A stretch of DNA of 64,000 bases from Sphaerisporangium sp. TRM90804 (GTDB lineage: Bacteria; Actinomycetota; Actinomycetes; Streptosporangiales; Streptosporangiaceae), in NCBI RefSeq assembly GCF_029846175.1, contig NZ_JARWAC010000017.1:62001-126000 (forward strand). Direction: 5' to 3'. The position numbers and the translations under genes are program-made. Numbering within the stretch: the stretch's first letter is position 1; every line of letters starts with the position of its first letter. This document shows, piece by piece, positions 1-64,000 of the stretch. Under the pieces are notes generated by a model. The model did not search any database. It was not told the origin of the DNA and saw only the letters and a list, made by a program, of their open reading frames with translations.

Positions 1-1
1 C

Positions 2-340
2 GGCGGCATCTACGGCCTGGTCGCCGAGGCCATCGTCCTGCTGGAGGCCTCCGGGGTGGACCCCGAGGGCGGGCTGGACGTGCTGGCCGGCGGGCTGGCG
101 GGGTCGCGCGTCCTCGAACTGCGCCGCCACTCGATGATCAAGCGGGAGTTCGTCCCGGGTTTCCGCGTCGACCTGCACCACAAGGACATGGGCATCGCGG
201 TCGCCGCCGCCCGGCGCGCCGGCGTCTCCCTTCCCCTCACCGGCATGGTCGCCGAGCTGATGGCGGCGGCCAAGGCGCAGGGACACGGGTCCCTCGACCA
301 CTCCGCGCTGCTGAAGGTGATCGAAAGGATCAACGGATGA
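2..340 (+). CDS. 2-hydroxy-3-oxopropionate reductase (tartronate semialdehyde reductase), 3' part only
   Basis: The window opens inside this gene; the readable frame runs from base 2 to the TGA at 338-340 (about 112 residues). It matches the C-terminal all-helical dimerisation domain of beta-hydroxyacid dehydrogenases, with the segment PGFRVDLHHKDMGIAVAAAR typical of the GarR/GlxR group. The Rossmann NAD(P) domain and catalytic lysine region lie upstream of the window. The family reduces tartronate semialdehyde to D-glycerate. Its stop overlaps the start of the next gene (ATGA at 337-340), so the two are translationally coupled, and the neighbour makes tartronate semialdehyde, which supports the call. 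HIBADH-type enzymes are the main alternative. Confidence 0.8.
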   Translation, partial: GGIYGLVAEAIVLLEASGVDPEGGLDVLAGGLAGSRVLELRRHSMIKREFVPGFRVDLHHKDMGIAVAAARRAGVSLPLTGMVAELMAAAKAQGHGSLDHSALLKVIERING

Positions 341-2061
341 AGCGGATCCCCTGCATGGAGGCGGCCGTCGCCGTCATGGAGTCCGAGGGCGTCGACACCG
401 TCTTCGGCATCCCGGGCGCGGCGATCCTGCCGCTGTACGCCGCCATGCGCACCAGCTCGATCCGGCACATCACCGTGCGGCACGAGGAGGGCGGCACCCA
501 CGCCGCCGACGGATGGGCCCGGGTCACCGGCAACGTCGGCGTCTCCATCGGCACCTCGGGCCCGGCCGGCACCAACATGATCACCGGGCTGTACACCGCC
601 ATGGCCGACTCCGTCCCCATCGTGTGCCTCACCGGGCAGGCCGCGCGGAACAAGCTGCACCAGGAGTCCTTCCAGGCGGTCGACATCGTGGAGATCGCCA
701 AGCCGGTCACCAAGTGGGCCGTCCAGCTCAAGGAGCCCGCGCAGGCGCCCTGGGTGTTCCGCGAGGCGTTCCGCGTCGCCCGCTCCGGACGCCCCGGGCC
801 GGTGCTCATCGACCTGCCCATCGACGTGCAGCGCGGCACCTGCCTGTACGACCCGGAGCTGGACGAGCCGTTCCCCGTGGACGTGCCCGAGCCGACGGCC
901 GGGTCCGTGCGGGCGGCCGTCGACCTGCTGGCCGGCGCCCGGCGCCCGATCATCCTGGCCGGCGGCGGCGTCGTCATCGCGGACGCCGCGGCCGAGCTGC
1001 GGGCGCTGGCCGAGCACATGCGGATCCCCGTGCAGGTCACGCTCATGGGCAAGGGCGCCTTCCCCGAGGACCACCCCCTGTTCGCCGGCATGGCCGGCAT
1101 CCAGACCCAGACGCGGTGGGGCAACGCCGCGTTCCTGGAGAGCGACCTGGTGCTCGCGGTCGGCGCGCGGTTCGGCGACCGGCACACCGGCGACCTGGAG
1201 ACCTACCGGCGCGGGCGCAGGTTCGTCCACGTCGACATCGAGCCCACCCAGATCGGGCGGGTCTTCGAGCCCGAGCTCGGCGTGGTCGGGCACGCCCGGC
1301 CCGTGCTCGCCGCGATGACCGAGGAGGCGCGCCGCCGCACCGGGCGGCGTGAGCCGGGCGACTGGACCCGTCGCGTCGGGGAGCTGCGCGGCACGCTGCC
1401 CCGGCGCGACGACTTCGACGACGTGCCGATCAAGCCGCCCCGGGTGTTCAGGGAGATCAACGACTTCTTCCCCCGGGACACCACGTTCGTCACCGCCATC
1501 GGGCTCTACCAGATCTGGTCGGGCCAGTTCCAGAAGACCTTCCTGCCCCGGCGCTACCTGGTCTGCGGCCAGGCCGGCCCGCTCGGCTGGGAGGTGCCGG
1601 CGGCGATCGGCGTCAAGTGCGCCCACCCGGAACGGCAGGTCGTCGCCGTCGTCGGCGACTACTCCTTCCAGTTCCTGATGGAGGAGATCGCGGTGGCCGC
1701 CCAGTACCGCATCCCGTTCGTCATCGTCATGGTGAACAACGAGTACCTGGGGCTGATCCGGCAGGCCGAGATCCCCTACGACATGAACTACGCGGTCGAC
1801 CTGCACTACGGCGAGGGCGGCATCGACCACGTCAAGCTCATGGAGGCCTTCGGCTGCCCCGCCAGGAAGGTGGAGCTGCCCGGCGACATCCGCGGCGCCC
1901 TGGAGTGGGCCACCGCCGAGTCCGAGCGCCAGAGGCTTCCCGTGCTGGTCGAGGTCATGGTCGAACGGGAGGCCAACGCCGCGATGGGGCCCTCCCTCGA
2001 CGCGATCAAGGAGTTCGAGCCGGTGCCCGAGCCGGCTCTCGCCATCGACTGGTCCGACTGA
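337..2061 (+). CDS. gcl: Glyoxylate carboligase (tartronate-semialdehyde synthase)
   Basis: A ThDP-dependent enzyme of 574 residues, near the usual 590. It condenses two glyoxylates to tartronate semialdehyde and CO2, in the cytosol. The N-terminal PYR domain begins with FGIPGAAILPLYAAM; the C-terminal PP domain has CGQAGPLGW, GDYSFQF and NNEYLGLIRQ, the last being close to E. coli Gcl. The end (MGPSLDAIKEFE) also resembles Gcl. Odd point: the motif RHEEG keeps a glutamate (E50) where E. coli Gcl has Val51; most other ThDP enzymes have the catalytic Glu there. A related synthase such as acetolactate synthase is therefore not fully excluded, but the Gcl-specific C-terminal motifs and the coupled reductase upstream favour gcl. 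Confidence 0.8.
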   Translation: MKRIPCMEAAVAVMESEGVDTVFGIPGAAILPLYAAMRTSSIRHITVRHEEGGTHAADGWARVTGNVGVSIGTSGPAGTNMITGLYTAMADSVPIVCLTGQAARNKLHQESFQAVDIVEIAKPVTKWAVQLKEPAQAPWVFREAFRVARSGRPGPVLIDLPIDVQRGTCLYDPELDEPFPVDVPEPTAGSVRAAVDLLAGARRPIILAGGGVVIADAAAELRALAEHMRIPVQVTLMGKGAFPEDHPLFAGMAGIQTQTRWGNAAFLESDLVLAVGARFGDRHTGDLETYRRGRRFVHVDIEPTQIGRVFEPELGVVGHARPVLAAMTEEARRRTGRREPGDWTRRVGELRGTLPRRDDFDDVPIKPPRVFREINDFFPRDTTFVTAIGLYQIWSGQFQKTFLPRRYLVCGQAGPLGWEVPAAIGVKCAHPERQVVAVVGDYSFQFLMEEIAVAAQYRIPFVIVMVNNEYLGLIRQAEIPYDMNYAVDLHYGEGGIDHVKLMEAFGCPARKVELPGDIRGALEWATAESERQRLPVLVEVMVEREANAAMGPSLDAIKEFEPVPEPALAIDWSD

Positions 2062-2071
2062 GGAGGCACGA

Positions 2072-3613
2072 ATGCCGCTCGCGCTCAAACCGGCCACGGC
2101 CTGGTCCGACGCCTACGACCGGTGCCTGGCCGCCGCGCCGGAGGCCTTCCACGACGACCGCGTGCTCAACCGGTGGGGAGGGTCCTGGCGCCGGGACGGC
2201 CGCCCGGCGCCCGACTTCTCCCCGGTGGACGGCACCGTCCTGGCCGGTCCGCCACGGCTCGACCGGTCCGCCGCCTTCCGGGCGGTGCGGGCGAGCGTCG
2301 ACGAGCACCGGCAGTGGCGGCACGTGCCGCTGCCGGAGCGCGCGGCGCGCGTCACGGCGGCGCTGGACGTGATGGCCGCCCACCGCGACCTGCTGGCGCT
2401 GCTGCTGGTGTGGGAGATCGGCAAGCCGTGGAAGACGGCGTGCGCCGACGTCGACCGGTGCGTCGAGGGGGTCCGCTGGTACGTGACCGAGATCGACGGC
2501 ATGCTGGAGGGCCGCGTCCCGCTGCGCGGCCCGGTGAGCAACATCGCGAGCTGGAACTACCCGATGAGCGTGCTCATGCACGCCATGCTGGTGCAGGCCC
2601 TGGCCGGCAACGCCGTCATCGCCAAGGCACCCACCGACGGCGGGCTGTCGTGCCTCACCCTGGCCTGCGCGCTGGCCGCCCACGAGGGCCTGCCGATCAC
2701 GCTGGTGAGCGGCGGGGGCGGGGAGTTGTCGCCCGCCCTGGTGCGCGGGCCCGACATCGGCTGCGTGTCCTTCGTGGGCGGGCGCGGGGCCGGGTCGCAG
2801 GTGGTGACGGCGCTTCAGGGCCTCGACCGCAGGCACGTGCTGGAACAGGAAGGGCTCAACTGCTGGGGCGTGTGGGAGTACGGCGGCTGGGAGCTGCTGT
2901 CGTCGCAGCTGCGCAAGACCTTCGACTACGGCAAGCAGCGGTGCACCGCCTACCCCCGGTTCGTGGTGCAGCGCACGCTCTTCCACGAGTTCCTGGACGC
3001 CTACCTGTCCGCGGTGCGCTCGGTGCGCTTCGGCCACCCGCTGGCGGTGGAGGACCCCGGCGACCCGCTGCCCGAGCTGGACTTCGGGCCGCTGATCAAC
3101 AAGTCGAAGGCCAAGGAGCTGGCCGACCAGGTGGACGAGGCCGTCACGCGGGGAGGCGTCCCGCTGTACCGCGGGTCCCTGGACGACGGGGCGTTCATCC
3201 CCGGCCAGGACACCTCCGCCTACCTGGCGCCCGTCGCGCTGCTCACCCCGCCCGGCTCCTCGCCGCTGTTCCACGCCGAGCCGTTCGGCCCGGTGGACAC
3301 GGTCGTGCTGGTCGACACCGAGGCCGAGTTCCTGGCCGCCATGAACGCCAGCAACGGCGCCCTGGTGGCGACGATCTCCTGTGACGAGGAGGAGACCGCG
3401 CGGCGGCTGGCCTCGGAGGTGCGCGCCTTCAAGGTCGGCGTCAACAGGCCGCGCTCGCGCGGCGACCGCGAGGAGTTGTTCGGCGGTCTCGGGGCGTCGT
3501 GGCACGGCGCCTTCGTGGGCGGCGAGCTGCTCGTGCGGGCGGTCACCCTCGGGCCCGAGGGGGAGCGGCTCCCGGGCAACTTCCCCGGCTACACGCTGCT
3601 GCCGCCCCGGTAG
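2072..3613 (+). CDS. Aldehyde dehydrogenase family protein
   Basis: A 513-residue NAD(P)-dependent aldehyde dehydrogenase-fold protein. Visible signatures are WNYP with N162, K185 in IAKAPT, the general-base Glu in VLEQEG (E258), and the nucleophile Cys in FDYGKQRCTAYPR (C291). The start has a strong ribosome site AGGAGG at 2061-2066, and the gene lies 10 bases after gcl, so it is probably the last gene of the operon. The glutamate motif deviates from the common ELGG form, so the substrate is probably unusual. A role in oxidising a C2-C3 aldehyde such as glycolaldehyde or a semialdehyde is inference from context; sequence alone does not fix the substrate. Confidence 0.75.
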   Translation: MPLALKPATAWSDAYDRCLAAAPEAFHDDRVLNRWGGSWRRDGRPAPDFSPVDGTVLAGPPRLDRSAAFRAVRASVDEHRQWRHVPLPERAARVTAALDVMAAHRDLLALLLVWEIGKPWKTACADVDRCVEGVRWYVTEIDGMLEGRVPLRGPVSNIASWNYPMSVLMHAMLVQALAGNAVIAKAPTDGGLSCLTLACALAAHEGLPITLVSGGGGELSPALVRGPDIGCVSFVGGRGAGSQVVTALQGLDRRHVLEQEGLNCWGVWEYGGWELLSSQLRKTFDYGKQRCTAYPRFVVQRTLFHEFLDAYLSAVRSVRFGHPLAVEDPGDPLPELDFGPLINKSKAKELADQVDEAVTRGGVPLYRGSLDDGAFIPGQDTSAYLAPVALLTPPGSSPLFHAEPFGPVDTVVLVDTEAEFLAAMNASNGALVATISCDEEETARRLASEVRAFKVGVNRPRSRGDREELFGGLGASWHGAFVGGELLVRAVTLGPEGERLPGNFPGYTLLPPR

Positions 3614-3640
3614 CGGGCCCCGCCCCCCGGGCCCCGGCGC

Positions 3641-3716
3641 GGGGTCGCCCGGGGGGCGGGAGGCGCGAGAGCGCGGGAGGGGTCGCCCGGGGGCGGGAGC
3701 CGGGGAGAGCGGGGGA
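3641..3716. repeat. Degenerate 38-bp tandem repeat
   Basis: The block GGGGTCGCCCGGGGG occurs near 3641 and again near 3679, each followed by a related G-rich stretch, giving about two copies with a 38-base period. It lies between the aldehyde dehydrogenase and a small membrane protein and encodes nothing recognisable. Confidence 0.5.
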
Positions 3717-3773
3717 AAGGGCGAGGTGGCGGGCCGATAACCTACCTGCCATGTCCTTGATCTCTCCGGCGCG

Positions 3774-4136
3774 ATGATCGGCGCCCTGGCCGCCGCCCTG
3801 ATCGCCGGCTCGCTGCTCCTGGCCGTCGTGTGCGTCGTCACGGCCGTCCGCGACCGCCCGATGGGCATGGTGCTGCTCGTCGGGCTCGGGGTGCTGGAGG
3901 TGGCGCTGCTCGTCCAGGCGGGCGTCGGCGTCGCCAAGGTGGTCGCCGGGCAGAGCCCCGGCGAGACGGCGACGTTCGTCGGGTACCTCATCGGCACGGT
4001 CCTGATCCCGCCGGTCGCGGCCTTGTGGGCGCTCGCCGAGCGCACCCGCTGGGGCCCCGCCGTCGCCGCCGTGGCCTGCTTCGCCATCCCCGTCATGACC
4101 GGCAGGCTGCTGCAGATCTGGCAGGGCACGCCGTGA
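3774..4136 (+). CDS. Small integral membrane protein, function unknown
   Basis: A 120-residue protein with four predicted hydrophobic helices (roughly residues 2-22, 28-50, 62-84 and 93-110) and short polar loops. No family is recognised. The ATG at 3774 overlaps the stop of a tiny upstream frame (ATG at 3751, peptide MSLISPAR), giving an ATGA junction that could couple translation. The sequence ATAACCT at 3737-3743 lies about 7 bases before that upstream ATG and may be a -10 element. It is followed by a second four-helix protein, and the pair may act together in the membrane. Confidence 0.6.
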   Translation: MIGALAAALIAGSLLLAVVCVVTAVRDRPMGMVLLVGLGVLEVALLVQAGVGVAKVVAGQSPGETATFVGYLIGTVLIPPVAALWALAERTRWGPAVAAVACFAIPVMTGRLLQIWQGTP

Positions 4137-4197
4137 GCGTCCCGGCCGCCGCGACGCGCGCGCACGCCGCGGCGCCGGCGACCCGCCGGGGCGCGTC

Positions 4198-4587
4198 ATG
4201 ACCGGCGTGCCGGTCAACACCGGGCCCGGCCGCCTGCTCGTGGCCGTGTACGGCCTGTTCGCGCTGGCCGCCGGGGCCCGCGCGACGGTACAGCTCGCCA
4301 CCCACTACGACGAGGCGCCGCTCGCCTACCTGCTCTCGGCGTTCGCGGCGGCCGTCTACATCGTGCTCACCGTGGCGCTCGCGCGCGGCGCCCGCCGCAC
4401 CGCCCTGGCCGCCTGCGCCGTCGAGCTCGCCGGGGTCCTGGTGGTGGGCACGCTGAGCGTCGCCGACCCCGAGGCCTTCCCCCGGGCCACGGTCTGGTCT
4501 GGATTCGGGAGCGGTTACGGCTTCATCCCCCTGGTGCTTCCCGTGATCGGCCTGTTCTGGATTTTCCGCAGCCGGAAGTCCGAATAG
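4198..4587 (+). CDS. Small integral membrane protein, function unknown
   Basis: A 129-residue protein with four hydrophobic segments (about residues 12-30, 42-62, 67-86 and 105-124) and a basic C-terminus, FRSRKSE, probably cytoplasmic. It follows the previous four-helix protein by 61 bases. In that gap a 22-codon GTG frame (near 4133) ends in an ATGA overlap with this start, so readthrough coupling is possible. No catalytic motif is visible and no family name can be given. Confidence 0.6.
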   Translation: MTGVPVNTGPGRLLVAVYGLFALAAGARATVQLATHYDEAPLAYLLSAFAAAVYIVLTVALARGARRTALAACAVELAGVLVVGTLSVADPEAFPRATVWSGFGSGYGFIPLVLPVIGLFWIFRSRKSE

Positions 4588-4641
4588 GCCCGGCCGTCGT
4601 GGGCAGGCGTCCCCAGTACCGAGACAGAGGGAGGATGCCTG

Positions 4642-5418
4642 ATGAGCACCATCGAACATTCGGTGGACGTGGCCGTCCCGATCCGGACGGCGTACAACCA
4701 GTGGACGCAGTTCGAGAGCTTCCCGGAGTTCATGGAAGGCGTGGAGTCGATCAAGCAGCTCGACGACACGCGCCTGGTGTGGAACGTCCAGGTCGCGGGC
4801 GTGCACAGGGAGTTCGAGGCCGAGATCACGGAGCAGAAGCCCGACGAGCGGGTCGCGTGGCGTTCGCTGGACGAGCCCCGCCAGGGCGGTGTGGTGACGT
4901 TCCATCACCTCACCGACGACACCACGCGCGTCATGCTCCAGATGGAGTTCACGCCGGAGGGCCTCGTCGAGACCGTCGGCGACAAGCTCCAGCTCGTCCG
5001 CATGCGCGTGCACGGCGACCTCGAGCGCTTCAAGAAGTTCATCGAGTCCCAGGGTCACGAGACCGGCGGCTGGCGCGGCGAGGTTCCCGCCCCGCACGAC
5101 AGCGGCGACTACCCCGACTCCACCTCCGCGGCGCGCCGCGAGCCGGACGCCAGCGTGCTGCAGGGCACCGGCACCGGCGCGGGCACCCCGGTCGTCCCCG
5201 GCTCACCCGGCGCGCCCGCCGGTGCCGGAACGGCCTACGGCGAGCCCGCGGCGCCGGTCGGCACGGGCGCGGCCTACGGCGAGCCCGAGCCGCCGCGACC
5301 GGTGGCGGACTACCCGCGCGAGACCCCGCTTCCGGCTCCGGGCAGCGGCCCCGTCTCGCCTCTGGGCACTCCGCGCCTGGACGACGAGCCGCCGCTGAAG
5401 CCCGAGCGTCTGGCCTGA
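4642..5418 (+). CDS. SRPBCC (START-like) family protein with Pro/Gly-rich tail
   Basis: A 258-residue protein. Residues 1-145 match the SRPBCC/cyclase-dehydrase type seen in many actinomycetes: opening MSTIEHSVDVAVPIRTAYNQ, then WTQFESFPEFMEGV and a final long helix LVRMRVHGDLERFKKFIE. Such domains form a hydrophobic pocket for lipids or polyketides. Residues 150-258 are a low-complexity tail rich in Pro, Gly, Ala and Glu with repeated GxAYGEP units, probably disordered. The start follows GAGGGAGG at about 4627-4634. The gene stands alone and a hairpin terminator follows it. The ligand is unknown. Confidence 0.75.
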   Translation: MSTIEHSVDVAVPIRTAYNQWTQFESFPEFMEGVESIKQLDDTRLVWNVQVAGVHREFEAEITEQKPDERVAWRSLDEPRQGGVVTFHHLTDDTTRVMLQMEFTPEGLVETVGDKLQLVRMRVHGDLERFKKFIESQGHETGGWRGEVPAPHDSGDYPDSTSAARREPDASVLQGTGTGAGTPVVPGSPGAPAGAGTAYGEPAAPVGTGAAYGEPEPPRPVADYPRETPLPAPGSGPVSPLGTPRLDDEPPLKPERLA

Positions 5419-5487
5419 CCGGCCACCCGCACGCCGCGCCCTGACCGGCGCGGCGCTCCGCGGCGGGTCTCCGCCGGAGAGCGACCG

Positions 5488-5513
5488 AGGGGACAGGGAT
5501 CACCCTGTCCCCT
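5488..5513 (+). terminator. Hairpin terminator after the SRPBCC gene
   Basis: AGGGGACAGGG at 5488-5498 pairs perfectly with CCCTGTCCCCT at 5503-5513 around a four-base loop. There is no T-run, as is common in high-GC actinomycetes. Confidence 0.7.
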
Positions 5514-5600
5514 TCGGCTTGCCCGGGGCCTTGCCGGCTCACCGTCCCCATGAGCGCGCTGTCAACCTGTGTGCGGCTCGTGTCGAAGGTCTGTTAGGGT

Positions 5601-5639
5601 TGCAGTCGTCCATTCATCCCATGACTGGACGATCCTGCA
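5601..5639 (+). promoter_or_regulatory. Long inverted repeat ahead of the CynX-type transporter
   Basis: TGCAG-TCGTCCA at 5601-5612 is mirrored by TGGACGA-tc-CTGCA at 5626-5639: twelve matched bases, a two-base bulge and a 13-base loop. It lies 27 bases before the transporter start and just after a possible -10 (TAGGGT, 5595-5600). It could be a repressor operator or a 5'-leader hairpin. Confidence 0.5.
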
Positions 5640-5666
5640 TCACCAGCTAGACGGAAGACCTTCGTA

Positions 5667-6923
5667 ATGAGCGTGCTCGCCCCTGACCGGCTCTCCACCA
5701 CCGCGCCCACGCGGGTCGCCGGCAAAGGCGGATCGATCGCGTGGCTGGTGGTCCTCGGCATCGTGCTCGCCGCGCTCAACCTGCGCACGGCGGTCACCAG
5801 CGTAGGCCCCGTCCTCGACCAGGTACGGGCCGGCCTCGGCATGTCCGGCTCGATGGCCGGCCTGCTCACCACCCTGCCCGTGCTGTGCTTCGCGGTGTTC
5901 GGCGCGGCGACCCCGCCCCTCGCGAGGCGCGCCGGCGAGCACCGACTGCTGCTCGCCGCGCTCGTCCTGCTGGGCACGGGCCTGCTGGCGCGAGCGCTGG
6001 TCGACTCCACCGCCGTCTTCCTCGCCGCCAGCGTGGTGGCGCTGTCGGGAGGCGCGATCGGCAACGTGCTCATCCCGTCGCTGATCAAGCGCCACTTCCC
6101 CGGGCGCACCGGGAAGATGACCACCCTGTACGCGACGGCCCTGGCCGTCGGCACCATGCTCGCCGCCGCCGCGACGGTCCCGATCGAACGGGCCGCCGAC
6201 GGCGACTGGCACGTCGCCCTTGGAGCATGGGCGGCACTCGCCGCTGTAGCCGTCATTCCGTGGCTCGCGCTCGCGCGCGATGAGCCGGAGCGGGACAGCA
6301 CGCGGGACGCCGCCGGGCTGCGGGCGCTGGTGCGCACCCGCCTGGCGTGGGCGGTCGCCGGGTACTTCGGCACGCAGTCGTTGATCGCGTACGTCCTGTT
6401 CGGCTGGCTGCCGCAACTGCTGCAGGACCGGGGGTTCACCGGCGCCGAGGCCGGCGCGGGGGTCGCGCTGCTGACGGCGATCGGCGTCCCGGCGGCCCTG
6501 GTGGTCCCGGCGCTGGCGTCGCGCCAGGGGTGGCAGCGTCCGCTGGTCGCCGGGTTCACCCTGCTTTACGCGGCCGGGTTCGCCGGGCTGCTGGCCGCGC
6601 CCGCGTCCACGCTGTGGATCTGGGTGCCGCTGGTGGGGCTCGGCATGAGCTCGTTCCCGCTCGGCCTCACGATGCTCACCTCCCGCGCCCGCACGCCCGA
6701 GGCCACCGCCGCCCTGTCCGCCTTCGGACAGAGCACCGGCTACCTCATCGCCGGCGCCGGTCCGCTGGTGGTCGGCATGCTGTACACCGCGACCGGCGGG
6801 TGGACCGCGCCGTTCACGCTGGTCTTCGCGGTGCTGGCCGCCCACGCCGTCACCGGCTGGTACGCCGCGGGCGACCGCTTCCTGGAGGACCAGCTCGCCG
6901 GCCCCGCCGCCGGCCGGCCCTGA
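5667..6923 (+). CDS. MFS transporter, CynX/NimT family
   Basis: A 418-residue polytopic membrane protein with about 12 hydrophobic helices. The motif LNLRTAVTSVGPVLDQVR after the first helix is the hallmark of the CynX/NimT subfamily, whose members move small anions or nitroimidazole-like compounds. SLIKRHFPGRTGKMTTLYA before the fifth helix also fits. It is monocistronic and convergent with the FAD oxidoreductase downstream. The start has only a weak ribosome site (GGAAGACC about 8-15 bases upstream). The inverted repeat at 5601-5639 suggests dedicated control. The substrate cannot be read from sequence. Confidence 0.8.
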   Translation: MSVLAPDRLSTTAPTRVAGKGGSIAWLVVLGIVLAALNLRTAVTSVGPVLDQVRAGLGMSGSMAGLLTTLPVLCFAVFGAATPPLARRAGEHRLLLAALVLLGTGLLARALVDSTAVFLAASVVALSGGAIGNVLIPSLIKRHFPGRTGKMTTLYATALAVGTMLAAAATVPIERAADGDWHVALGAWAALAAVAVIPWLALARDEPERDSTRDAAGLRALVRTRLAWAVAGYFGTQSLIAYVLFGWLPQLLQDRGFTGAEAGAGVALLTAIGVPAALVVPALASRQGWQRPLVAGFTLLYAAGFAGLLAAPASTLWIWVPLVGLGMSSFPLGLTMLTSRARTPEATAALSAFGQSTGYLIAGAGPLVVGMLYTATGGWTAPFTLVFAVLAAHAVTGWYAAGDRFLEDQLAGPAAGRP

Positions 6924-6934
6924 CGCCCGCCAAC

Positions 6935-6966
6935 GCTGACGCCGGTCGGCGCTGACGCCGGTCGGG
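6935..6966. repeat. 16-bp tandem duplication in a convergent intergenic gap
   Basis: GCTGACGCCGGTCGG occurs twice head-to-tail with a 16-base period, between the stop of the transporter and the stop of the minus-strand FAD oxidoreductase. No coding role is seen. Confidence 0.6.
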
Positions 6967-7011
6967 CGTCACGCGGGCCCGCGAGCGGCGTCCGGCGCCG
7001 GCCGGGCCGGC

Positions 7012-8172
7012 TCAGGCCGCCCGCACGGTGCTGCGCCGCCCCAGGAAGGCGTGCGCTGCGGTCAGGGCGCTGGCGATCGAGACCTCGCCGAGCAGGCCGG
7101 GCGCGGCCACCATGTCCCCGGCCAGCCAGACCCCCTCGCCGCGGTCCACGGCGGGGCGGTCGCGCCAGGTGCGGCCGGGCAGGTCGAGCGCTCCGGTCCT
7201 GTGGTGGGCAATGGCGTCGCGGCGCCAGGTCACCCGCTCCCGCCACCCGGGCAGGCCCAGGTCGGCCAGCGCCTCCAGGCGGGCCAGCGTGTCGCGGCCG
7301 GGCTCCTCGCGCCGCGCCGGCATCTGCAACTGGAACAGGCGGTGGCCGGCGGGGGCCAGCGACGGGTCAGGCGCCGAGTACTGCTCGGCGAACCCGCCCT
7401 CGTCCAGGTCGGAGACGAGGAACGGGTCGCGGCCCTCGGCGCGCAGGCCGAGGTCGAGCAGCGCCGCCCGCCCGCTCTCCCAGCGCAGCCCGTCGTCCCC
7501 CAGCAGCCCGCGCGCCGCGTCCAGCGAGGTGGCGACGATCACCGGCCCCTCCGGGAGCCGGTCGACCCGGGCCCCGGTCTCCACCCGCACGCCCAGCTCG
7601 CGGGCGCGCGCCGCCATGCGGTCCACCAGCGCGCCCCAGCCGCCGATGACGTAGCGGACCGCGGGGTACCGCGGCGCGGTGACCCGCCGCAGCCGCTCCC
7701 AGACGAACGCCGCCGAGAGGCGTCCGGGGTCGGCCTCGTAGGTCACCACCCCCATCAGGCCGGACACCGCGCGCATGGCCTCCTCGCCGAACTCGCGGGT
7801 GGCCCAGGTGCCGAAGTCCTGCTCCACGGGGGCGGTGCGGCCCCGCCCCATGATGCCCCTGACCAGGGCCCGGGGCGGCCTGCCGGTCAGCGCGCCGCGG
7901 TGGCGGAACCGCGCGGTCGCGAGCTTGCGGAGCGGGATGCCGGCGGACGGCCGTGTCAGGCCCCTGCGGTCGAGCCACCGGTACCGCTCGCCGTCGGAGT
8001 AGAACACGTGGGTGCCGTCGTTGGCCACGTACGGCCCGGTAGTCGAGCGGGCCCGGCCGCCCAGCGTGTGGTGCGCCTCGTGCAGCGTGACGCGCGCGCC
8101 GCCCTCGGCGCACGCGATGGCGGCGGTCAGACCGGCGAGCCCGCCGCCGACGACGGTGATGGAGAGTGTCAT
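7012..8172 (-). CDS. FAD-dependent amine oxidase/phytoene desaturase-like oxidoreductase
   Basis: A 386-residue protein. It opens with an FAD-binding Rossmann motif (ITVVGGGLAGLTAAIACAEG) followed by the second dinucleotide motif GGRARS, and closes with VWLAGDMVAAPGLLGEVSIA, the C-terminal FAD contact of the protoporphyrinogen oxidase/amine oxidase/desaturase superfamily. The start is the ATG at 8172, which overlaps the sigma factor stop (ATGA); the frame extends further upstream, but only inside the sigma gene. Co-translation with an ECF41 sigma factor fits the known habit of ECF41 genes of pairing with oxidoreductases and related enzymes. The substrate is unknown. Confidence 0.75.
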   Translation of the reverse strand: MTLSITVVGGGLAGLTAAIACAEGGARVTLHEAHHTLGGRARSTTGPYVANDGTHVFYSDGERYRWLDRRGLTRPSAGIPLRKLATARFRHRGALTGRPPRALVRGIMGRGRTAPVEQDFGTWATREFGEEAMRAVSGLMGVVTYEADPGRLSAAFVWERLRRVTAPRYPAVRYVIGGWGALVDRMAARARELGVRVETGARVDRLPEGPVIVATSLDAARGLLGDDGLRWESGRAALLDLGLRAEGRDPFLVSDLDEGGFAEQYSAPDPSLAPAGHRLFQLQMPARREEPGRDTLARLEALADLGLPGWRERVTWRRDAIAHHRTGALDLPGRTWRDRPAVDRGEGVWLAGDMVAAPGLLGEVSIASALTAAHAFLGRRSTVRAA

Positions 8173-9083
8173 GCGCTCTCGGACGTACCGGGCCCGCCGA
8201 GGTGTGACATCTTCTCGGGATTGGCGAGGAGGTACACCGTCCGCACGACGCCGTCGGCCACCACCAGCGAGATCATCGCGATCGCCCGGCCCTCCGCGGT
8301 GAGGACGACCGCGGGGCCGCCGTTGACGTCGGCGATCTCGACGGTGTACCCGGCCGACTCCGGCAGGCCGGCGGAGGCCAGGAACCGCCGGGCGCCCCGC
8401 TCGGACGCGATCGTGACCAGGAACCGCGCCACCCCGGCCGCGCCCCGCAGGACGCGCAGCGGCGCCCTGACCTTCCCGCCGCCGTCGCCGACCAGCTTCA
8501 CGTCGTCGGCCAGCAGTCGCAGCAGCCCGTCCAGGTCGCCTTCGGAGCAGGCCTGGATGAACCGCTCGGTGACCTCGCGACGTTCGGCCCGGCCGACGTC
8601 GAAGCGCGGCCTGCGCTCGCGCACGTGCTCGCGCGCCCGGCGGGCGAGCTGCCGCGTGGCGGGCTCGGCCCGGCCGATCACCTCGCCGATCTCGGCGAAG
8701 GGCATGCCGAACGCCTCGCGCAGGACGAACACCGCCCGTTCCAGCGGCGACAGCGTCTCCAGCACCACCAGCAGGGCCAGGTCGACCGAGTCGGCCAGCT
8801 CCACGTGCTCGGACAGGTCGGCCTCGGTGCTGACCGGCTCGGGAAGCCACGGGCCGACGTAGGCCTCGCGGCGCGCCTTCACCGCCCTGAGCCGGTCGAT
8901 GGCGAGCCGCCCGGTGACGCGCACCAGGAACGCCCTGGGGTCGGCGACCCCCGCGGCGTCCACCCGCGACCAGCGCAGCCACGCCTCCTGGACGACGTCC
9001 TCGGCGTCGGCGACGCTGCCCAGGATGCGGTACGCGACCCCGGCGAGCACCCGGCGGTGCTCCTCGAAGATTTCAACGGACAT
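8169..9083 (-). CDS. ECF41-family RNA polymerase sigma factor with SnoaL-like C-terminal domain
   Basis: A 304-residue protein. Region sigma2 spans about residues 5-70, with a DAEDVVQEAWLRW segment; sigma4 spans about 103-155. A C-terminal SnoaL-like extension follows. It carries all three ECF41 hallmarks: WLPEP at 79-83 between sigma2 and sigma4, DGGGK at 200-204, and NPEKM near the end (288-292; the family form is NPDKL). In ECF41 proteins the extension modulates activity in place of a separate anti-sigma factor. It heads a two-gene operon with the FAD oxidoreductase. The upstream DNA carries an ECF41-type promoter, indicating autoregulation. Often annotated SigJ-like. Confidence 0.9.
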   Translation of the reverse strand: MSVEIFEEHRRVLAGVAYRILGSVADAEDVVQEAWLRWSRVDAAGVADPRAFLVRVTGRLAIDRLRAVKARREAYVGPWLPEPVSTEADLSEHVELADSVDLALLVVLETLSPLERAVFVLREAFGMPFAEIGEVIGRAEPATRQLARRAREHVRERRPRFDVGRAERREVTERFIQACSEGDLDGLLRLLADDVKLVGDGGGKVRAPLRVLRGAAGVARFLVTIASERGARRFLASAGLPESAGYTVEIADVNGGPAVVLTAEGRAIAMISLVVADGVVRTVYLLANPEKMSHLGGPGTSESA

Positions 9084-9092
9084 GTCTCCCCA

Positions 9093-9120
9093 GACGGATC
9101 GCCACCGGACCAGCGTGACA
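9093..9120 (-). promoter_or_regulatory. ECF41-type autoregulatory promoter
   Basis: Read on the minus strand, TGTCACG (9120-9114) is followed after 17 bases by CGTC (9096-9093), ten bases before the sigma factor ATG. The known ECF41 promoter is TGTCACA, about 16 bases, then CGTC. The match has one substitution in the -35 and one extra spacer base. Confidence 0.75.
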
Positions 9121-9191
9121 TCGCCCCGGTGGCCGCCGCACCCGGCTCCCGCGACGGGGTTCGCGGTTTCCGCGCGGCGGCCGGGTTCCTA

Positions 9192-9197
9192 TAGACT
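9192..9197 (+). promoter_or_regulatory. Putative -10 of the first tRNA-Ala gene
   Basis: TAGACT, within CTATAGACT, lies about 16 bases before the mature tRNA 5' end, leaving a short leader. A convincing -35 is not visible. Confidence 0.4.
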
Positions 9198-9212
9198 GTG
9201 CGGGCATCGCAA

Positions 9213-9285
9213 GGGGCTATAGCGCAGTTGGTAGCGCGCCTCCATGGCATGGAGGAGGTCTGGGGTTCGAATCCCCATAGCTCCA
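9213..9285 (+). tRNA. tRNA-Ala (anticodon GGC), copy 1
   Basis: The cloverleaf reads directly. Acceptor strand GGGGCTA pairs with TAGCTCC (one G-T), the D stem is GCGC/GCGC, the anticodon stem CCTCC/GGAGG encloses loop ATGGCAT with anticodon GGC, and the T arm is TGGGG-TTCGAAT-CCCCA. The discriminator is A and CCA is not encoded. An identical gene lies at 14688-14760. Confidence 0.95.
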
Positions 9286-9312
9286 CCCCTTCCCTTCCTT
9301 GATCGACCACGT

Positions 9313-9915
9313 GTGAACGCCGGGGAGTTCGTGGAGTCACAGGCCCCGCGGCGAGCCGGGCAGCGGCCGCCCGGCCCGATCGTCCGCCGCACACTGCCCA
9401 CCGAGCCGTCCGTCCGCGCCTCCGCGTCGCTCTTCGTCGCCGAGGCCGAGCGGCAGGGCCTGCGCGCGGGGCGGCGCATGCTCTTCGTCGGGCCCGAGCC
9501 CGCCGCCGCCCACGTGGCCGAGGCGCTCGGCGTCCGGCCGGGGGAGCCGGTGCTGGCGCGGCGCAAGCTGCTGCTCGCCGACGACGTCCCGGTACGCGTG
9601 GCCACCAGCTTCTTCCGGCTCGACCTCTTCGAGGGCACCCCGCTCGGCGATCCCGGCTTCGTCCGCCCGAGCCTGCAGGCCGGCATCGAGGCCCTCGGCC
9701 ACCGCTTCGGGCACGCCGAGGAGTACCTGATCGCCCGCCCGCCCACCGCCCCGGAGGCCGAGACCCTCCTGCTCGACGCGGGGGAGTGGGTGGTGCAGAT
9801 CGTCCGCACCGGGTACGCGGCCGGCGGCACGCCGATCCACACGCTGGAGACCATCTGTGCCGCCTCCCGCCACGTGTTCCCCGTCACCCAGGTCACCGGC
9901 GCCGACGAGTTCTGA
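9313..9915 (+). CDS. Orphan UTRA ligand-binding domain (GntR/HutC regulator lacking its HTH)
   Basis: About 200 residues from a GTG at 9313. From roughly residue 17 it resembles the UTRA domain of HutC-type GntR regulators: a FVGPEPAAAHVAEALGV segment, then LARRKLLLADDVPVRVATSF and a late RTGYAAGGTPIHTLETI strand, which corresponds to the usual 'YDAxGRPVE' region. The N-terminal winged-helix domain that should precede it is absent: upstream sequence is the tRNA-Ala gene, 28 bases away. It may be a truncated regulator, a stand-alone ligand sensor, or a decaying remnant. The start is uncertain and no clear ribosome site is seen. Confidence 0.6.
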   Translation: MNAGEFVESQAPRRAGQRPPGPIVRRTLPTEPSVRASASLFVAEAERQGLRAGRRMLFVGPEPAAAHVAEALGVRPGEPVLARRKLLLADDVPVRVATSFFRLDLFEGTPLGDPGFVRPSLQAGIEALGHRFGHAEEYLIARPPTAPEAETLLLDAGEWVVQIVRTGYAAGGTPIHTLETICAASRHVFPVTQVTGADEF

Positions 9916-10046
9916 CCGCCGCCGCCCGGCGCGGCGGCCGGCGGGCTTCCTGACAGGAGTCGTCAACAGGGCGGGACGTGCCCGGTTCCCGTTCCGCCCG
10001 GTGAATCGGGTGGCCGCGGGAAACGGCCGTTGGCACACTGACCGGC

Positions 10047-10865
10047 ATGTGGACCTTCACCGGCGACTTCGAGAACCTCCCACGCGCGGCGCAGGCATGG
10101 CTGCGCCGCGACCCCGTGCGCAACACGGTGCCGATCACCGTCCTGCGCGGCATGGGCGAGGGGCTGTGGAACCGCGACATCCTGCTCGGCTGGCTCACCG
10201 AGGGCGCCGAGGTGACCGGGGTCGTGCTGCACACCCCGCCCTACCCCGTCCTGCTGTCCGACCTGCCGGTCGGCGCGGTGCCGTCGCTCGCCGAGGAGCT
10301 GCGCGGACGCGAGGTGCCGGGCGTGAGCGGGCCGCTGGCCCAGGCCGAGGCCTTCCTGACGGCCTCGGGGCGCGAGGAGAAGGGGCGGACGTCCCAGCGT
10401 CTCTACCGGCTGGACGGCCTCAGGATCCCCCGGCTGGAGGGCCGCGTGCGCTCCGGCGGCCCCGAGGACACCGAGCCGGCCCTCGAATGGATGACCGCCT
10501 TCCAGGCGGAGGCCGTGGCCCACTCCGCGGAGCGAGACCTGGAGCCGCAGGTGAAGCACCGCCTCCACCAGGGCGAGCTGGTGTTCTGGGAGCGGGACGG
10601 GCGCGCGGTCGCGATGGCGGGCTTCTCCCGGCCGGTCGGCGGGATGTCGCGCATCGGGCCGGTGTACACCCCGCCTGAGCTGCGCGGTCGCGGCCACGGC
10701 ACGGCCGTCGCCTACGCGGCCACGCGCGCCGCACAAGAGGCCGGCGCTCACCTCCTGCTGCTGTTCACCGACCTGGCCAACCCGACGTCCAACTCCATCT
10801 ACCAGGCCCTCGGCTACCGCCCCGTCGGCGACTACGCCGCCATCATGTTCACCCCGGACCGCTGA
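10047..10865 (+). CDS. GNAT family N-acetyltransferase
   Basis: A 272-residue protein. The C-terminal half is a GNAT fold: the acetyl-CoA pyrophosphate loop is ELRGRGHGTAVAYAA (R213-G218), preceded by SRIGPVYTPPE and followed by LFTDLANPTSNSIYQALGYRPV, the typical motif-B helix and strand. The N-terminal 130 residues resemble the partner domain of long actinobacterial acetyltransferases. The possible -10 CACACT ends 7 bases before the ATG, suggesting a leaderless transcript. The acceptor substrate is unknown. Confidence 0.8.
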   Translation: MWTFTGDFENLPRAAQAWLRRDPVRNTVPITVLRGMGEGLWNRDILLGWLTEGAEVTGVVLHTPPYPVLLSDLPVGAVPSLAEELRGREVPGVSGPLAQAEAFLTASGREEKGRTSQRLYRLDGLRIPRLEGRVRSGGPEDTEPALEWMTAFQAEAVAHSAERDLEPQVKHRLHQGELVFWERDGRAVAMAGFSRPVGGMSRIGPVYTPPELRGRGHGTAVAYAATRAAQEAGAHLLLLFTDLANPTSNSIYQALGYRPVGDYAAIMFTPDR

Positions 10866-10927
10866 GGCGTCCTGCCCCGGCCGATCGAAGGGAGTAGCCG
10901 GCACCCCCTAAAGTTAGGCCCCGAGTA

Positions 10928-10979
10928 TCAACTGACTTCCTGACTGCAGTTGACTTAGTAGGTAATATTCCCTTTATCT
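10928..10979 (+). promoter_or_regulatory. AT-rich promoter with overlapping inverted repeat before the methyltransferase
   Basis: A -35 TTGACT at 10950-10955 and a -10 TTATCT at 10974-10979 (18-base spacer) sit in an unusually AT-rich patch. The inverted repeat TCAACTG (10928-10934) / CAGTTGA (10947-10953) overlaps the -35 and would suit a repressor. Confidence 0.5.
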
Positions 10980-11017
10980 ACTGGAGCACCATAACCGCTC
11001 AGCGTGGGGTGGATGGA

Positions 11018-11671
11018 ATGTCAGCGGATTGCTCACGTCCGGCACACCGGGTCGCGCAAGCTGAGGCCTTCGACCGGATCGGCGAACGGTACGACGAGGC
11101 GTTCCCCTACAAAGGAGGGCAGATCGCCTCTGGCGAGTGGGTGTTGCGGCGGCTCCGCCCAGGCGCACGGGTCCTCGACGTCGGGTGCGGCACCGGCCTG
11201 CCCACGGCCAAGCAGTTCACCGACGCCGGGTGCGAGGTCACCGGCATCGACATCTCGCCCGTGATGCTATCGCTCGCGGGCAAGCACGTGCCGGACGCCG
11301 ACCTCCGCGAGGTCGACATCGTCGAGCTGGACGGGAGCCTCGGCCGGTTCGACGCGATCGTGGCCTTCTTCTCGCTCTCGATGCTGCGCAGGGACGAGAT
11401 CATGTCCTCGCTCCTGCGGTTCCACGAGCTGCTCGTCCCCGGCGGCTGGCTCGCCGTCGGCATGGTCGAGATGGACGTCGACGAGGCGCCCGTCCGCGTC
11501 CTGGACACCGCCATGAGGATCACCGGATACGCCCGCTACGCGCTGCGGGCCGTCGTCGAGGAGGCCGGTTTCAGCGTGCGCGAGCAGATGGACCTCGCGT
11601 ACATTCCCGCCTCGGACGACGAGCCGATGGAAATGCAGCTCTTTCTCAACTGCCGCAGAAACACCTTCTGA
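11018..11671 (+). CDS. Class I SAM-dependent methyltransferase
   Basis: About 217 residues. Motif I is VLDVGCGTGLPTAKQF, the acidic post-I residue appears in VTGIDISPVML, and a motif IV-like stretch FDAIVAFFSLSML and motif VI region LLVPGGWLAVGMVEM follow. It resembles Methyltransf_11/25 small-molecule enzymes. The ATG at 11018 is preferred because GGTGGATGG precedes it; a GTG at 11009 is in the same frame. The gene is monocistronic and has its own AT-rich promoter. The substrate is not deducible. Confidence 0.75.
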   Translation: MSADCSRPAHRVAQAEAFDRIGERYDEAFPYKGGQIASGEWVLRRLRPGARVLDVGCGTGLPTAKQFTDAGCEVTGIDISPVMLSLAGKHVPDADLREVDIVELDGSLGRFDAIVAFFSLSMLRRDEIMSSLLRFHELLVPGGWLAVGMVEMDVDEAPVRVLDTAMRITGYARYALRAVVEEAGFSVREQMDLAYIPASDDEPMEMQLFLNCRRNTF

Positions 11672-11732
11672 CGGTTGATCCCCGGTGACGGCGCGCGGGG
11701 CGCCGTGACCGCGGAACGGGCGCGCGCCCGGC

Positions 11733-12341
11733 TCACGTCAGGGCGGCGAAGGCTCCCGCGCCGATGAGGGCGATCGCCCAGGCGAAGTCCAGGTTGAACC
11801 ACGCCTTGCGGAGCACCGCGACGCCCAGGCGCTCGTAGACGACAACCGCCAGCACCGTCGTGGCCGCCAGCATGGCGGCGGTGTGCACGGCCGTGAACAG
11901 CAACGTCTGCTGGGTGAGCGCGAGCACGGCATGGCCGCCGTGGCCGCCGGACAGCGCGACCGGCAGCAGCATGAGCCCGGCCCCGTGCGCCGTCGCCATG
12001 AGGAACGACCAGCCCGCGAGCTGCGGACCGGTGACGCGCATGCCCACCCAGCGGGGATGGCGCCGCCGCACGAGCCGCCACACGCCGAAGCCGCACACCA
12101 GCGCCGCCACGCCGTACGACACCGCCCTGGGCGGCGCGGCGACCCGCGCGGCCGACACGAGCGCGAGCGTGACCAGCACCGACGCCGCGTGGCCGAGCAC
12201 GATCGGCGGCAGCGCCCTCAGCACCGCGCGGCGCGATCTGTCCTGCAGGCCGAGCGCGACGGCGAACAGCCACCCCATGGCCGGGTTCAGGCCGTGGAAG
12301 GCGCCGAACCCGGCCAGGATCAGCCACTGCGTCAGGTCCAT
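11733..12341 (-). CDS. Polytopic membrane protein, HupE/cation-transporter-like, linked to SBP56
   Basis: A 202-residue protein with about six hydrophobic helices. The first helix holds FGAFHGLNPAMGWLFAVALG, with a conserved-looking H-x-x-N-P-A; a later helix has ATAHGAGLMLLPVAL, and another FTAVHTAAMLAA. Intramembrane His residues of this sort are seen in HupE/UreJ and nickel-cobalt type proteins, but a firm family call cannot be made. It starts 11 bases after the SBP56 stop, so the two form an operon. Supplying or moving a metal for the SBP56 enzyme is inference only. Confidence 0.6.
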   Translation of the reverse strand: MDLTQWLILAGFGAFHGLNPAMGWLFAVALGLQDRSRRAVLRALPPIVLGHAASVLVTLALVSAARVAAPPRAVSYGVAALVCGFGVWRLVRRRHPRWVGMRVTGPQLAGWSFLMATAHGAGLMLLPVALSGGHGGHAVLALTQQTLLFTAVHTAAMLAATTVLAVVVYERLGVAVLRKAWFNLDFAWAIALIGAGAFAALT

Positions 12342-12352
12342 GAGGCGGCCGG

Positions 12353-13750
12353 TCAGGGGTAGCAGAAGGAGTCGGAGGAGGAGTCGCCGCCCTGCAGCCT
12401 GACCTGGTGCGGGCGGCGGCCGTCCTCGGCGAGGTCCACCAGGAAGTCCGGGTCGAGCGTCAGGGATCCGTCGTCGGCGATGTCCACCTTGGCCAGCCAG
12501 CCGGAGACGCCTTCGGGGTAGAAGACGTCGTCCCAGGAGCGGTAGAGGGAGTTGGTGAAGTAGACCCGCCGGCCGTCCCTGCTGACCTCTACCATCTGCG
12601 GCCCGCCGTTCCTGGCGACGCCGGCCGTGCCGGGGTGCGGGTCTCGCCGGGCGATGCCCCCGACGCGCACCGAGCCGGTCTGGCGGGGGGCGAGCGGGTC
12701 GGACACGTCGTAGGCGAGCAGCTCGCCGGTGCCCCACGCCGAGATGAGCAGGATGCGGTCGTCCAGGGTGAGCGAGATGTCGCCGACCAGCGGCGGCACC
12801 GCGCCGAACTGCTTGAGCGGCGCGGGGAGCAGGCCGGGGTCGGCGGGCTCCGCCGGGATGGTGATGGTCTTGCGCGCCTTCCAGGTGCCCTCGTCGAGGT
12901 ACCAGGTGAAGATGTTCGCGGACAGGTCCTCGACGCTGATCACGGTGTTGACGAACCCGTGCGTCTTGGTCGGGTCGTGGGCCGGGCGCAGCTCCAGGGC
13001 CATCTGGTGCTGGTCGCCGAGGTCGATCTCTCGCAGGTGGGTGCGCTTGCGCAGGTCCCACACGTGCAGCCGGTGGCCGTACTTCCGGCCGAGCAGCAGG
13101 TCGAGGTCGGGGCCGGCCTCGATCATGTTCGGCGTGCCCCACTCGCTGCTGATCATGGTGTCGTGGCCGAGGTGCCACCAGAAGTCGTAGTGCAGCCGCT
13201 GCGGCCCCCGGTCGGCCTCCCAGGGGCCGATCGGCTCGAACGTGTCGTGGTCGAGCATGAACACCCCGCCCGGCGCGTCGCCGTCCACGTTCCCGAGGGC
13301 GCTGACGTAGATGGCGTCGGTGCCGCAGTGCACGGTGTGCGGGCGGCTGTAGCCGGTGCGCTCGAAGATCGTCTCCGGCTCGATCGTCTTGACCAGCCGG
13401 GGGCGCGCGGGGTCGTCCTTGACGTCGAAGACGTAGACGCGCGAGGAGCGCAGCCCCGGCACCACGAGGTAGCGGCGCTCGACGTGCGGGTGCGGTGCGT
13501 ACGGGCACAGCGCGGCGCTGCAGACGTTCCACCCGAAATGGTGCAGTTCGTCGCCGGCCACCGGCATGTCCTGGACGTCGACGATGGTGCCGTACGCCGG
13601 AGAGCCGGGATCGAGGTCGACCGTCGCCAGCCCGTCGGGCCTGCCGTCGCCCCGCGCGTCGAGCAGCGCGACGTACGCGAGCCGTTCGCGCGGAGCCCGC
13701 ATGGCCTCCCGCGGCGACGGATAGAAGGTGGGATCCGGCTGGACGAGCAT
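12353..13750 (-). CDS. Selenium-binding protein 56 family (methanethiol oxidase type)
   Basis: A 465-residue protein, matching the family length of about 470. Typical stretches are HHFGWNVCSAALCP, the region equivalent to the Cys-containing GWNTCSS motif of human SELENBP1, then RPHTVHCGTDAIYVSALGN, DFWWHLGHDTMISSEWGTPN and YFTNSLYRSWDDVFYPEG. Characterised relatives are beta-propeller enzymes oxidising methanethiol to formaldehyde, H2O2 and sulfide, with copper reported in bacterial MtoX. The ATG at 13750 has AAAGGGGA upstream. No signal peptide is visible, unlike periplasmic MtoX. It leads an operon with the membrane protein. Confidence 0.85.
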   Translation of the reverse strand: MLVQPDPTFYPSPREAMRAPRERLAYVALLDARGDGRPDGLATVDLDPGSPAYGTIVDVQDMPVAGDELHHFGWNVCSAALCPYAPHPHVERRYLVVPGLRSSRVYVFDVKDDPARPRLVKTIEPETIFERTGYSRPHTVHCGTDAIYVSALGNVDGDAPGGVFMLDHDTFEPIGPWEADRGPQRLHYDFWWHLGHDTMISSEWGTPNMIEAGPDLDLLLGRKYGHRLHVWDLRKRTHLREIDLGDQHQMALELRPAHDPTKTHGFVNTVISVEDLSANIFTWYLDEGTWKARKTITIPAEPADPGLLPAPLKQFGAVPPLVGDISLTLDDRILLISAWGTGELLAYDVSDPLAPRQTGSVRVGGIARRDPHPGTAGVARNGGPQMVEVSRDGRRVYFTNSLYRSWDDVFYPEGVSGWLAKVDIADDGSLTLDPDFLVDLAEDGRRPHQVRLQGGDSSSDSFCYP

Positions 13751-13794
13751 GATGTCCCCTTTCGGCGGTGCCGGCCTGTGGGCGATCTGACAAC

Positions 13795-13811
13795 CCCTAT
13801 ATCTTGTAGGG
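13795..13811. promoter_or_regulatory. Inverted repeat overlapping the SBP56 promoter
   Basis: CCCTA (13795-13799) and TAGGG (13807-13811) flank seven bases, giving a 17-bp dyad. On the minus strand it covers the likely -10 (AAGATA) of a promoter whose -35 is TGGACA about 17 bases upstream. A regulator binding here would block SBP56 transcription. Confidence 0.5.
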
Positions 13812-14022
13812 AATTGGTGCTTTGTCCAGAGTGAGTCGGGCTCGCTTTCGATCGCGTCGCGAACACGTCTCGGCTCTCGCAACCGGCTGCCCCGGCGGGC
13901 GGGAACACGCGTAGCCTGACCCGGGCGATCCGTTCCCCCGGGGGGATCACGGACGCCGACCATCATGGGGCACGGGGTCTCGCCGGCGCGGGGGGCGACG
14001 CTCCGCAGGCGAAGGGTGCGAG

Positions 14023-14604
14023 ATGGTAGATACGGAACAGATGCCAAGGCTGCTGGCCAAGGCGTCAGTGGGGACGTCCGCGGTGGTACGCGGCATCGAG
14101 CCGGCCTCGTTCGGCGAGCCGACGCCGTGCGCCAAGTACGACGTGCGAGCCCTGCTCAACCACCTGTTCGGCGTGATCGTCATGTTCCATTCGCTCGCGC
14201 GCAAGGAGGAGGTCCCCGAGGGCCTGCTGCAGGCCGACCACCTCCACGGCGACTGGGCCACCGGATTCGAGAAGGCCACCGAGCGGCTGGTCGAGTTGTG
14301 GAGCGATCCCGAGGCGTACGAGGGCGTCACGCCGACGCTCGGCGTGCCCGCCTCCATCGCCGCCCAGATGGCGCTGATCGACCTCGTCGTCCACGGCTGG
14401 GACCTCAGCCGCGCCACCGGCCTGCCGTACACGGTTGACGACGAGCTGGTGCGGGCGGTCACCGCGCTGATGGAGCGCATGGGCGACCAGGCCCGGCAGA
14501 TGGGCGTCTTCGGCGCGGCCGTGCCCGTGCCCGAGACGGCCCCGGCCTTCGACCGGGCGCTCGGCCTGAGCGGCCGCGACCCGCGGTGGTCGCCTCCCGC
14601 GTGA
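14023..14604 (+). CDS. TIGR03086-type metal-binding DinB-like protein (maleylpyruvate isomerase N-domain family)
   Basis: A 193-residue protein with the four-helix-bundle DinB/MDMPI pattern: PTPCAKYDVRALLNHLFG carries the first metal-ligand His, and LIDLVVHGWDLSRATG the C-terminal His. The family commonly uses mycothiol or similar thiols, or acts as a metal-dependent transferase, in actinomycetes. The specific reaction here is unknown. The start follows GAAGGG. It is divergent from SBP56 and precedes the second tRNA-Ala. Confidence 0.75.
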   Translation: MVDTEQMPRLLAKASVGTSAVVRGIEPASFGEPTPCAKYDVRALLNHLFGVIVMFHSLARKEEVPEGLLQADHLHGDWATGFEKATERLVELWSDPEAYEGVTPTLGVPASIAAQMALIDLVVHGWDLSRATGLPYTVDDELVRAVTALMERMGDQARQMGVFGAAVPVPETAPAFDRALGLSGRDPRWSPPA

Positions 14605-14637
14605 GCCGGGCGGTTCCGACCGTCGGGCGAGGTCCGA

Positions 14638-14682
14638 TACACTGGCGTGGCGCGACGCGGCCGAAGGTTCGGTGCGCCACGC
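14638..14682 (+). promoter_or_regulatory. Promoter and leader hairpin of the second tRNA-Ala gene
   Basis: TACACT at 14638-14643 is a likely -10. Between it and the tRNA, GCGTGGCGC (14645-14653) pairs perfectly with GCGCCACGC (14674-14682), giving a nine-bp stem in the 5' leader that RNase P would remove. The first copy lacks this hairpin. Confidence 0.5.
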
Positions 14683-14687
14683 GACCA

Positions 14688-14760
14688 GGGGCTATAGCGC
14701 AGTTGGTAGCGCGCCTCCATGGCATGGAGGAGGTCTGGGGTTCGAATCCCCATAGCTCCA
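14688..14760 (+). tRNA. tRNA-Ala (anticodon GGC), copy 2
   Basis: Identical over its full 73 bases to the gene at 9213-9285, including anticodon GGC in loop ATGGCAT; CCA is not encoded. The identity extends one base upstream and four bases downstream. Confidence 0.95.
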
Positions 14761-14801
14761 CCCCCCTCACCCGCCGCGCCGGCGGGCTCGCGTGGCCCCG
14801 C

Positions 14802-16688
14802 TCAGGCGCGGGGGCGCAGCACCGGGCGCAGCGCGTCCAGCACCGAGGCGTCCTCGATGGTCGAGGGCACCGGCTCCTCGTCACCGTCGGCGATGCCGCG
14901 CATGGTCTTGCGCAGGATCTTTCCCGATCGGGTCTTCGGCAACGCCGGCACGATGTCGACGTGCTTGAACGACGCGACCGCGCCGACCTCGTCGCGCACG
15001 AGACGCACCAGCTCCTGTCGCAGGGTCTCGGGGTCGGCCCGCACGCCGCTCTTGAGCACCACGAGCCCGCGCGGCACCTGGCCCTTCAGCTCGTCGGCCA
15101 CGCCGATCACGGCGCACTCGGCGACGGCGGCGTGCCCGGCCAGCACGGCCTCCATCGAGCCGGTGGACAGGCGGTGCCCCGCCACGTTGATGACGTCGTC
15201 GGTGCGGCCCATGACATACAGGTAGCCGTCCTCGTCGACGTGCCCGCCGTCGCCGCTCAGGTAGTGGCCGGGGTAGGCCGACAGGTAGGAGGCCAGGAAG
15301 CGCTCGTCGTCACGCCACAGCGTCGGCAGCGTGCCGGGCGGCAGCGGCAGGCGCACGCAGATCGCGCCCTCCTGGCCGGGCGGGCACAGCTCCCCGTCGG
15401 GGTCGAGCACCCGCACGTCGTAGCCGGGCACCGGCACCGTGGGGGAGCCGGGCTTGATCGGCATGGGCTCCAGGCCGCGCAGGTTGGCCGCGACGGGCCA
15501 GCCGGTCTCGGTCTGCCACCAGTGGTCCACCACGGGCACGCCCAGCTTCTCGGTGGCCCAGTGGTAGGTGTCCGGGTCGAGCCGCTCCCCGGCCAGAAAC
15601 AGCGTCCGCAGGCACGAGACGTCGTACTTGGCGAGCAGCCCGGCGTCGGGGTCCTCCTTCCTGATGGCGCGGAAGGCCGTCGGCGCGGTGAACAGCGCCG
15701 TCACCCGGTGGTCGGCGATCACCCGCCAGAAGGCGCCGGCGTCCGGGGTGCCCACCGGCTTGCCCTCGTACAGCACCGTCGTGGCGCCCAGCAGCAGCGG
15801 CCCGTACACGATGTAGGAGTGGCCGACCACCCAGCCGACGTCGGACGCCGCCCAGAACACCTCGCCGGGTGACACGTCGTAGACGTTGCGCATGCTCCAC
15901 AGCAGCGCGACCGCGTGCCCGCCGTTGTCGCGCACGACGCCCTTCGGCCGTCCCGTGGTGCCGCTGGTGTACAGGATGTAGAGCGGGTCGGTGGCCGCCA
16001 CGGGCACGCATCCCACGGGCGCGGCGGCCGCGGTCGCCTCGGCCCAGTCGACGTCGCGGCCCCGCACCATCGTGGCCACGGCCTGGGGCCGCTGCAGGAT
16101 CACGCAGTGGGCCGGGGCGTGCTCGGCCATCTCAAGGGCGCTGTCGAGCATCGGCTTGTACTCCACGACGCGGCTGCCCTCGATGCCGCAGGACGCCGAC
16201 ACCACGACCTTGGGCCGGGCGTCGTCGACGCGGACGGCCAGCTCGCGCGGGGCGAACCCGCCGAACACCACCGAGTGGACGGCGCCGATGCGGGCGCAGG
16301 CCAGCATCGCGATGACGGCCTCGGGCACCATCGGCATGTAGATCACCACCCGGTCGCCGGCGCCGGCCCCCAGCCCCTCCAGCACCCCGGCGAACCGCGC
16401 CACCTCGGCCAGCAGCTCGGCGTAGGTGTAGGTGCGCGCCGTGCCGGTGACCGGGCTGTCGTAGACGAGCGCCGCCTGCGCGCCGCGCCCGGCCGCCACA
16501 TGCCGGTCGAGCGCGTTGTAACAGGTGTTCAGCTCACCGCCGGTGAACCACCGGTAGAACGGCGCCGCGTCCGCGTCCAGCACCTTGCCCGGCGTCCGAT
16601 CCCAGTTGACGGCCTCGGCGGCGTCCCGCCAGAAACCGTCGGGGTCGGTGATGCTTCTCGCGAAGACCTCCGCGTACGACATGGCCAC
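14802..16688 (-). CDS. Acetyl/propionyl-CoA synthetase, PrpE-like
   Basis: A 628-residue ANL-superfamily acyl-CoA synthetase that activates a short-chain acid with ATP and CoA. The adenylate loop is ILYTSGTTGRPKGV, the A5 motif region WWQTETGWP, the hinge and CoA region GRTDDVINVAGHRLSTG, and the A10 lysine lies in KTRSGKILRKTMR. GIEGSRVVEYKPMLDSAL is characteristic of propionyl-CoA synthetase (PrpE/ACSS3-like) rather than Acs. A GTG at 16688 has GGGGGTGAG at a good distance; the ATG at 16682 is an alternative start. The gene is monocistronic, between a tRNA and a regulator. Confidence 0.85.
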   Translation of the reverse strand: MAMSYAEVFARSITDPDGFWRDAAEAVNWDRTPGKVLDADAAPFYRWFTGGELNTCYNALDRHVAAGRGAQAALVYDSPVTGTARTYTYAELLAEVARFAGVLEGLGAGAGDRVVIYMPMVPEAVIAMLACARIGAVHSVVFGGFAPRELAVRVDDARPKVVVSASCGIEGSRVVEYKPMLDSALEMAEHAPAHCVILQRPQAVATMVRGRDVDWAEATAAAAPVGCVPVAATDPLYILYTSGTTGRPKGVVRDNGGHAVALLWSMRNVYDVSPGEVFWAASDVGWVVGHSYIVYGPLLLGATTVLYEGKPVGTPDAGAFWRVIADHRVTALFTAPTAFRAIRKEDPDAGLLAKYDVSCLRTLFLAGERLDPDTYHWATEKLGVPVVDHWWQTETGWPVAANLRGLEPMPIKPGSPTVPVPGYDVRVLDPDGELCPPGQEGAICVRLPLPPGTLPTLWRDDERFLASYLSAYPGHYLSGDGGHVDEDGYLYVMGRTDDVINVAGHRLSTGSMEAVLAGHAAVAECAVIGVADELKGQVPRGLVVLKSGVRADPETLRQELVRLVRDEVGAVASFKHVDIVPALPKTRSGKILRKTMRGIADGDEEPVPSTIEDASVLDALRPVLRPRA

Positions 16689-16789
16689 CGGCTCACCCCC
16701 GGGTCGGATCTACGACGCCATCATGACTCAGCCTCACGACGGGCGACAGCCCTCAACCAGACATGACACCGGGAATCGGGGCGCGCCCG

Positions 16790-17776
16790 TCAGCCGCCGG
16801 GGGAGGGGACGGCCGGAGGCGACGGCCGGAACGTGTGCCGGTACGTGAGCGGCGCCACCCCGACGGCGGCGTGCAGGTGCTGACGCAGCGACACCGCGCT
16901 GCCGAACCCGCAGCGCACGGCCACCTGGTCGACGGGCAGGTCGGTGGTCTCCAGCAGGTGCCGGGCGAGCTCGACCCGCTGCCTGGTGAGCCACCGCGCG
17001 GGGCTCAGGCCGGTCTCCTCGCGGAAGCGCCGCGTGAAGGTGCGCACGCTCATGCGCGCGTGCCCGGCCTGCTCGGAGAGGTCGAGCCGGTCGCCGAGCC
17101 GTTCGAGCATCCAGGCCCGCGTCGGCGCGGTGCCGTTGCCGCCGGGCGAGGGCAGCGGCCGCTCGATGAACTGCGCCTGGCCGCCGTCCCGCCAGGGCGG
17201 CATCACGCAGCGCCGGGCGACCTGGTTGGCGACCGCGCTGCCGTGGTCGCGCCGCACGACGTGCAGGCACAGGTCGATGCCGGCGGCCACTCCCGCGGAG
17301 GTGAGCAGGTCGCCGTCGTCGATGAACAGCACGTCGGGGTTGAGCCGCACCCGGGGGAACAGCGACCGGAACCGGGCGGCGTTGCGCCAGTGGGTCGTCG
17401 CGGGGCGCCCGTCGAGCAGGCCCGCCGCGGCCAGCACGAACGCGCCCGTGCAGATGGACATCACGCGCGACCGCCCGGCCGCCTCGCGCAGCGCGTCACG
17501 CAGCTCGCCGTCCACCGTGCCCTCGGTGAGCGCCGTGCCGCCGTGTACCCCCGGGACGATCACGGTGTCCGCCGTGGCCAGGACCGACAGGTCGTGGTCG
17601 GGCACCACGCTGTACCCCGCCCCGCCGCGTACGGGCCGACCGCCGGGGGAGCAGGTGACCACCTCGTACAGCCGCCGCCTCCGGTCGTCCTCGGCGACCC
17701 AGAACACCTGGCCCGGGATGCCGAGGTCGAGCGAGGCGAAGTCGTCGAGCGCGACGACGGCGATGCGATGCGCCAT
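16790..17776 (-). CDS. GlxA-type transcriptional regulator (DJ-1/PfpI domain plus AraC HTH)
   Basis: About 328 residues. Residues 1-180 are a DJ-1/PfpI amidotransferase-like domain with the nucleophile-elbow motif MSICTGAFVLAAAGLLDG and the following TTHWRNAARF. Residues 215-320 hold two AraC helix-turn-helix units: ARMSVRTFTRRFREETGLSP and DQVAVRCGFGSAVSLRQHL. Such GlxA-like activators respond to small metabolites. An ATG at 17794 would add six residues. It is divergent from an MFS transporter across a very short gap holding a perfect inverted repeat, so it probably controls that transporter and itself. Confidence 0.85.
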   Translation of the reverse strand: MAHRIAVVALDDFASLDLGIPGQVFWVAEDDRRRRLYEVVTCSPGGRPVRGGAGYSVVPDHDLSVLATADTVIVPGVHGGTALTEGTVDGELRDALREAAGRSRVMSICTGAFVLAAAGLLDGRPATTHWRNAARFRSLFPRVRLNPDVLFIDDGDLLTSAGVAAGIDLCLHVVRRDHGSAVANQVARRCVMPPWRDGGQAQFIERPLPSPGGNGTAPTRAWMLERLGDRLDLSEQAGHARMSVRTFTRRFREETGLSPARWLTRQRVELARHLLETTDLPVDQVAVRCGFGSAVSLRQHLHAAVGVAPLTYRHTFRPSPPAVPSPGG

Positions 17777-17802
17777 GGCCGGATTCTTGCACATATTGGC
17801 TA

Positions 17803-17829
17803 CCAGGCCACTCGCGGGCCGTGGCCTGG
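17803..17829. promoter_or_regulatory. Perfect 9-bp inverted repeat between the divergent regulator and transporter
   Basis: CCAGGCCAC at 17803-17811 is mirrored exactly by GTGGCCTGG at 17821-17829 around a nine-base spacer. It is the only strong dyad in the roughly 70-base divergent gap and is the best operator candidate for the GlxA-type regulator. Confidence 0.6.
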
Positions 17830-17847
17830 GCTTCCATGATGGTCGTC

Positions 17848-19167
17848 ATGGCGAATGCGACGAATATGAGGTCGAGGCGGCGTCCGCACCGGGCGTGGGT
17901 CGTGGCGGGCGTGGCCTTCGTCGCGATCGTGGGGGCGGCGGGCTTCCGGGCGACGCCCGGTGTGCTCATCACCCCGCTTGAGGACGAGTTCGGCTGGACG
18001 CGCGGGACGATCTCGCTCGCCGTCTCGGTGAACCTGGTGCTGTACGGCCTGACGGCCCCCTTCGCCGCGGCGCTGATGGACCGGCTCGGCATGCGGCGGG
18101 TGGTCGCCTCGGCGCTGCTGCTCGTGGCACTCGGCAGCGGCCTCACGGTCTTCATGACGTCGAGCTGGCAGCTCATCCTGTGCTGGGGCGTCCTGGTCGG
18201 CCTCGGTACCGGCTCGATGGCGCTGGTCTTCGTCGCCACGGTCACCGACCGCTGGTTCGTCCGGCACAGGGGCGTGGTCGTCGGCGTGCTGACGGCGGGC
18301 GGGGCCGCGGGGCAGCTCGTGTTCCTGCCCCTGCTGGCCTGGGTGGCCGAGGGCCCGGGATGGCGCACGGCCGCGATCCTGGTGGCCGGATCCGCGCTGG
18401 CGGTCGTCCCTCTCGTCTGGCTCTTCCTGCGCGACCGGCCCGAGGACGTCGGCCTCACGCCCCTCGGCGCCGAGCCCGGCGCCGTCCGCCCGGCGCCGCC
18501 CACCGGCGCCTCGGGGATGCGGGCCCTGACCGTGCTGAGGTCGGCGGCGCGCACGCGGTCGTTCTGGTACCTCGCAGGCGGCTTCGCGATCTGCGGTGCG
18601 AGCACCAACGGCCTGGTGGGCACCCACTTCATCCCCGCCGCGCACGATCACGGGATGCCGCAGACCATGGCGGCCGGGCTGCTGGCGCTGATCGGCGTCT
18701 TCGACGTGGTGGGGACGATCTTCTCGGGCTGGCTCAGCGACCGGGTCGACCCGCGGATCCTGCTCGGCGGGTACTACGCGCTGCGCGGCGCCTCGCTGCT
18801 CGTCCTGCCCTCGCTGTTCTCGGCCACGGCCGAACCCAGCATGCTGATCTTCATCATCTTCTACGGCCTCGACTGGGTGGCCACCGTGCCCCCCACCGTG
18901 GCGCTCTGCCGGACGGTGTACGGCCGGGACGGCGCGGTGGTGTTCGGCTGGGTGTTCGCCTCCCACCAGGTCGGCGCCGCCATCGCGGCGGTGGTGGCCG
19001 GCGTCACCCGCGACCACCTCGGCCACTACGACGCCGCCTGGTACGGAGCCGGCCTGCTCTGCGCCCTCGCCGCCCTGTTGTCCCTCCGAATCGCCCGCGG
19101 CCTTCCGGGCCCGCCCGCCGCGTCCGACCGGCCCCGAGCCGCCGTGCCCACGTCCGGCGGGGCCTGA
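17848..19167 (+). CDS. MFS transporter, monocarboxylate/oxalate-formate antiporter-like
   Basis: About 439 residues with 12 hydrophobic helices. RATPGVLITPLEDEFGWTRGTISLAVSVN in helices 1-2 and DRWFVRHRGVVVGVLTAGGAAGQ near helix 5 (motif split here in prose only) fit the MCT/OFA group of carboxylate carriers. Upstream starts at GTG 17821 and ATG 17836 and 17839 share the frame, but the GTG would lie inside the inverted repeat, so the ATG at 17848 is preferred. It is probably controlled by the divergent GlxA-type regulator. The substrate is unknown. Confidence 0.75.
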   Translation: MANATNMRSRRRPHRAWVVAGVAFVAIVGAAGFRATPGVLITPLEDEFGWTRGTISLAVSVNLVLYGLTAPFAAALMDRLGMRRVVASALLLVALGSGLTVFMTSSWQLILCWGVLVGLGTGSMALVFVATVTDRWFVRHRGVVVGVLTAGGAAGQLVFLPLLAWVAEGPGWRTAAILVAGSALAVVPLVWLFLRDRPEDVGLTPLGAEPGAVRPAPPTGASGMRALTVLRSAARTRSFWYLAGGFAICGASTNGLVGTHFIPAAHDHGMPQTMAAGLLALIGVFDVVGTIFSGWLSDRVDPRILLGGYYALRGASLLVLPSLFSATAEPSMLIFIIFYGLDWVATVPPTVALCRTVYGRDGAVVFGWVFASHQVGAAIAAVVAGVTRDHLGHYDAAWYGAGLLCALAALLSLRIARGLPGPPAASDRPRAAVPTSGGA

Positions 19168-19180
19168 CATCCTTGGAGCC

Positions 19181-19888
19181 GTGAGCGAGCCAGACCGCCA
19201 GGTTCTCCCCCTCGTCGTCCGAATCGAGCGGGCCACCCCTCCGCGGCGCACCGACGCTCTGGAGGCGGCGGCGGCCGCGGTGCTCGCCATGCTCGACGAC
19301 GAGCGGGCCGTGAGCGGCGAGTGGGCGCAGGCCGTCCGGGCGTGGGAGACCGTCGGCATCCGCAAGGTCGTGCGCCGCGCCCGCGGGGGCGAGTGGAGAC
19401 GCGTGCTCGACCTCCCCGGCATCACGGTGACCGTGCGGTCGGCGGAGGTGCGCGTCCATCCACCCATCCCGGTCGACGCCTGGCCGAAGGAGCTCTCACG
19501 GCTGCAGGTCTCGGGCACCGACCTGGACGACGACGAACCACCCGGGCCGCCCCCGCCCGGCGGCGCGGTGCTGTGGCTCAACCCGGCGCTCACCATGTCG
19601 GCGGGCAAGGCCATGGCGCAGGCCGGTCACGCGGCGCAGCTCGCCTGGTGGGGCACGAGCCAGCCCGCGCGCGCCGCGTGGGCCGAGGAGGGGCTGCCCG
19701 TGGCCGTGCGGACGGCCGACGAGCGCACCTGGGCGCGGCTGGTGGACAGCGGGCTGCCCGTGGTGCGCGACGCCGGCTTCACCGAGATCGAGCCCGGCTC
19801 GCGCACGGTCGTCGCCGACGCGCCGTGGCTGCGCGCGGGCGGCCACCGCCCGGCGGGCCACGGCCCGCTCCGCAACCCCTCGCGGTAG
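19181..19888 (+). CDS. PTH2-domain protein (peptidyl-tRNA hydrolase 2-like)
   Basis: A 235-residue protein starting at a GTG 13 bases after the transporter stop, so possibly in the same transcript. Residues 125-215 carry a PTH2-like core: LWLNPALTMSAGKAMAQAGH matches the family's MxxGKxAAQCxHA helix. The following AWAEEGLPVAVRTADERTW and VRDAGFTEIEPGSRTVVA also fit. The N-terminal 110 residues are specific to an actinobacterial version. PTH2 enzymes release peptide from peptidyl-tRNA. The HA(Q) region has Gly in place of the family Cys/Ser, so activity is uncertain. Confidence 0.65.
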   Translation: MSEPDRQVLPLVVRIERATPPRRTDALEAAAAAVLAMLDDERAVSGEWAQAVRAWETVGIRKVVRRARGGEWRRVLDLPGITVTVRSAEVRVHPPIPVDAWPKELSRLQVSGTDLDDDEPPGPPPPGGAVLWLNPALTMSAGKAMAQAGHAAQLAWWGTSQPARAAWAEEGLPVAVRTADERTWARLVDSGLPVVRDAGFTEIEPGSRTVVADAPWLRAGGHRPAGHGPLRNPSR

Positions 19889-20059
19889 CGTCCCGCGGCC
19901 GGTGATCACGGGCGGCTCGCGGGTGATCGCCCGCCTCTCCGCAGCGTGTCCCGTGCGGCTGACGGCGAGTGAAAGCAGAGGTCAGCGTGGGTGAACGCGC
20001 CGATCGGGAAGGTACTCGTTCCCGAAGTGTGATCGAGATCGCGGGCGGGCGCGGGGGAT

Positions 20060-21136
20060 ATGCCGTACGCTCCCAACGTGCCAAATGGGGTAGGTGGGAA
20101 CTACGGGGCCAATGCCGTCCCAACGTACGTAATGGCTGAAGCGGAGACCGCGCCGCTGCCCAAGATCACCATAACGGATCCCCCGCCGCCGCCGCCCCCG
20201 GGCCGGCGCACCCTGATCTCGCGGCTCGGCGACCTGCCCATGCGGGTGATCTACCGCAGCGTGCTCGGTGTGACCGGCGCCGTGGCCGTCGCGGCCGCCG
20301 GGGTGGTGTTCTTCGTGAACGGCGGGGGCGAGGGCACGCCCACGGCCGCCGGTCCGCAGGCTCGGCCGGTGGCGTCGGAGCCGCCCGCGCCCGCCTCGGA
20401 CGCCGGCCCGCTCCCGGCCCCCGCCGCCGTCCCGGTGACCTCCGCGTCCGCGTCGCCGTCCTTCTCCGCGTCCCCGTCCTCCTCCACGTCGCCGTCCTCC
20501 TCCACGTCGCCGTCCTCCTCCACGTCGCCGTCCTCCTCCGCGTCGCCCGAGGCGTCGACTCCGGCGCCCGGCTGGAGCGCGCTCGCCGCGGCCGAGGCCG
20601 ACGCGCGTGTGCCCGAAGCGCCCCGCACCCGCAAGCTGGCCGACTTCCCCGGCCGTGCCGCCGCCACCAGGGGAGTGGTCAAGGACAAGCGGTCCGGCAT
20701 CACGCTGCCGCGCTTCACCAAGGAGTGGAAGCTCGCCAAGTCCTCGCCGTTCGCCACCCGGCGGCTGCTGCCCGCCGTCAAGGGGGCCGGCCACCGCGGC
20801 CTGCTGGCGACCTGCCCGGTGCCGATCGCCGTCCAGGACGATCTCAAGGACACCGCCTTCCTGGCCGCGCGGTGGACGCTCAACCACCACCCCGACGGCG
20901 CCACGATCACCTGGACGGCCTCCCAGCCCATCAAGGCCGGCAAGCGCGACGGCTGGCTGCTCGGCTACCGCGTGCGCTACGAGGTGGACGGAAAGAAGCG
21001 GACCTCGACGGCCGCCGTCGCGCTGGTCGACGTGCGCGACTCCAAGCCCGCCCTGGTGTTCGTCACCATTCCGGAGGCCCAGAAGAAGCGGTTCGCGGAC
21101 ATCAACAAGGTGATGTCCGGCATCCGCGCTCTCTAG
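20060..21136 (+). CDS. Membrane-anchored protein with Ser/Pro-rich linker and extracytoplasmic domain, unknown function
   Basis: Up to 358 residues. A proline-run N-terminus is followed by one membrane helix (about residues 67-88, VLGVTGAVAVAAAGVVFFV). Then comes a Ser/Pro/Thr linker built from a near-perfect 18-bp tandem repeat (20459-20550), and a globular C-terminal domain of about 170 residues. The last 60 residues resemble those of the larger protein at 43238-45109, so the two are paralogues of one architecture. The start is uncertain: ATG at 20060, GTG at 20081 or ATG at 20132 (MAEAETAPLPK). A role at the cell envelope is inference. Confidence 0.55.
   Translation: MPYAPNVPNGVGGNYGANAVPTYVMAEAETAPLPKITITDPPPPPPPGRRTLISRLGDLPMRVIYRSVLGVTGAVAVAAAGVVFFVNGGGEGTPTAAGPQARPVASEPPAPASDAGPLPAPAAVPVTSASASPSFSASPSSSTSPSSSTSPSSSTSPSSSASPEASTPAPGWSALAAAEADARVPEAPRTRKLADFPGRAAATRGVVKDKRSGITLPRFTKEWKLAKSSPFATRRLLPAVKGAGHRGLLATCPVPIAVQDDLKDTAFLAARWTLNHHPDGATITWTASQPIKAGKRDGWLLGYRVRYEVDGKKRTSTAAVALVDVRDSKPALVFVTIPEAQKKRFADINKVMSGIRAL
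20459..20550 (+). repeat. 18-bp coding tandem repeat (Ser-Pro linker)
   Basis: The unit TCCTCCTCCACGTCGCCG is repeated about four times with small changes at the edges, encoding SSSTSP units. It lies in the extracytoplasmic linker of the preceding protein and is a likely site of slippage variation. Confidence 0.75.
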
Positions 21137-21141
21137 GCCGT

Positions 21142-21161
21142 CCGTCCCCGCTACGGGACGG
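21142..21161 (+). terminator. Hairpin after the membrane-anchored protein gene
   Basis: CCGTCCC at 21142-21148 pairs with GGGACGG at 21155-21161 around a six-base loop, six bases after the stop. There is no T-run. Confidence 0.45.
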
Positions 21162-21181
21162 CTGCCATAGGGTCGGAAGAC

Positions 21182-21769
21182 ATGACCGAAATCGTGCTCG
21201 CCTCAGCCTCGCCCGCCCGTCTCGCGCTTCTGCGGGGCGCCGGGCTTGACCCCAAGGTGATCGTCAGCGGCGTCGACGAGGACGCCGTGACGGCCGCGTC
21301 CCCCGCCGAGCTGTGCCTGGCCCTGGCGCGCGCCAAGGCCGCCGTCGTCGCGGGCGAGCTGTCCGAGGGCCTGGTCGTCGGCTGCGACTCGATGCTGGAG
21401 CTCGACGGCCGCGCGTACGGCAAGCCGCGCTCCGCGCAGGAGGCCGTGGTGCGCTGGCGCTCGATGCGCGGACGCTCGGGCAACCTGCTCACCGGCCACT
21501 GCGTGATCGACGCGGCGACGGGCCGGGAGGCCGCAGCGGTGGGCTCCACCGTGGTGCGCTTCGGCACCCCCGCCGCCGACGAGATCGCCGCCTACGTCGC
21601 CAGCGGCGAGCCGCTCCGCGTGGCCGGCGCCTTCACCCTGGACGGCCTCGGCGGCTGGTTCGTCGACGGCATCGAAGGCGACCACGGCAACGTACTGGGC
21701 CTCTCCCTGCCCCTCCTGCGCCGCCTCCTCGCCGAGGTGGGGGTCCCGGTCACCTCCCTGTGGAGGTGA
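21182..21769 (+). CDS. maf: Maf-like nucleotide pyrophosphatase
   Basis: A 195-residue protein of normal family length. It opens [20 protein letters not shown], the signature P-loop of Maf proteins, then has [17 protein letters not shown] and ends [18 protein letters not shown]. Maf enzymes hydrolyse non-canonical or modified nucleoside triphosphates (dTTP/UTP or m7GTP types); which one cannot be told. TAGGGT at 21168-21173 may be a -10, making the transcript nearly leaderless, although GGAAG also precedes the ATG. Its 3' end forms a hairpin and is echoed by a decayed copy downstream. Confidence 0.9.
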
Positions 21770-21772
21770 CCG
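21747..21772 (+). terminator. Perfect hairpin over the maf stop codon
   Basis: CGGTCACCTCC (21747-21757) pairs with GGAGGTGACCG (21762-21772) around CTGT. The stop TGA is inside the 3' arm. A terminator or mRNA-stabilising stem is likely. Confidence 0.6.
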
Positions 21773-21918
21773 CCCGATCGCACACCCGGGTTCGTCCCCC
21801 CCTCCGGTCCGCCTTGCGGCGTGGCGGCGGTTCTGGTGGCGTCCCGGTGCGAGCGGTCGGTTCGACGGTGATCGTGATCGGGTGTTCGTCGTGCCCTCCT
21901 GTGCCGGCTTCTGACGTG

Positions 21919-21955
21919 GTGGGGGTTTCGGTGACATCCCGGTGGAAGTGACCGC
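21919..21955 (+). repeat. Decayed copy of the maf 3' end
   Basis: These 37 bases match 21737-21773 at 31 positions, offset by 182 bases. Both encode the same tail followed by a stop: [10 protein letters not shown] in maf and VGVSVTSRWK here. The rest of the intervening 145 bases shows no clear gene. Confidence 0.6.
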
Positions 21956-22005
21956 GTTCGCATGATCGTGCGCCGACGGCGGTGAGAGGCGTTAGCCTGC
22001 CGGGC

Positions 22006-22809
22006 ATGAACAGCATGGGCGCGCCCGTCCGCCGCGGCGTCGGCGGCTTCGCCGACGGCGCCGGGTACTTTCTCAAGGGGTTCGCGTGGGTCGCCCGGCA
22101 CCCACGCCAGTGGCTGTTCGGGCTCGTCCCGGCCCTGATCGCCCTGGTGCTCTACGTCGCCGCCTTACTGCTGCTGGGCATGTACGCGGGCGACTTCGCC
22201 GCCTGGGCCACGCCGTTCGCCGACGGCTGGAGCACGGCCCTCCGCGACACCCTGCGCATCCTGCTCGGCATAGTCGTGTTCGCGCTGGGGCTGGTGCTGT
22301 CGGTCATCACGTTCACGGCCGTAACGCTGCTCATCGGCGGCCCGTTCTACGAGAAGCTGTCCGAGCGGGTCGAGGACAGCCTCGGCGGCGCGGTGAAGGC
22401 GCAGGAGACCCCGTTCTGGCGGTCCACCGTCCGATCGGTGCGCGACAGCCTGATCACCCTGCTCTACGTGCTGGCGTTCACGATCCCGCTGTTCGCCCTG
22501 GGTTTCGTGCCGGTCGTCGGGCAGACGGTGGTGCCAGTGCTGGGCGCGGCGGTGTCGGGCTTCTTCCTCACCGTGGAGCTGAGCACGCTCGCCATGGAAC
22601 GCCGTGGCCTGGCCCGCAGGCAGCGTTTCGCCATCCTGCGCGGCGACAAGTCTCCCGCGCTCGGCTTCGGCGTGCTCGCCTTCCTGGCCTTCCTCATCCC
22701 CTTCGGCGCCGTGGTGGCCATGCCCGCCGCCGTAGCCGGCGCCACCCTGATGGTCCGCCAACGCCTCACCCCCGAAACCCCGGTAACCCCGATCCCGCCG
22801 CCCATGTGA
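22006..22809 (+). CDS. EI24/CysZ-like domain membrane protein
   Basis: About 267 residues with six or so hydrophobic segments. The EI24-domain pattern is visible: GAGYFLKGFAWVARHPRQW at the start, LLIGGPFYEKLSERVEDSL in the middle, and LAMERRGLARRQRFAILRGD near the end. The family includes CysZ, a sulfate permease, but actinobacterial members are not characterised as such. TAGCCT at 21992-21997 is 8 bases before the ATG at 22006, consistent with a leaderless transcript. It is monocistronic and convergent with the DUF5990-like gene. Confidence 0.75.
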   Translation: MNSMGAPVRRGVGGFADGAGYFLKGFAWVARHPRQWLFGLVPALIALVLYVAALLLLGMYAGDFAAWATPFADGWSTALRDTLRILLGIVVFALGLVLSVITFTAVTLLIGGPFYEKLSERVEDSLGGAVKAQETPFWRSTVRSVRDSLITLLYVLAFTIPLFALGFVPVVGQTVVPVLGAAVSGFFLTVELSTLAMERRGLARRQRFAILRGDKSPALGFGVLAFLAFLIPFGAVVAMPAAVAGATLMVRQRLTPETPVTPIPPPM

Positions 22810-22869
22810 CGACGGGGCGCGTAGGCCCGTGCGCTGCCCGTCCGCGGCAGCGGGTCCCCGTGCCGACCC

Positions 22870-23063
22870 GAGCCCGCCGTCCCCCTCGACGGCCCGGACA
22901 CGCGGCCCTCAGCGGTGTATCGACGGCCCGCGGTGGCGGCCCTTTCAGCCTGAGCCGGCCGTCTACGTGATGGCCCGGACACGGCGCCCGCAACGGTGCA
23001 TCGATGTCTCGCGGTGGGCGGCACTGTCAGCCTGGGCCCGCCGTCCACGTGATGGCCGGGGGA
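22870..23063. repeat. 82-bp tandem repeat built from the DUF5990-like gene 3' end
   Basis: Units at 22870-22951, 22952-23033 and a partial one from 23034 share the order (plus strand) GCCGTC..GTGATGGCCCGGACAC..CGGTG.ATCGA..CGCGGTGG..GGC..TCAGCCT. The third unit is the true end of the minus-strand gene (stop at 23027-23029); the outer two are decayed copies lying beyond the stop. Confidence 0.7.
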
Positions 23064-23485
23064 CGCACGGACGCGCACAGCGGGCGTCCCTCGCGGTCGG
23101 TGAGGCCGACCCGGCCCAGCAGCGTCCCGACCTCGACCGCCTCGTCCACGACGGCCGGCTCCAGGGCGTCGAGCATCAGCTTCGCCCGCCGGAACGACGC
23201 GAACACCCCGTCGCCGACGAGCGAGCCCCACGACAGATAGACGAACCGCTCACCCGGACGCCCTTGGATGTACGGCCCCTTGAAGTCCACGCCCGCCCGC
23301 GCCTGTACGGCGGCGCACTCCAGCGTCCAGGCGGCCGAGGACGCGTCCCCCGGATGCGGTTCCAGGATGGCCTTCCGCCGATCCCGATGCTGCACCCCCA
23401 CGTGGATGTCGCGGTAACCGGGAAACCCGCGCCCGGCCTCGCACACCCGCCCCGGAAGATCGAAGCCCTCAATTCTGATCAGCAT
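23027..23485 (-). CDS. DUF5990-like conserved protein
   Basis: A 152-residue protein starting at the ATG at 23485 (MLIRIEGFDLPGR). Features include IHVGVQHRDRRKAILEPHPG, SAAWTLECAAV, KGPYIQGRPGERFVYLSWG and FRRAKLMLDA, matching what I recall of the actinobacterial DUF5990 family. Members are small cytosolic proteins of unknown function. The charged C-terminal part is followed by tandem copies of its own 3' end. No operon partner is evident. Confidence 0.6.
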   Translation of the reverse strand: MLIRIEGFDLPGRVCEAGRGFPGYRDIHVGVQHRDRRKAILEPHPGDASSAAWTLECAAVQARAGVDFKGPYIQGRPGERFVYLSWGSLVGDGVFASFRRAKLMLDALEPAVVDEAVEVGTLLGRVGLTDREGRPLCASVRPPAITWTAGPG

Positions 23486-23564
23486 CCCCTCATCCTCCAG
23501 GTCTCGCCCCCGACGCGCAGGAGAGCCGCGCTTCTCCACACCGCCTCCGCCCCGCGCCGACGAG

Positions 23565-23650
23565 CCTGGACCACTGGGCTGCTGGCCACCTGGGCCCCCG
23601 GGCTACCTGGGTTACCTGGACCACTGGGCTACCTGGCCACCTGGGCCCCC
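23565..23650. repeat. 50-bp minisatellite rich in ACCTGG
   Basis: CCTGGACCACTGGGCT occurs at 23565 and 23615, each followed by closely similar sequence with repeated ACCTGG/CCACCTGG steps. It lies in the 379-base gap 23486-23864, whose remaining part shows only a possible promoter for the DUF4192 gene. Confidence 0.6.
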
Positions 23651-23864
23651 GCGCCACCTGAACTGCCTGGACTGCCTGGGCTGGGCGTGCTGGCGTCTCG
23701 GTTCGTCCCCCCGGATGGCGGGGGACGAACGACACCTTCTCAGGAGTGCTCGCGTCGCCGTGGCAGGCCGGTCACCCGGGCGTCGGCTGGAACGCTCCGG
23801 CAGGTTATCCACAGAACGCGGCTCGGCGGATTCTCGCGCGGCCCGGTCGCCGATGCTTGGCGCC

Positions 23865-24974
23865 ATGACGGCATCACCGATCCTGCTCACCTCGCCCGAC
23901 GACATCCTCGGGGCCGTGCCCTACCTCCTGGGCTTCCACCCGTCCGACAGCCTTGTGATCGTCGGTTTCCGCGGCGCGGGCGCGCGCGGACGCCTGCGGG
24001 TCACCACGCGGTGGGATCTCCCCGTCCCGCCCGATGCCTTCGGCAGGCTCGTGCCGCTGCTGCGGCGCGAGAAGGTCACGCACACCATCGTGGCCGCGTT
24101 CGGCCCGGGAGCGCTCGTCACGCCGGCCGTGCGGGAGGCCATGGGCCTGCTGGCCGCCGCGGGCATCGAGATCACCGAGGCGTTGCGCGCCGAAGACGGC
24201 CGCTACTGGTCCTACGTCTGCGAGCGCGCCGAGTGCTGCCCGCCCACCGGCAGGCCGTACGATCCCGTCGCGGGCCAGGTCGCCGCCCAGGCCACCTTCG
24301 GCGGGCTGGTGGCCCTGCCCGGCCGCGAGAGCCTTGAGAGGTCGATCGCCGCCACGGGCGGCCCGGCGCGCGTCAAGATGCGCGAGGCCACCCGGCTGGC
24401 CGCCGACGACGTGCGTGCCCGGTTACTGGCCGCCCCTGTCCTCGACGACTTCCCCCGCGAGTTCGTCTCCGACGGCCTGGCCCGCGTCCACCGCGCCCTC
24501 GAAGCCCGCCGCGCCCGCCTGCCCGACCACGAGGCCGCGAGCCTGGGCCTGGCCCTGACGGTGCTCCGCGTCCGCGACGAAGCGTGGACCCTCATGGACG
24601 ACGCCACCCAGGACGACCACATCTCCCTCTGGGGCGACCTGACCCGGAGGCTGGAACCTCCCTTCGTCCCACCCGCCGCGTCCCTGTTGGCCGCGGCGGC
24701 ATGGAGACGCGGCGACTGCGCCTTGGCGGGCATAGCCGTCGAACGCGCCCTCTCCGCCGACCCCTCCTACTCCATGGCCCTGCTGCTGGCCCAGGGGCTC
24801 AGCCGTCTCCTGGGCCCCGAGATCCTGAGAACCCGCCTCCCCACCCCCGCCCAACTCGACGAGAGCATGGGCCCGCCCCGTATGGAATGGCTCCATCCCC
24901 TGCTCTTCCTCCTGGACACCTCCGCCTCCGCCCTGCGCCCCCGAGAACCCGCGCGAACGGACGCGCCCCAATGA
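23865..24974 (+). CDS. DUF4192 domain protein
   Basis: A 369-residue protein. LLTSPDDILGAVPYLLGFHPSDSLVIVGF (described here in two parts: LLTSPDDILGAVPYLLGF, then HPSDSLVIVGF) is the unmistakable DUF4192 opening. A conserved Tyr/Cys segment, YWSYVCERAECCPPTGRPYD, lies mid-protein, and the C-terminal half is helical with a TPR-like AGIAVERALSADPSYSMALLLAQGL. These actinobacterial proteins have no known function. The start at 23865 is chosen because the family begins just before this motif; the frame is open further upstream. It is monocistronic. Confidence 0.85.
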   Translation: MTASPILLTSPDDILGAVPYLLGFHPSDSLVIVGFRGAGARGRLRVTTRWDLPVPPDAFGRLVPLLRREKVTHTIVAAFGPGALVTPAVREAMGLLAAAGIEITEALRAEDGRYWSYVCERAECCPPTGRPYDPVAGQVAAQATFGGLVALPGRESLERSIAATGGPARVKMREATRLAADDVRARLLAAPVLDDFPREFVSDGLARVHRALEARRARLPDHEAASLGLALTVLRVRDEAWTLMDDATQDDHISLWGDLTRRLEPPFVPPAASLLAAAAWRRGDCALAGIAVERALSADPSYSMALLLAQGLSRLLGPEILRTRLPTPAQLDESMGPPRMEWLHPLLFLLDTSASALRPREPARTDAPQ

Positions 24975-25191
24975 ACGGCACCCCACAAGCCGCCAACGCG
25001 CCCAGGCGCTCCCCACCGCCAAGGCCGGGAGGCGGGCTGGTTCGCGGCCGAGGGCGCGGGTGTGTGGGTTCTGGTGCCGCGTGCTTGCGGCCTCGTCTTG
25101 GGCGCGGGGGTGGGAGGTGCGTGGTTCTGGGCGGGTTGCGGGTGGAGGGCGTTGCTGGGGTTCGCGGGTCGTGTCCGGGGGCGGTGCGGCC
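24975..25191. other. Noncoding gap with T/G strand bias
   Basis: Between two convergent genes; the plus strand is markedly rich in GGGT, GGTGG and TTCTGGG runs with few A residues. I see no gene, convincing hairpin or promoter here. Confidence 0.5.
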
Positions 25192-25533
25192 TTACTCGCC
25201 GGGGGTGTTGCGGCGGCGTTCGTTGTAGGCGCGCATGCGGCCGGGGTAACCGGTGAGCTGGACGTCGTACACCGGCATGGCGAGGTTTCTCGCCACCTTG
25301 ATGATGACGGCGGGGGAGCCGACTCTTCGGCGGGTCCACTCGCCGTCGTGGGCCACGGCGACCGCCGTGGTGTCCGTGGCGAAGGTCTCCGGCTCGACGT
25401 AGAACTCGACGCCCTTTCGCGACTTCGCGAAGGCGATGAGCGCTTCGATGTCTCCGTCGGTGGCCTCACGGTCGAACTTGGCGATCTTCCGACCGCGCAG
25501 TCGACGAATACCGTAGCGATCGCGCCATCCCAT
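25192..25533 (-). CDS. Conserved small actinobacterial protein, unknown function
   Basis: A 113-residue protein beginning MGWRDRYGIRRLRGRK. The middle, FAKSRKGVEFYVEPETFATD then VAVAHDGEWTRRRVGSP, and the end, PVYDVQLTGYPGRMRAYNERRR, match a short cytosolic protein widespread in actinomycetes that is usually annotated hypothetical or, without clear basis, oxidoreductase. TATACA on the minus strand ends about six bases before the ATG, suggesting a leaderless mRNA. It is divergent from the DUF1707/DUF4870 protein. Confidence 0.65.
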   Translation of the reverse strand: MGWRDRYGIRRLRGRKIAKFDREATDGDIEALIAFAKSRKGVEFYVEPETFATDTTAVAVAHDGEWTRRRVGSPAVIIKVARNLAMPVYDVQLTGYPGRMRAYNERRRNTPGE

Positions 25534-25678
25534 AACCCTTGTATACCTGGACCGGACGGCGAATGCGTGCCTCAGGGCGGCATCGGGGACGCCTGGGGGA
25601 TGTACCTGATGCACGCGGCGCCACGGGCCGACGAGAATGAGAGGAGACAGCCTGACCCGACGAAAGGTACGGTCACCA

Positions 25679-26287
25679 ATGGCAGGGGTAGCGCAACCAG
25701 CCACGACGACGTCCAACGGGGCGTGGGGAACACCCGCGCACCCCCAGCTGCGCGTGACCGACGGCGACCGCGAGCAGGTCGTGGAGCTTGTCACCGCCGC
25801 CTACGCGGAGGGCCGGCTCGACAAGGTCGAGTTCGACGAGCGTCTCCACCTCGCCATGACGGCCCGCACCCACGCCGACCTCGCGCCGATCGCCCGCGAC
25901 GTGCAGGCTCCGTACGCCCCGGGCCCCGCGCCGCGGCCGGCGTACTGGAGCCCCCCGCGGCGCGCCATGCCCCTGACCGGCGGCGACCGCATGGGTGCCA
26001 TCGCGGCCCACCTTCTCCCGTTCTGCGGCCTGTCCTTCGTCGCCCCCCTCGTCGTGCTGCTGACCGCCGGGAAGAACTCCGTTTACGTCCGTGAGCACGC
26101 GGTCGAGGCGCTCAACTTCCAGCTCACCCTGCTCGGCGCCACCATCCTGCTGCCGATCACCGTCATCGGCGTGATCCTGGTGCCGTTCCTCTGGATCGCC
26201 GCCGTCGTCCTGGGAGTGGTCGCCACCGTCAACTCCCTCAGCGACACCCCGTACCGCTACCCCTGGACCGTCCGCCTGGTGAAGTGA
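25679..26287 (+). CDS. DUF1707 plus DUF4870 membrane protein
   Basis: About 202 residues from the ATG at 25679. Residues 24-75 are a DUF1707 domain (LRVTDGDREQVVELVTAAYA, EGRLDKVEFDERLHLAM). Residues 100-200 are DUF4870 with three hydrophobic helices and its typical VREHAVEALNFQLTLLGAT. Both domains are common in actinomycete membrane proteins of unknown role. The frame runs upstream to 25637, but MAGVAQP is the more usual start. It is monocistronic. Confidence 0.8.
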   Translation: MAGVAQPATTTSNGAWGTPAHPQLRVTDGDREQVVELVTAAYAEGRLDKVEFDERLHLAMTARTHADLAPIARDVQAPYAPGPAPRPAYWSPPRRAMPLTGGDRMGAIAAHLLPFCGLSFVAPLVVLLTAGKNSVYVREHAVEALNFQLTLLGATILLPITVIGVILVPFLWIAAVVLGVVATVNSLSDTPYRYPWTVRLVK

Positions 26288-26438
26288 CAGCCGGCCGGCC
26301 ACCCAGCCGAGTGCCCAGCGCGCCAACCGCCCGGCCACGAGGCCCGACGCTCCCGCACCTCCGGCTCACCGCCGGTGGCGCGGCCGTCGCCGGGTGGTGG
26401 TTGTGGCGGTGCGCGGCCCGGCGATGCGGTTACGTGAG

Positions 26439-27974
26439 TCAGAGGAGGAGGGACCGGACGGTGTCCACGGTGTCGGCGTCCTCGGGGAGCTTGTCGGGGC
26501 GGTAACGGAGGACGCGGGCGAATCTGAGCGCCATCCCGCCGGGGTAGCGGGGGGACCGCTGCACGCCGTCGAACGCGACCTCGACCACCATCTCCGGACG
26601 CACGTTCACCACCCACTCGTCGGTGGCGCCCTGTGCCAGCGACAGGAACCTCTCGGTCTGCCAGGCCAGCAGCTCGTCGGTCAGGCCCTTGAACGTCTTG
26701 CCCAGCATCACGAACTCACCGGACTCCGGGTCCCTGGCCCCGAGGTGCAGGTTCGACAGCTTGCCCTGGCGCCGCCCGTGCCCCCACTCGGCGGCCAGCA
26801 CCACCAGGTCGAGCGTGTGGCGGGGCTTCACCTTGATCCAGCCCGCGCCGCGCCGGCCCGCCGCGTACGGCGCCGCGGGGGACTTCGCCACCACGCCCTC
26901 GTGCCCCCGCCGCAGGACGTCGGCGAAGAACGTCATGCCCTCCTCGGCGTCCGCCGTCACCAGGCGCGGGGTCAGCAGCTCGGCGGGCGTCGTCCGCTCC
27001 AGGGCCGCGTGCCGCTCGCTGTCGGGAAGGTCGAGCATGTCCTCGCCGTCGATGCGCAGGACGTCGAAGAAGAACACGCTCAACGGCGTCGCCTGACGCA
27101 GGCCGGCGACGTCGGTCTTGGTGCTCACGCGGGCCGCCGTCACCTGGAAGGGCTCCGGACGGCCGTCGGGTCGCAGGGCGATGACCTCGCCGTCGAGCAC
27201 CGCCTCCTGCACCGGAAGCGTGAGCGCGGCCTCGACCACCTCCGGCACCTGGGGGGTGATGTCCTCCAGGGTTCTGGTGAACACCCGTACCAGCGGCCCG
27301 GCGCGGTGCGCCTGCACGCGGAAGCCGTCGATCTTCCACTCCAGGGCCGCCGGGCCGCCCAGCTTGTCGAGGGCCGCGCTGATGCTGGGCGCGCTCTGGG
27401 CCAGCATCGGGGAGACCGGGCGCCCGACCTCCAGCTTGAACGCCCGCAGCGCCTCGACCCCGCCGGTCAGCGCCGCCGCTCCGACCGCGGGCAGCCAGCC
27501 CCGCAACGTCAGCGCGCGCCGTACCTCGGCCGCCGGCGAGCCGGAGGCCTTGGCGACCGCCTCGATCATGACGCCGTTCAGGGCGCCCTGCCTCAGCTCC
27601 CCGCTCATCAGGCGGAGCAGGAACGACTGCTCCTGGCCGGTGACCGAACGGAACAGCTCGGCGACCAGCTCTCTGCGTGCCGCCTGCGACCCCGGCCCCG
27701 TCTGCGCCTTGATGCGGCTGAGCAGGTCGTCGATCTCGCTGAGGCTCGCCGTGGCGACCTGACGCGGCTGGGGAAGATCTTGAAGGCTCCGCCAGCCGAC
27801 CCCGATCTGCCGCTGCGGAAGCTCCCCCGAAAGGTAGGCGACGGCGATCTCCGCCTCACCCGGCTCGACCCTGCTCAGCAGCTCGGCGAGGTGGCGAATC
27901 TTGGCGAGGCGCGCCGAGTCCGCCGCCACGGCAGCCGAGGTGCGCGCGAGGTCGATGAGCAACACAGGTCTCAT
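26439..27974 (-). CDS. ligB: ATP-dependent DNA ligase, LigB type
   Basis: A 511-residue ligase, the length of mycobacterial LigB. Residues 1-185 are the N-terminal helical domain. The adenylation domain carries motif [14 protein letters not shown] with catalytic K214, motif III-like [15 protein letters not shown], motif [10 protein letters not shown] and motif [16 protein letters not shown]. The OB domain ends with [17 protein letters not shown], typical of ATP ligases. It seals nicks in duplex DNA using ATP and is accessory to LigA. The start could be a slightly downstream GTG; the ribosome site is weak. It follows FKBP on the same strand but a strong hairpin separates them. Confidence 0.9.
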
Positions 27975-28151
27975 CGTGCCAGCCCAGCCCCGTCCGCGCT
28001 CTCCCCGGCCCTGGGATCCAGGAACATGATCCGAAGCGGCCGCCCTGGAGCTCGGGCAAGCTCATGTCGAGGGGTTCCGACGACGAGTTCGAGCGCCTAC
28101 CGCGCGCGGGTGCCGGCCTGGGCGGGGGCCGGCTTCGCCGGGGGTGGCGGG

Positions 28152-28190
28152 GGCTTGGGTGGGCTGTGGGGCGCGATGCCCACCCAAGCC
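28152..28190 (-). terminator. Perfect 13-bp hairpin after the FKBP gene
   Basis: GGCTTGGGTGGGC (28152-28164) is mirrored by GCCCACCCAAGCC (28178-28190) with a 13-base loop, 24 bases beyond the FKBP stop. It isolates fkbp from ligB. Confidence 0.75.
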
Positions 28191-28214
28191 GGGAGTTGCC
28201 GGCTGGAGGGCGGG

Positions 28215-28589
28215 TCAGCTCACGCCGAGGAGGTCGACGACGAAGATCAGCGTCTCGCCGGGCTTGATGGCGTTGCCGGCGCCGCGGTTGCCGTAACCCA
28301 GGTGCGGCGGGATGGTGAGCCGGCGGCGGCCGCCGACCTTCATGCCCGCGACGCCCTGGTCCCAGCCGGCGATGACGCGGCCGGCGCCGAGCGGGAACTG
28401 GAACGCGTCGCCGCGGTTCCAGGAGGCGTCGAACTCCTCACCGGTGGAGAACGCCACACCGACGTAGTGCACGTTGACCATGTGCCCGGGCTTGGCCTCC
28501 TCACCGTCCCCCACGGTGATGTCTTCGATCTCGAGATCCGCAGGCGGTTCGCCCTCCGGGAAGTCGATCTCGGGCTTCTCGAGTGCCAC
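28215..28589 (-). CDS. FKBP-type peptidyl-prolyl cis-trans isomerase
   Basis: A 124-residue single-domain FKBP. The start is GTG at 28589, preceded by AAGGAGAAC; this gives VALEKPEIDFPEGEPP. Core motifs: VNVHYVGVAFSTGEEFDASW, FPLGAGRVIAGWDQGVAGMKVGGRRRL and HLGYGNRGAGNAIKPGETLIF, with the usual ligand-pocket aromatic residues. No signal peptide or lipobox is present, so it is cytosolic. It catalyses proline isomerisation and assists folding. Monocistronic. Confidence 0.92.
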   Translation of the reverse strand: MALEKPEIDFPEGEPPADLEIEDITVGDGEEAKPGHMVNVHYVGVAFSTGEEFDASWNRGDAFQFPLGAGRVIAGWDQGVAGMKVGGRRRLTIPPHLGYGNRGAGNAIKPGETLIFVVDLLGVS

Positions 28590-28859
28590 GTGTTCTCCTT
28601 GGTTGAGGTGCGTACCCCGGGGTGGGACCCCCGGCGGCACGCCTGGACCGAGCGCCGGTCGCGTCGCGGCCGACCGGACGACTCTACGGGGTCCGGCCGC
28701 CTGGAGAGCGACGAGGGCCGAGCCTGTGGAAAACCTAGACCATCAACCACGAGCGCCAGGAACCCACCCAGCCCGGCGTCCAGACGGGTACGTCGCGCGC
28801 GGAGTCCGGTTGAATGCACCCCGGCGGAAGCCACGGGGAGCCGCAGTAACGCTCGAAGG

Positions 28860-29270
28860 TTCCGGCACGCGGTCTACGACCCAGACACCGACACCGCGTC
28901 GTCCCCGCCGGCCGCGACCGCCGCCGCGGACGCCGTACTGCTCTTCGACGGCGTCTTCCTCCTGCGCCCGGAACTCATCGACGGGTGGGACCTGCGCGTC
29001 TTCGTGTCCGTCCCACGGACGGTGGATCGCGCCCGGAACCGAGGCGCGGCGCTGGCCGGGCCCGCCGCCGACACCACCCGGATCGAACGGTCCTGGCGCG
29101 ACCGCTATATCCCCTCGCAAAAGCTCTACTTCGCCACAGCCCGCCCAACCGACCACGCCGACATCATCGTGTACAACGATCAACTCCAACGGCCGACCTG
29201 GGAAGTCCGGTCACACCCACCGGCACACGGGGTTCGACGATCGCCCGTGAGGCGGCGGGTCAAGGACTGA
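28860..29270 (+). pseudogene. Truncated uridine kinase relic (C-terminal half)
   Basis: The frame from FRHAVYDPDTDT to the stop at 29270 reads like the second half of an actinobacterial uridine kinase: DAVLLFDGVFLLRPELIDGW, LRVFVSVP, then WRDRYIPSQKLYFATARP and DIIVYND. The N-terminal half with the ATP-binding P-loop is missing: upstream bases do not continue the homology in any frame, and no sensible start or ribosome site precedes it. About 136 codons remain open, so the loss may be recent or the fragment may be translated from an unseen start. Confidence 0.65.
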
Positions 29271-29390
29271 CGGTGAGGGGCGGGCGTCAGACGCTCGCCC
29301 CTCACCGGGGGGAGATGGGTCGGTGGCCGGCTCCTCCGCCGTGTCCCGGCGAGGGGGCACCGGAGGTGCATGAGGCCGGGCCGCTGCCCG

Positions 29391-30941
29391 CTACTCGTCC
29401 GCGGGGCCCTGCTTCGCGCTCTTCTTCGCCGACGGCGGGTCATCGGCGATCAGGGGATCGGCGTCAGAACCGGCGGGCTCCGGCTCGGGGGCCGAGGACC
29501 CCGTGGACCCGGTCGTGGCCCCGCCGGCGGCCGGGCCGGATTCGGCGTCCGCCGGGCCGGAGGCGTCCGGGGTCGCCGGGGTGGCGGCGCCGGGCTTGCC
29601 GGGGGTCGCGACGGCGGGTACGTCGTCGGGGCCGGACGCGGCCGGGGTGGACGGGGCCTCCGCGACCGGGTCGGCGACCGGGCCGGCGTCCGACGCGGTC
29701 GGCGCGGAAGGCGCCGCCGCGACCGGGTCGAGGGCGGAGTCGGGCCCGGACGACGGTGTCGCGTCCGGGGAGTCCGGGGTGGTGGAGGAGCCGGACGGTG
29801 TCGCGTCCGGGGAGTCCGCGGCGGTGGTGGACGGCGTGGAGTCTGTGGGGTCCGAGGGTGCCGCGGGGGATGCCTCGGGGGCGGTGGTGGGTTTCGGGTC
29901 GGTGACGGTTTCGCCGGGGGAGGTGGTCGCGGCCCGCACGGTGGACATGGGGATGGCCACGGTGGCCTCCTCCATCGCCTCGGCGCGGGTGGTCGCGGCG
30001 CGGATGGAGCCGTCGCCACCGGGAGGGGTGGGCTGGGTGGCGCCGAGGCCGGTGCCGAGCGGGGTCGTCTCGGCGAACATCGCCGCGGACGCGGGCGGTG
30101 CGGGCGGGACGGGGCCGGGCGTGGTGGCGTCGGGGGCGGCGGAGAATGCGGGGCGGTCGGCCGAGTCGGGGGTGACGGCCGAGGAGGCGCCGGCTCCGGC
30201 GGGAGTGCCGATGTCGGCGGCGGGAGTTCCGGTGGTGTCGGAGTCGGTGGAGGTCGGCCCGGTGGTACGCGGTCCGGCGGCGCCGGACTCCGTGGTGCCG
30301 GACTCCGTGGTGCTCGACCGGGGGGCCGGGGAGCCGTCGGCCGTGGAGCCGGCGCCGGCGGTGCCCGGGCCGGTGGCGCCGGGGCTGGAGCCGGAGGGGG
30401 TGTGGGTGCGGAAGGGGCCGCCGGAGGTGGGGCGTTGGACGACCACGGTGTCGGCCGGGCGCAGACCGCCCTCCAGCACGGCGATGGCCTCATCGAGGTT
30501 GGCGCCGGGGACCAGGACGTCGTAGCGGCCCGCCACCAGGGCGCTGCGGGAGCTGAAGTCGCGGGCTCCGCCCTTGAAGGCGTGGTTGGCGAACCCGAAG
30601 GCGGCGCCCACGATGGCGCCCCACAGCCCGGCCCACACCACCAGGGCGAAGAACGAGCCCGAGGTGGAGGTGAACAGCCCGAGGAAGAGGCCCACGATCA
30701 GTCCGAAGACCAGGCCGTTGACGGCGCCGGCCCCGGCCGCGCGCGGGTTGGTCACCCGGCCGGTGACCCGCTCCTCCAGGCGCAGGTCACTGCCGACGAT
30801 CGCGACGTTCTGGACGGGGTATCCCGCGTCGGAAAGCATGTCCACGGCGCGCTGGGCGGCCGCGTAGTTGTCGTAGCTGACCAGGAGCCGCCGGTCTTCG
30901 GCGGATAGGGGCGGGGTCAACCCGGGTGACGAATCGATCAT
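29391..30941 (-). CDS. GSP17M-type general stress membrane protein with long disordered tail
   Basis: A 516-residue protein. Residues 18-60 match the general stress protein 17M domain: LLVSYDNYAAAQRAVDMLSD, AGYPVQNVAIVGSDLRLEER. Two glycine-rich membrane helices (about 70-90 and 98-122) follow, and a second part of the domain ends near residue 170 (VLEGGLRPADTVVVQRP). The remaining 340 residues are almost wholly Ala, Pro, Ser, Thr, Gly and Asp with repeated SPDATPS units, probably disordered. Family members are usually about 170-250 residues, so the tail is unusual. It has no obvious operon partner. Confidence 0.75.
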   Translation of the reverse strand: MIDSSPGLTPPLSAEDRRLLVSYDNYAAAQRAVDMLSDAGYPVQNVAIVGSDLRLEERVTGRVTNPRAAGAGAVNGLVFGLIVGLFLGLFTSTSGSFFALVVWAGLWGAIVGAAFGFANHAFKGGARDFSSRSALVAGRYDVLVPGANLDEAIAVLEGGLRPADTVVVQRPTSGGPFRTHTPSGSSPGATGPGTAGAGSTADGSPAPRSSTTESGTTESGAAGPRTTGPTSTDSDTTGTPAADIGTPAGAGASSAVTPDSADRPAFSAAPDATTPGPVPPAPPASAAMFAETTPLGTGLGATQPTPPGGDGSIRAATTRAEAMEEATVAIPMSTVRAATTSPGETVTDPKPTTAPEASPAAPSDPTDSTPSTTAADSPDATPSGSSTTPDSPDATPSSGPDSALDPVAAAPSAPTASDAGPVADPVAEAPSTPAASGPDDVPAVATPGKPGAATPATPDASGPADAESGPAAGGATTGSTGSSAPEPEPAGSDADPLIADDPPSAKKSAKQGPADE

Positions 30942-31020
30942 GACGGGAGTTCGCCTCCGCGGCTAGGGGGTCATCTGCGGCTGCGACTACCCGGCGGAGC
31001 CGAGATATCACCAGCTTGAC

Positions 31021-31042
31021 GGCGCCTTTTCGAGAAGGCGCC
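31021..31042 (-). terminator. Perfect short hairpin between guaB1 and the GSP17M gene
   Basis: GGCGCCTT (31021-31028) pairs with AAGGCGCC (31035-31042) around six bases. It may be part of the guaB1 terminator region or an operator for the GSP17M gene. Confidence 0.45.
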
Positions 31043-31100
31043 CGCCGGCCCGGGGCGTTCCCGGGCGGGACGGCGCGTCCCGGCGAGCGCCGGCCCGGCG

Positions 31101-31125
31101 GCGCCCCGCCGGCCCGGCGGGGCGC
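31101..31125 (-). terminator. 11-bp hairpin terminator after guaB1
   Basis: GCGCCCCGCCG (31101-31111) pairs with CGGCGGGGCGC (31115-31125) with a three-base loop, 16 bases beyond the guaB1 stop. Confidence 0.7.
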
Positions 31126-31141
31126 ACTCCCCGGCTCCGTG

Positions 31142-32656
<1,515 letters not shown>

Positions 32657-32774
32657 CTATTTGATTACCTGATCCGATTCCCGGTACGCGATGATCGAGA
32701 CGACGATCAGCCCGTGCGGATACATTGACGGCGCTATCGAACAAGTGGACGGGAGGCCTGAAGGTGGAGGCGCA

Positions 32775-33281
32775 ATGATCATCGCTCAACGCCCAGATCT
32801 GCTCGTCGTAGGTCACGCCGTGCGCACGTCCAACGCGGCCGAGGCCGATCCCGCGCGGGCGCTTCTGCCCGCCCTGTGGCAGCGCGCCGGCGCCCCCGGC
32901 GCCTTCGCCCACGTGCCCGGACGGGCCGACGAGAACCTCTACGCCGTCCTGGTCGACTACGAGAGCGACGACAAGGGGGCGTTCACGCAGGTCGTCGGCG
33001 TCGCCGTCCGCACCGCCGCGGGCCTTCCCGAGGGCATGGTGGCCGTCCGGGTGCCGGGGGTGCGGTCGCTGAAGGTCGAGGCGCACGGCCCGATGCCGCA
33101 GGCGCTGGTGGAGGCGTGGCAGCAGGTGTGGAGGCACACCGGCTCCGGGGGCGTCCCGGCGCGGGCGTTCACCACCGACCTCGAGGTCCACCACCGGGCC
33201 GGGGTCGATCTCTACCTGGCCATCCTCCCGGGCCAGCCCCCCGCCTCCGCCGACCACCAGCGCGAGCGCGCCCAGGCCTGA
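32775..33281 (+). CDS. GyrI-like small-molecule-binding domain protein
   Basis: A 168-residue protein starting at ATG 32775 after GGTGGAGG. The pattern LLVVGHAVRTSNAAEADPAR, LLPALWQR, then ENLYAVLVDYESDDKGAFTQVVGVAV, a basic-residue segment and a final VHHRAGVDLYLAI (quoted in parts) fits the AraC effector-binding/GyrI-like fold, which binds hydrophobic or cationic small molecules. No DNA-binding domain is attached. It is divergent from guaB1. The ligand is unknown. Confidence 0.6.
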   Translation: MIIAQRPDLLVVGHAVRTSNAAEADPARALLPALWQRAGAPGAFAHVPGRADENLYAVLVDYESDDKGAFTQVVGVAVRTAAGLPEGMVAVRVPGVRSLKVEAHGPMPQALVEAWQQVWRHTGSGGVPARAFTTDLEVHHRAGVDLYLAILPGQPPASADHQRERAQA

Positions 33282-33294
33282 CCCGCGGCGGGGC

Positions 33295-34485
33295 TCAGGC
33301 GAGCACGCCGCCCTCGCGCAGCGCCTTCGCGCGGTCGGCGGGAAGTCCCCAGGACGACAGGTCGTGCAGCCGGGTCGCCGGAGCCAGGCGGGCGCCCGCC
33401 GGGTCGGCGGGCGCGGAGTCGTCGAGCAGGCGGGGGGCCGGGGCGGGCTGGACGAGGCCGTCGACCTCGACGAAGGTGCCGCGGGCCACGTTGTGCGGGT
33501 GCCGGGCCGCCTCCGCGATCTCCAGGACGGGCGCGACGCACGCGTCGGAGCCGTCGAAGATCTCCTCCCACTCCGCGCGCGTCCGGGTCCTGAACACCGC
33601 CGCGAGGCGGGCGCGGATCTCCGGCCAGTTCGCCCGGTCGTCGCGGCTGGGCAGGCCGGTGAGGCCGGTCCTGTCCAGCAGCTCGGCCCAGAACGCCGGC
33701 TCCAGCGAGCCGACCGCGAGGTGACGCCCGTCGGCGGTCTCGTAGGTGTCGTACATCGGCGCGCCGGTGTCCAGCAGGTTGGTGCCGCGCGGCCCCCACG
33801 CCCCGCTCCGCACGGCGTCGTAGAACATCGCGAACAGCGTGGCGGCGCCGTCGACCATCGCGGCGTCGACCACCTTGCCCCGGCCGGTGCGCTCGCGTTC
33901 GAACAGGGCGAGCAGCACGCCGTACGCCAGCATCAGCCCGCCGCCGGCGAAGTCGCCGAGGATGTTGATCGGGGGGGTCGGCTTCTCGCCCTCGCGGCCG
34001 AGCAGCGACAGCACGCCCGCGATCGCGATGTAGTCGATGTCGTGCCCCGCCGTCGTCGCGAGCGGCCCGTCCTGGCCCCAGCCGGTCATCCGGCCGTAGA
34101 CCAGCCGCTCGTTGACCGCGCGCAGGTCGGCGGGCCCGATGCCGAGCCGCTCGGCGACGCCGGGCCGGAACACCTCGATGACGGCGTCGGCGCCGGCGGC
34201 GAGCTCCTTGAACGCCGCGACGCCGTCCGCGGACTTCAGGTCGAGCCCGATGGTGCGTTTGCCGCGGTCGAGCACCTGCGCGCGGGGGCGGTCGCCCTCC
34301 CGGGCGACGGCGGCGACGCGGTCGACGCGCAGCACCTCGGCCCCGTGGTCGGCCAGCATCATGCCCGCGAACGGTCCAGGGGCCAGGCCCGCCAGCTCGA
34401 TCACGCGGACCCCGGCGAGCGGGCCGTCTCCGGCGCCGCGCGCCGTGCCGTTTCCCTCCGGCTCTGGACCGCCGCTGCGACTCAT
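33295..34485 (-). CDS. Alpha-methylacyl-CoA racemase, CaiB/BaiF family
   Basis: A 396-residue class III CoA-transferase-fold protein. Motifs point to the racemase branch rather than CoA transferases: GWGQDGPLATTAGHDIDYIA with the His base (H148), NILGDFAGGGLMLAYGVLLAL with D178, and YDTYETADGRHLAVGSLEPAFW with E262 (quoted in overlapping parts). The H-D and D-E spacings of 30 and about 84 residues match M. tuberculosis MCR. It epimerises 2-methyl-branched acyl-CoAs so they can enter beta-oxidation. It is divergent from tmsA, 260 bases away, which makes a link to methyl-branched fatty acids attractive. Confidence 0.85.
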   Translation of the reverse strand: MSRSGGPEPEGNGTARGAGDGPLAGVRVIELAGLAPGPFAGMMLADHGAEVLRVDRVAAVAREGDRPRAQVLDRGKRTIGLDLKSADGVAAFKELAAGADAVIEVFRPGVAERLGIGPADLRAVNERLVYGRMTGWGQDGPLATTAGHDIDYIAIAGVLSLLGREGEKPTPPINILGDFAGGGLMLAYGVLLALFERERTGRGKVVDAAMVDGAATLFAMFYDAVRSGAWGPRGTNLLDTGAPMYDTYETADGRHLAVGSLEPAFWAELLDRTGLTGLPSRDDRANWPEIRARLAAVFRTRTRAEWEEIFDGSDACVAPVLEIAEAARHPHNVARGTFVEVDGLVQPAPAPRLLDDSAPADPAGARLAPATRLHDLSSWGLPADRAKALREGGVLA

Positions 34486-34695
34486 CGGTGTCTCCTCGGA
34501 TGCGGCGCCGCCGGCCGGCGGCGCGGGGCCCGGACAGGCGGCGGTGCGACAAGCAAACGCTTGGCACCCTAGCCGTCCAGGCGCACCCGCGCGACCTGCG
34601 GAGACGATGTCAAGTCGTGCGCCGTATGAGCATTCAAGGGGGGCCCCAAGTTTGCGCGGGTTTAACGTGTCTACTCTGGTCGGTGTTCATCGCAC

Positions 34696-34721
34696 GAGAT
34701 AGCGTTTCAAACGACGATCTC
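34696..34721. promoter_or_regulatory. Nested inverted repeat upstream of tmsA
   Basis: GAGAT (34696-34700) and ATCTC (34717-34721) enclose CGTTT-c-AAACG (34703-34713). The dyad lies 24 bases before the tmsA start, a plausible repressor site in the AMACR-tmsA divergent gap. Confidence 0.45.
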
Positions 34722-34744
34722 CACGTACTACCAGGGGTGGTGGC

Positions 34745-36127
34745 ATGCCAGATAGCACGGGGAGTACGACCGCCCACATGACAGCTCACCGCAGGGCCGT
34801 CGAGCAGATCAGGGAGTCCTACGGCTCCCTGCCCGAGGGCGCGACCCCGCGGCTGGCGAAGGCGACCACCAACCTGTTCCGCTTCCGCGACCCGGGGGCC
34901 TCGGCCAAGCTGTCCGCCCGAGAGCTCGACAAGGTCATCCAGGTCGACCCGGAGTCTCGCACCGCCGAGGTGCAGGGCATGACGACCTATGAGCGCCTGG
35001 TGGACGCCACGCTGCCGTCCGGCCTGATGCCCTACGTGGTGCCGCAGCTCAAGACGATCACCCTGGGCGGCGCGGTGACCGGGCTCGGCATCGAGTCCTC
35101 CAGCTTCCGCCACGGCCTGCCGCACGAGTCGGTAGAGGAGATGGAAATCCTCACCGGTGACGGCCGCGTCGTCGTCGCCCGTGAGGACAACGAGCACAGC
35201 GACCTCTTCAGGGCCTTCCCGAACTCCTACGGCACCCTCGGGTACGCGCTGCGGCTGCGCATCAAGCTGCTGCCCGTCAAGCCCTTCGTGCGGCTCACGC
35301 ACATCCCGTTCTCCGACGCCGGCAAGTGCATGCTGGCCATGCAGGAGATCTGCGACAGCGGCGAGTACGACGGCGAGGGCGTCGACTTCGTCGACGGCAC
35401 CTTCTTCTCGCCCGACGAGATGTACATCACCGTGGGCCGCTTCGCCGACCGTGCGCCGTACGCGTCCGACTACACCGGGATGCGCATCTACTACCAGTCG
35501 ATCCGCACCCGCACCCGCGACTGGCTCACCGTCCGCGACTACCTGTGGCGCTGGGACACCGACTGGTTCTGGTGCTCGCGGGCGTTCGGCGTCCAGCAGC
35601 CGCTGATCCGCACCCTGGTGCCGCGCCGCTGGCTGCGCTCGGACGTCTACCGCCGCATGGTCGGGCTCGACCAGAAGTACGGCGTGACCGCGCGCGTCGA
35701 CCGCTGGCGCGGCAACCCGGTGCAGGAGTCGGTCATCCAGGACGTCGAGGTGCCGATCGAGAAGGGCGCCGACTTCCTCGACTTCTTCCACGACAAGGTG
35801 GGCATGACCCCGGTGTGGATGTGCCCGCTGCGGGCCACCCGGGACTGGCCCGTCTACCCGCTGGACGCGGGGAAGCTGTATGTGAACTTCGGGTTCTGGG
35901 GCATGGTGGCGCTGCCGCGCGGACAGTTCGACGGGTACCACAACCGGCTGATCGAGAACTCCGTGCACGAGCTGGGCGGCCACAAGTCCCTGTACTCGAC
36001 ATCGTTCTACCCCCGTCAGGAGTTCTGGCGTCTCTACAACGGCGACGCCTACTGGCCGGTCAAACGGGCCTACGACCCTGAAAGCCGGCTGCTCGACCTC
36101 TATGACAAGTGCGTACGGGGGCGTTGA
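34745..36127 (+). CDS. tmsA: FAD-dependent reductase for 10-methyl fatty acid synthesis
   Basis: A 460-residue FAD_binding_4-type oxidoreductase. The FAD domain shows VVPQLKTITLGGAVTGLGIES and NSYGTLGYALRLRIKLLPV, followed by a large C-terminal domain. In actinomycetes this protein pairs with a cyclopropane-synthase-like methyltransferase: the methyltransferase puts a methylene at C10 of oleoyl phospholipid and this enzyme reduces it with NADPH to the 10-methyl chain (tuberculostearic acid; TmsA, also called BfaA). The partner gene starts 13 bases downstream after a strong AGGAGG. The C-terminus (RLYNGDAYWPVKRAYDPESR) is family-like. The start is moderately supported by GGGGTGG. Confidence 0.82.
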   Translation: MPDSTGSTTAHMTAHRRAVEQIRESYGSLPEGATPRLAKATTNLFRFRDPGASAKLSARELDKVIQVDPESRTAEVQGMTTYERLVDATLPSGLMPYVVPQLKTITLGGAVTGLGIESSSFRHGLPHESVEEMEILTGDGRVVVAREDNEHSDLFRAFPNSYGTLGYALRLRIKLLPVKPFVRLTHIPFSDAGKCMLAMQEICDSGEYDGEGVDFVDGTFFSPDEMYITVGRFADRAPYASDYTGMRIYYQSIRTRTRDWLTVRDYLWRWDTDWFWCSRAFGVQQPLIRTLVPRRWLRSDVYRRMVGLDQKYGVTARVDRWRGNPVQESVIQDVEVPIEKGADFLDFFHDKVGMTPVWMCPLRATRDWPVYPLDAGKLYVNFGFWGMVALPRGQFDGYHNRLIENSVHELGGHKSLYSTSFYPRQEFWRLYNGDAYWPVKRAYDPESRLLDLYDKCVRGR

Positions 36128-36140
36128 GGAGGTTGGTTCG

Positions 36141-37400
36141 ATGACACTCGCCCAGATCTTCGAGAAGATCGTCGGGCCTGAGGCGAACATCGAGTTCGCC
36201 GCGTACGACGGAAGTAAGGCCGGCCCGTCGAGCGCAGTCGTCCGCATCGAGGTCAAGACCCCGATCGCGGTCGCGTATCTGGCCAAGTCGCCCGGCGAGA
36301 TGGGACTCGCCCGGGCATACGTGGCCGGCCACATCGACGTTCAGGGGGACATGTACAGGCTGCTGTCGGAGATGGCGGAGATCACCCTCAACGACATGCC
36401 GGCGAAGGAGAAGCTCGCCGTCGTGAAGGCCCTGGGGGTCAAGCCGCTGCTCATGCGGGTGCCGCTGCCACCGCAGGAGGTGCGGCGCAGCACCCTGGCG
36501 AGGCTCGGCAGCCGCCACGCCAAGAAGCGCGACGCCGAGGCGATCCACCACCACTACGACGTGTCCAACCGGTTCTACGAGTGGGTGCTGGGGCCGTCCA
36601 TGGCCTACACCTGCGCGGTGTTCCCGGAGGACGAGTCCTCGCTGGAGGAGGCGCAGTTCGCCAAGTTCGACCTGGTCGCCAAGAAGCTCGGCCTCAAGCC
36701 GGGCATGCGCCTGCTCGACGTCGGCTGCGGCTGGGGCGGCATGGTCATGCACGCGGCCAAGCACTACGGGGTCAAGGTCCTCGGCGTCACGCTGTCGCGC
36801 CAGCAGGCCGAGTGGGCGCAGAAGTCCGTCGCCGAGGCGGGCCTGTCGGAGCTCGCCGAGGTCAGGTTCATGGACTACCGCGACGTCGTCGAGACCGGCT
36901 TCGACGCGGTCAGCTCCATCGGCCTCACCGAGCACATCGGCAAGGACCAGCTCTCGAGCTACTTCGGCTTCCTGTACGGCAAGCTGAAGCCGGGCGGGCG
37001 GCTGCTCAACCACTGCATCACCCGGCCGACCGGCACCGAGAGGACGATCAACAAGGACGGCTTCATCAACAAGTACGTCTTCCCGGACGGCGAGCTGGAG
37101 TCGGTCGGCCACCTCATCCGTCAGATGGAGGACACCGGCTTCGAGATCAGGCACTCGGAGAACCTCAGGGAGCACTACGCCAAGACCCTGGAGAAGTGGT
37201 GCGCCAACCTCGACGGCCACTGGGACGAAGCCGTCCAGGAGGTCGGTCAGGGCACCGCGCGCGTGTGGCGGCTGTACATGGCCGGCTGCATCGTGGGCTT
37301 CGAGCGCAACAAGGTGCAGCTCCACCAGGTCCTCGCCGTGAAGCTCGGCGACAGGGGCGAGGCCGGGGTCCCGCTGCGGCCCTCCGTCGGCTGGCCCTGA
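36141..37400 (+). CDS. tmsB: Fatty-acyl phospholipid methyltransferase for 10-methylene/10-methyl lipids
   Basis: A 419-residue cyclopropane-fatty-acid-synthase-family methyltransferase (TmsB/BfaB/UfaA1 type). The start is ATG 36141 after TTGAGGAGG. The N-terminal lipid-recognition part has AKSPGEMGLARAYVAGHIDV; the SAM domain has HHHYDVSNRFYEWVLGPSMA YTC (two parts), motif I LLDVGCGWGGMVMHAA, and SSIGLTEHIGKDQLSSYF, whose Glu-His matches the bicarbonate-binding region of the family. It is co-transcribed with tmsA, which separates it from ordinary Cfa. A perfect hairpin follows. Products would be branched membrane phospholipids. Confidence 0.85.
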   Translation: MTLAQIFEKIVGPEANIEFAAYDGSKAGPSSAVVRIEVKTPIAVAYLAKSPGEMGLARAYVAGHIDVQGDMYRLLSEMAEITLNDMPAKEKLAVVKALGVKPLLMRVPLPPQEVRRSTLARLGSRHAKKRDAEAIHHHYDVSNRFYEWVLGPSMAYTCAVFPEDESSLEEAQFAKFDLVAKKLGLKPGMRLLDVGCGWGGMVMHAAKHYGVKVLGVTLSRQQAEWAQKSVAEAGLSELAEVRFMDYRDVVETGFDAVSSIGLTEHIGKDQLSSYFGFLYGKLKPGGRLLNHCITRPTGTERTINKDGFINKYVFPDGELESVGHLIRQMEDTGFEIRHSENLREHYAKTLEKWCANLDGHWDEAVQEVGQGTARVWRLYMAGCIVGFERNKVQLHQVLAVKLGDRGEAGVPLRPSVGWP

Positions 37401-37415
37401 CCTTCGTGACACCCG

Positions 37416-37445
37416 GCACGCGCGCGGTCAGCCGCGCGCGTGCCC
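37416..37445. terminator. Perfect 13-bp bidirectional hairpin
   Basis: GGCACGCGCGCGG (37416-37428) pairs with CCGCGCGCGTGCC (37433-37445) around TCAG. It sits at the convergent ends of tmsB and the carboxypeptidase, overlapping the latter's last codons. Confidence 0.75.
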
Positions 37446-38735
37446 GGCCGCGGCCAGCCCCGCCGCGAGCTGGACGGCGACCAGCGACCTGATCGCGATG
37501 GGTCGCCCGCCCGACTCCGCCTCGGCCTCGTCGCACCAGCTCTCGAACACCTCGCGCACCCGGGCCCGCTGCGCGCGCACGGCGCGGGTGAGGTTGCCCG
37601 CGGCGGCCTCGGCGTCCAGCGCGCGACAGAAGGTGCCCGCCAGGCGCAGCCGGCGCATGTGCACCGTCTGCCGGTTGCCGAACGTCTCGGCCACCGTCGC
37701 CGGGCGGTCGGTCCCCGGCAGTCCCTCCCACGCGTCCGCGAAGTCCTGGTAGGTCTTCAGCATGTCCTCGGTGGAGCGGTGGAACGGCGAGGGCACCCGA
37801 AGGTCGCGGCGCACCGCGGCCATGGCCGCGCCCATGACGTCGACCAGCTCCCGCTGGGCCGCGATGCCCGTCTTGAGCACCTCCGCGTACGGGGTGGCGG
37901 TCGCCGTCGTGTCGCCCACCCGCTCGTCGGCCCAGTAGGGAAGCTCGGTGATCAGGTGCAGCGCGCCGAACCTGGCCGCGTAGTCGGCGCTGCCGCCGCC
38001 CGCGCCGAACGCCCGGGCCTGCCGGGCGCCTCCCGGGGTCAGGTACACCGCCGTGGCGACGGTCTGGGCGTCCGGCATCTCCGGCTCGCCGTGGTGCAGC
38101 GGGATCCCCTCCCGGGCGGGCAGCGCGGCCAGCCGCGCGGCCAGGGCGGGGTCCGAGCGGTTGATGTAGAAGAACGCCCCGCTGTACTCGCCGTTGTGCA
38201 GCGAGTAGACGAACGCGGGCCGCACCTCGTCCATCAGGCGCGCCAGCGCCTCGGTCTCCGGCAGGCCGCCCTGGAAGGTGTAGCCGTCGCCGGCGATCGG
38301 GAACGTCCACTCGACCTGTTCCCTCCAGGCAGGCCGGTAGAAGTGCCGGGCGTAGCGGCGCCGGTCGCCGGGGTGGGCGAACCACCCCTCGTTGAGGCGG
38401 GCGCCGTCGGGGTCCACGCACGGGATGACGTGCCAGCGCAGGCCCAGCTCCTCCCGCAGCGCCGCGTCCTCGCACAGCCGCCGCACGAGCTGCCCGGCGG
38501 TGAGCGAGCCGATCGGCTCGTTGGGGTGGGGCCCGCCGATGACCAGCGCGTCCCGCGGCCCGCCGTCCACCGTCAGCACCCGCAGGGGCTCGCCCAGGCG
38601 TGAGGTGCCGATCCGGCGCAGCCGCACCAGGTGCGGATAACGGGCCCGCAGTTCGTCCAGCTCGGCGTGCGTCTCGTCCACCCGGGGGAACCGGTCGAAG
38701 GGCGGGACGCGCCGCATCTGCTCACCGACGTCCAC
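37428..38735 (-). CDS. M14-family zinc carboxypeptidase
   Basis: A 435-residue protein with a complete M14 site: zinc ligands H70 and E73 in GGPHPNEPIG and H180 in VYSLHNGEYSG, with the general-base glutamate E264 in HLITELPYW. The carboxypeptidase domain covers about residues 15-320; a helical C-terminal extension follows (to 435). No signal peptide is visible, so a cytosolic peptidase or amidase acting on a small peptide-like substrate is likely. A start at ATG 38717 is also possible. It is convergent with tmsB, and no functional link to it is evident. Confidence 0.82.
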   Translation of the reverse strand: MDVGEQMRRVPPFDRFPRVDETHAELDELRARYPHLVRLRRIGTSRLGEPLRVLTVDGGPRDALVIGGPHPNEPIGSLTAGQLVRRLCEDAALREELGLRWHVIPCVDPDGARLNEGWFAHPGDRRRYARHFYRPAWREQVEWTFPIAGDGYTFQGGLPETEALARLMDEVRPAFVYSLHNGEYSGAFFYINRSDPALAARLAALPAREGIPLHHGEPEMPDAQTVATAVYLTPGGARQARAFGAGGGSADYAARFGALHLITELPYWADERVGDTTATATPYAEVLKTGIAAQRELVDVMGAAMAAVRRDLRVPSPFHRSTEDMLKTYQDFADAWEGLPGTDRPATVAETFGNRQTVHMRRLRLAGTFCRALDAEAAAGNLTRAVRAQRARVREVFESWCDEAEAESGGRPIAIRSLVAVQLAAGLAAAGHARG

Positions 38736-38985
38736 GGCGCCCGCCTCGGCGGAGTCCGTGCCGGGGCGGCGCGGGGGGCACGCCGTCCGGGACGGCCGGC
38801 GGATTCGGCATCGCTGCTGCCTCCTTCTCCCGATCCCCCGGCCGGGTCCGCTTCCGCCCGAGCGGTCCAGGTGGGGGCGCCCTCAGGGCCCGGTACGCCG
38901 CAGATCGGTAACGACCGTGGACTCCGGGACGGTTGAGGGCGTAAACAACGGTGACGTGGCCCGAGTATCCCCCCGGAGGCGCCGA

Positions 38986-40530
38986 ATGGAATACGACTAC
39001 GTCATCGTCGGCGCGGGATCGGCGGGATGCGTGCTCGCCAACCGGCTCTCGGCGGACCCCTCGGTGCGGGTGGCACTCCTGGAGGCGGGCGGGCCCGACC
39101 GCAAGTTCGAGATCCGCGTGCCGGCCGCCTTCTCCAAGTTGTTCAAGACCCCCTACGACTGGAACTTCAGCACCGCGGCGCAGCATGAGCTGGGCGGGCG
39201 CGAGCTGTACTGGCCCCGGGGCAGGACGCTCGGCGGCAGCTCGTCGATCAACGCCCAGATGTGGGTGCGCGGCCACCGCGCCGACTACGACGGCTGGGAC
39301 GTGCCCGGCTGGTCCTACGAGGAGGTGCTGCCGTACTTCAAGCGCGCCGAGCGGCGCGCCGGCTCCAACGTCGGCGGCGTCTACGGCACCGACGGGCCGG
39401 TTCACGTCACCGAGCTGCGCAGCCCCAACGTGACGACGACCGCGTTCCTGCGGGCGTGCGAGCAGATCGGCATCACCGCGCTGGACGAGCTCAACGGCCC
39501 CTCCAACGAGGGCTGCTCCCCGACGCCGGTCAACCAGCACCGCGGCCGCAGGTGGAGCGCGGCGGACGCCTACCTCCGCCCCGCGATGGGACGGCCGAAC
39601 CTGACCGTGCTCACCGGCGCCCAGGCCGGCAGGGTGCTGCTGGACGACGACGGCCGCGCCACGGGGGTCGAGTACGGCGGCACGCGGGTGACGGCCTCCC
39701 GTGAGGTGATCCTCTCGGCCGGGACGGTGGGCTCGCCGCACCTGCTGATGCTCTCGGGGATCGGCGACCCCGACGTGCTGCGGGCCGCGGGCGTCGAGCC
39801 CCGCCGCGAACTGCCCGGCGTGGGACGCAACCTCATGGACCACCTGGGCGCGCCCGTCGTGCTGGAGTGCCCCCAGCCGGTCACGCTCGCCGGGGCCGAG
39901 TCGGCGGGCAACCTCATGCGTTACCTGCTCGGCCACACCGGGATGCTGACCTCCAACGTCGGCGAGGCGGTGGCCTTCGTGCGGACCACCCCCGAGGAGC
40001 CCGCCCCCGACATCGAGCTGATCTTCGGCCCCGGGCCCTTCATCAACCACGGGCTGACGCCGCCGCCCTGCCACGCCGTCACGATCGGCGTGATCCTGCT
40101 GCGGCCGGAGAGCCGGGGCGTGATCACGCTGGACGGCGAGGGCGGCGTGGTCATCGACCCGCGCTACCTCACCGAGGCTGCGGACGTGCGGCGGCTGGTG
40201 GCGGGGCTGAAGAGGGCCCAGGAGGTGTTCGCCGCCCCGGCGCTGCGGCCGTACACCGGCAAGCCGGTCGAGCCGTACACGGGCGCCGAGAGCGACGCGG
40301 GGCTGGCCGCGTACGTGCGGGACGCCGCCGAGACGCTCTACCACCCGGCGGGCACCTGCCGGATGGGCCTGGGCGAGGACGCCGTCGTGGACCCCTCGCT
40401 GCGCGTCCTCGGCGTGCCGGGGCTGCGGGTCGTGGACGCCTCGGTGATGCCGGCGCTCAACCGCGGGCACACCCACGCCCCGGTCGTCATGATCGCGGAG
40501 AGGGCGGCCGACCTCATCTCCGGCCCTTGA
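38986..40530 (+). CDS. GMC-family FAD-dependent alcohol oxidoreductase
   Basis: A 514-residue GMC oxidoreductase (choline dehydrogenase/alcohol oxidase type). The FAD Rossmann motif is YVIVGAGSAGCVLANRLS at the N-terminus, GMC signature 1 is PRGRTLGGSSSINAQMWVRG, signature 2 is ILSAGTVGSPHLLMLSGIG, and the catalytic His pair is in LYHPAGTCRMG and NRGHTHAPVVMIAERAA. The start ATG 38986 follows CCGGAGGCG. It oxidises a primary alcohol to an aldehyde; the substrate is unknown. The P450 gene starts 47 bases later, so the two are likely co-transcribed. Confidence 0.88.
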   Translation: MEYDYVIVGAGSAGCVLANRLSADPSVRVALLEAGGPDRKFEIRVPAAFSKLFKTPYDWNFSTAAQHELGGRELYWPRGRTLGGSSSINAQMWVRGHRADYDGWDVPGWSYEEVLPYFKRAERRAGSNVGGVYGTDGPVHVTELRSPNVTTTAFLRACEQIGITALDELNGPSNEGCSPTPVNQHRGRRWSAADAYLRPAMGRPNLTVLTGAQAGRVLLDDDGRATGVEYGGTRVTASREVILSAGTVGSPHLLMLSGIGDPDVLRAAGVEPRRELPGVGRNLMDHLGAPVVLECPQPVTLAGAESAGNLMRYLLGHTGMLTSNVGEAVAFVRTTPEEPAPDIELIFGPGPFINHGLTPPPCHAVTIGVILLRPESRGVITLDGEGGVVIDPRYLTEAADVRRLVAGLKRAQEVFAAPALRPYTGKPVEPYTGAESDAGLAAYVRDAAETLYHPAGTCRMGLGEDAVVDPSLRVLGVPGLRVVDASVMPALNRGHTHAPVVMIAERAADLISGP

Positions 40531-40577
40531 CGCGGGCGGCGGCCCCGCCGAACGATGGAAGCCGGAGGTGGCCGATC

Positions 40578-41837
40578 GTGACGACGAGCGCCGCTGACAT
40601 CGACCTGTCCGACATCCCGTTCTGGCTGCAGCCGCCGAACCGGCGCGAGGAGGCCTTCCGGCGGCTGCGACGGCTCGACCGGCCGGTCCACATGCGCGAG
40701 AACCACATCCCGTTCGTGGGCGGCGGGCCGGGCTACTACGCGCTCGTCCGGCACGCCGACGTCAGCGAGGCCAGCCGCAACGCCGGCGTGTTCAGCAGCG
40801 AGCCGACGGCCAACAGCGTCCCCGACATGCCGAGATGGCTCGCCGTCTACTTCGGCTCGATGATCAACATGGACGACCCCCGGCACGCCAGGCTCAGGAG
40901 GATCGTCTCGCGCGCCTTCACCCCCAAGGTGCTCGCCAAGATGGAGGAGGACCTCGCCAGGGCGGCGCGCGAGATCGTCGACCGGGCGGTCGCCGAGGGC
41001 CCCGGCGACTTCGTCACCCAGATCGCCGCCCGGCTGCCCGTGCGGGTGATCTGCGACATGATGGGCATCCCGCCGAGCCACCACGACCTGGTGCTCAGGC
41101 GCACCAACATCATCCTGGGCAACGCCGACCCCGAGTACTCCGGCCTGCGGCCCGACATGAGCCGCTGGAACGTCGCCAAGGGCCTGCTGAGGCTGCTGAA
41201 CGCCGGCCGCCACCTCAGCGTCCTGGCCCGCGGGCTCGGGCGCGAACGCCGCCGCGAGCCCACCGGCGACCTCACCAGCATCCTGGTCAACGGCGAGGAG
41301 CACCTCACCCCGCAGGAGCTCGGGTCGTTCTTCATCCTGCTGGTGGTCGCCGGCAGCGAGACCACGCGCAACGCCGTCGCCCACGGGCTCAAGCTCTTCA
41401 CCGACAACCCCGGGCAGCGCGAGCTGCTGCTGGACGACTTCGAGGCCCGCATCCCCGGGGCCGTCGAGGAGATCGTCCGGTACTCCACGCCGGTGATCCA
41501 GTTCCGGCGTACCCTCACCCGCGACCACGAGATGAACGGTCAGCAGTACAGGAAGGGCGACAAGGTCCTGCTGTTCTACAACTCCGCGAACCGGGACGAG
41601 GCGGTGTTCACCGACCCCGACACGTTCGACATCACCCGCGACCCCAACCCGCACGTGGGCTTCGGCGGCCCGGGGCCGCACTACTGCCTAGGCGCCCATC
41701 TGGCCAGGCGCGAGATCACCGTCATGTTCCGCGAGCTGTTCACCCGCCTGCCTCAGATCCGCTCGACCGGCGAGCCCGACCGCCTGCTGTCCAACTTCGT
41801 CAACGGCATCAAGCACATGGGCTACCGCCTGGAGTGA
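40578..41837 (+). CDS. Cytochrome P450, CYP124/125/142-like
   Basis: A 419-residue soluble bacterial P450. I-helix oxygen motif VVAGSETTRNAVAHGL, the ExxR in VEEIVRYSTPVIQFRRT, and the heme loop GFGGPGPHYCLGAHLARREI with the Cys ligand are all present. FGSMINMDDPRHARLRRIVS before the C-helix is shared with CYP124/125/142-type enzymes, which hydroxylate methyl-branched lipids and sterol side chains. The start is GTG 40578 after GCCGGAGGTG. It needs a ferredoxin and reductase; none is encoded nearby. It is closely similar to the next gene, implying tandem duplication. Confidence 0.88.
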   Translation: MTTSAADIDLSDIPFWLQPPNRREEAFRRLRRLDRPVHMRENHIPFVGGGPGYYALVRHADVSEASRNAGVFSSEPTANSVPDMPRWLAVYFGSMINMDDPRHARLRRIVSRAFTPKVLAKMEEDLARAAREIVDRAVAEGPGDFVTQIAARLPVRVICDMMGIPPSHHDLVLRRTNIILGNADPEYSGLRPDMSRWNVAKGLLRLLNAGRHLSVLARGLGRERRREPTGDLTSILVNGEEHLTPQELGSFFILLVVAGSETTRNAVAHGLKLFTDNPGQRELLLDDFEARIPGAVEEIVRYSTPVIQFRRTLTRDHEMNGQQYRKGDKVLLFYNSANRDEAVFTDPDTFDITRDPNPHVGFGGPGPHYCLGAHLARREITVMFRELFTRLPQIRSTGEPDRLLSNFVNGIKHMGYRLE

Positions 41838-41856
41838 TCGCCGGCCACGGCCTCGG

Positions 41857-41884
41857 TTGACGAAACCGAGCGTTGTTCTAAATC
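41857..41884 (+). promoter_or_regulatory. Promoter of the second P450 (leaderless type)
   Basis: TTGACG (41857-41862), 16 bases, TAAATC (41879-41884). The A of the ATG at 41893 is nine bases after the -10, so the mRNA probably begins at or just before the start codon. No ribosome site is present. Confidence 0.65.
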
Positions 41885-41892
41885 ATGGACGC

Positions 41893-43173
41893 ATGGCCGT
41901 GCAGACCCGCCCGGAACGTGAGCCGATCACGTCGTGCGAACAGATAGATTTGTCCGACTGGGATTTCTGGGCCCGTCCCATGCGCGAGCGCGAGCATGCC
42001 TTCGAGCTGCTGCGCGACCAGGACGCTCCCCGGTTCTTCGCCGAGCCCGAGGTCTCCATGGCCCCGCCCGGCAAGGGCTACCACGCCATCGTGCGGTACG
42101 CCGACATCGTCGAGATCAGCCGCAACCCGGAGGTCTTCTGCTCCGGGGCGGGCGGCGCCACCAACATCGCCGACATGCCGCCGGAGTTCGCCGAGTACTT
42201 CGGCTCCATGATCAACATGGACGACCCACGGCACGCGCGGCTGCGCAGGATCGTCTCCCGCGCGTTCACCCCGAAGATGATCCAGAAGTTCGAGCAGGAC
42301 GTGCAGGTCGCGGCCGTGCGCATCGTGGACGACCTGCTGGAGACCGGGCCCGGGTGCGACTTCGTCACCGAGGTCGCGGCCCGGCTGCCACTGAAGATCA
42401 TCTGCGACATGATGGGCATCCCGGAGAAGGACTACCGCTACATCTTCGACCGGTCGAACATCATCCTCGGCGGCGGCGACCCCGAGTACGTCCCCGAGGG
42501 CGACGCCGACAGCGTCGTGGCGGCCGTGCTCAACGCCGGCATGGAGCTCCAGCAGCTCGTCCAGGACCTCGCCGCGCACCGGGCGGCGAACCCCACGGGC
42601 GACCTGATCTCCGCGCTGGTCAGCGCCAACATCGACGGCGAGCGGCTCACCGCCCAGGAGCTCGGCTCGTTCTTCATCCTGCTCGTCGTGGCCGGCAACG
42701 AGACCACCCGCAACGCCATCTCCCAGGGCCTGCTGCTGCTCACCGCCAACCCCGGGGAGAAGGCCCGGTGGCTCACCGACCTCGACGGCCACGCGCCCAA
42801 GGCGGTCGAGGAGATCGTCCGGCTGGCCTCACCGGTCAACTACATGCGCCGCAAGGTCACCCGCGACTTCGAGCTGAACGGCACCCTGTACAAGGAGGGC
42901 GACAAGACCGTCCTGTACTACTGGTCGGCCAACCGCGACCGCGACGTGTTCGCCGACCCGTACCGCTTCGACATCACGCGCGACCCCAACCCCCACCTGG
43001 GCTTCGGCGGGCCGGGGCCGCACTTCTGCCTCGGCGCCCACCTGGCCAGGCGCGAGATCACCGTGATCTTCCGCGAGCTGCTGCGGCGGGTCCCGCAGAT
43101 CGAGGCGGGCCGGCCGAGAAGGCTCTTCTCCAGCTTCATCAACGGCGTCAAGCACCTGCCCTGCGACTTCTGA
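41893..43173 (+). CDS. Cytochrome P450, CYP124/125/142-like (paralogue)
   Basis: A 426-residue P450 with the same landmarks as its upstream neighbour: FGSMINMDDPRHARLRRIVS, I-helix VVAGNETTRNAISQGL, ExxR in VEEIVRLASPVNYMRRK and heme loop GFGGPGPHFCLGAHLARREI. Long identical stretches show that the pair arose by duplication, while the substrate-recognition segment and the N-terminus differ. ATG 41893 is chosen over an upstream TTG frame because a good promoter lies immediately before it. It may be expressed independently of the GMC-P450 pair. Confidence 0.88.
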   Translation: MAVQTRPEREPITSCEQIDLSDWDFWARPMREREHAFELLRDQDAPRFFAEPEVSMAPPGKGYHAIVRYADIVEISRNPEVFCSGAGGATNIADMPPEFAEYFGSMINMDDPRHARLRRIVSRAFTPKMIQKFEQDVQVAAVRIVDDLLETGPGCDFVTEVAARLPLKIICDMMGIPEKDYRYIFDRSNIILGGGDPEYVPEGDADSVVAAVLNAGMELQQLVQDLAAHRAANPTGDLISALVSANIDGERLTAQELGSFFILLVVAGNETTRNAISQGLLLLTANPGEKARWLTDLDGHAPKAVEEIVRLASPVNYMRRKVTRDFELNGTLYKEGDKTVLYYWSANRDRDVFADPYRFDITRDPNPHLGFGGPGPHFCLGAHLARREITVIFRELLRRVPQIEAGRPRRLFSSFINGVKHLPCDF

Positions 43174-43191
43174 CGGCGCGAGACCGCATAC

Positions 43192-43219
43192 GGGGCGCCC
43201 CCCTCGATGGGAGGCGCCC
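43192..43219. terminator. Hairpin between the convergent P450 and repeat protein genes
   Basis: GGGCGCC and GGCGCCC arms, with further C/G pairs inside, at 43193-43219, between convergent stops. Probably bidirectional. Confidence 0.55.
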
Positions 43220-43237
43220 GGTATCGACGTAGCGGAG

Positions 43238-45109
43238 TCAGGACCCGGTGGACCGGATCGAGGTGAAGACCGTGTTGACGTCCGGCAGCAGCCGCTTGCT
43301 GCGCTCGGGCACCGACATGTAGACGATCGCCGGGACGTCGCCGCCGGTGCTGACGGCCGCCACCACCATCGTCGTCTTGGCGTCGCCCGCCGTGACCTGG
43401 TAGGCGGCCAGCCGCGCCGGACGGCCGCCGACCGACACCCGCTGCTCGGCGATCTTGGCGACCTTGTTGCCCTCGGGGAAGAACTTGTTGCGGGCGGCGA
43501 ACGCCACCGCGCTGATCACCGGGGCGAGCTTCTCGGGCTCGGAGGCGGAGTACTTCTCGGCGAGCCCCTCCGAGAGCGGCCCCGTCATCACCTGGGCGAA
43601 CTGCGGGTTGCCCGCCGAGTCCTGCCCCGCGGGGACGTACTGGCGGGTGGCGAAGCCGTACTCCGCCTTCACGAGCTGGGAGCGCAGGTCGAGCCGCCAC
43701 GGCCCGCCGAGGCGCGCGACGCTGACGGAGGCGGCCTCGTCGGTGAGGGTGCCCGTGCGGGGGGAGGCCTGGCCGGGGTACTTCGGCAGCCGGCCGACCG
43801 ACTGCGGCTTGGTGGTCGCGGGCGGCTTGCGGGAGGCGGCCGGCGCGGTGGGGCCGGCGTTCGCGCTCGTCTCGCCCTCGCCCGGCGACGGCCTCAGCGG
43901 GCCGGCGAGGAACGCCCACAGCAGGGCGGCGATCAGCGCGACCACCATCGAGGCCACCAGGGCGAGCAGCCATGCCCGCCTGCCGCCGGCGGCTTCGGCG
44001 TCGGCCTCCTCGCCGATGGCCTCGTAGTTGTCGCCGAAGACGGTGTTCCACAACTGCTGCTGGCGCTCGGGCGGCGGGGTCTTGGGCCCGCTGATCTGCC
44101 CGGCCGTGACGAACGGCTTGTAGGGGTCGTGCGGCTGCCGCTGCCGGGGGTCGCGCGCGGACGCCGGGCCGGCATCCGCCGGGGTCTGCTGCCCGGGCGC
44201 GGAGGTGTGCTGCGGGCCCGTGGGAGCGTGCGGCGGCGCGGCGGCCGAGGCGGTGTGCTGCTGGGAGCCGGGGCCGGAGGGGGCGTACGCCTGCGGGCCG
44301 CCGTCGGCGTCGTACCGCTGGGGCCCGCTGTCGGCCGGGGTGTACCGGCGCGGGCCGGCGGGCTCGGCGCTCTGCCTCTGGGGGCCGGCGCCGGAGGGCG
44401 TGTACCGCTGAGGGCCGCTGTCGGCCGGGCCGTAGCGCTGCGGCGCGCTGTCGGCGGGGGTGTACCGCTGGGGGCCGCTGTCGGCGGGGGTGTACCGCTG
44501 GGGCGCGCTGTCGGCCGGGGTGTAGCGCTGCGGGCCGGTCGCCGAGGGCATGTACTGCTGCGGGCCGGTGGTGCGGGCCGCGCTCTGGTGGGAGTCCGGA
44601 CCCGGATCGGCGTAGCGCTGGACCTCGGGCTCGGGGTGGCGCTGGTGGCCGGCCGGCGGGGCCGCGTGCTGCCCGGGGCGGGCGGGGTCGGCGGCGAAGG
44701 GGGCCGAGGGCGGCTGCTGCGGGTAGGCGGCGGCGTCGCCGCGGCGCTGCTCCGCGCGTGCGCGCGAGCCGTTCGCGGACGGCTCGAAGACCGAGGCGGA
44801 CGAGGAGGGAGCCGGGGGCGTCTCAGGCCACGCTGGGGGGTTCTCCGGCCAGGCGGGAGGGTTCTCCGGCCATGCCGGGGTGCGCGTGGACTGGCTGGTG
44901 GGCTCAGGTGCCATCGCTGGCGAACCTCCCGACATCATGCCCGGATTGGGGGTGCTCGGCATGATCTCATGTGGAGCGGGGGGGTCCGCAGGAGATTCGA
45001 AGAATGCCCCGTGGAGCCGCAGGCCGTTCGGATCGGTCGGCGGGTCCTGCATCGGCAGGTCGTCCCGCGCGAATTCCGGGCCCTGTCCGGGCTGAAACGA
45101 GTTCGCCAC
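43238..45109 (-). CDS. Repeat-rich bitopic membrane protein, unknown function
   Basis: A 623-residue protein. The N-terminal 365 residues are a Pro/Gln/Ala-rich, probably disordered cytoplasmic region. It contains three AWPENPP-type heptapeptides (about residues 78-98) and a run of decapeptides of the form RYTPADSGPQ (about 185-270). One membrane helix follows (about 378-402, LLALVASMVVALIAALLWAF), then an Ala/Pro linker and a roughly 190-residue extracytoplasmic domain. The last 80 residues resemble the protein at 20060-21136 (VPxxxKRLLPDVNTVFTSIR against IPEAQKKRFADINKVMSGIR). No enzyme motif is seen. It is divergent from leuS. Confidence 0.6.
   Translation of the reverse strand: MANSFQPGQGPEFARDDLPMQDPPTDPNGLRLHGAFFESPADPPAPHEIMPSTPNPGMMSGGSPAMAPEPTSQSTRTPAWPENPPAWPENPPAWPETPPAPSSSASVFEPSANGSRARAEQRRGDAAAYPQQPPSAPFAADPARPGQHAAPPAGHQRHPEPEVQRYADPGPDSHQSAARTTGPQQYMPSATGPQRYTPADSAPQRYTPADSGPQRYTPADSAPQRYGPADSGPQRYTPSGAGPQRQSAEPAGPRRYTPADSGPQRYDADGGPQAYAPSGPGSQQHTASAAAPPHAPTGPQHTSAPGQQTPADAGPASARDPRQRQPHDPYKPFVTAGQISGPKTPPPERQQQLWNTVFGDNYEAIGEEADAEAAGGRRAWLLALVASMVVALIAALLWAFLAGPLRPSPGEGETSANAGPTAPAASRKPPATTKPQSVGRLPKYPGQASPRTGTLTDEAASVSVARLGGPWRLDLRSQLVKAEYGFATRQYVPAGQDSAGNPQFAQVMTGPLSEGLAEKYSASEPEKLAPVISAVAFAARNKFFPEGNKVAKIAEQRVSVGGRPARLAAYQVTAGDAKTTMVVAAVSTGGDVPAIVYMSVPERSKRLLPDVNTVFTSIRSTGS
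44312..44560 (-). repeat. 30-bp coding tandem repeats (decapeptide array)
   Basis: About eight imperfect 30-base units such as GGTGTACCGCTGGGG..GCTGTCGGC on the plus strand encode RYTPADS(A/G)PQ variants in the disordered part of the preceding protein. Some adjacent units are nearly identical, which suggests recent slippage or recombination. Confidence 0.8.
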
Positions 45110-45240
45110 AGCGAAAAGAGTAATCTAAAGGGACATACGAGGTCACAACGGATCTATCACCATAGGGCGTCCACCGGCGATTTCCCCCGCTCCACCAGTG
45201 GGGGCCCGGGAACGATATGAACTCCGATTGCACGCTGCGC

Positions 45241-45300
45241 TACGCTTGAGCTGTGCGTGGCGGGACCCTGCTTCTTGGCCGGCCGCGTCGACCGAGCTGA
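45241..45300 (+). promoter_or_regulatory. leuS leader: -10 element and Leu-codon leader peptide
   Basis: TACGCT (45241-45246) fits a -10, with a weak TGAACT -35 17 bases upstream. Seven bases later a GTG (45253) opens a 15-residue frame, MRGGTLLLGRPRRPS, ending at the TGA 45298-45300. It holds three consecutive Leu codons, CTG CTT CTT (45268-45276); CTT is rare in such a GC-rich genome. This is the expected sensor for attenuation by leucyl-tRNA. Confidence 0.7.
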
Positions 45301-45344
45301 CGCCGGCCGACGCGGCTGCCCCTCGTGGACACGAGGGGTTTTTT
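45280..45344 (+). terminator. Attenuator-like hairpin and intrinsic terminator before leuS
   Basis: CCCCTCGTG (45319-45327) pairs with CACGAGGGG (45330-45338), followed by six T (45339-45344): a textbook terminator 43 bases before leuS. Just upstream, CGGCCGCGTCG (45280-45290) can pair with CGACGCGGCTG (45308-45318, one G-T), a candidate competing stem that abuts the terminator. Confidence 0.8.
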
Positions 45345-45387
45345 GTTGGTCGAGCCACCGCTTTGAGCGAACCGAGGGACATGGGCC

Positions 45388-47847
<2,460 letters not shown>

Positions 47848-47864
47848 GGGCCGCTGAAGCGAAA

Positions 47865-47894
47865 AGAGCCGCCCACCTGACGGTGGGCGGCTCT
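47865..47894. terminator. Bidirectional terminator between leuS and lexA
   Basis: AGAGCCGCCCACC (47865-47877) pairs perfectly with GGTGGGCGGCTCT (47882-47894) around TGAC, with A-rich sequence on the left and a T/C-rich flank on the right, between convergent genes. Confidence 0.88.
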
Positions 47895-47984
47895 CTCGAT
47901 CTCGCTGGGACGGACGGCGCGTCTGGCGGGCGCGCGCGGGGCCGCTTCGCCCGGTGCGGGTGACGGGCGGGGCTCCGGCGCGGG

Positions 47985-48698
47985 TCAGAGCTTGCGCAGG
48001 ACCGCCACGACCTTGCCGAGCACGGTGGCCTCGTCGCCCGGGATGGGGTCGTAGCTGGTGTTGTGCGGCACCAGCCAGACGTGGCCGTCCTTGCGCTTGA
48101 AGGTCTTCACGGTGGCCTCGCCGTCGATCATGGCGGCGACGATGTCGCCGTTGTCGGCCACCGGCTGCTGGCGCACCACGACCCAGTCGCCGTCGGCGAT
48201 GGCGGCGTCGATCATCGAGTCGCCGCTGACCTGGAGCAGGAACAGCGTGCCCTCGCCCACGAGCTGCTTGGGAAGCGCGAAGACGTCCTCCACGCGCTCC
48301 TCGGCGAGGATCGGGCCGCCGGCCGCGATGCGGCCGACCAGCGGCACGAACGCCGCCGTGGGCCGGCTGATCAAAGGCTCCTCGCCGCCGGGGCCGACGG
48401 GGTCGACCCAGAGGGCGGGCTCGCCGGGCAGGCGGACCTCAAGCGCCCGGGGCCGGTGCGGGTCGCGGCGCAGGTAGCCCTTGCGCTGCAGGGCGGTCAA
48501 CTGGTGCGACACGCTCGACGTGCTGGTGAGCTTCACCGCCTCGCCGATCTCGCGCATCGAGGGCGGGTAGCCGCGCTGCTGCACGGAGTCGCGGATCACC
48601 TCAAGGATCTTGCGCTGCCTCGGGGTGAGGCCGAGGGAGTCGCGCCTGCGCACGGCAAGGTCGCTGACGACCGTGCCGATCTCATCCTGTTCGCTCAT
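47985..48698 (-). CDS. lexA: LexA SOS repressor
   Basis: A 237-residue LexA. The N-terminal winged helix (residues 24-88) includes [20 protein letters not shown]. The self-cleavage site is A126-G127 in [10 protein letters not shown], and the catalytic dyad is S161 ([10 protein letters not shown]) and K198 (ATVKTFKRK). It represses DNA-damage genes and cleaves itself with activated RecA. Two LexA-box-like sites lie upstream, at 48818-48833 and 48886-48901, which fits autorepression. It is convergent with leuS. Confidence 0.96.
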
Positions 48699-48817
48699 AA
48701 GGTCCTCCTCGCAGGGCGCCTCCGAGACGCCCGGTCACGCCGTGCCCCGCCCGCCTGGCTGCCCGTCCGTGTCGCCGATGTCGCACACAGCGACAATAAC
48801 TCCATTCAAGATCTTCT

Positions 48818-48833
48818 TCAAACTGGTGTTCGA
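48818..48833. promoter_or_regulatory. LexA box 1
   Basis: TCAAACTGGTGTTCGA agrees with the actinobacterial SOS box TCGAACRYRTGTTCGA at 13 of 16 positions. It is 120 bases upstream of lexA. Confidence 0.7.
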
Positions 48834-48885
48834 TTATGCCTGGAATCATCGATGCCGTGGTCGACGACATCGTACGGGAGTTCGA

Positions 48886-48901
48886 TCGATATCGTGTTCG
48901 A
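48886..48901. promoter_or_regulatory. LexA box 2 (weaker)
   Basis: TCGATATCGTGTTCGA matches the same consensus at 13 of 16 positions, with the right half perfect and the left half disrupted. It lies 68 bases from box 1. Confidence 0.45.
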
Positions 48902-49125
48902 CTCCCGATCTTAGGCCGCCTCGGCGGCAAAGTCGATCACGCGCGGGGATCTCCGGCGGGTTCGGCGGCGGCGCCCGCGAACGACTCCCGGAGCCGTCCC
49001 GGCCCGCCCGGCTCCGCCCGGCTCGCGACACGCCGTGCCGGGGGCCGTTCGCCCTGATCGGCGGCCACTTCCGGCGGACAGGCCCCGCCGACTTGCGTTC
49101 ATGGTGCGGCACTCCTACGGTTGGA

Positions 49126-49141
49126 CCACAACATCTAGTAG
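49126..49141. promoter_or_regulatory. NrdR box upstream of nrdR-nrdJ
   Basis: CCACAACATCTAGTAG matches the NrdR consensus acaCwAtATaTwGtgt at 11 of 16 positions. A weaker candidate, CCACAAGTTGTGTTTC, begins 34 bases later (49160). NrdR boxes usually occur in pairs. Confidence 0.6.
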
Positions 49142-49360
49142 TTACATCGATGTGGTTCACCACAAGTTGTGTTTCCTCTGACGCACTGCGGATTTCGCGG
49201 TGTGTGCGTGAGCCTGTTTCCGTGACAGTGGTTAAACGGGGCACCGCAGTGGTGAAAGCGACGACATATGACGGTTTTTCCTGAGGTGGCTTCTCGGGAG
49301 CCTCGTGATTCGGGGCGGCCGGCGTAACCGATGAGGACGGCGAGGAAATGGAGGCGGCAC

Positions 49361-49873
49361 ATGCATTGTCCATTCTGTCGTCATCCGGACACGCGGGTCA
49401 TCGACAGCCGCTCGACGGAGGACGGCGCGGCGATCCGCCGCAGGCGCACCTGTCCGGAGTGCGGGCGCCGGTTCACCACGCAGGAGACCGTGCTGCTGAT
49501 GGTGAGCAAGCGCAGCGGGGTGACCGAGGCGTTCTCCCGCGAGAAGGTGATCGCCGGCGTGCGCCGCGCCTGCCAGGGCCGTCCGGTCGGCGAGGACTCA
49601 CTGGCCCAGCTCGGCCAGCGGGTCGAGGAGAGCATCCGGGCCACCGGCGCCGCGGAGATCCCGGCCCACCAGGTGGGCCTGGCGATCCTGGGGCCCCTGC
49701 GCCAGCTCGACGAGGTGGCCTATCTGCGGTTCGCCTCGGTCTACCGGAGCTTTGAGACACTCGACGACTTCGAGGCCGAGATCGAGCAGCTCCGGGCGGC
49801 GCGGGCCGCCCGGGCGGGCGACGAGGCCGCCGAGGCCGAGGCGGGCGAGCAGGAGCGGATCGAGCGGATCTGA
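49361..49873 (+). CDS. nrdR: Transcriptional repressor NrdR
   Basis: A 170-residue protein. The start ATG 49361 gives the canonical [17 protein letters not shown]; the frame extends ten codons upstream but the family begins here. The zinc ribbon uses CPFC and [10 protein letters not shown], and the ATP-cone (residues 48-138) includes [19 protein letters not shown] and [14 protein letters not shown]. NrdR senses ATP/dATP and represses ribonucleotide reductase genes. It is followed 111 bases later by nrdJ, the usual actinomycete arrangement. The Glu/Ala-rich tail of about 20 residues is typical. Confidence 0.96.
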
Positions 49874-49984
49874 TGTGAGGTCCGCCGACGTTAGACGAAG
49901 TGGGGCCCCGGCGCCGGGGGAGCGGTTCGGCGTGACCAAGTGTGCGGAGACGCGGGCTCAGCGGGGCCCTGGAAGGGGGAGACC

Positions 49985-52837
49985 ATGACGGAGACGGTGA
50001 GCGGTTCGGTGGGACGCGGGGGGAAGCGTGCCGGCCGAGGGCTCAAGATCCGGCGTATCAACACCACGCCCGGGGTGCACCCGTACGACCAGGTGAACTG
50101 GGAGCACCGTGACGTCGTGATGACGAACTGGCGCGACGGCTCGGTGAACTTCGAGCAGCGCGGGGTGGAGTTCCCCGACTTCTGGTCGGTCAACGCCGCC
50201 AACATCGTGACCACCAAGTACTTCCGCGGCGCGGTCGGCACCCCGCAGCGCGAGGTCAGCCTGCGGCAGCTCGTCGACCGCGTGGTCGGCGTCTACACCC
50301 GCACGGGGCGTGAGAACGGCTACTTCGCCTCCGAGGAGGACGCCGAGATCTTCGACCACGAGCTGAAGCACGCGTTGATCCACCAGATCTTCAGCTTCAA
50401 CTCCCCGGTCTGGTTCAACGTGGGCACCGCCTCGCCGCAGCAGGTGAGCGCCTGCTTCATCCTCGCCGTCGACGACGAGATGGAGTCGATCCTCGAGTGG
50501 TACAAGGAGGAGGGCGTCATCTTCAAGGGCGGCTCCGGCTCCGGGGTCAACCTCTCGCGCATCCGCTCCAGCAAGGAGCTGCTGTCCAGCGGCGGCACGG
50601 CCAGCGGCCCGGTGTCGTTCATGCGCGGCGCCGACGCCTCCGCGGGCACCATCAAGTCGGGCGGGGCCACCCGCCGCGCCGCCAAGATGGTCGTGCTCGA
50701 CGTCGACCACCCCGACATCGAGGAGTTCATCGAGACCAAGGCGCGCGAAGAGGACAAGATCCGCGCCCTGCGCGACGCCGGCTTCGACATGGACCTCGGC
50801 GGCAAGGACATCGTCTCCGTCCAGTACCAGAACGCCAACAACTCCGTCCGGGTCTCCGACGAGTTCATGCGCACCGTGGAGGCCGACGGCCGGTTCGGGC
50901 TCAGGTCGCGGCTTTCCGGCGAGGTCATCGAGGAGGTCGGCGCCCGGTCGCTGTTCCGCAAGATGGCCAAGGCCGCCTGGGAGTGCGCCGACCCCGGCGT
51001 TCAGTACGACGACACGATCAACGACTGGCACACCTGCCCGGAGACCGGCAGGATCACCGCCTCCAACCCGTGCTCGGAGTACGTCCACCTGGACAACTCC
51101 TCGTGCAACCTGGCGAGCGTCAACCTGCTGAAGTTCCTGCGCGACGACGACGCCTTCGACGTCGAGGGCTTCGTCAAGACCACCGAGCTGATCATCACGG
51201 CGATGGACATCTCCATCACCTTCGCCGACTTCCCGACCAAGAAGATCGCCGAGACCACCCGCGCCTACCGCCAGCTCGGCATCGGCTACGCCAACCTCGG
51301 CGCGCTGCTCATGGCCACCGGCCACGCCTACGACTCCGACGGCGGCCGGTCGGTCGCAGCGGCCATCACCAGCCTGATGACCGGCGTCTCCTACCGCCGC
51401 AGCGCCGAGCTGGCCGCGATCGTCGGGCCCTACGACGGCTACAAGCGCAACGCCGAGCCGCACAAGCGGGTCATGCGCAAGCACGCCGCCGCCAACGACG
51501 AGCTGCGCGGCCGCGACGCCCTCGACCGTCCGGTGCTCGCCGAGGCCACCCGGCAGTGGCAGGAGTGCCTGCGCCTGGGCGAGAAGAACGGCTACCGCAA
51601 CGCGCAGGCCTCGCTGCTCGCGCCGACCGGCACCATCGGCCTGATGATGGACTGCGACACCACCGGCATCGAGCCCGACCTGGCGCTGGTGAAGTTCAAG
51701 AAGCTCGTCGGCGGCGGGTCGATGCAGATCGTCAACCAGACCATCCCGCGGGCCCTGCGCCGGCTCGGCTACCAGCCCGAGCAGGTCGAGGCCATCGTCG
51801 AGTACATCGCCGTGAACGGGCACGTCATGGACGCCCCCGGGCTCAAGCTCGAGCACTACGACGTGTTCGACTGCGCCATGGGCGAGCGGGCGATCGCCCC
51901 CATGGGCCACGTCCGCATGATGGCGGCCACCCAGCCGTTCCTGTCGGGCGCCATCTCCAAGACGGTCAACCTGCCCGAGGGCGCCACCATCGAGGACATC
52001 GAGCAGGTCTACCTCGAAGGCTGGAAGCTCGGCCTGAAGGCCCTGGCCGTCTACCGCGACAACTGCAAGGTCGGCCAGCCGCTGTCGGTGTCCAAGAGGG
52101 CCGAGGAGAAGGCCGCCGAGCCGGTCGTCCAGGTGGTCGAGGTGGCCAGGCCCACCCGCCGCCGCCTGCCCAACCAGCGCCCGAGCACCACGACGCGCTT
52201 CACCGTGGGCGGGGCCAAGGGGTACATGACGGCCTCCTCCTACCCCGACGACGGGCTCGGCGAGGTCTTCCTGAAGATGTCCAAGCAGGGGTCCACCCTG
52301 GCCGGCGTCATGGACGCCTTCTCCGTCGCCATCTCCGTCGGGCTCCAGCACGGCGTCCCGCTGGAGACGTTCGTCAGCAAGTTCGTCAACATGCGGTTCG
52401 AGCCCGCCGGCATGACCGACGACCCCGACGTCCGCATGGCGGCCTCGGTGGTCGACTACATCTTCCGCAGGCTCGCGCTGGATCACCTCCCGTACGACGA
52501 GCGCGCCGCTCTCGGCGTCTTCTCGGCCGCCGAGCGCGCCGCCCAGCAGCGCGCCGAGCACCAGGGCGCCGCGGCGGAGGTCATCATCGACACCGCGGCC
52601 CTGGCCCAGTCCGCCCCCATCGAGGAGCACCCGGCCGAGCCCGCCGCCGACCTGCCCGCCCCGGCCCCCAGGCCCACGCCCCCCACCCCGAAGGCGAACG
52701 GCTCCGCCCACGCTCTCGAAAGCCACCAGGGCCGCACCGCCGACGCCCCCCTGTGCATGACCTGCGGCACCAAGATGCGCCCGGCGGGCAGCTGCTACGT
52801 CTGCGAGGGCTGCGGCAGCACCAGCGGCTGCAGCTGA
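49985..52837 (+). CDS. nrdJ: Vitamin B12-dependent (class II) ribonucleotide reductase
   Basis: A 950-residue enzyme reducing ribonucleotides to deoxyribonucleotides with adenosylcobalamin, without needing oxygen. The start ATG 49985 follows GGAAGGGGGAG. Core features: SPVWFNVGTASPQQVSACFI with the active-site Cys, ITASNPCSEYVHLDNSSCN, LAPTGTIGLMMDCDTTGIEP, and the C-terminal zinc-ribbon/thiol region CMTCGTKMRPAGSCYVCEGC. The insertion around residues 705-740 is Arg/Pro-rich. It contains no intein. It is probably co-transcribed with nrdR and repressed by it. No cobalamin riboswitch fits in the 111-base gap. Confidence 0.96.
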   Translation: MTETVSGSVGRGGKRAGRGLKIRRINTTPGVHPYDQVNWEHRDVVMTNWRDGSVNFEQRGVEFPDFWSVNAANIVTTKYFRGAVGTPQREVSLRQLVDRVVGVYTRTGRENGYFASEEDAEIFDHELKHALIHQIFSFNSPVWFNVGTASPQQVSACFILAVDDEMESILEWYKEEGVIFKGGSGSGVNLSRIRSSKELLSSGGTASGPVSFMRGADASAGTIKSGGATRRAAKMVVLDVDHPDIEEFIETKAREEDKIRALRDAGFDMDLGGKDIVSVQYQNANNSVRVSDEFMRTVEADGRFGLRSRLSGEVIEEVGARSLFRKMAKAAWECADPGVQYDDTINDWHTCPETGRITASNPCSEYVHLDNSSCNLASVNLLKFLRDDDAFDVEGFVKTTELIITAMDISITFADFPTKKIAETTRAYRQLGIGYANLGALLMATGHAYDSDGGRSVAAAITSLMTGVSYRRSAELAAIVGPYDGYKRNAEPHKRVMRKHAAANDELRGRDALDRPVLAEATRQWQECLRLGEKNGYRNAQASLLAPTGTIGLMMDCDTTGIEPDLALVKFKKLVGGGSMQIVNQTIPRALRRLGYQPEQVEAIVEYIAVNGHVMDAPGLKLEHYDVFDCAMGERAIAPMGHVRMMAATQPFLSGAISKTVNLPEGATIEDIEQVYLEGWKLGLKALAVYRDNCKVGQPLSVSKRAEEKAAEPVVQVVEVARPTRRRLPNQRPSTTTRFTVGGAKGYMTASSYPDDGLGEVFLKMSKQGSTLAGVMDAFSVAISVGLQHGVPLETFVSKFVNMRFEPAGMTDDPDVRMAASVVDYIFRRLALDHLPYDERAALGVFSAAERAAQQRAEHQGAAAEVIIDTAALAQSAPIEEHPAEPAADLPAPAPRPTPPTPKANGSAHALESHQGRTADAPLCMTCGTKMRPAGSCYVCEGCGSTSGCS

Positions 52838-52849
52838 CAGCGGGGGCGG

Positions 52850-52938
52850 GTCGCCGCTGAGGCGACGGGTTGAACGCCCGTTGTACGGGGGTCTGGCATA
52901 CGTGATCGCCCCCTGGTTTCGATCTGGAGCCAGGGGGC
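52850..52938 (+). terminator. Two hairpins after nrdJ
   Basis: GTCGCC (52850-52855) pairs with GGCGAC (52861-52866), and GCCCCCTGG (52908-52916) pairs with CCAGGGGGC (52930-52938). There is no T-run. The rest of 52838-53040 is unremarkable. Confidence 0.55.
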
Positions 52939-53040
52939 AACAGGTGCCTCTCGGCGCCCCCGCTGGGCGGCCGAGACGGCAGACGCCCGGTCTTCCAGGG
53001 TCAGGCGTTCGTCGCGACCGAACGATGTCGACGCGCACGT

Positions 53041-53313
53041 ATGACGGAGGTGTTGATCATTTCAGAGAATCCTCGTCAGACCGGTGACAAGGCCGCCTCG
53101 GATGCCGGCAAGACGCTGGCGGGCCAGAACGCGACCGACGCGGAGAAGTCCGCCGCGGCGAGCGCGCTGTCGCAGGCACCCGAGAGCACCGGCCAGACCG
53201 GTGAGAAGGCCGCCTCGGACGCCGGCGAGACGCTGGGGAGCAAGGACGCGACCAAGACGGAGAAGTCCGCCGCGGCCAGCGCCCTGTCGCAGACGCCTTC
53301 CGACGAGAAGTGA
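53041..53313 (+). CDS. Small Ala/Ser/Lys-rich two-repeat protein, unknown function
   Basis: A 90-residue protein made of two homologous 35-40-residue units: QTGDKAASDAGKTLAGQNAT then DAEKSAAASALSQAP, and QTGEKAASDAGETLGSKDAT then KTEKSAAASALSQTP. The composition is strongly Ala/Ser/Lys/Thr with no Cys, Trp or aromatic residues; it is probably helical or disordered. The pattern TGxxAASxAGxxL..EKSAAxSALSQ recalls short single-unit bacterial proteins of unknown role. The start is uncertain: no ribosome site precedes ATG 53041, while GGAGG lies just inside the frame. A terminator-like hairpin follows. Confidence 0.6.
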   Translation: MTEVLIISENPRQTGDKAASDAGKTLAGQNATDAEKSAAASALSQAPESTGQTGEKAASDAGETLGSKDATKTEKSAAASALSQTPSDEK

Positions 53314-53319
53314 CATGCG

Positions 53320-53347
53320 GGCTGCCCGGGTCACCACCCGGGCAGCC
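53320..53347. terminator. Hairpin after the small repeat gene
   Basis: GGCTGCCCGGG (53320-53330) pairs with CCCGGGCAGCC (53337-53347), six bases after the stop and facing the convergent permease gene. Confidence 0.7.
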
Positions 53348-53427
53348 GCCCCGCACGTCTCTCGGCTTCCGCCCGCCTCCCCGGCGGGTGAGGACCGGCG
53401 CGTCGTCGTCATCCACGTTTGACGGGT

Positions 53428-54735
53428 TCATCGCGGGGCGCCTGGCTGAGGGCGCCAGGGGGTTGCCGGTGAGGTTCTCGTGGTGCCGGTTCCCAGGAGG
53501 ACGGCCAGGGCGATGGCGGTGGGGATGAGCAGGTAGGCGCCGCAGGAGGCCAGGACGAGCAGGGTGAAGGCGGTCGCCACCTGGGCGAGGCGGCGGGGGC
53601 GGCCGGTCAGGAGGCGGGCGGCGGCGGCGCAGCCGATGGCGGTTACGGCGGCCAGGCAGGCCGAGGTCGACCGCATGAGGGCGTCCAGGTCGAGCGAGAG
53701 GACGGCGGCGGACGCGGCGGCGAGCGTCGTCAGGGCGGCGGGGGCGGCGAGGCCGCGGCCGGCCATGGCGGCGGTGGCGACGGGCCGGGGGAGGGCGCCC
53801 TCGCGGGCGAGGGCCGGGCCCAGCCGGGCGATGCCCGCGATGTAGGTGTTGAGGGCGCCGAAGCTGAGCACGAGGGCGGCCACGGCCGTGACCGGGCGCG
53901 CGGCGCCGCCGATGCCGAGTTCGAGCAGCGCGGTCAGCGCGACGGGCGACTCGCCGGCCGGGCCGCGGAGCACACCGGCGCTCGCCACGGCGAGGCCGAC
54001 GTAGAGCACGCCCGCGATGACCAGCGTGAGGACGGTCGCCCGGTACAGGTCGCGCCGGGGGTCGGCGAAGTCGCCCGACAGGTGGCTCGCCGCCTCCCAG
54101 CCCACGAACGCGAAGAACAGCACCCCCGCCGCGTGCACGACGCCTGTCCACCCGTGCGGGGCGAAGGGGACGAAGTCGGCGGCCCGCACGTGCGGGGCGG
54201 CGGCGAGCACGGCGGTGACCAGCAGCAGCACGAGCAGGCCGGTCAGCAGGAGCTGCAGGCGTCCCGACAGGCGCAGGCCGGCGAAGTTGGCCGCGAACGC
54301 GACGGCCAGGAGCGCCACGGCCGTCGCGAAGGCGCCCGCCCGGCCGAGCCCCAGCTCGGCGGCCACGTACTCGCCGCCGATGAGCGCGCCCGCGAACACG
54401 CCGCAGGGGATCGACAGGTAGAACCACCAGCCCGCGAGCGCCGAGACGCGGGGGCCGAACGCGCGGGAGGCGAACGCCGCCACCCCGCCGCCGCCGGGGA
54501 AGCGGGCGCCCAGAACGGCGAAGGTGAGCGCGACCGGCACGCTCAGCGCCAGCAGCCCCGCCCATGCGACGACGGCCGCCGGGCCCGCCGCCTGCGCCGC
54601 CAGGCCCGGCAGGGCCAGCACGCCCGGCCCGAGCACGCCCCCGGTCAGCAGCGCCGTCCCCTGGCTCGCGCCGATCCGGTGCGCCTTCCCCTTGGCCTGC
54701 CCACCCGTCGGTGACCGTCTGATCGCCAGAATCAT
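53428..54735 (-). CDS. APC-superfamily amino acid permease
   Basis: A 435-residue membrane protein with about 12 helices. The first helix has GASQGTALLTGGVLGPGVLA, the glycine-rich unwound segment that binds the amino acid backbone in APC transporters. GWEAASHLSGDFADPRRDLYRATVLT near helix 6-7 (two overlapping parts) and FGALNTYIAGIARLGPALAREG are also APC-like. It exports or imports an amino acid. The divergent Lrp/AsnC-type gene 109 bases away is the likely regulator. The ATG at 54735 has GGGGGGAC upstream. Confidence 0.82.
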   Translation of the reverse strand: MILAIRRSPTGGQAKGKAHRIGASQGTALLTGGVLGPGVLALPGLAAQAAGPAAVVAWAGLLALSVPVALTFAVLGARFPGGGGVAAFASRAFGPRVSALAGWWFYLSIPCGVFAGALIGGEYVAAELGLGRAGAFATAVALLAVAFAANFAGLRLSGRLQLLLTGLLVLLLVTAVLAAAPHVRAADFVPFAPHGWTGVVHAAGVLFFAFVGWEAASHLSGDFADPRRDLYRATVLTLVIAGVLYVGLAVASAGVLRGPAGESPVALTALLELGIGGAARPVTAVAALVLSFGALNTYIAGIARLGPALAREGALPRPVATAAMAGRGLAAPAALTTLAAASAAVLSLDLDALMRSTSACLAAVTAIGCAAAARLLTGRPRRLAQVATAFTLLVLASCGAYLLIPTAIALAVLLGTGTTRTSPATPWRPQPGAPR

Positions 54736-54807
54736 GTCCCCCCCATTCCCCCAGTCGGTGAATCGAGGAAGACGCTAGTCAGGCGTACGGCTGTAACCGC
54801 CTTCAAT

Positions 54808-54817
54808 CGAACGTTCG
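54808..54817. promoter_or_regulatory. Palindrome in the permease-Lrp divergent region
   Basis: CGAACGTTCG is a perfect 10-bp palindrome 28 bases before the Lrp-type gene and 73 bases from the permease. It is the only clear dyad in the gap and a candidate Lrp site. Confidence 0.45.
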
Positions 54818-54844
54818 GCTCAAACAGGTGCGAGAATCCCCGGC

Positions 54845-55318
54845 ATGGACGAACTTGATTCGGAGATCATCCGGCTTCTCCAGACAGACGCTCGGCTGTC
54901 CAACCGGGAGCTGGCGCGGCAGCTCGGCGTGGCGCCCTCGACCTGTCTGGAACGTGTGCGTGCCCTCGGCCGGCGCGGCGTGATCCGCGGCTACCACGCC
55001 GACATCGACATGAACGCCCTCAACCGCGGCGTACAGGCGATGGTCGCCGTCCAGGTGCGCCCGCTCAGCCGCACGGTGATCACCACGTTCAAGGACTCGG
55101 TGAGCGCGCTTCCCGAGGTGCTCAGCGTCTTCGTGCTCTCGGGCGGGGACGACTTCCTGCTGCACGTGACCGCCCAGGACCTTGACCACCTGCACTCCTT
55201 CCTGCTCGACCGGCTGAGCAAGCGCAAGGAGATCGTCAGCTGGCGCACGTCCATGATCTTCCAGCGTGTCCAGAAGACGGTCCTCAGCAGGCTCCCGGAC
55301 CCGCCCGCCGCGGAGTGA
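54845..55318 (+). CDS. Lrp/AsnC-family transcriptional regulator
   Basis: A 157-residue regulator of standard length. The N-terminal HTH (residues 2-50) reads DELDSEIIRLLQTDARLSNR, ELARQLGVAPSTCLERVRAL; the C-terminal RAM domain (65-145) carries LPEVLSVFVLSGGDDFLLHV, the Gly-rich effector loop. Lrp-type proteins form octamers that respond to an amino acid. Divergence from an amino acid permease points to control of that transporter. Confidence 0.92.
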   Translation: MDELDSEIIRLLQTDARLSNRELARQLGVAPSTCLERVRALGRRGVIRGYHADIDMNALNRGVQAMVAVQVRPLSRTVITTFKDSVSALPEVLSVFVLSGGDDFLLHVTAQDLDHLHSFLLDRLSKRKEIVSWRTSMIFQRVQKTVLSRLPDPPAAE

Positions 55319-55456
55319 CGGGGTGGCCGGGCGGGTCCCTCCCGGAGCTGTGGGACGGCGCTCAGCGGGCGGCCGGCCCGCAGGCTGGGCGGTGACCGGT
55401 GGCGGCCGAGGCGCGTCACTACACTGGGCGGTCGTCGGCGGCGGGGGGAGGTGGCG

Positions 55457-56260
55457 GTGGGCCGGTGGGTCGAGGTCGGCGACCGTGTCTGGGTGCGGCG
55501 GCATGACGAGCTGGACCTCTCCCTCGGGCTGATCGCGGGGGAGCGGGCCTGCCTGGTGGTCGACACCGGGGGCGACGAAGGCCAGGGGACGGAGTTCGCC
55601 TCGGCCGTCCGGGAGCTGACCGGGCTGCCGTGGGAGGTGGTGCTCACGCACGCCCACTTCGACCACGCCTTCGGCGTCGCGGCGTTCGGCGACCGGCCCG
55701 TGTGGGCGCACCCCGGCTGCCGGGACGACCTGGCCGCGACCGCCGAGGCGCAGCGGGCGGCGTGGTCCGAGCATTACCGGAAGGCGGGCAGGCCCGAGGT
55801 GGCCGCGCGCCTGGAGACCACCCGCGTCGTCCTGCCCGGGCGGCTCGTGGCGACCTCGGCGGAGCTCGACCTCGGCGGACGGCTGGTGCGGCTGGCGCAT
55901 CCCGGCCCCGGGCACACCGGCCACGACCTGGTGGCGCACGTGCCCGACGCGGGCGTGCTGTTCGCCGGAGACCTGGTCGAACAGGGGGCGCCGCCGTCGT
56001 TCGACGACGCCTACCCGTCGGCCTGGCCGGGTGCGGTCGACCGGCTGCTGGCCTTCGGCGCGACCACCGTGGTCCCCGGCCACGGCGACCCCGTGGACGC
56101 CGCCTTCCTCACCCGCCAGCGCGCGGAGCTGGCCGAGGTCGCGGAGCTGTGCCGCTCGGTCGCCCGTGGCGAGACGACGGCCGCCGAGGCCCTCGCCCGC
56201 TCCCCGTACCCGGAGGACTTCACCATGACCGCGCTGAACCGCCCGGTAACCCCTGTCTGA
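55457..56260 (+). CDS. MBL-fold metallo-hydrolase
   Basis: About 267 residues. The metal site reads THAHFDHAFG (HxHxDH), then HPGPGHTGHDLV with the next His, LFAGDLVEQGAPP with the bridging Asp, and VVPGHGDPV with the last His. The set is complete for a two-metal site. It resembles the glyoxalase II/teichoic-acid-type small hydrolases; the substrate is not deducible. The GTG at 55457 is chosen because GGGGGGAGG ends five bases before it; a GTG at 55451 overlaps that site. The 3' end is duplicated downstream. Confidence 0.82.
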   Translation: MGRWVEVGDRVWVRRHDELDLSLGLIAGERACLVVDTGGDEGQGTEFASAVRELTGLPWEVVLTHAHFDHAFGVAAFGDRPVWAHPGCRDDLAATAEAQRAAWSEHYRKAGRPEVAARLETTRVVLPGRLVATSAELDLGGRLVRLAHPGPGHTGHDLVAHVPDAGVLFAGDLVEQGAPPSFDDAYPSAWPGAVDRLLAFGATTVVPGHGDPVDAAFLTRQRAELAEVAELCRSVARGETTAAEALARSPYPEDFTMTALNRPVTPV

Positions 56261-56391
56261 CCCGAGCGGCGACATCGCGGGGTGTGGCACCGCCGGGAGG
56301 CGCTCATCATGACCGCGCGGAACCGCCCGCCGGTCCCTGTCTGAGCGAAGCGGCCACGCCGCAGGGGCACGCACCGCCGGGAAGCGCTCAC
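56224..56391. repeat. 84-bp tandem duplication of the MBL gene 3' end
   Basis: Copy 1 (56224-56307) includes the last codons, stop and 3' flank of the MBL gene; copy 2 (56308-56391) is a diverged repeat. The coding tails are MTALNRPVTPV-stop and MTARNRPPVPV-stop. The conserved flank includes CACCGCCGGGA.GCGCTCA. It lies between the MBL gene and the convergent response regulator. Confidence 0.75.
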
Positions 56392-56481
56392 TCGCATCCG
56401 CGCGGTGAGCGTCGGGTCAGCCCGGCCAGGGGCTCTCAGGTCGCGGGCCGGCACCGGGGAGGCTCGCCGTCGGCCGGGCCG

Positions 56482-57123
56482 TCAGTCGGCGTCGCGGACC
56501 AGCAGGGCTATCTGGACGCGGTTGGCCAGGCCGAGCTTGGCCAGCGAGCGGCTGACGTGGGCTTTCACCGTGGTCTCGCTCATGTCCAGCTCACGGGCGA
56601 TCTCGGCGTTGGACAGCCCTCGGGCCACAGCGGAGGCGACGTCGCGTTCGCGGCCGCTGAGCAGGGCCAGGCGCCGTCGTGCGGCGTGCGTGTCGGCGGA
56701 GCCGTGGCCGGCGAAGGTGTCGATCAGTCGTCTGGTGACCGTGGGAGCGAGGATGGCGCTGCCGTCGGCCACGGTGCGGACGGCGGCGATCAGGTCGCGG
56801 GGCGCGGTGTCCTTGAGCAGGAACCCGGCGGCCCTGGCGCGCAGGGCGCCGTGGACGTACTCGTCGAGGTCGAAGGTCGTCAGCATGACGACCTTGGGCG
56901 GTTCGGGCGACCGGTTGATCTCCCTGAGCGCGGCCACGCCGTCCATGCGCGGCATCCGCACGTCCATCAGCACGACGTGCGGCCAGTGCCGCGCGACGGC
57001 GGTCACCGCCTCGGTGCCGTCGGCGGCCTCGCCGACCACCTCGATGTCCTCGGCGGAGTCCAGGATCATGCGCAGACCGGCGCGCACCAGGGCCTCGTCG
57101 TCGACGATCAGGACCCGGATCAC
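56482..57123 (-). CDS. NarL/LuxR-type response regulator
   Basis: A 213-residue two-domain regulator. The receiver has the acidic pair in VLIVDDEALVRAG, the phosphoacceptor D54 in VVLMDVRMPRMDG, the switch Thr in VVMLTTFDLDEYV and K in GFLLKDTAPRDLI. The LuxR HTH (about 150-210) reads LSGRERDVASAVARGLSNAE, IARELDMSETTVKAHV. Its start overlaps the histidine kinase stop by four bases, so the pair forms one two-component system. The target genes are unknown; the membrane protein upstream of the kinase is a candidate. Confidence 0.94.
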   Translation of the reverse strand: MIRVLIVDDEALVRAGLRMILDSAEDIEVVGEAADGTEAVTAVARHWPHVVLMDVRMPRMDGVAALREINRSPEPPKVVMLTTFDLDEYVHGALRARAAGFLLKDTAPRDLIAAVRTVADGSAILAPTVTRRLIDTFAGHGSADTHAARRRLALLSGRERDVASAVARGLSNAEIARELDMSETTVKAHVSRSLAKLGLANRVQIALLVRDAD

Positions 57124-58274
57124 GCCGGAAGCCTCGCGGACACCACGAAGCCGCCGTCGGCACGCGGCCCGGCGGTGAACTCGCCGCCCAGCAGCTCGAC
57201 ACCCTCCCGCAGGCCGACCAGGCCGAGCCCGCCGCCGGGCATCGCCGGCCGGCGCCCGCGAGGCGCGGCGTTGGCGACGGTGATCTCCAGCCCGGCCGGG
57301 AGGCGGCGCACCACCACTCGTGTGGCGGCGGCGCCGGCGTGCTTGTGGATGTTGGTGAGGGCTTCCCGCACGACGCGGTAGGCGGTGTGCTGCACGACGA
57401 CGGGCAGCTCGCCCGCCGTCCCCTCGTCGTGCCGTTCCACGGGCACGCCGGCCGACCGGGACTGGTCGAGCAGCCCGTCGAGATCGTCCAGCGTCGGCTG
57501 CGGCGGGAACGGCTCTCCGCCCGCCGGGCCGTCATGCGCGTGGGGCGCGCCGTCAGGGCGGCTGAGGATGCCGAGGACGGCCCTGAGCTGGGCGAGAGCC
57601 TCTCCGCCCGTGGTGCGGATGAGCTCCGCCTCGGCCGCGGTCGCCTCGTCCGGGGCGTTGACCTCCAGGGCGCCGGCGCGCAGGACCATCAGGGAGACCC
57701 GGTGCGCCACCACGTCGTGCATGTCCCGCGCTATGCGGGCGCGTTCCTGCGCGCGGGCCTGCCCGACGCGGGCGGCCTGCTCGCGCTCCAGACGCTGGGC
57801 ACGGTCGCGCAGGCCCGCCACGACCTGGCGGCGGGCCCGCGTCCACAACCCGATCGTCAGCGGAAGCCAGACGAACAGCGGCGCGCTGCCGAGCGAGACC
57901 AGCACGTCGACGGCGGGGCGCGGCACCACCGCCGCCAGGGTCGCCGCGGCCGCGTAGACCCCCAGGTGGAGCGGCCGCCGGTGGCTGATCGCCGCCACAT
58001 ACACCGCCACCGACAGCAGGAAACCGGGTGAGCGCAGCACGGCGTCCACGACGGCGACCAGCGCCAGCGGCCACCACCGGCGCCGCGCCGGCCAGGCCGC
58101 GGTTGCGGCCAGCGCTCCCACCGCAGCGGCCAGGGCGTACGGGGACACCGGGACGGGCCCGAGCAGCGCGCTCGGCGCCGCGCCGGGCAGGCCCGCCGGA
58201 ATGAACGCGCCGCAGAAGGCGGCGGCGGGCAGCAGACAGGAGGCCGGCCGGTGGCTGGGCCCGTGGACCCTCAC
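57120..58274 (-). CDS. Sensor histidine kinase, HisKA_3/DesK type
   Basis: A 384-residue kinase. The N-terminal 145 residues hold about five hydrophobic helices with short loops and no large sensor domain, suggesting membrane-state sensing. The dimerisation-phosphoacceptor domain reads RARIARDMHDVVAHRVSLMV with H186. The HATPase domain includes REALTNIHKHAGAAATRVVV, the N box, and GGGLGLVGLREGVELLGGEF, the G box. It overlaps the response regulator start (ATGA-type), so they are co-translated. An Arg- and Pro-rich loop precedes the ATPase domain. Confidence 0.92.
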   Translation of the reverse strand: MRVHGPSHRPASCLLPAAAFCGAFIPAGLPGAAPSALLGPVPVSPYALAAAVGALAATAAWPARRRWWPLALVAVVDAVLRSPGFLLSVAVYVAAISHRRPLHLGVYAAAATLAAVVPRPAVDVLVSLGSAPLFVWLPLTIGLWTRARRQVVAGLRDRAQRLEREQAARVGQARAQERARIARDMHDVVAHRVSLMVLRAGALEVNAPDEATAAEAELIRTTGGEALAQLRAVLGILSRPDGAPHAHDGPAGGEPFPPQPTLDDLDGLLDQSRSAGVPVERHDEGTAGELPVVVQHTAYRVVREALTNIHKHAGAAATRVVVRRLPAGLEITVANAAPRGRRPAMPGGGLGLVGLREGVELLGGEFTAGPRADGGFVVSARLPA

Positions 58275-58383
58275 AGGCCCAGCCTAGAGACCGCGTCCAG
58301 CGGCTCAGCGCCGGCGGAGGTCCGCGGTCGGGGGTGGAGATGGGGGCGGCGGATCCGCGCGGGGCTCGGCCCGGAGAGGGTGG

Positions 58384-59196
58384 TCACCAGCTCAGCGTCC
58401 GCAGGCGCCTGCGGTCGGGGTCGGGGGCGGTGGCGGTGGCGAGCTCGGGGACGGCGTCGCGGAGCACACGGATGCCGAGCGGCACGAGCACCAGGCACGC
58501 GACGGCGCCGGAGAGGGCGTCGAGCGGCTCGCTCGCCTTGAGCACGCCCCCCCACAAGGTGCCCCACCAGAGCAGGACCAGCGAGCGTCCCAGGCCGAAC
58601 GTGCCCGACCGGAACGCCCCCGCGGCCAGCAGCAGCACCCCGAGGTACTGGCAGGCGGACGCGATGACCGGCACCCGCCACGGCCCGTACGAGATGTCCA
58701 CGTACGTGGACATCACCGCGGTGGTCGCCGGGCCGAGGCCCTGCGCCTCGGCGAGCTGGAAGGCCGTCTGGTCGACGCCGGCGAAGTACAGGCGCCCGAA
58801 CAGGCCCAGCACAGCCAGCGTGCCGCCCCAGAAGGCCAGGCCCGGCGAGCGGGCCGCGATGATCCGCGCCAGCGTGGCGAACGCGGGCCACAGCAGCAGG
58901 GCGCCCGCGGCGAAGCAGGCGTATCCGGCCGTGACCAGCGCGGGGTGCGCCAGGTACGCGGCGAGCTGCTCCGGCGCGGCGAACGGCTGCGCGGCGAACG
59001 CCTCGGCCTGGGCGGGCGTGAACGCCGCCGAGCGGACCCCGAGGTGCCGCAGCAGCAGGCCCGCGAACCACACGACGGGCCCGAGGACGAGCGCCGTCCC
59101 CCCGATGATCCGGCCGGGGAACCACGGGTTCCGGCAGAGGAGGGCCGGGGTGCTGAACGTGCCGCCCGATCGGGCGGCGGTGTCTGTTCCTGACAT
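58384..59196 (-). CDS. Polytopic membrane protein, unknown function
   Basis: About 270 residues with six or seven hydrophobic helices (for example TALVLGPVVWFAGLLLRHLG and LAYLAHPALVTAGYACFAAG). Between the first two helices lies a soluble Ala/Phe-rich loop, FTPAQAEAFAAQPFAAPEQL. No known family motif is recognised; it resembles the uncharacterised membrane proteins often seen beside DesK-type systems. ATG 59196 is preferred over an upstream GTG (59205). It precedes the histidine kinase by 109 bases on the same strand and may share its transcript. Confidence 0.65.
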   Translation of the reverse strand: MSGTDTAARSGGTFSTPALLCRNPWFPGRIIGGTALVLGPVVWFAGLLLRHLGVRSAAFTPAQAEAFAAQPFAAPEQLAAYLAHPALVTAGYACFAAGALLLWPAFATLARIIAARSPGLAFWGGTLAVLGLFGRLYFAGVDQTAFQLAEAQGLGPATTAVMSTYVDISYGPWRVPVIASACQYLGVLLLAAGAFRSGTFGLGRSLVLLWWGTLWGGVLKASEPLDALSGAVACLVLVPLGIRVLRDAVPELATATAPDPDRRRLRTLSW

Positions 59197-59337
59197 GCTC
59201 CGCACCCTGCGGCACCGGCGTCGCCGTCACATCGTCCGAACGACGCGGCGGCCGTCTCTTTGGTAGCGGGTACCGCGTGTCGGGTGCCGGGTGCCACGTG
59301 TCGGGCGCCGTGTGTCGGGCCCCGCGGTGTCGGCCGG

Positions 59338-59511
59338 TCAGGCGGCCGGGGTGGAGCCTCCGGGGCGGGGGAAGCGGATGACGTTGCGGCCGGTGTAGGC
59401 CTGGAGGTGGACGACCTTGGTGTCGTGGGAGGGTCTCCGGTCGTGCGCCGACCGGATGTCGCGGACCTTGTGCCGTGGAGCGTATGCGGGCACCGCCGCA
59501 AGCCTTCTCAT
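59338..59511 (-). CDS. Possible 57-residue small protein
   Basis: A short frame starting at ATG 59511 (MRRLAAVPAYAPRHKVRDIR) and ending at the TGA 59340-59338, preceded by the ribosome site GGGGGGAC and, further up, by AT-rich DNA with promoter-like TTTACA and TGTAGA elements. The product is basic, with a C-terminal half RNVIRFPRPGGSTPAA. It has no cysteine and no membrane helix. It has a better start context than a chance frame would, but no family is recognised, so it is uncertain. Confidence 0.45.
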   Translation of the reverse strand: MRRLAAVPAYAPRHKVRDIRSAHDRRPSHDTKVVHLQAYTGRNVIRFPRPGGSTPAA

Positions 59512-59861
59512 CGTGTCCCCCCGGACGTGATGCTTCTGTTATTGAGATGTCTACAGATCCAGTCGTAAGACTATTGTAAAGATCTCTAGTACGGCAGGGG
59601 ATGGCCGGAAGGGGACCGCAGATCCAGGGCGAGCCGGTCTCCGACGCGGCGGCCCGTGCGTTTGCGGGTGCTCCTGATGCGCTTCATCGCCGTCTCCCTC
59701 CGGTCGCCGACCTTTCGAGCAGACTATTGCGCGCGGTGCCCCACGTCCTCTTGTTTTCGTCGGCGACCGCCGCCCCGGTTGCATGCTCCAGCCGTCCTCC
59801 AACCGCCGGTCGTACGCTCGCGGACGCCGCCCTCCCCCCGGCTGACCTGGAGGCGTCTGCC
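59512..59861. other. AT-rich divergent control region before the GH3 gene
   Basis: 350 bases without a convincing gene, although an open frame runs through part of it upstream of the GH3 start. Bases 59535-59595 are strikingly AT-rich for this genome (TTGAGATGTCTACAG..., GTAAGACTATTGTAAAG...) with AGATC/GATCT arms. This is the likely site of promoters in both directions. Confidence 0.5.
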
Positions 59862-62831
59862 ATGGCTCTTCGATCCCTGTTGCGGCTCGGCGCGGCCCTC
59901 GGCCTGTTCGCGATCGTGCGGGACCCCGTGCGAACCGCCGGAAAGCTGCCCTTCCGCGATCCCTCCGTCCCGCTCGACCGGCGCGTGGACGACCTTCTCG
60001 GGCGGCTGACGCCGCGGGAGAGGATCTCGCTGCTGCACCAGTACCAGCCCGCGATCGCGCGCCTGGGCGTCGCGTCCTTCAAGACCGGCACCGAGGCGCT
60101 GCACGGCGTCGCCTGGTCCATGGACGTGGACGCCAAGGGCGCCACGGTGACGGCACGCGGCACGGTGTTCCCGCAGGCGGTGGGCCTGGCGAGCACCTGG
60201 GACCCCGCGCTGCTGGAGCGGGTGGGCTCGGTCGTCGGCGACGAGGTCCGCGGGTACCACGCCGAGAACCCGCGGGTGTGGGGCCTGAACGTGTGGGCTC
60301 CGGTGGTGAACCCGCTGCGCGACCCCCGGTGGGGGCGCAACGAGGAGGGCTACTCCGAGGATCCGACGCTCACCGCCGCGATGGCGGTCGCGTACGCCAC
60401 CGGGTTGAGGGGCGAGGACCCCGACCACCTGAAGACGGCCCCCACGCTCAAGCACTACCTGGCCAACAACAACGAGGTGCGCCGCGACACCACCTCCGCC
60501 GGCCTGCGCCCCCGGGTGGAGCACGAGTACGAGCGGCCCGCGTTCGAGGCGGCCGTCGCGGCCGACGCCGCCACCGGGGTCATGGCCTCCTACAACCTGG
60601 TCAACGGCCGCCCCGCGACCGTCAACCCGGGCCTGAACACCGTCGTGCGCTCCTGGACCGGCCGCGACCTGCTCAACGTCACCGACTCCTCGGCGCCGTC
60701 CATGCTCGCCGGACCGCAGGCCTACCTTCCCGACCTCCCGCACGCGTACGCCGCCGCGCTCAAGGCGGGCGTCGACGTCTTCACCACCGAGGACACAGAC
60801 GCCGGCCCGACCGTCGCGGCCATCGACGACGCGCTCGCCCAGGGCCTGATCACCGAGGCGGACGTCGACACCGCCGTCCGGCACATCCTGTCGATCCGCT
60901 TCCGGCTGGGGGAGTTCGACCCCGGCGGCGGGCGCTACGGCTCGATCGGCAAGGACGTCGTCGACGGCCCCGAGCACCGGCGCCTGGCCAGGCGGGCGGC
61001 CTCCGCCGCGATGGTGCTGCTCAAGAACGCGCACGGCGCGCTGCCGTTGAGCGCCGCGACCACCCGGAAGGTCGCCGTGGTCGGCCCGCTGGCCGGCACG
61101 ATCTACACCGACTGGTACTCCGGCGGCCTGCCGTACCGCGTCACGCCGGTCGACGGCATCCGGGAGCGGCTCGGCGACGGCGCGGTGGTCGCGGCCGAGG
61201 GCGCCGACCGCGTCGCCCTGCGGAACGTGGCCACCGGGAGATACGTGACCGCGGGCGGCGGCCCGGACGGGGCCGCGCTGAAGGAGGGCCCGGCCGCGGC
61301 CGGCGACGCCGAGCTGTTCGACGTCTTCGACTGGGGCCAGGGCGTGCTGACGCTGCGGAGCGTGGCCAACGGCAGGTACGTGGGCTACGACTGGACGAAC
61401 TTCGTCAACGACCAGGAGCAGCCCAACGGCTGGTTCGTCCAGCAGCAGTTCAAACTGGAACCGCAGGACGACGGCACCTTCCTGCTCCGGTACGCCGGCT
61501 ACGAGGCGGGGCGGCCGTGGTTCGGCCCCAAGACCTGCCTGGCGCCGGACGACGACGGCACCCTCGTGCTGACCACCGCCGACCAGGCAGCCCGGTTCGC
61601 CAGGGAGACCGTCACCAGCGGAGTCGAGGCGGCCGTGGCCGCCGCCAAGGCAGCCGACGTCGCGGTGGTCGTCGTCGGCAGCATGCCGTTCATCAACGGC
61701 CGCGAGGAGCACGACCGCACCGACCTGAACCTCGCCGAGGGCCAGCACGAGCTGGTCAGGGCCGTGGCCGGGGCCAACCCGGACACCGTGCTGGTGCTGC
61801 AGAACAGCTACCCGACCACGATCAACTGGGAGCAGGAGCACGTCCCGGCGATCCTGTGGACCACCCACGCGGGCGCCGAGACCGGCAACGCCCTGGCCGA
61901 CGTGCTGTTCGGCGACGTCAGCCCGGCCGGGCGGCTGACGCAGACGTGGCCCAGGTCGGCGGACGACCTCCCCGACATCCTCGACTACGACGTCATCAAG
62001 GCTCGCGCCACGTACATGTACTCCACCGCCGAGCCGCTGTACCCCTTCGGCCACGGGCTCGGCTACACCACGTTCGCCTACGAGGGCCTTGAGCTCGCCG
62101 CCGGCTCGGTGGGGCCGGGGGGCGTGGTCGAGGCCCGGGTGACGGTCGCCAACACCGGGGCCGTGGACGGCGACGAGGTCGTCCAGCTCTACACCCGCCA
62201 GCGGTCCTCCCGCGTGGAGCAGCCTCTCAGGCGGCTACGCGCGTTCCGCCGCGTCCACCTGCGCGCGGGCGAGCGGGCGACCGTCACGCTGGCGTTCCCC
62301 GCCGCCGAGCTGGCCTTCTGGGACGTCACCCGCGGCCGATGGGTGGTGGAGAGCGCCGTGCACGACGTCATGGCGGGCGCGTCGTCGGCCGACATCCGCC
62401 GCACGGCGGCGCTGGAGGTGGCGGGGGAGACGATCCCGCCGCGCGACCTGTCCAGGGTGACCCGGGCCGCCGACTTCGACGACTACCGGGGGGTGGTGCT
62501 CGTCGACGAGACCAAGGCCGGCGGGGACGCCGTCGGCGGCACCGGCGCCGGCGACTGGATCTGTTTCGCGGGCGCCGACCTACGGGCGGGCGCCACTGGA
62601 CTCACCGCCCGGGTGGCGGCGACGGCCGCCGGGGCGATCGAGGTCCGCCTCGGCTCGCCCGGCGGCACGCTCGCCGGCACGGCCGAGGTGCCGGCGACGG
62701 GCGGCGTCTACTCCTACCGCTCGGTCACCGCGCCGCTCGTCCCGGCGCCGGGCGTCCACGACGTGTACCTGGTGTTCACCGGAGACCTGCGGATCAGCGA
62801 CTTCTCCCTCTCGCCGGGCGAGGGGCGGTAG
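59862..62831 (+). CDS. Glycoside hydrolase family 3 with fascin-like insert and C-terminal CBM6-like domain
   Basis: A 989-residue GH3 enzyme of the beta-xylosidase/beta-glucosidase branch. A short hydrophobic N-terminus (LLRLGAALGLFAIV) may be a weak signal or anchor. The (beta/alpha)8 domain (about 30-355) has APVVNPLRDPRWGRNEEGYS and the nucleophile Asp in LLNVTDSSAPSML (about residue 274). An unusual insert (about 443-580) with NVATGRYVTAGGGPDGAALK and NGRYVGYDW resembles a fascin/beta-trefoil carbohydrate-binding module. GH3 C-terminal and fibronectin-III-like domains follow, then a CBM6-like domain (857-988). ATG 59862 follows TGGAGG. The GH31 gene comes next. Confidence 0.85.
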   Translation: MALRSLLRLGAALGLFAIVRDPVRTAGKLPFRDPSVPLDRRVDDLLGRLTPRERISLLHQYQPAIARLGVASFKTGTEALHGVAWSMDVDAKGATVTARGTVFPQAVGLASTWDPALLERVGSVVGDEVRGYHAENPRVWGLNVWAPVVNPLRDPRWGRNEEGYSEDPTLTAAMAVAYATGLRGEDPDHLKTAPTLKHYLANNNEVRRDTTSAGLRPRVEHEYERPAFEAAVAADAATGVMASYNLVNGRPATVNPGLNTVVRSWTGRDLLNVTDSSAPSMLAGPQAYLPDLPHAYAAALKAGVDVFTTEDTDAGPTVAAIDDALAQGLITEADVDTAVRHILSIRFRLGEFDPGGGRYGSIGKDVVDGPEHRRLARRAASAAMVLLKNAHGALPLSAATTRKVAVVGPLAGTIYTDWYSGGLPYRVTPVDGIRERLGDGAVVAAEGADRVALRNVATGRYVTAGGGPDGAALKEGPAAAGDAELFDVFDWGQGVLTLRSVANGRYVGYDWTNFVNDQEQPNGWFVQQQFKLEPQDDGTFLLRYAGYEAGRPWFGPKTCLAPDDDGTLVLTTADQAARFARETVTSGVEAAVAAAKAADVAVVVVGSMPFINGREEHDRTDLNLAEGQHELVRAVAGANPDTVLVLQNSYPTTINWEQEHVPAILWTTHAGAETGNALADVLFGDVSPAGRLTQTWPRSADDLPDILDYDVIKARATYMYSTAEPLYPFGHGLGYTTFAYEGLELAAGSVGPGGVVEARVTVANTGAVDGDEVVQLYTRQRSSRVEQPLRRLRAFRRVHLRAGERATVTLAFPAAELAFWDVTRGRWVVESAVHDVMAGASSADIRRTAALEVAGETIPPRDLSRVTRAADFDDYRGVVLVDETKAGGDAVGGTGAGDWICFAGADLRAGATGLTARVAATAAGAIEVRLGSPGGTLAGTAEVPATGGVYSYRSVTAPLVPAPGVHDVYLVFTGDLRISDFSLSPGEGR

Positions 62832-62890
62832 GGCGCGGCGGCTTCGGCGGGCGGCGCGGCGCGGGATCGCCGTCGTTGACGTTTGTTCGT

Positions 62891-62906
62891 TTAGTAGGCA
62901 AACTAA
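62891..62906. promoter_or_regulatory. XylR/ROK-like operator and promoter before the GH31 gene
   Basis: TTAGT (62891-62895) and ACTAA (62902-62906) form a 16-bp dyad; CAAACTAA (62899-62906) equals the conserved half-site of B. subtilis-type xylose repressor operators. A TTGACG -35 lies just upstream, about 62877-62882. Confidence 0.5.
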
Positions 62907-62939
62907 CGGCCAGCCTGTCCCGGATCGCCAGGAGCGCCG

Positions 62940-64000
62940 ATGCCGTACCGTCCCCCTCTGATCGCGCACGAGTACTTCAGCGCTGACCCGCCGGAGCTCC
63001 CGGTGCGGGCCCGGGGAGAGCAGGGCTTGTCGGCGCTCACGCGCGCCGAGCCCATGGCGGCGGACGACCGGGGCGTGACCTTCAAGGCGTCCACCACGGC
63101 GGAGGAGGTGCTGCTCGTCCAGGTCTCGGTCGCGGGCGAGGGCGTGATCCGCGTACGGCTAGGCGAGGACGTCGCGGCCCGAACGCGGTCGGCGCGGGCG
63201 ACCGAGATGGTGCGCCCGGGCACGTACGCGGGGGCGCGGATCGAGACCGGCGAGAACCGCACGGTGGTGGACGCCGGCACGGTGCGCGCGGAGATCACCC
63301 TGGACCCCTGGCACCTGCGGTTCACCGACGCCGGCGGCCGCGTGCTCACCGAGCAGGACCGCGGGCACGTGGACATCAGCGGCCGGCTGCGCACGCTGCC
63401 CTTCGGGCGCTCCCGGGTGGACGGCGCCACGGTGGCCTACCAGGAGAGCCTCGTCGCCCGTCCCGACGAGCACTTCGGCGGCTTCGGGGAGAAGTTCACG
63501 CCGCTCGACAAGCGGGGGCAGCGCCCGCTGATGTGGAACTTCGACGCCTTCGGCGCGGAGTCCGACCGCTCATACAAGAACGTCCCCTTCTACGTCTCCA
63601 GCCGCGGCTACGGCCTGGTCGTCGACAGCGGCATGCCGGTGGAGTTCGACGTCTGCCGCGCCACCCACAGCTGCGTGGAGATCGTCGTGCCGGACGACCT
63701 GATCGACTACTACGTCGTCGCCGGCCCGACCGTGCCGGAGGTGCTCGCCCGGTTCGACCGCCTGACCTGCGCCCCGGAGCTGCCGCCCAAGTGGGCGTTC
63801 GGGAGCTGGATCTCCTCGGGCTTCTTCAAGGACTCCCAGGAGCGGGTGCTGGAGCGGGCCGGGAGGATCCGCGAGCGCGGCATCCCCTGCGACGTCCTGC
63901 ACCTGGACTGCTTCTGGCAGGTGAAGGGCCACTGGTCGGACATGCGGTGGGACGCCGAGAGCTTCCCCGACCCCGAGGGCATGCTGGCCGCGCTGGCCGC
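62940..64000 (+). CDS. Glycoside hydrolase family 31 (alpha-xylosidase type), 5' part
   Basis: The gene starts at ATG 62940 (MPYRPPLIAHEYFSADPPEL) after CAGGAGC and runs off the window; about 353 codons are visible. The N-terminal beta-sandwich is followed by EHFGGFGEKFTPLDKRGQRP and LMWNFDAFGAESDRSYKNVP, the YicI-like alpha-xylosidase pattern, and then the start of the barrel, PPKWAFGSWISSGFF and LHLDCFWQVKGHWSDMRWD. The catalytic Asp residues lie beyond the window. The pairing with a GH3 and the xylose-repressor-like operator support a role in removing xylose from xyloglucan or related glycans. Confidence 0.85.
   Translation, partial: MPYRPPLIAHEYFSADPPELPVRARGEQGLSALTRAEPMAADDRGVTFKASTTAEEVLLVQVSVAGEGVIRVRLGEDVAARTRSARATEMVRPGTYAGARIETGENRTVVDAGTVRAEITLDPWHLRFTDAGGRVLTEQDRGHVDISGRLRTLPFGRSRVDGATVAYQESLVARPDEHFGGFGEKFTPLDKRGQRPLMWNFDAFGAESDRSYKNVPFYVSSRGYGLVVDSGMPVEFDVCRATHSCVEIVVPDDLIDYYVVAGPTVPEVLARFDRLTCAPELPPKWAFGSWISSGFFKDSQERVLERAGRIRERGIPCDVLHLDCFWQVKGHWSDMRWDAESFPDPEGMLAALA

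Follow-up and report, generated by a model that had tools for sequence, protein, structure and literature searches.

Organization of the leuS leader

The window analyzed here is a 64,000-nucleotide stretch (G000:C10:62001-126000) of an 8.3-Mb genome. We fetched 80 leuS loci of named records for comparison, among which the closest relatives of the window's leuS are those of Sphaerisporangium species (88% identity). An earlier sequence-only reading of this DNA had pointed to three elements ahead of leuS: (i) a 15-residue frame at GTG 45253 containing CTG CTT CTT; (ii) a terminator stem followed by six T; and (iii) a second stem adjoining the terminator. All three are read directly from the sequence (Table 1), and the stems were also recovered by folding. 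The terminator consists of CCCCTCGTG (45319-45327), GA, and CACGAGGGG (45330-45338), followed by the T run; at 45318-45339 it was the only terminator returned by a pattern scan, with a mean of 0.2 in shuffles. The two stems had been said to share few bases, and in the window overlap is possible at G45318 only, the sole base able to pair in either stem A or the terminator.

Table 1. Features of the leuS leader region, in window positions.
Feature	Position	Strand	Remarks
-10 element TACGCT (TAnnnT)	45241..45246	+	Read directly; 6 nt upstream of leader GTG
Leader peptide frame VRGGTLLLGRPRRPS	45253..45300	+	GTG 45253-45255, TGA 45298-45300; 15 codons
Putative regulatory codons CTG CTT CTT	45268..45276	+	CTG 45268-45270, CTT 45271-45273, CTT 45274-45276
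Predicted transient hairpin (strands 1:2)	45255..45288	+	45255-45261 with 45282-45288; growing-transcript fold
Stem A	45280..45318	+	45280-45290 with 45308-45318; folding and covariation
Stem A conserved core	45282-45286 with 45312-45316	+	GCCGC with GCGGC; 5 nt after last CTT
Intrinsic terminator	45318..45344	+	Arms 45318/45319-45327 and 45330-45338/45339; T6 45339-45344; compensatory changes
Shine-Dalgarno-like GAGGGA of leuS	45374-45379	+	Read directly
leuS, putative regulated gene	45388..47847	+	GTG 45388; TIGR00396 leuS_bact, 925 bits (cut-off 548)

The GTG had also been taken for a leaderless start. Its setting (TACGCT, 6 nt, GTG) is of this type, and the homologous LeuL2 peptide of Streptomyces lividans TK24, MRAVRLLLSEPR, was reported as leaderless from RNA-seq in 2021 (PMC8079986). 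We infer that the transcript begins at the GTG; a consensus scan found no sigma-70 promoter pair at the window leader. Translation of the frame is suggested by its conservation. LeuL2 is described as a leaderless-type, Leu-rich frame with a hairpin and a U run before leuS, as in the window, but the window leader differs in its GTG start and in a stop codon placed 9 nt further from the Leu run (PMC8079986). The LeuL2 peptide occurs unchanged at L111, L119-L122, and L126.

Folding of 45253-45350 gave -50.9 kcal/mol (z -2.07), with 5 of 200 shuffles as good, which taken alone is moderate support for the window leader. We regard the leader as more than a chance structure because it is conserved across the class. 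A search of the whole window against Rfam at gathering score returned two tRNAs only and nothing at the leuS leader; over 45150-45450 it gave three matches, all sub-threshold and none relevant. The two tRNA genes (9213-9285 and 14688-14760) have an equal Rfam score of 67.3 bits and are possibly copies. Elsewhere in the window, positions 361-1980 (G000:C10:62361-63980) encode an acetolactate-synthase-like enzyme within an 882-residue open frame, scoring 512 bits, slightly below the TIGR00118 cut-off.

Distribution and geometry in Actinomycetes

A search on start spacing and terminator found the leader at 59 of the 80 leuS loci, in addition to the window's own copy. Seven of these 60 were left out of the leader list (L001, which is the window copy, L040, L046, L059, L074, L081, and L082), and 12 further leaders, including L055, L057, L062, and L069, were omitted from the alignment as redundant or divergent. 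We built a covariance model, R1, from 42 aligned leaders, the window's included. R1 matches 60 of the 80 leuS loci, 41 of which had been in its training set. The 20 loci without a match comprise eleven from Nocardiopsaceae (L022-L024, L027, L029, L033, L034, L039, L041, L042, and L044), three from Kocuria (L050, L051, and L066), L013, L069, L077, L078, and L084, and L019, for which upstream sequence is missing. Trained without Streptomyces-titled records, R1 still recovers loci with the LeuL2 peptide.

A search of 394 Actinomycetes genomes from 138 genera with R1 gave matches at E<=1e-9 in 142 genomes, representing 52 genera. At E<=0.01 the counts rise to 242/394 and 97/138, but these include cimA and ilvB leaders, so 242/394 is not the spread of the leuS leader. 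We fetched 89 R1 matches (29 with the search and 60 more picked across families and scores). In 86 of them leuS lies downstream on the same strand, at 19-201 nt (median 87), and these 86 span 24 family labels by hand count. Of the remaining three, L150 lies at a contig end, L151 precedes cimA, and L157 precedes ilvB. Restricting the set to E<=1e-9 keeps 82 of the 89, 81 before leuS plus L150. TIGR00396 was the best NCBIfam match for all seven downstream proteins checked, which are partial. On these sequence matches the distribution of the leuS leader appears wide if patchy, and the window would be a member in another order than Streptomyces. A 2010 study by Lopatovskaya et al. (Mol Biol 44:128) may have broadened the distribution of leuS attenuators already.

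Both stems carry the compensatory changes that the sequence-only reading had proposed to look for. In the 42-leader alignment, 10 of the 16 pairs across the two stems change on both sides with pairing kept. In the alignment of the 89 matches, which is fitted to the model, the figure is 12 of 16, with 98.0% of cells pairing; in the same fitted alignment none of 500 shuffles reached as high a pair support, and slid structures gave 45-58%.

Geometry was measured on 126 distinct leaders, obtained from 131 rows by removing those with a gapped anchor (L153, L154, and L167, leaving 128) and those with no start (L151 and L168). The start codon is ATG in 91 and GTG in 35, and it follows TAnnnT by 6 nt in 101 and by 7 nt in 25. 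Conservation of the Leu codons in relatives had been set in advance as one test of an attenuator, and they are conserved: the last one is CTT in 118 of 126 leaders, CTC in 7, and CTA in 1, and its C and T are invariant in the 42-leader alignment. CTT, which would be read through wobble by a GAG tRNA, makes up 1.8% of the 5336 Leu codons within the 80 leuS coding stretches. A codon that is nearly fixed in the leader but rare inside leuS points to selection for a rare codon.

The distances on either side of stem A are constant, while the length of its loop varies. The last Leu codon precedes the stem A core by exactly 5 nt in 123 of 126 leaders; two of the three exceptions have CTT at 5 nt and one further Leu codon after it, and the third, L157, is an ilvB leader, with GTT at 5 nt. 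With both stems extended outward, the gap between stem A and terminator is 0 in 68, 1 in 30, -1 in 16, 2 in 7, -2 in 3, and 3 in 2, i.e., within -1 to +1 in 114 of 126 and from -2 to +3 overall. The stop codon follows the last Leu codon by 15 nt in 68 leaders, by 6 nt in 37, and by 12-30 nt in the rest, including four at 24 nt, one of them the window's. Modelled with a footprint reaching 15 nt from the P codon, a ribosome standing at the leader stop has its front edge at least 7 nt before the terminator in 126/126.

A model-free stem finder run on 59 leuS leaders of named species gave a spacing of 5 nt in 31, 4 in 11, 3 in 5, 2 in 2, 0 in 4, 6 in 2, and 8 in 2, with one leader lacking a stem and one a Leu codon. 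The deviations are mostly extra outer pairs, and in the four zeros (L065, L067, L069, and L086) the finder picked a wrong stem. Counting outward pairs, stem A begins 2-4 nt past the codon in 18 of 59 leaders, and 3 nt past it in the window besides, so the 5-nt spacing holds for the conserved core.

Four leaders follow a variant plan. L055, L057, L062, and L069, from one Glutamicibacter and three Arthrobacter records, have a single Leu codon (CTA), approximately 8 nt to the stem, a different terminator, and still a stem-terminator gap of about one nt. The Microbispora and Planotetraspora leaders L013 and L043 have diverged; on visual inspection of L043, the 3' arm of the stem seems to extend some three bases into the terminator, nearer to a classical switch.

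As in ribosome-mediated attenuators, a short frame with Leu codons is present and an intrinsic terminator lies between this frame and leuS; the order of frame, stem, and terminator before leuS is homologous to that of the Streptomyces leuS attenuator and LeuL2. On this comparative evidence, the window leader is very probably a leucyl-tRNA-responsive, ribosome-mediated transcription attenuator of leuS.

Sister leaders and related systems

From R1 matches in 23 genomes we obtained 20 further loci; together with L151 and L157, these bring the non-leuS leaders to 22. By tblastn (22/22), 16 are associated with citramalate synthase (cimA: L151, L181, L182, L184, L186-L191, L193-L195, and L197-L199) and 6 with acetolactate synthase (ilvB: L157, L180, L183, L185, L192, and L196). 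The window's own genome has one of each, L200 (cimA) and L203 (ilvB); the enzymes at these two loci and at L180 and L195 all pass curated cut-offs. The cimA leaders L191, L195, and L197-L199 keep the plan in genomes of the window's family that have no strong leuS match.

In the non-leuS leaders, ATC ATC ATT, GTA GTT, or CTT replaces the Leu run, followed by 5 nt, a mostly GCGCG or GCACG stem, a gap of approximately 0-1 nt, and the terminator. Ile codons precede cimA, and Val, Leu, and Ile codons precede ilvB. In the window's genome the cimA leader is MFSRLHIIGRRAG, with ATC, 5 nt, and GCGCGCCGG; the ilvB leader has CTT, 5 nt, and GCGCGCAGG; and leuA (L090) has CTT, 5 nt, and CCGCGGCGAGGG, without a terminator. 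L090, a weak R1 match (E 0.04), is a leuA LEU element at G000:C45:100594-100690 on the minus strand, MLRGLLLSRRGEGL, with a long GC stem. Applied to 25 leaders (the 22 non-leuS leaders, cimA and ilvB of the window's genome, and the window's leuS), the stem finder gave 5 nt in 15; on inspection by eye, 24 of the 25 place a codon for Leu, Ile, or Val 5 nt ahead of the stem core, the exception being L192 with 7 nt. That the codon tracks the amino acid of the gene while the spacing stays fixed is the strongest evidence for a ribosome-based mechanism. A single literature search showed no cimA attenuator among the papers listed.

This exchange of codons bears on the simplest alternative, a constitutive partial terminator or small-RNA end that does not respond to leucine and whose small frame is incidental. 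The Nocardiopsaceae and Kocuria loci do without the leader, and the leucine response is predicted from sequence comparison and folding. It would not, however, account for Leu codons, frame, start position, and codon-stem spacing kept over many families, nor for codons that switch to Ile or Val in step with the product of the downstream enzyme, and we consider it very improbable.

Among known systems, the closest are the leuS attenuators predicted in 2005 in Streptomyces avermitilis and S. coelicolor (Seliverstov et al., PMC1262725), in line with the earlier reading's mention of such predictions in Streptomyces. As described there, they share with the window a Leu-codon leader frame, two hairpins, and a terminator before leuS. 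They are filed in that account as classical, with an antiterminator, whereas we found no base-pairing antiterminator in the window, and the spread found here takes in many more families than that Streptomyces prediction (PMC1262725). The leuA LEU element treated in the same source also has a Leu codon run, and L090 has its CTT, 5 nt, and GC-rich stem, but the element is presented there without a terminator and with a proposed pairing of the Shine-Dalgarno region and a pseudoknot (PMC1262725). In the Corynebacterium ilvB-II motif, an upstream frame over a first hairpin, P1, precedes a terminator, P2, as in the window, and its reporter is described as high in minimal and low in rich medium (PMC10272879). 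The antiterminator proposed for it pairs the P1 loop with a P2 arm, whereas our window folds are pseudoknot-free (PMC10272879). Finally, the E. coli dnaX frameshift stem-loop starts 5 nt past the A-site codon, at the mRNA entrance, like stem A; it is reported to stimulate frameshifting, whereas the output of the leuS leader would be transcription (PMC7282821).

Folding and candidate mechanisms

We masked ribosomes in silico on 60 leaders in four states: no ribosome, ribosome on the first Leu codon, on the last Leu codon, and at the stop codon. Whenever the ribosome sits on a Leu codon, first or last, pairing of the terminator arms reaches at least 0.78 in 60/60 leaders. Mean terminator pairing is 0.93 without a ribosome, 0.976 on the first Leu, 0.985 on the last Leu, and 0.967 at the stop, and 52 of 60 leaders stay at or above 0.8 in all four states. 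L025, L032, L040, L061, and L085 fall to 0.58-0.79 in one or two states, and L074 falls to 0.0 with a ribosome at its stop. The Planobispora leaders L014 and L021 drop to 0.02 when untranslated and regain pairing with a ribosome on a Leu codon, which as modelled runs opposite to the behavior required of a classical starvation switch. A looser count, accepting any partner, puts pairing of the terminator 3' arm at 0.59 or more in the four states of the 60 leaders. Before that arm exists, the 5' arm is mostly unpaired (mean 0.17-0.40 over four states of 42 leaders).

The sequence-only reading had spoken of a textbook terminator and transcription attenuation, and for the switch the word textbook is not supported: pseudoknot-free folds yielded no base-pairing, mutually exclusive antiterminator in the window or in the 60 modelled leaders. 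It had proposed folding 45253-45350 to look for mutually exclusive structures; the fold contained both stems, and no such exclusive structures were found. The same reading had doubted that switching is classical, and since no such antiterminator was found, that doubt was justified.

In the classical scheme, stem A would be a 2:3 antiterminator sharing bases with the 3:4 terminator, with the start of the frame as strand 1. In the window a strong 1:2 hairpin is indeed predicted between the start of the frame and the stem A 5' arm, giving way to stem A once the 3' arm of the latter is made, and G45318 is pairable in either stem; L014 and L021 lose terminator pairing in untranslated RNA, and antiterminator hairpins have been reported for leuS (PMC1262725). 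Nevertheless, the 1:2 hairpin reaches P>=0.5 in only 59 of 129 leaders, and even after maximal extension stem A and terminator overlap by 1-2 nt in 19 of 126 leaders and not at all in 107. As a switch by folding we rejected the scheme, since in these folds the terminator stays paired in 60/60 leaders with the ribosome on a Leu codon, so that the starved state does not remove it by base pairing. We therefore consider classical switching a poor fit and unlikely.

We propose instead that stem A acts by abutment. Transcription would start at the GTG, a 70S ribosome would load immediately, and scarcity of Leu-tRNA would make it halt while a Leu codon occupies the A site. The 5-nt spacer would set stem A right at the ribosomal mRNA entrance, so that stem A remains folded. 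The RNA exit channel of the polymerase is narrow, the basis on which closure of a terminator hairpin could be hindered there. With only about 0-1 nt between stem A and the terminator, the latter would be unable to close fully in this channel unless the GC lock at the foot of stem A melted first, and polymerase would read through into leuS. When Leu-tRNA is plentiful, the ribosome would pass the last Leu codon and open stem A but stop short of the terminator, which would form and end transcription. Waiting on any Leu codon would leave stem A folded, and one step past the last would open it; in this model the codon placing can be called the tightest possible for a sensor codon.

The distances fit such a model. 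When the last Leu codon occupies the A site, this codon, the P codon before it, and the 5 nt add up to 11 nt. Counted from the first P-site base, the bacterial mRNA channel is given as holding 11 nt, and frameshift stem-loops placed at 11-12 nt are reported to hinder A-site tRNA binding on E. coli ribosomes (PMC7282821). Abutment is a steric rather than a computed argument, because equilibrium folds let stem A and terminator coexist. Stem A forms without a ribosome in 129/129 leaders (P>=0.58, folded to the stem A end), so the model, unlike classical attenuators, predicts readthrough of untranslated RNA. Against the proposal stand the single CTA codon and spacing of about 8 nt in L055, L057, L062, and L069, and the 20 of 80 leuS loci without an R1 match. 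Mutating the regulatory codons of S. coelicolor ilvB reportedly left regulation unchanged, whereas the reported effects of such mutations in leuA do not agree with classical attenuation (both cited in PMC1262725). These reports speak against the classical scheme in the sister leaders and are a warning for abutment too.

The main rival reverses the role of stem A: stem A and terminator would form a tandem terminator in which stem A favors termination. By stalling at the last Leu codon, a ribosome would cover GCCGC and block stem A, allowing readthrough, and under normal translation the ribosome would leave, stem A would form, and transcription would end. A ribosome covers 15-16 nt from the P codon, so with CTT in the A site its footprint ends on the last bases of GCCGC, and the spacing fits almost as well as under abutment. 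Untranslated RNA would terminate, and before the 3' arm exists the terminator 5' arm is freer with stem A formed: in 42 leaders its pairing is 0.30 without a ribosome and 0.17 with one two codons before the last Leu, compared to 0.34-0.40 with the 5' arm of stem A masked. However, the stall must be on the last Leu, since a ribosome starved on the first of three leaves stem A intact, and the terminator folds alone with stem A masked (mean 0.985 with the ribosome on the last Leu, 60 leaders). We judge this rather unlikely, although less so than classical switching.

Abutment itself, a steric model, could equally prove right or wrong. The whole explanation, Leu attenuation together with abutment and weighted to the former, is likely on the comparative and modelling evidence. 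Only tentatively do we extend abutment to a general actinobacterial design, in which a codon, a 5-nt spacer, a GC-locked stem, and a tightly joined terminator are combined. The stem would exclude the terminator sterically in the exit channel and compete with charged tRNA at the ribosome entrance; other codons would serve cimA and ilvB, and another output leuA.

Leader attenuators of leuS of such a kind are already known from a few Streptomyces. What is new, as far as sequence comparison and modelling indicate, is the breadth, the geometric rule, the sister leaders with Ile and with Ile/Leu/Val codons, and folds that contain no classical antiterminator. A leader known from a few Streptomyces thus appears widespread in Actinomycetes. 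It supplies a rule to search with and to mutate (a rare U-ending codon, 5 nt, a stem, 0-1 nt, and a terminator) and may offer a reason for the non-classical behavior of codon mutations in the sister leaders ilvB and leuA. If abutment is true, mutually exclusive RNA structures would need no common bases.
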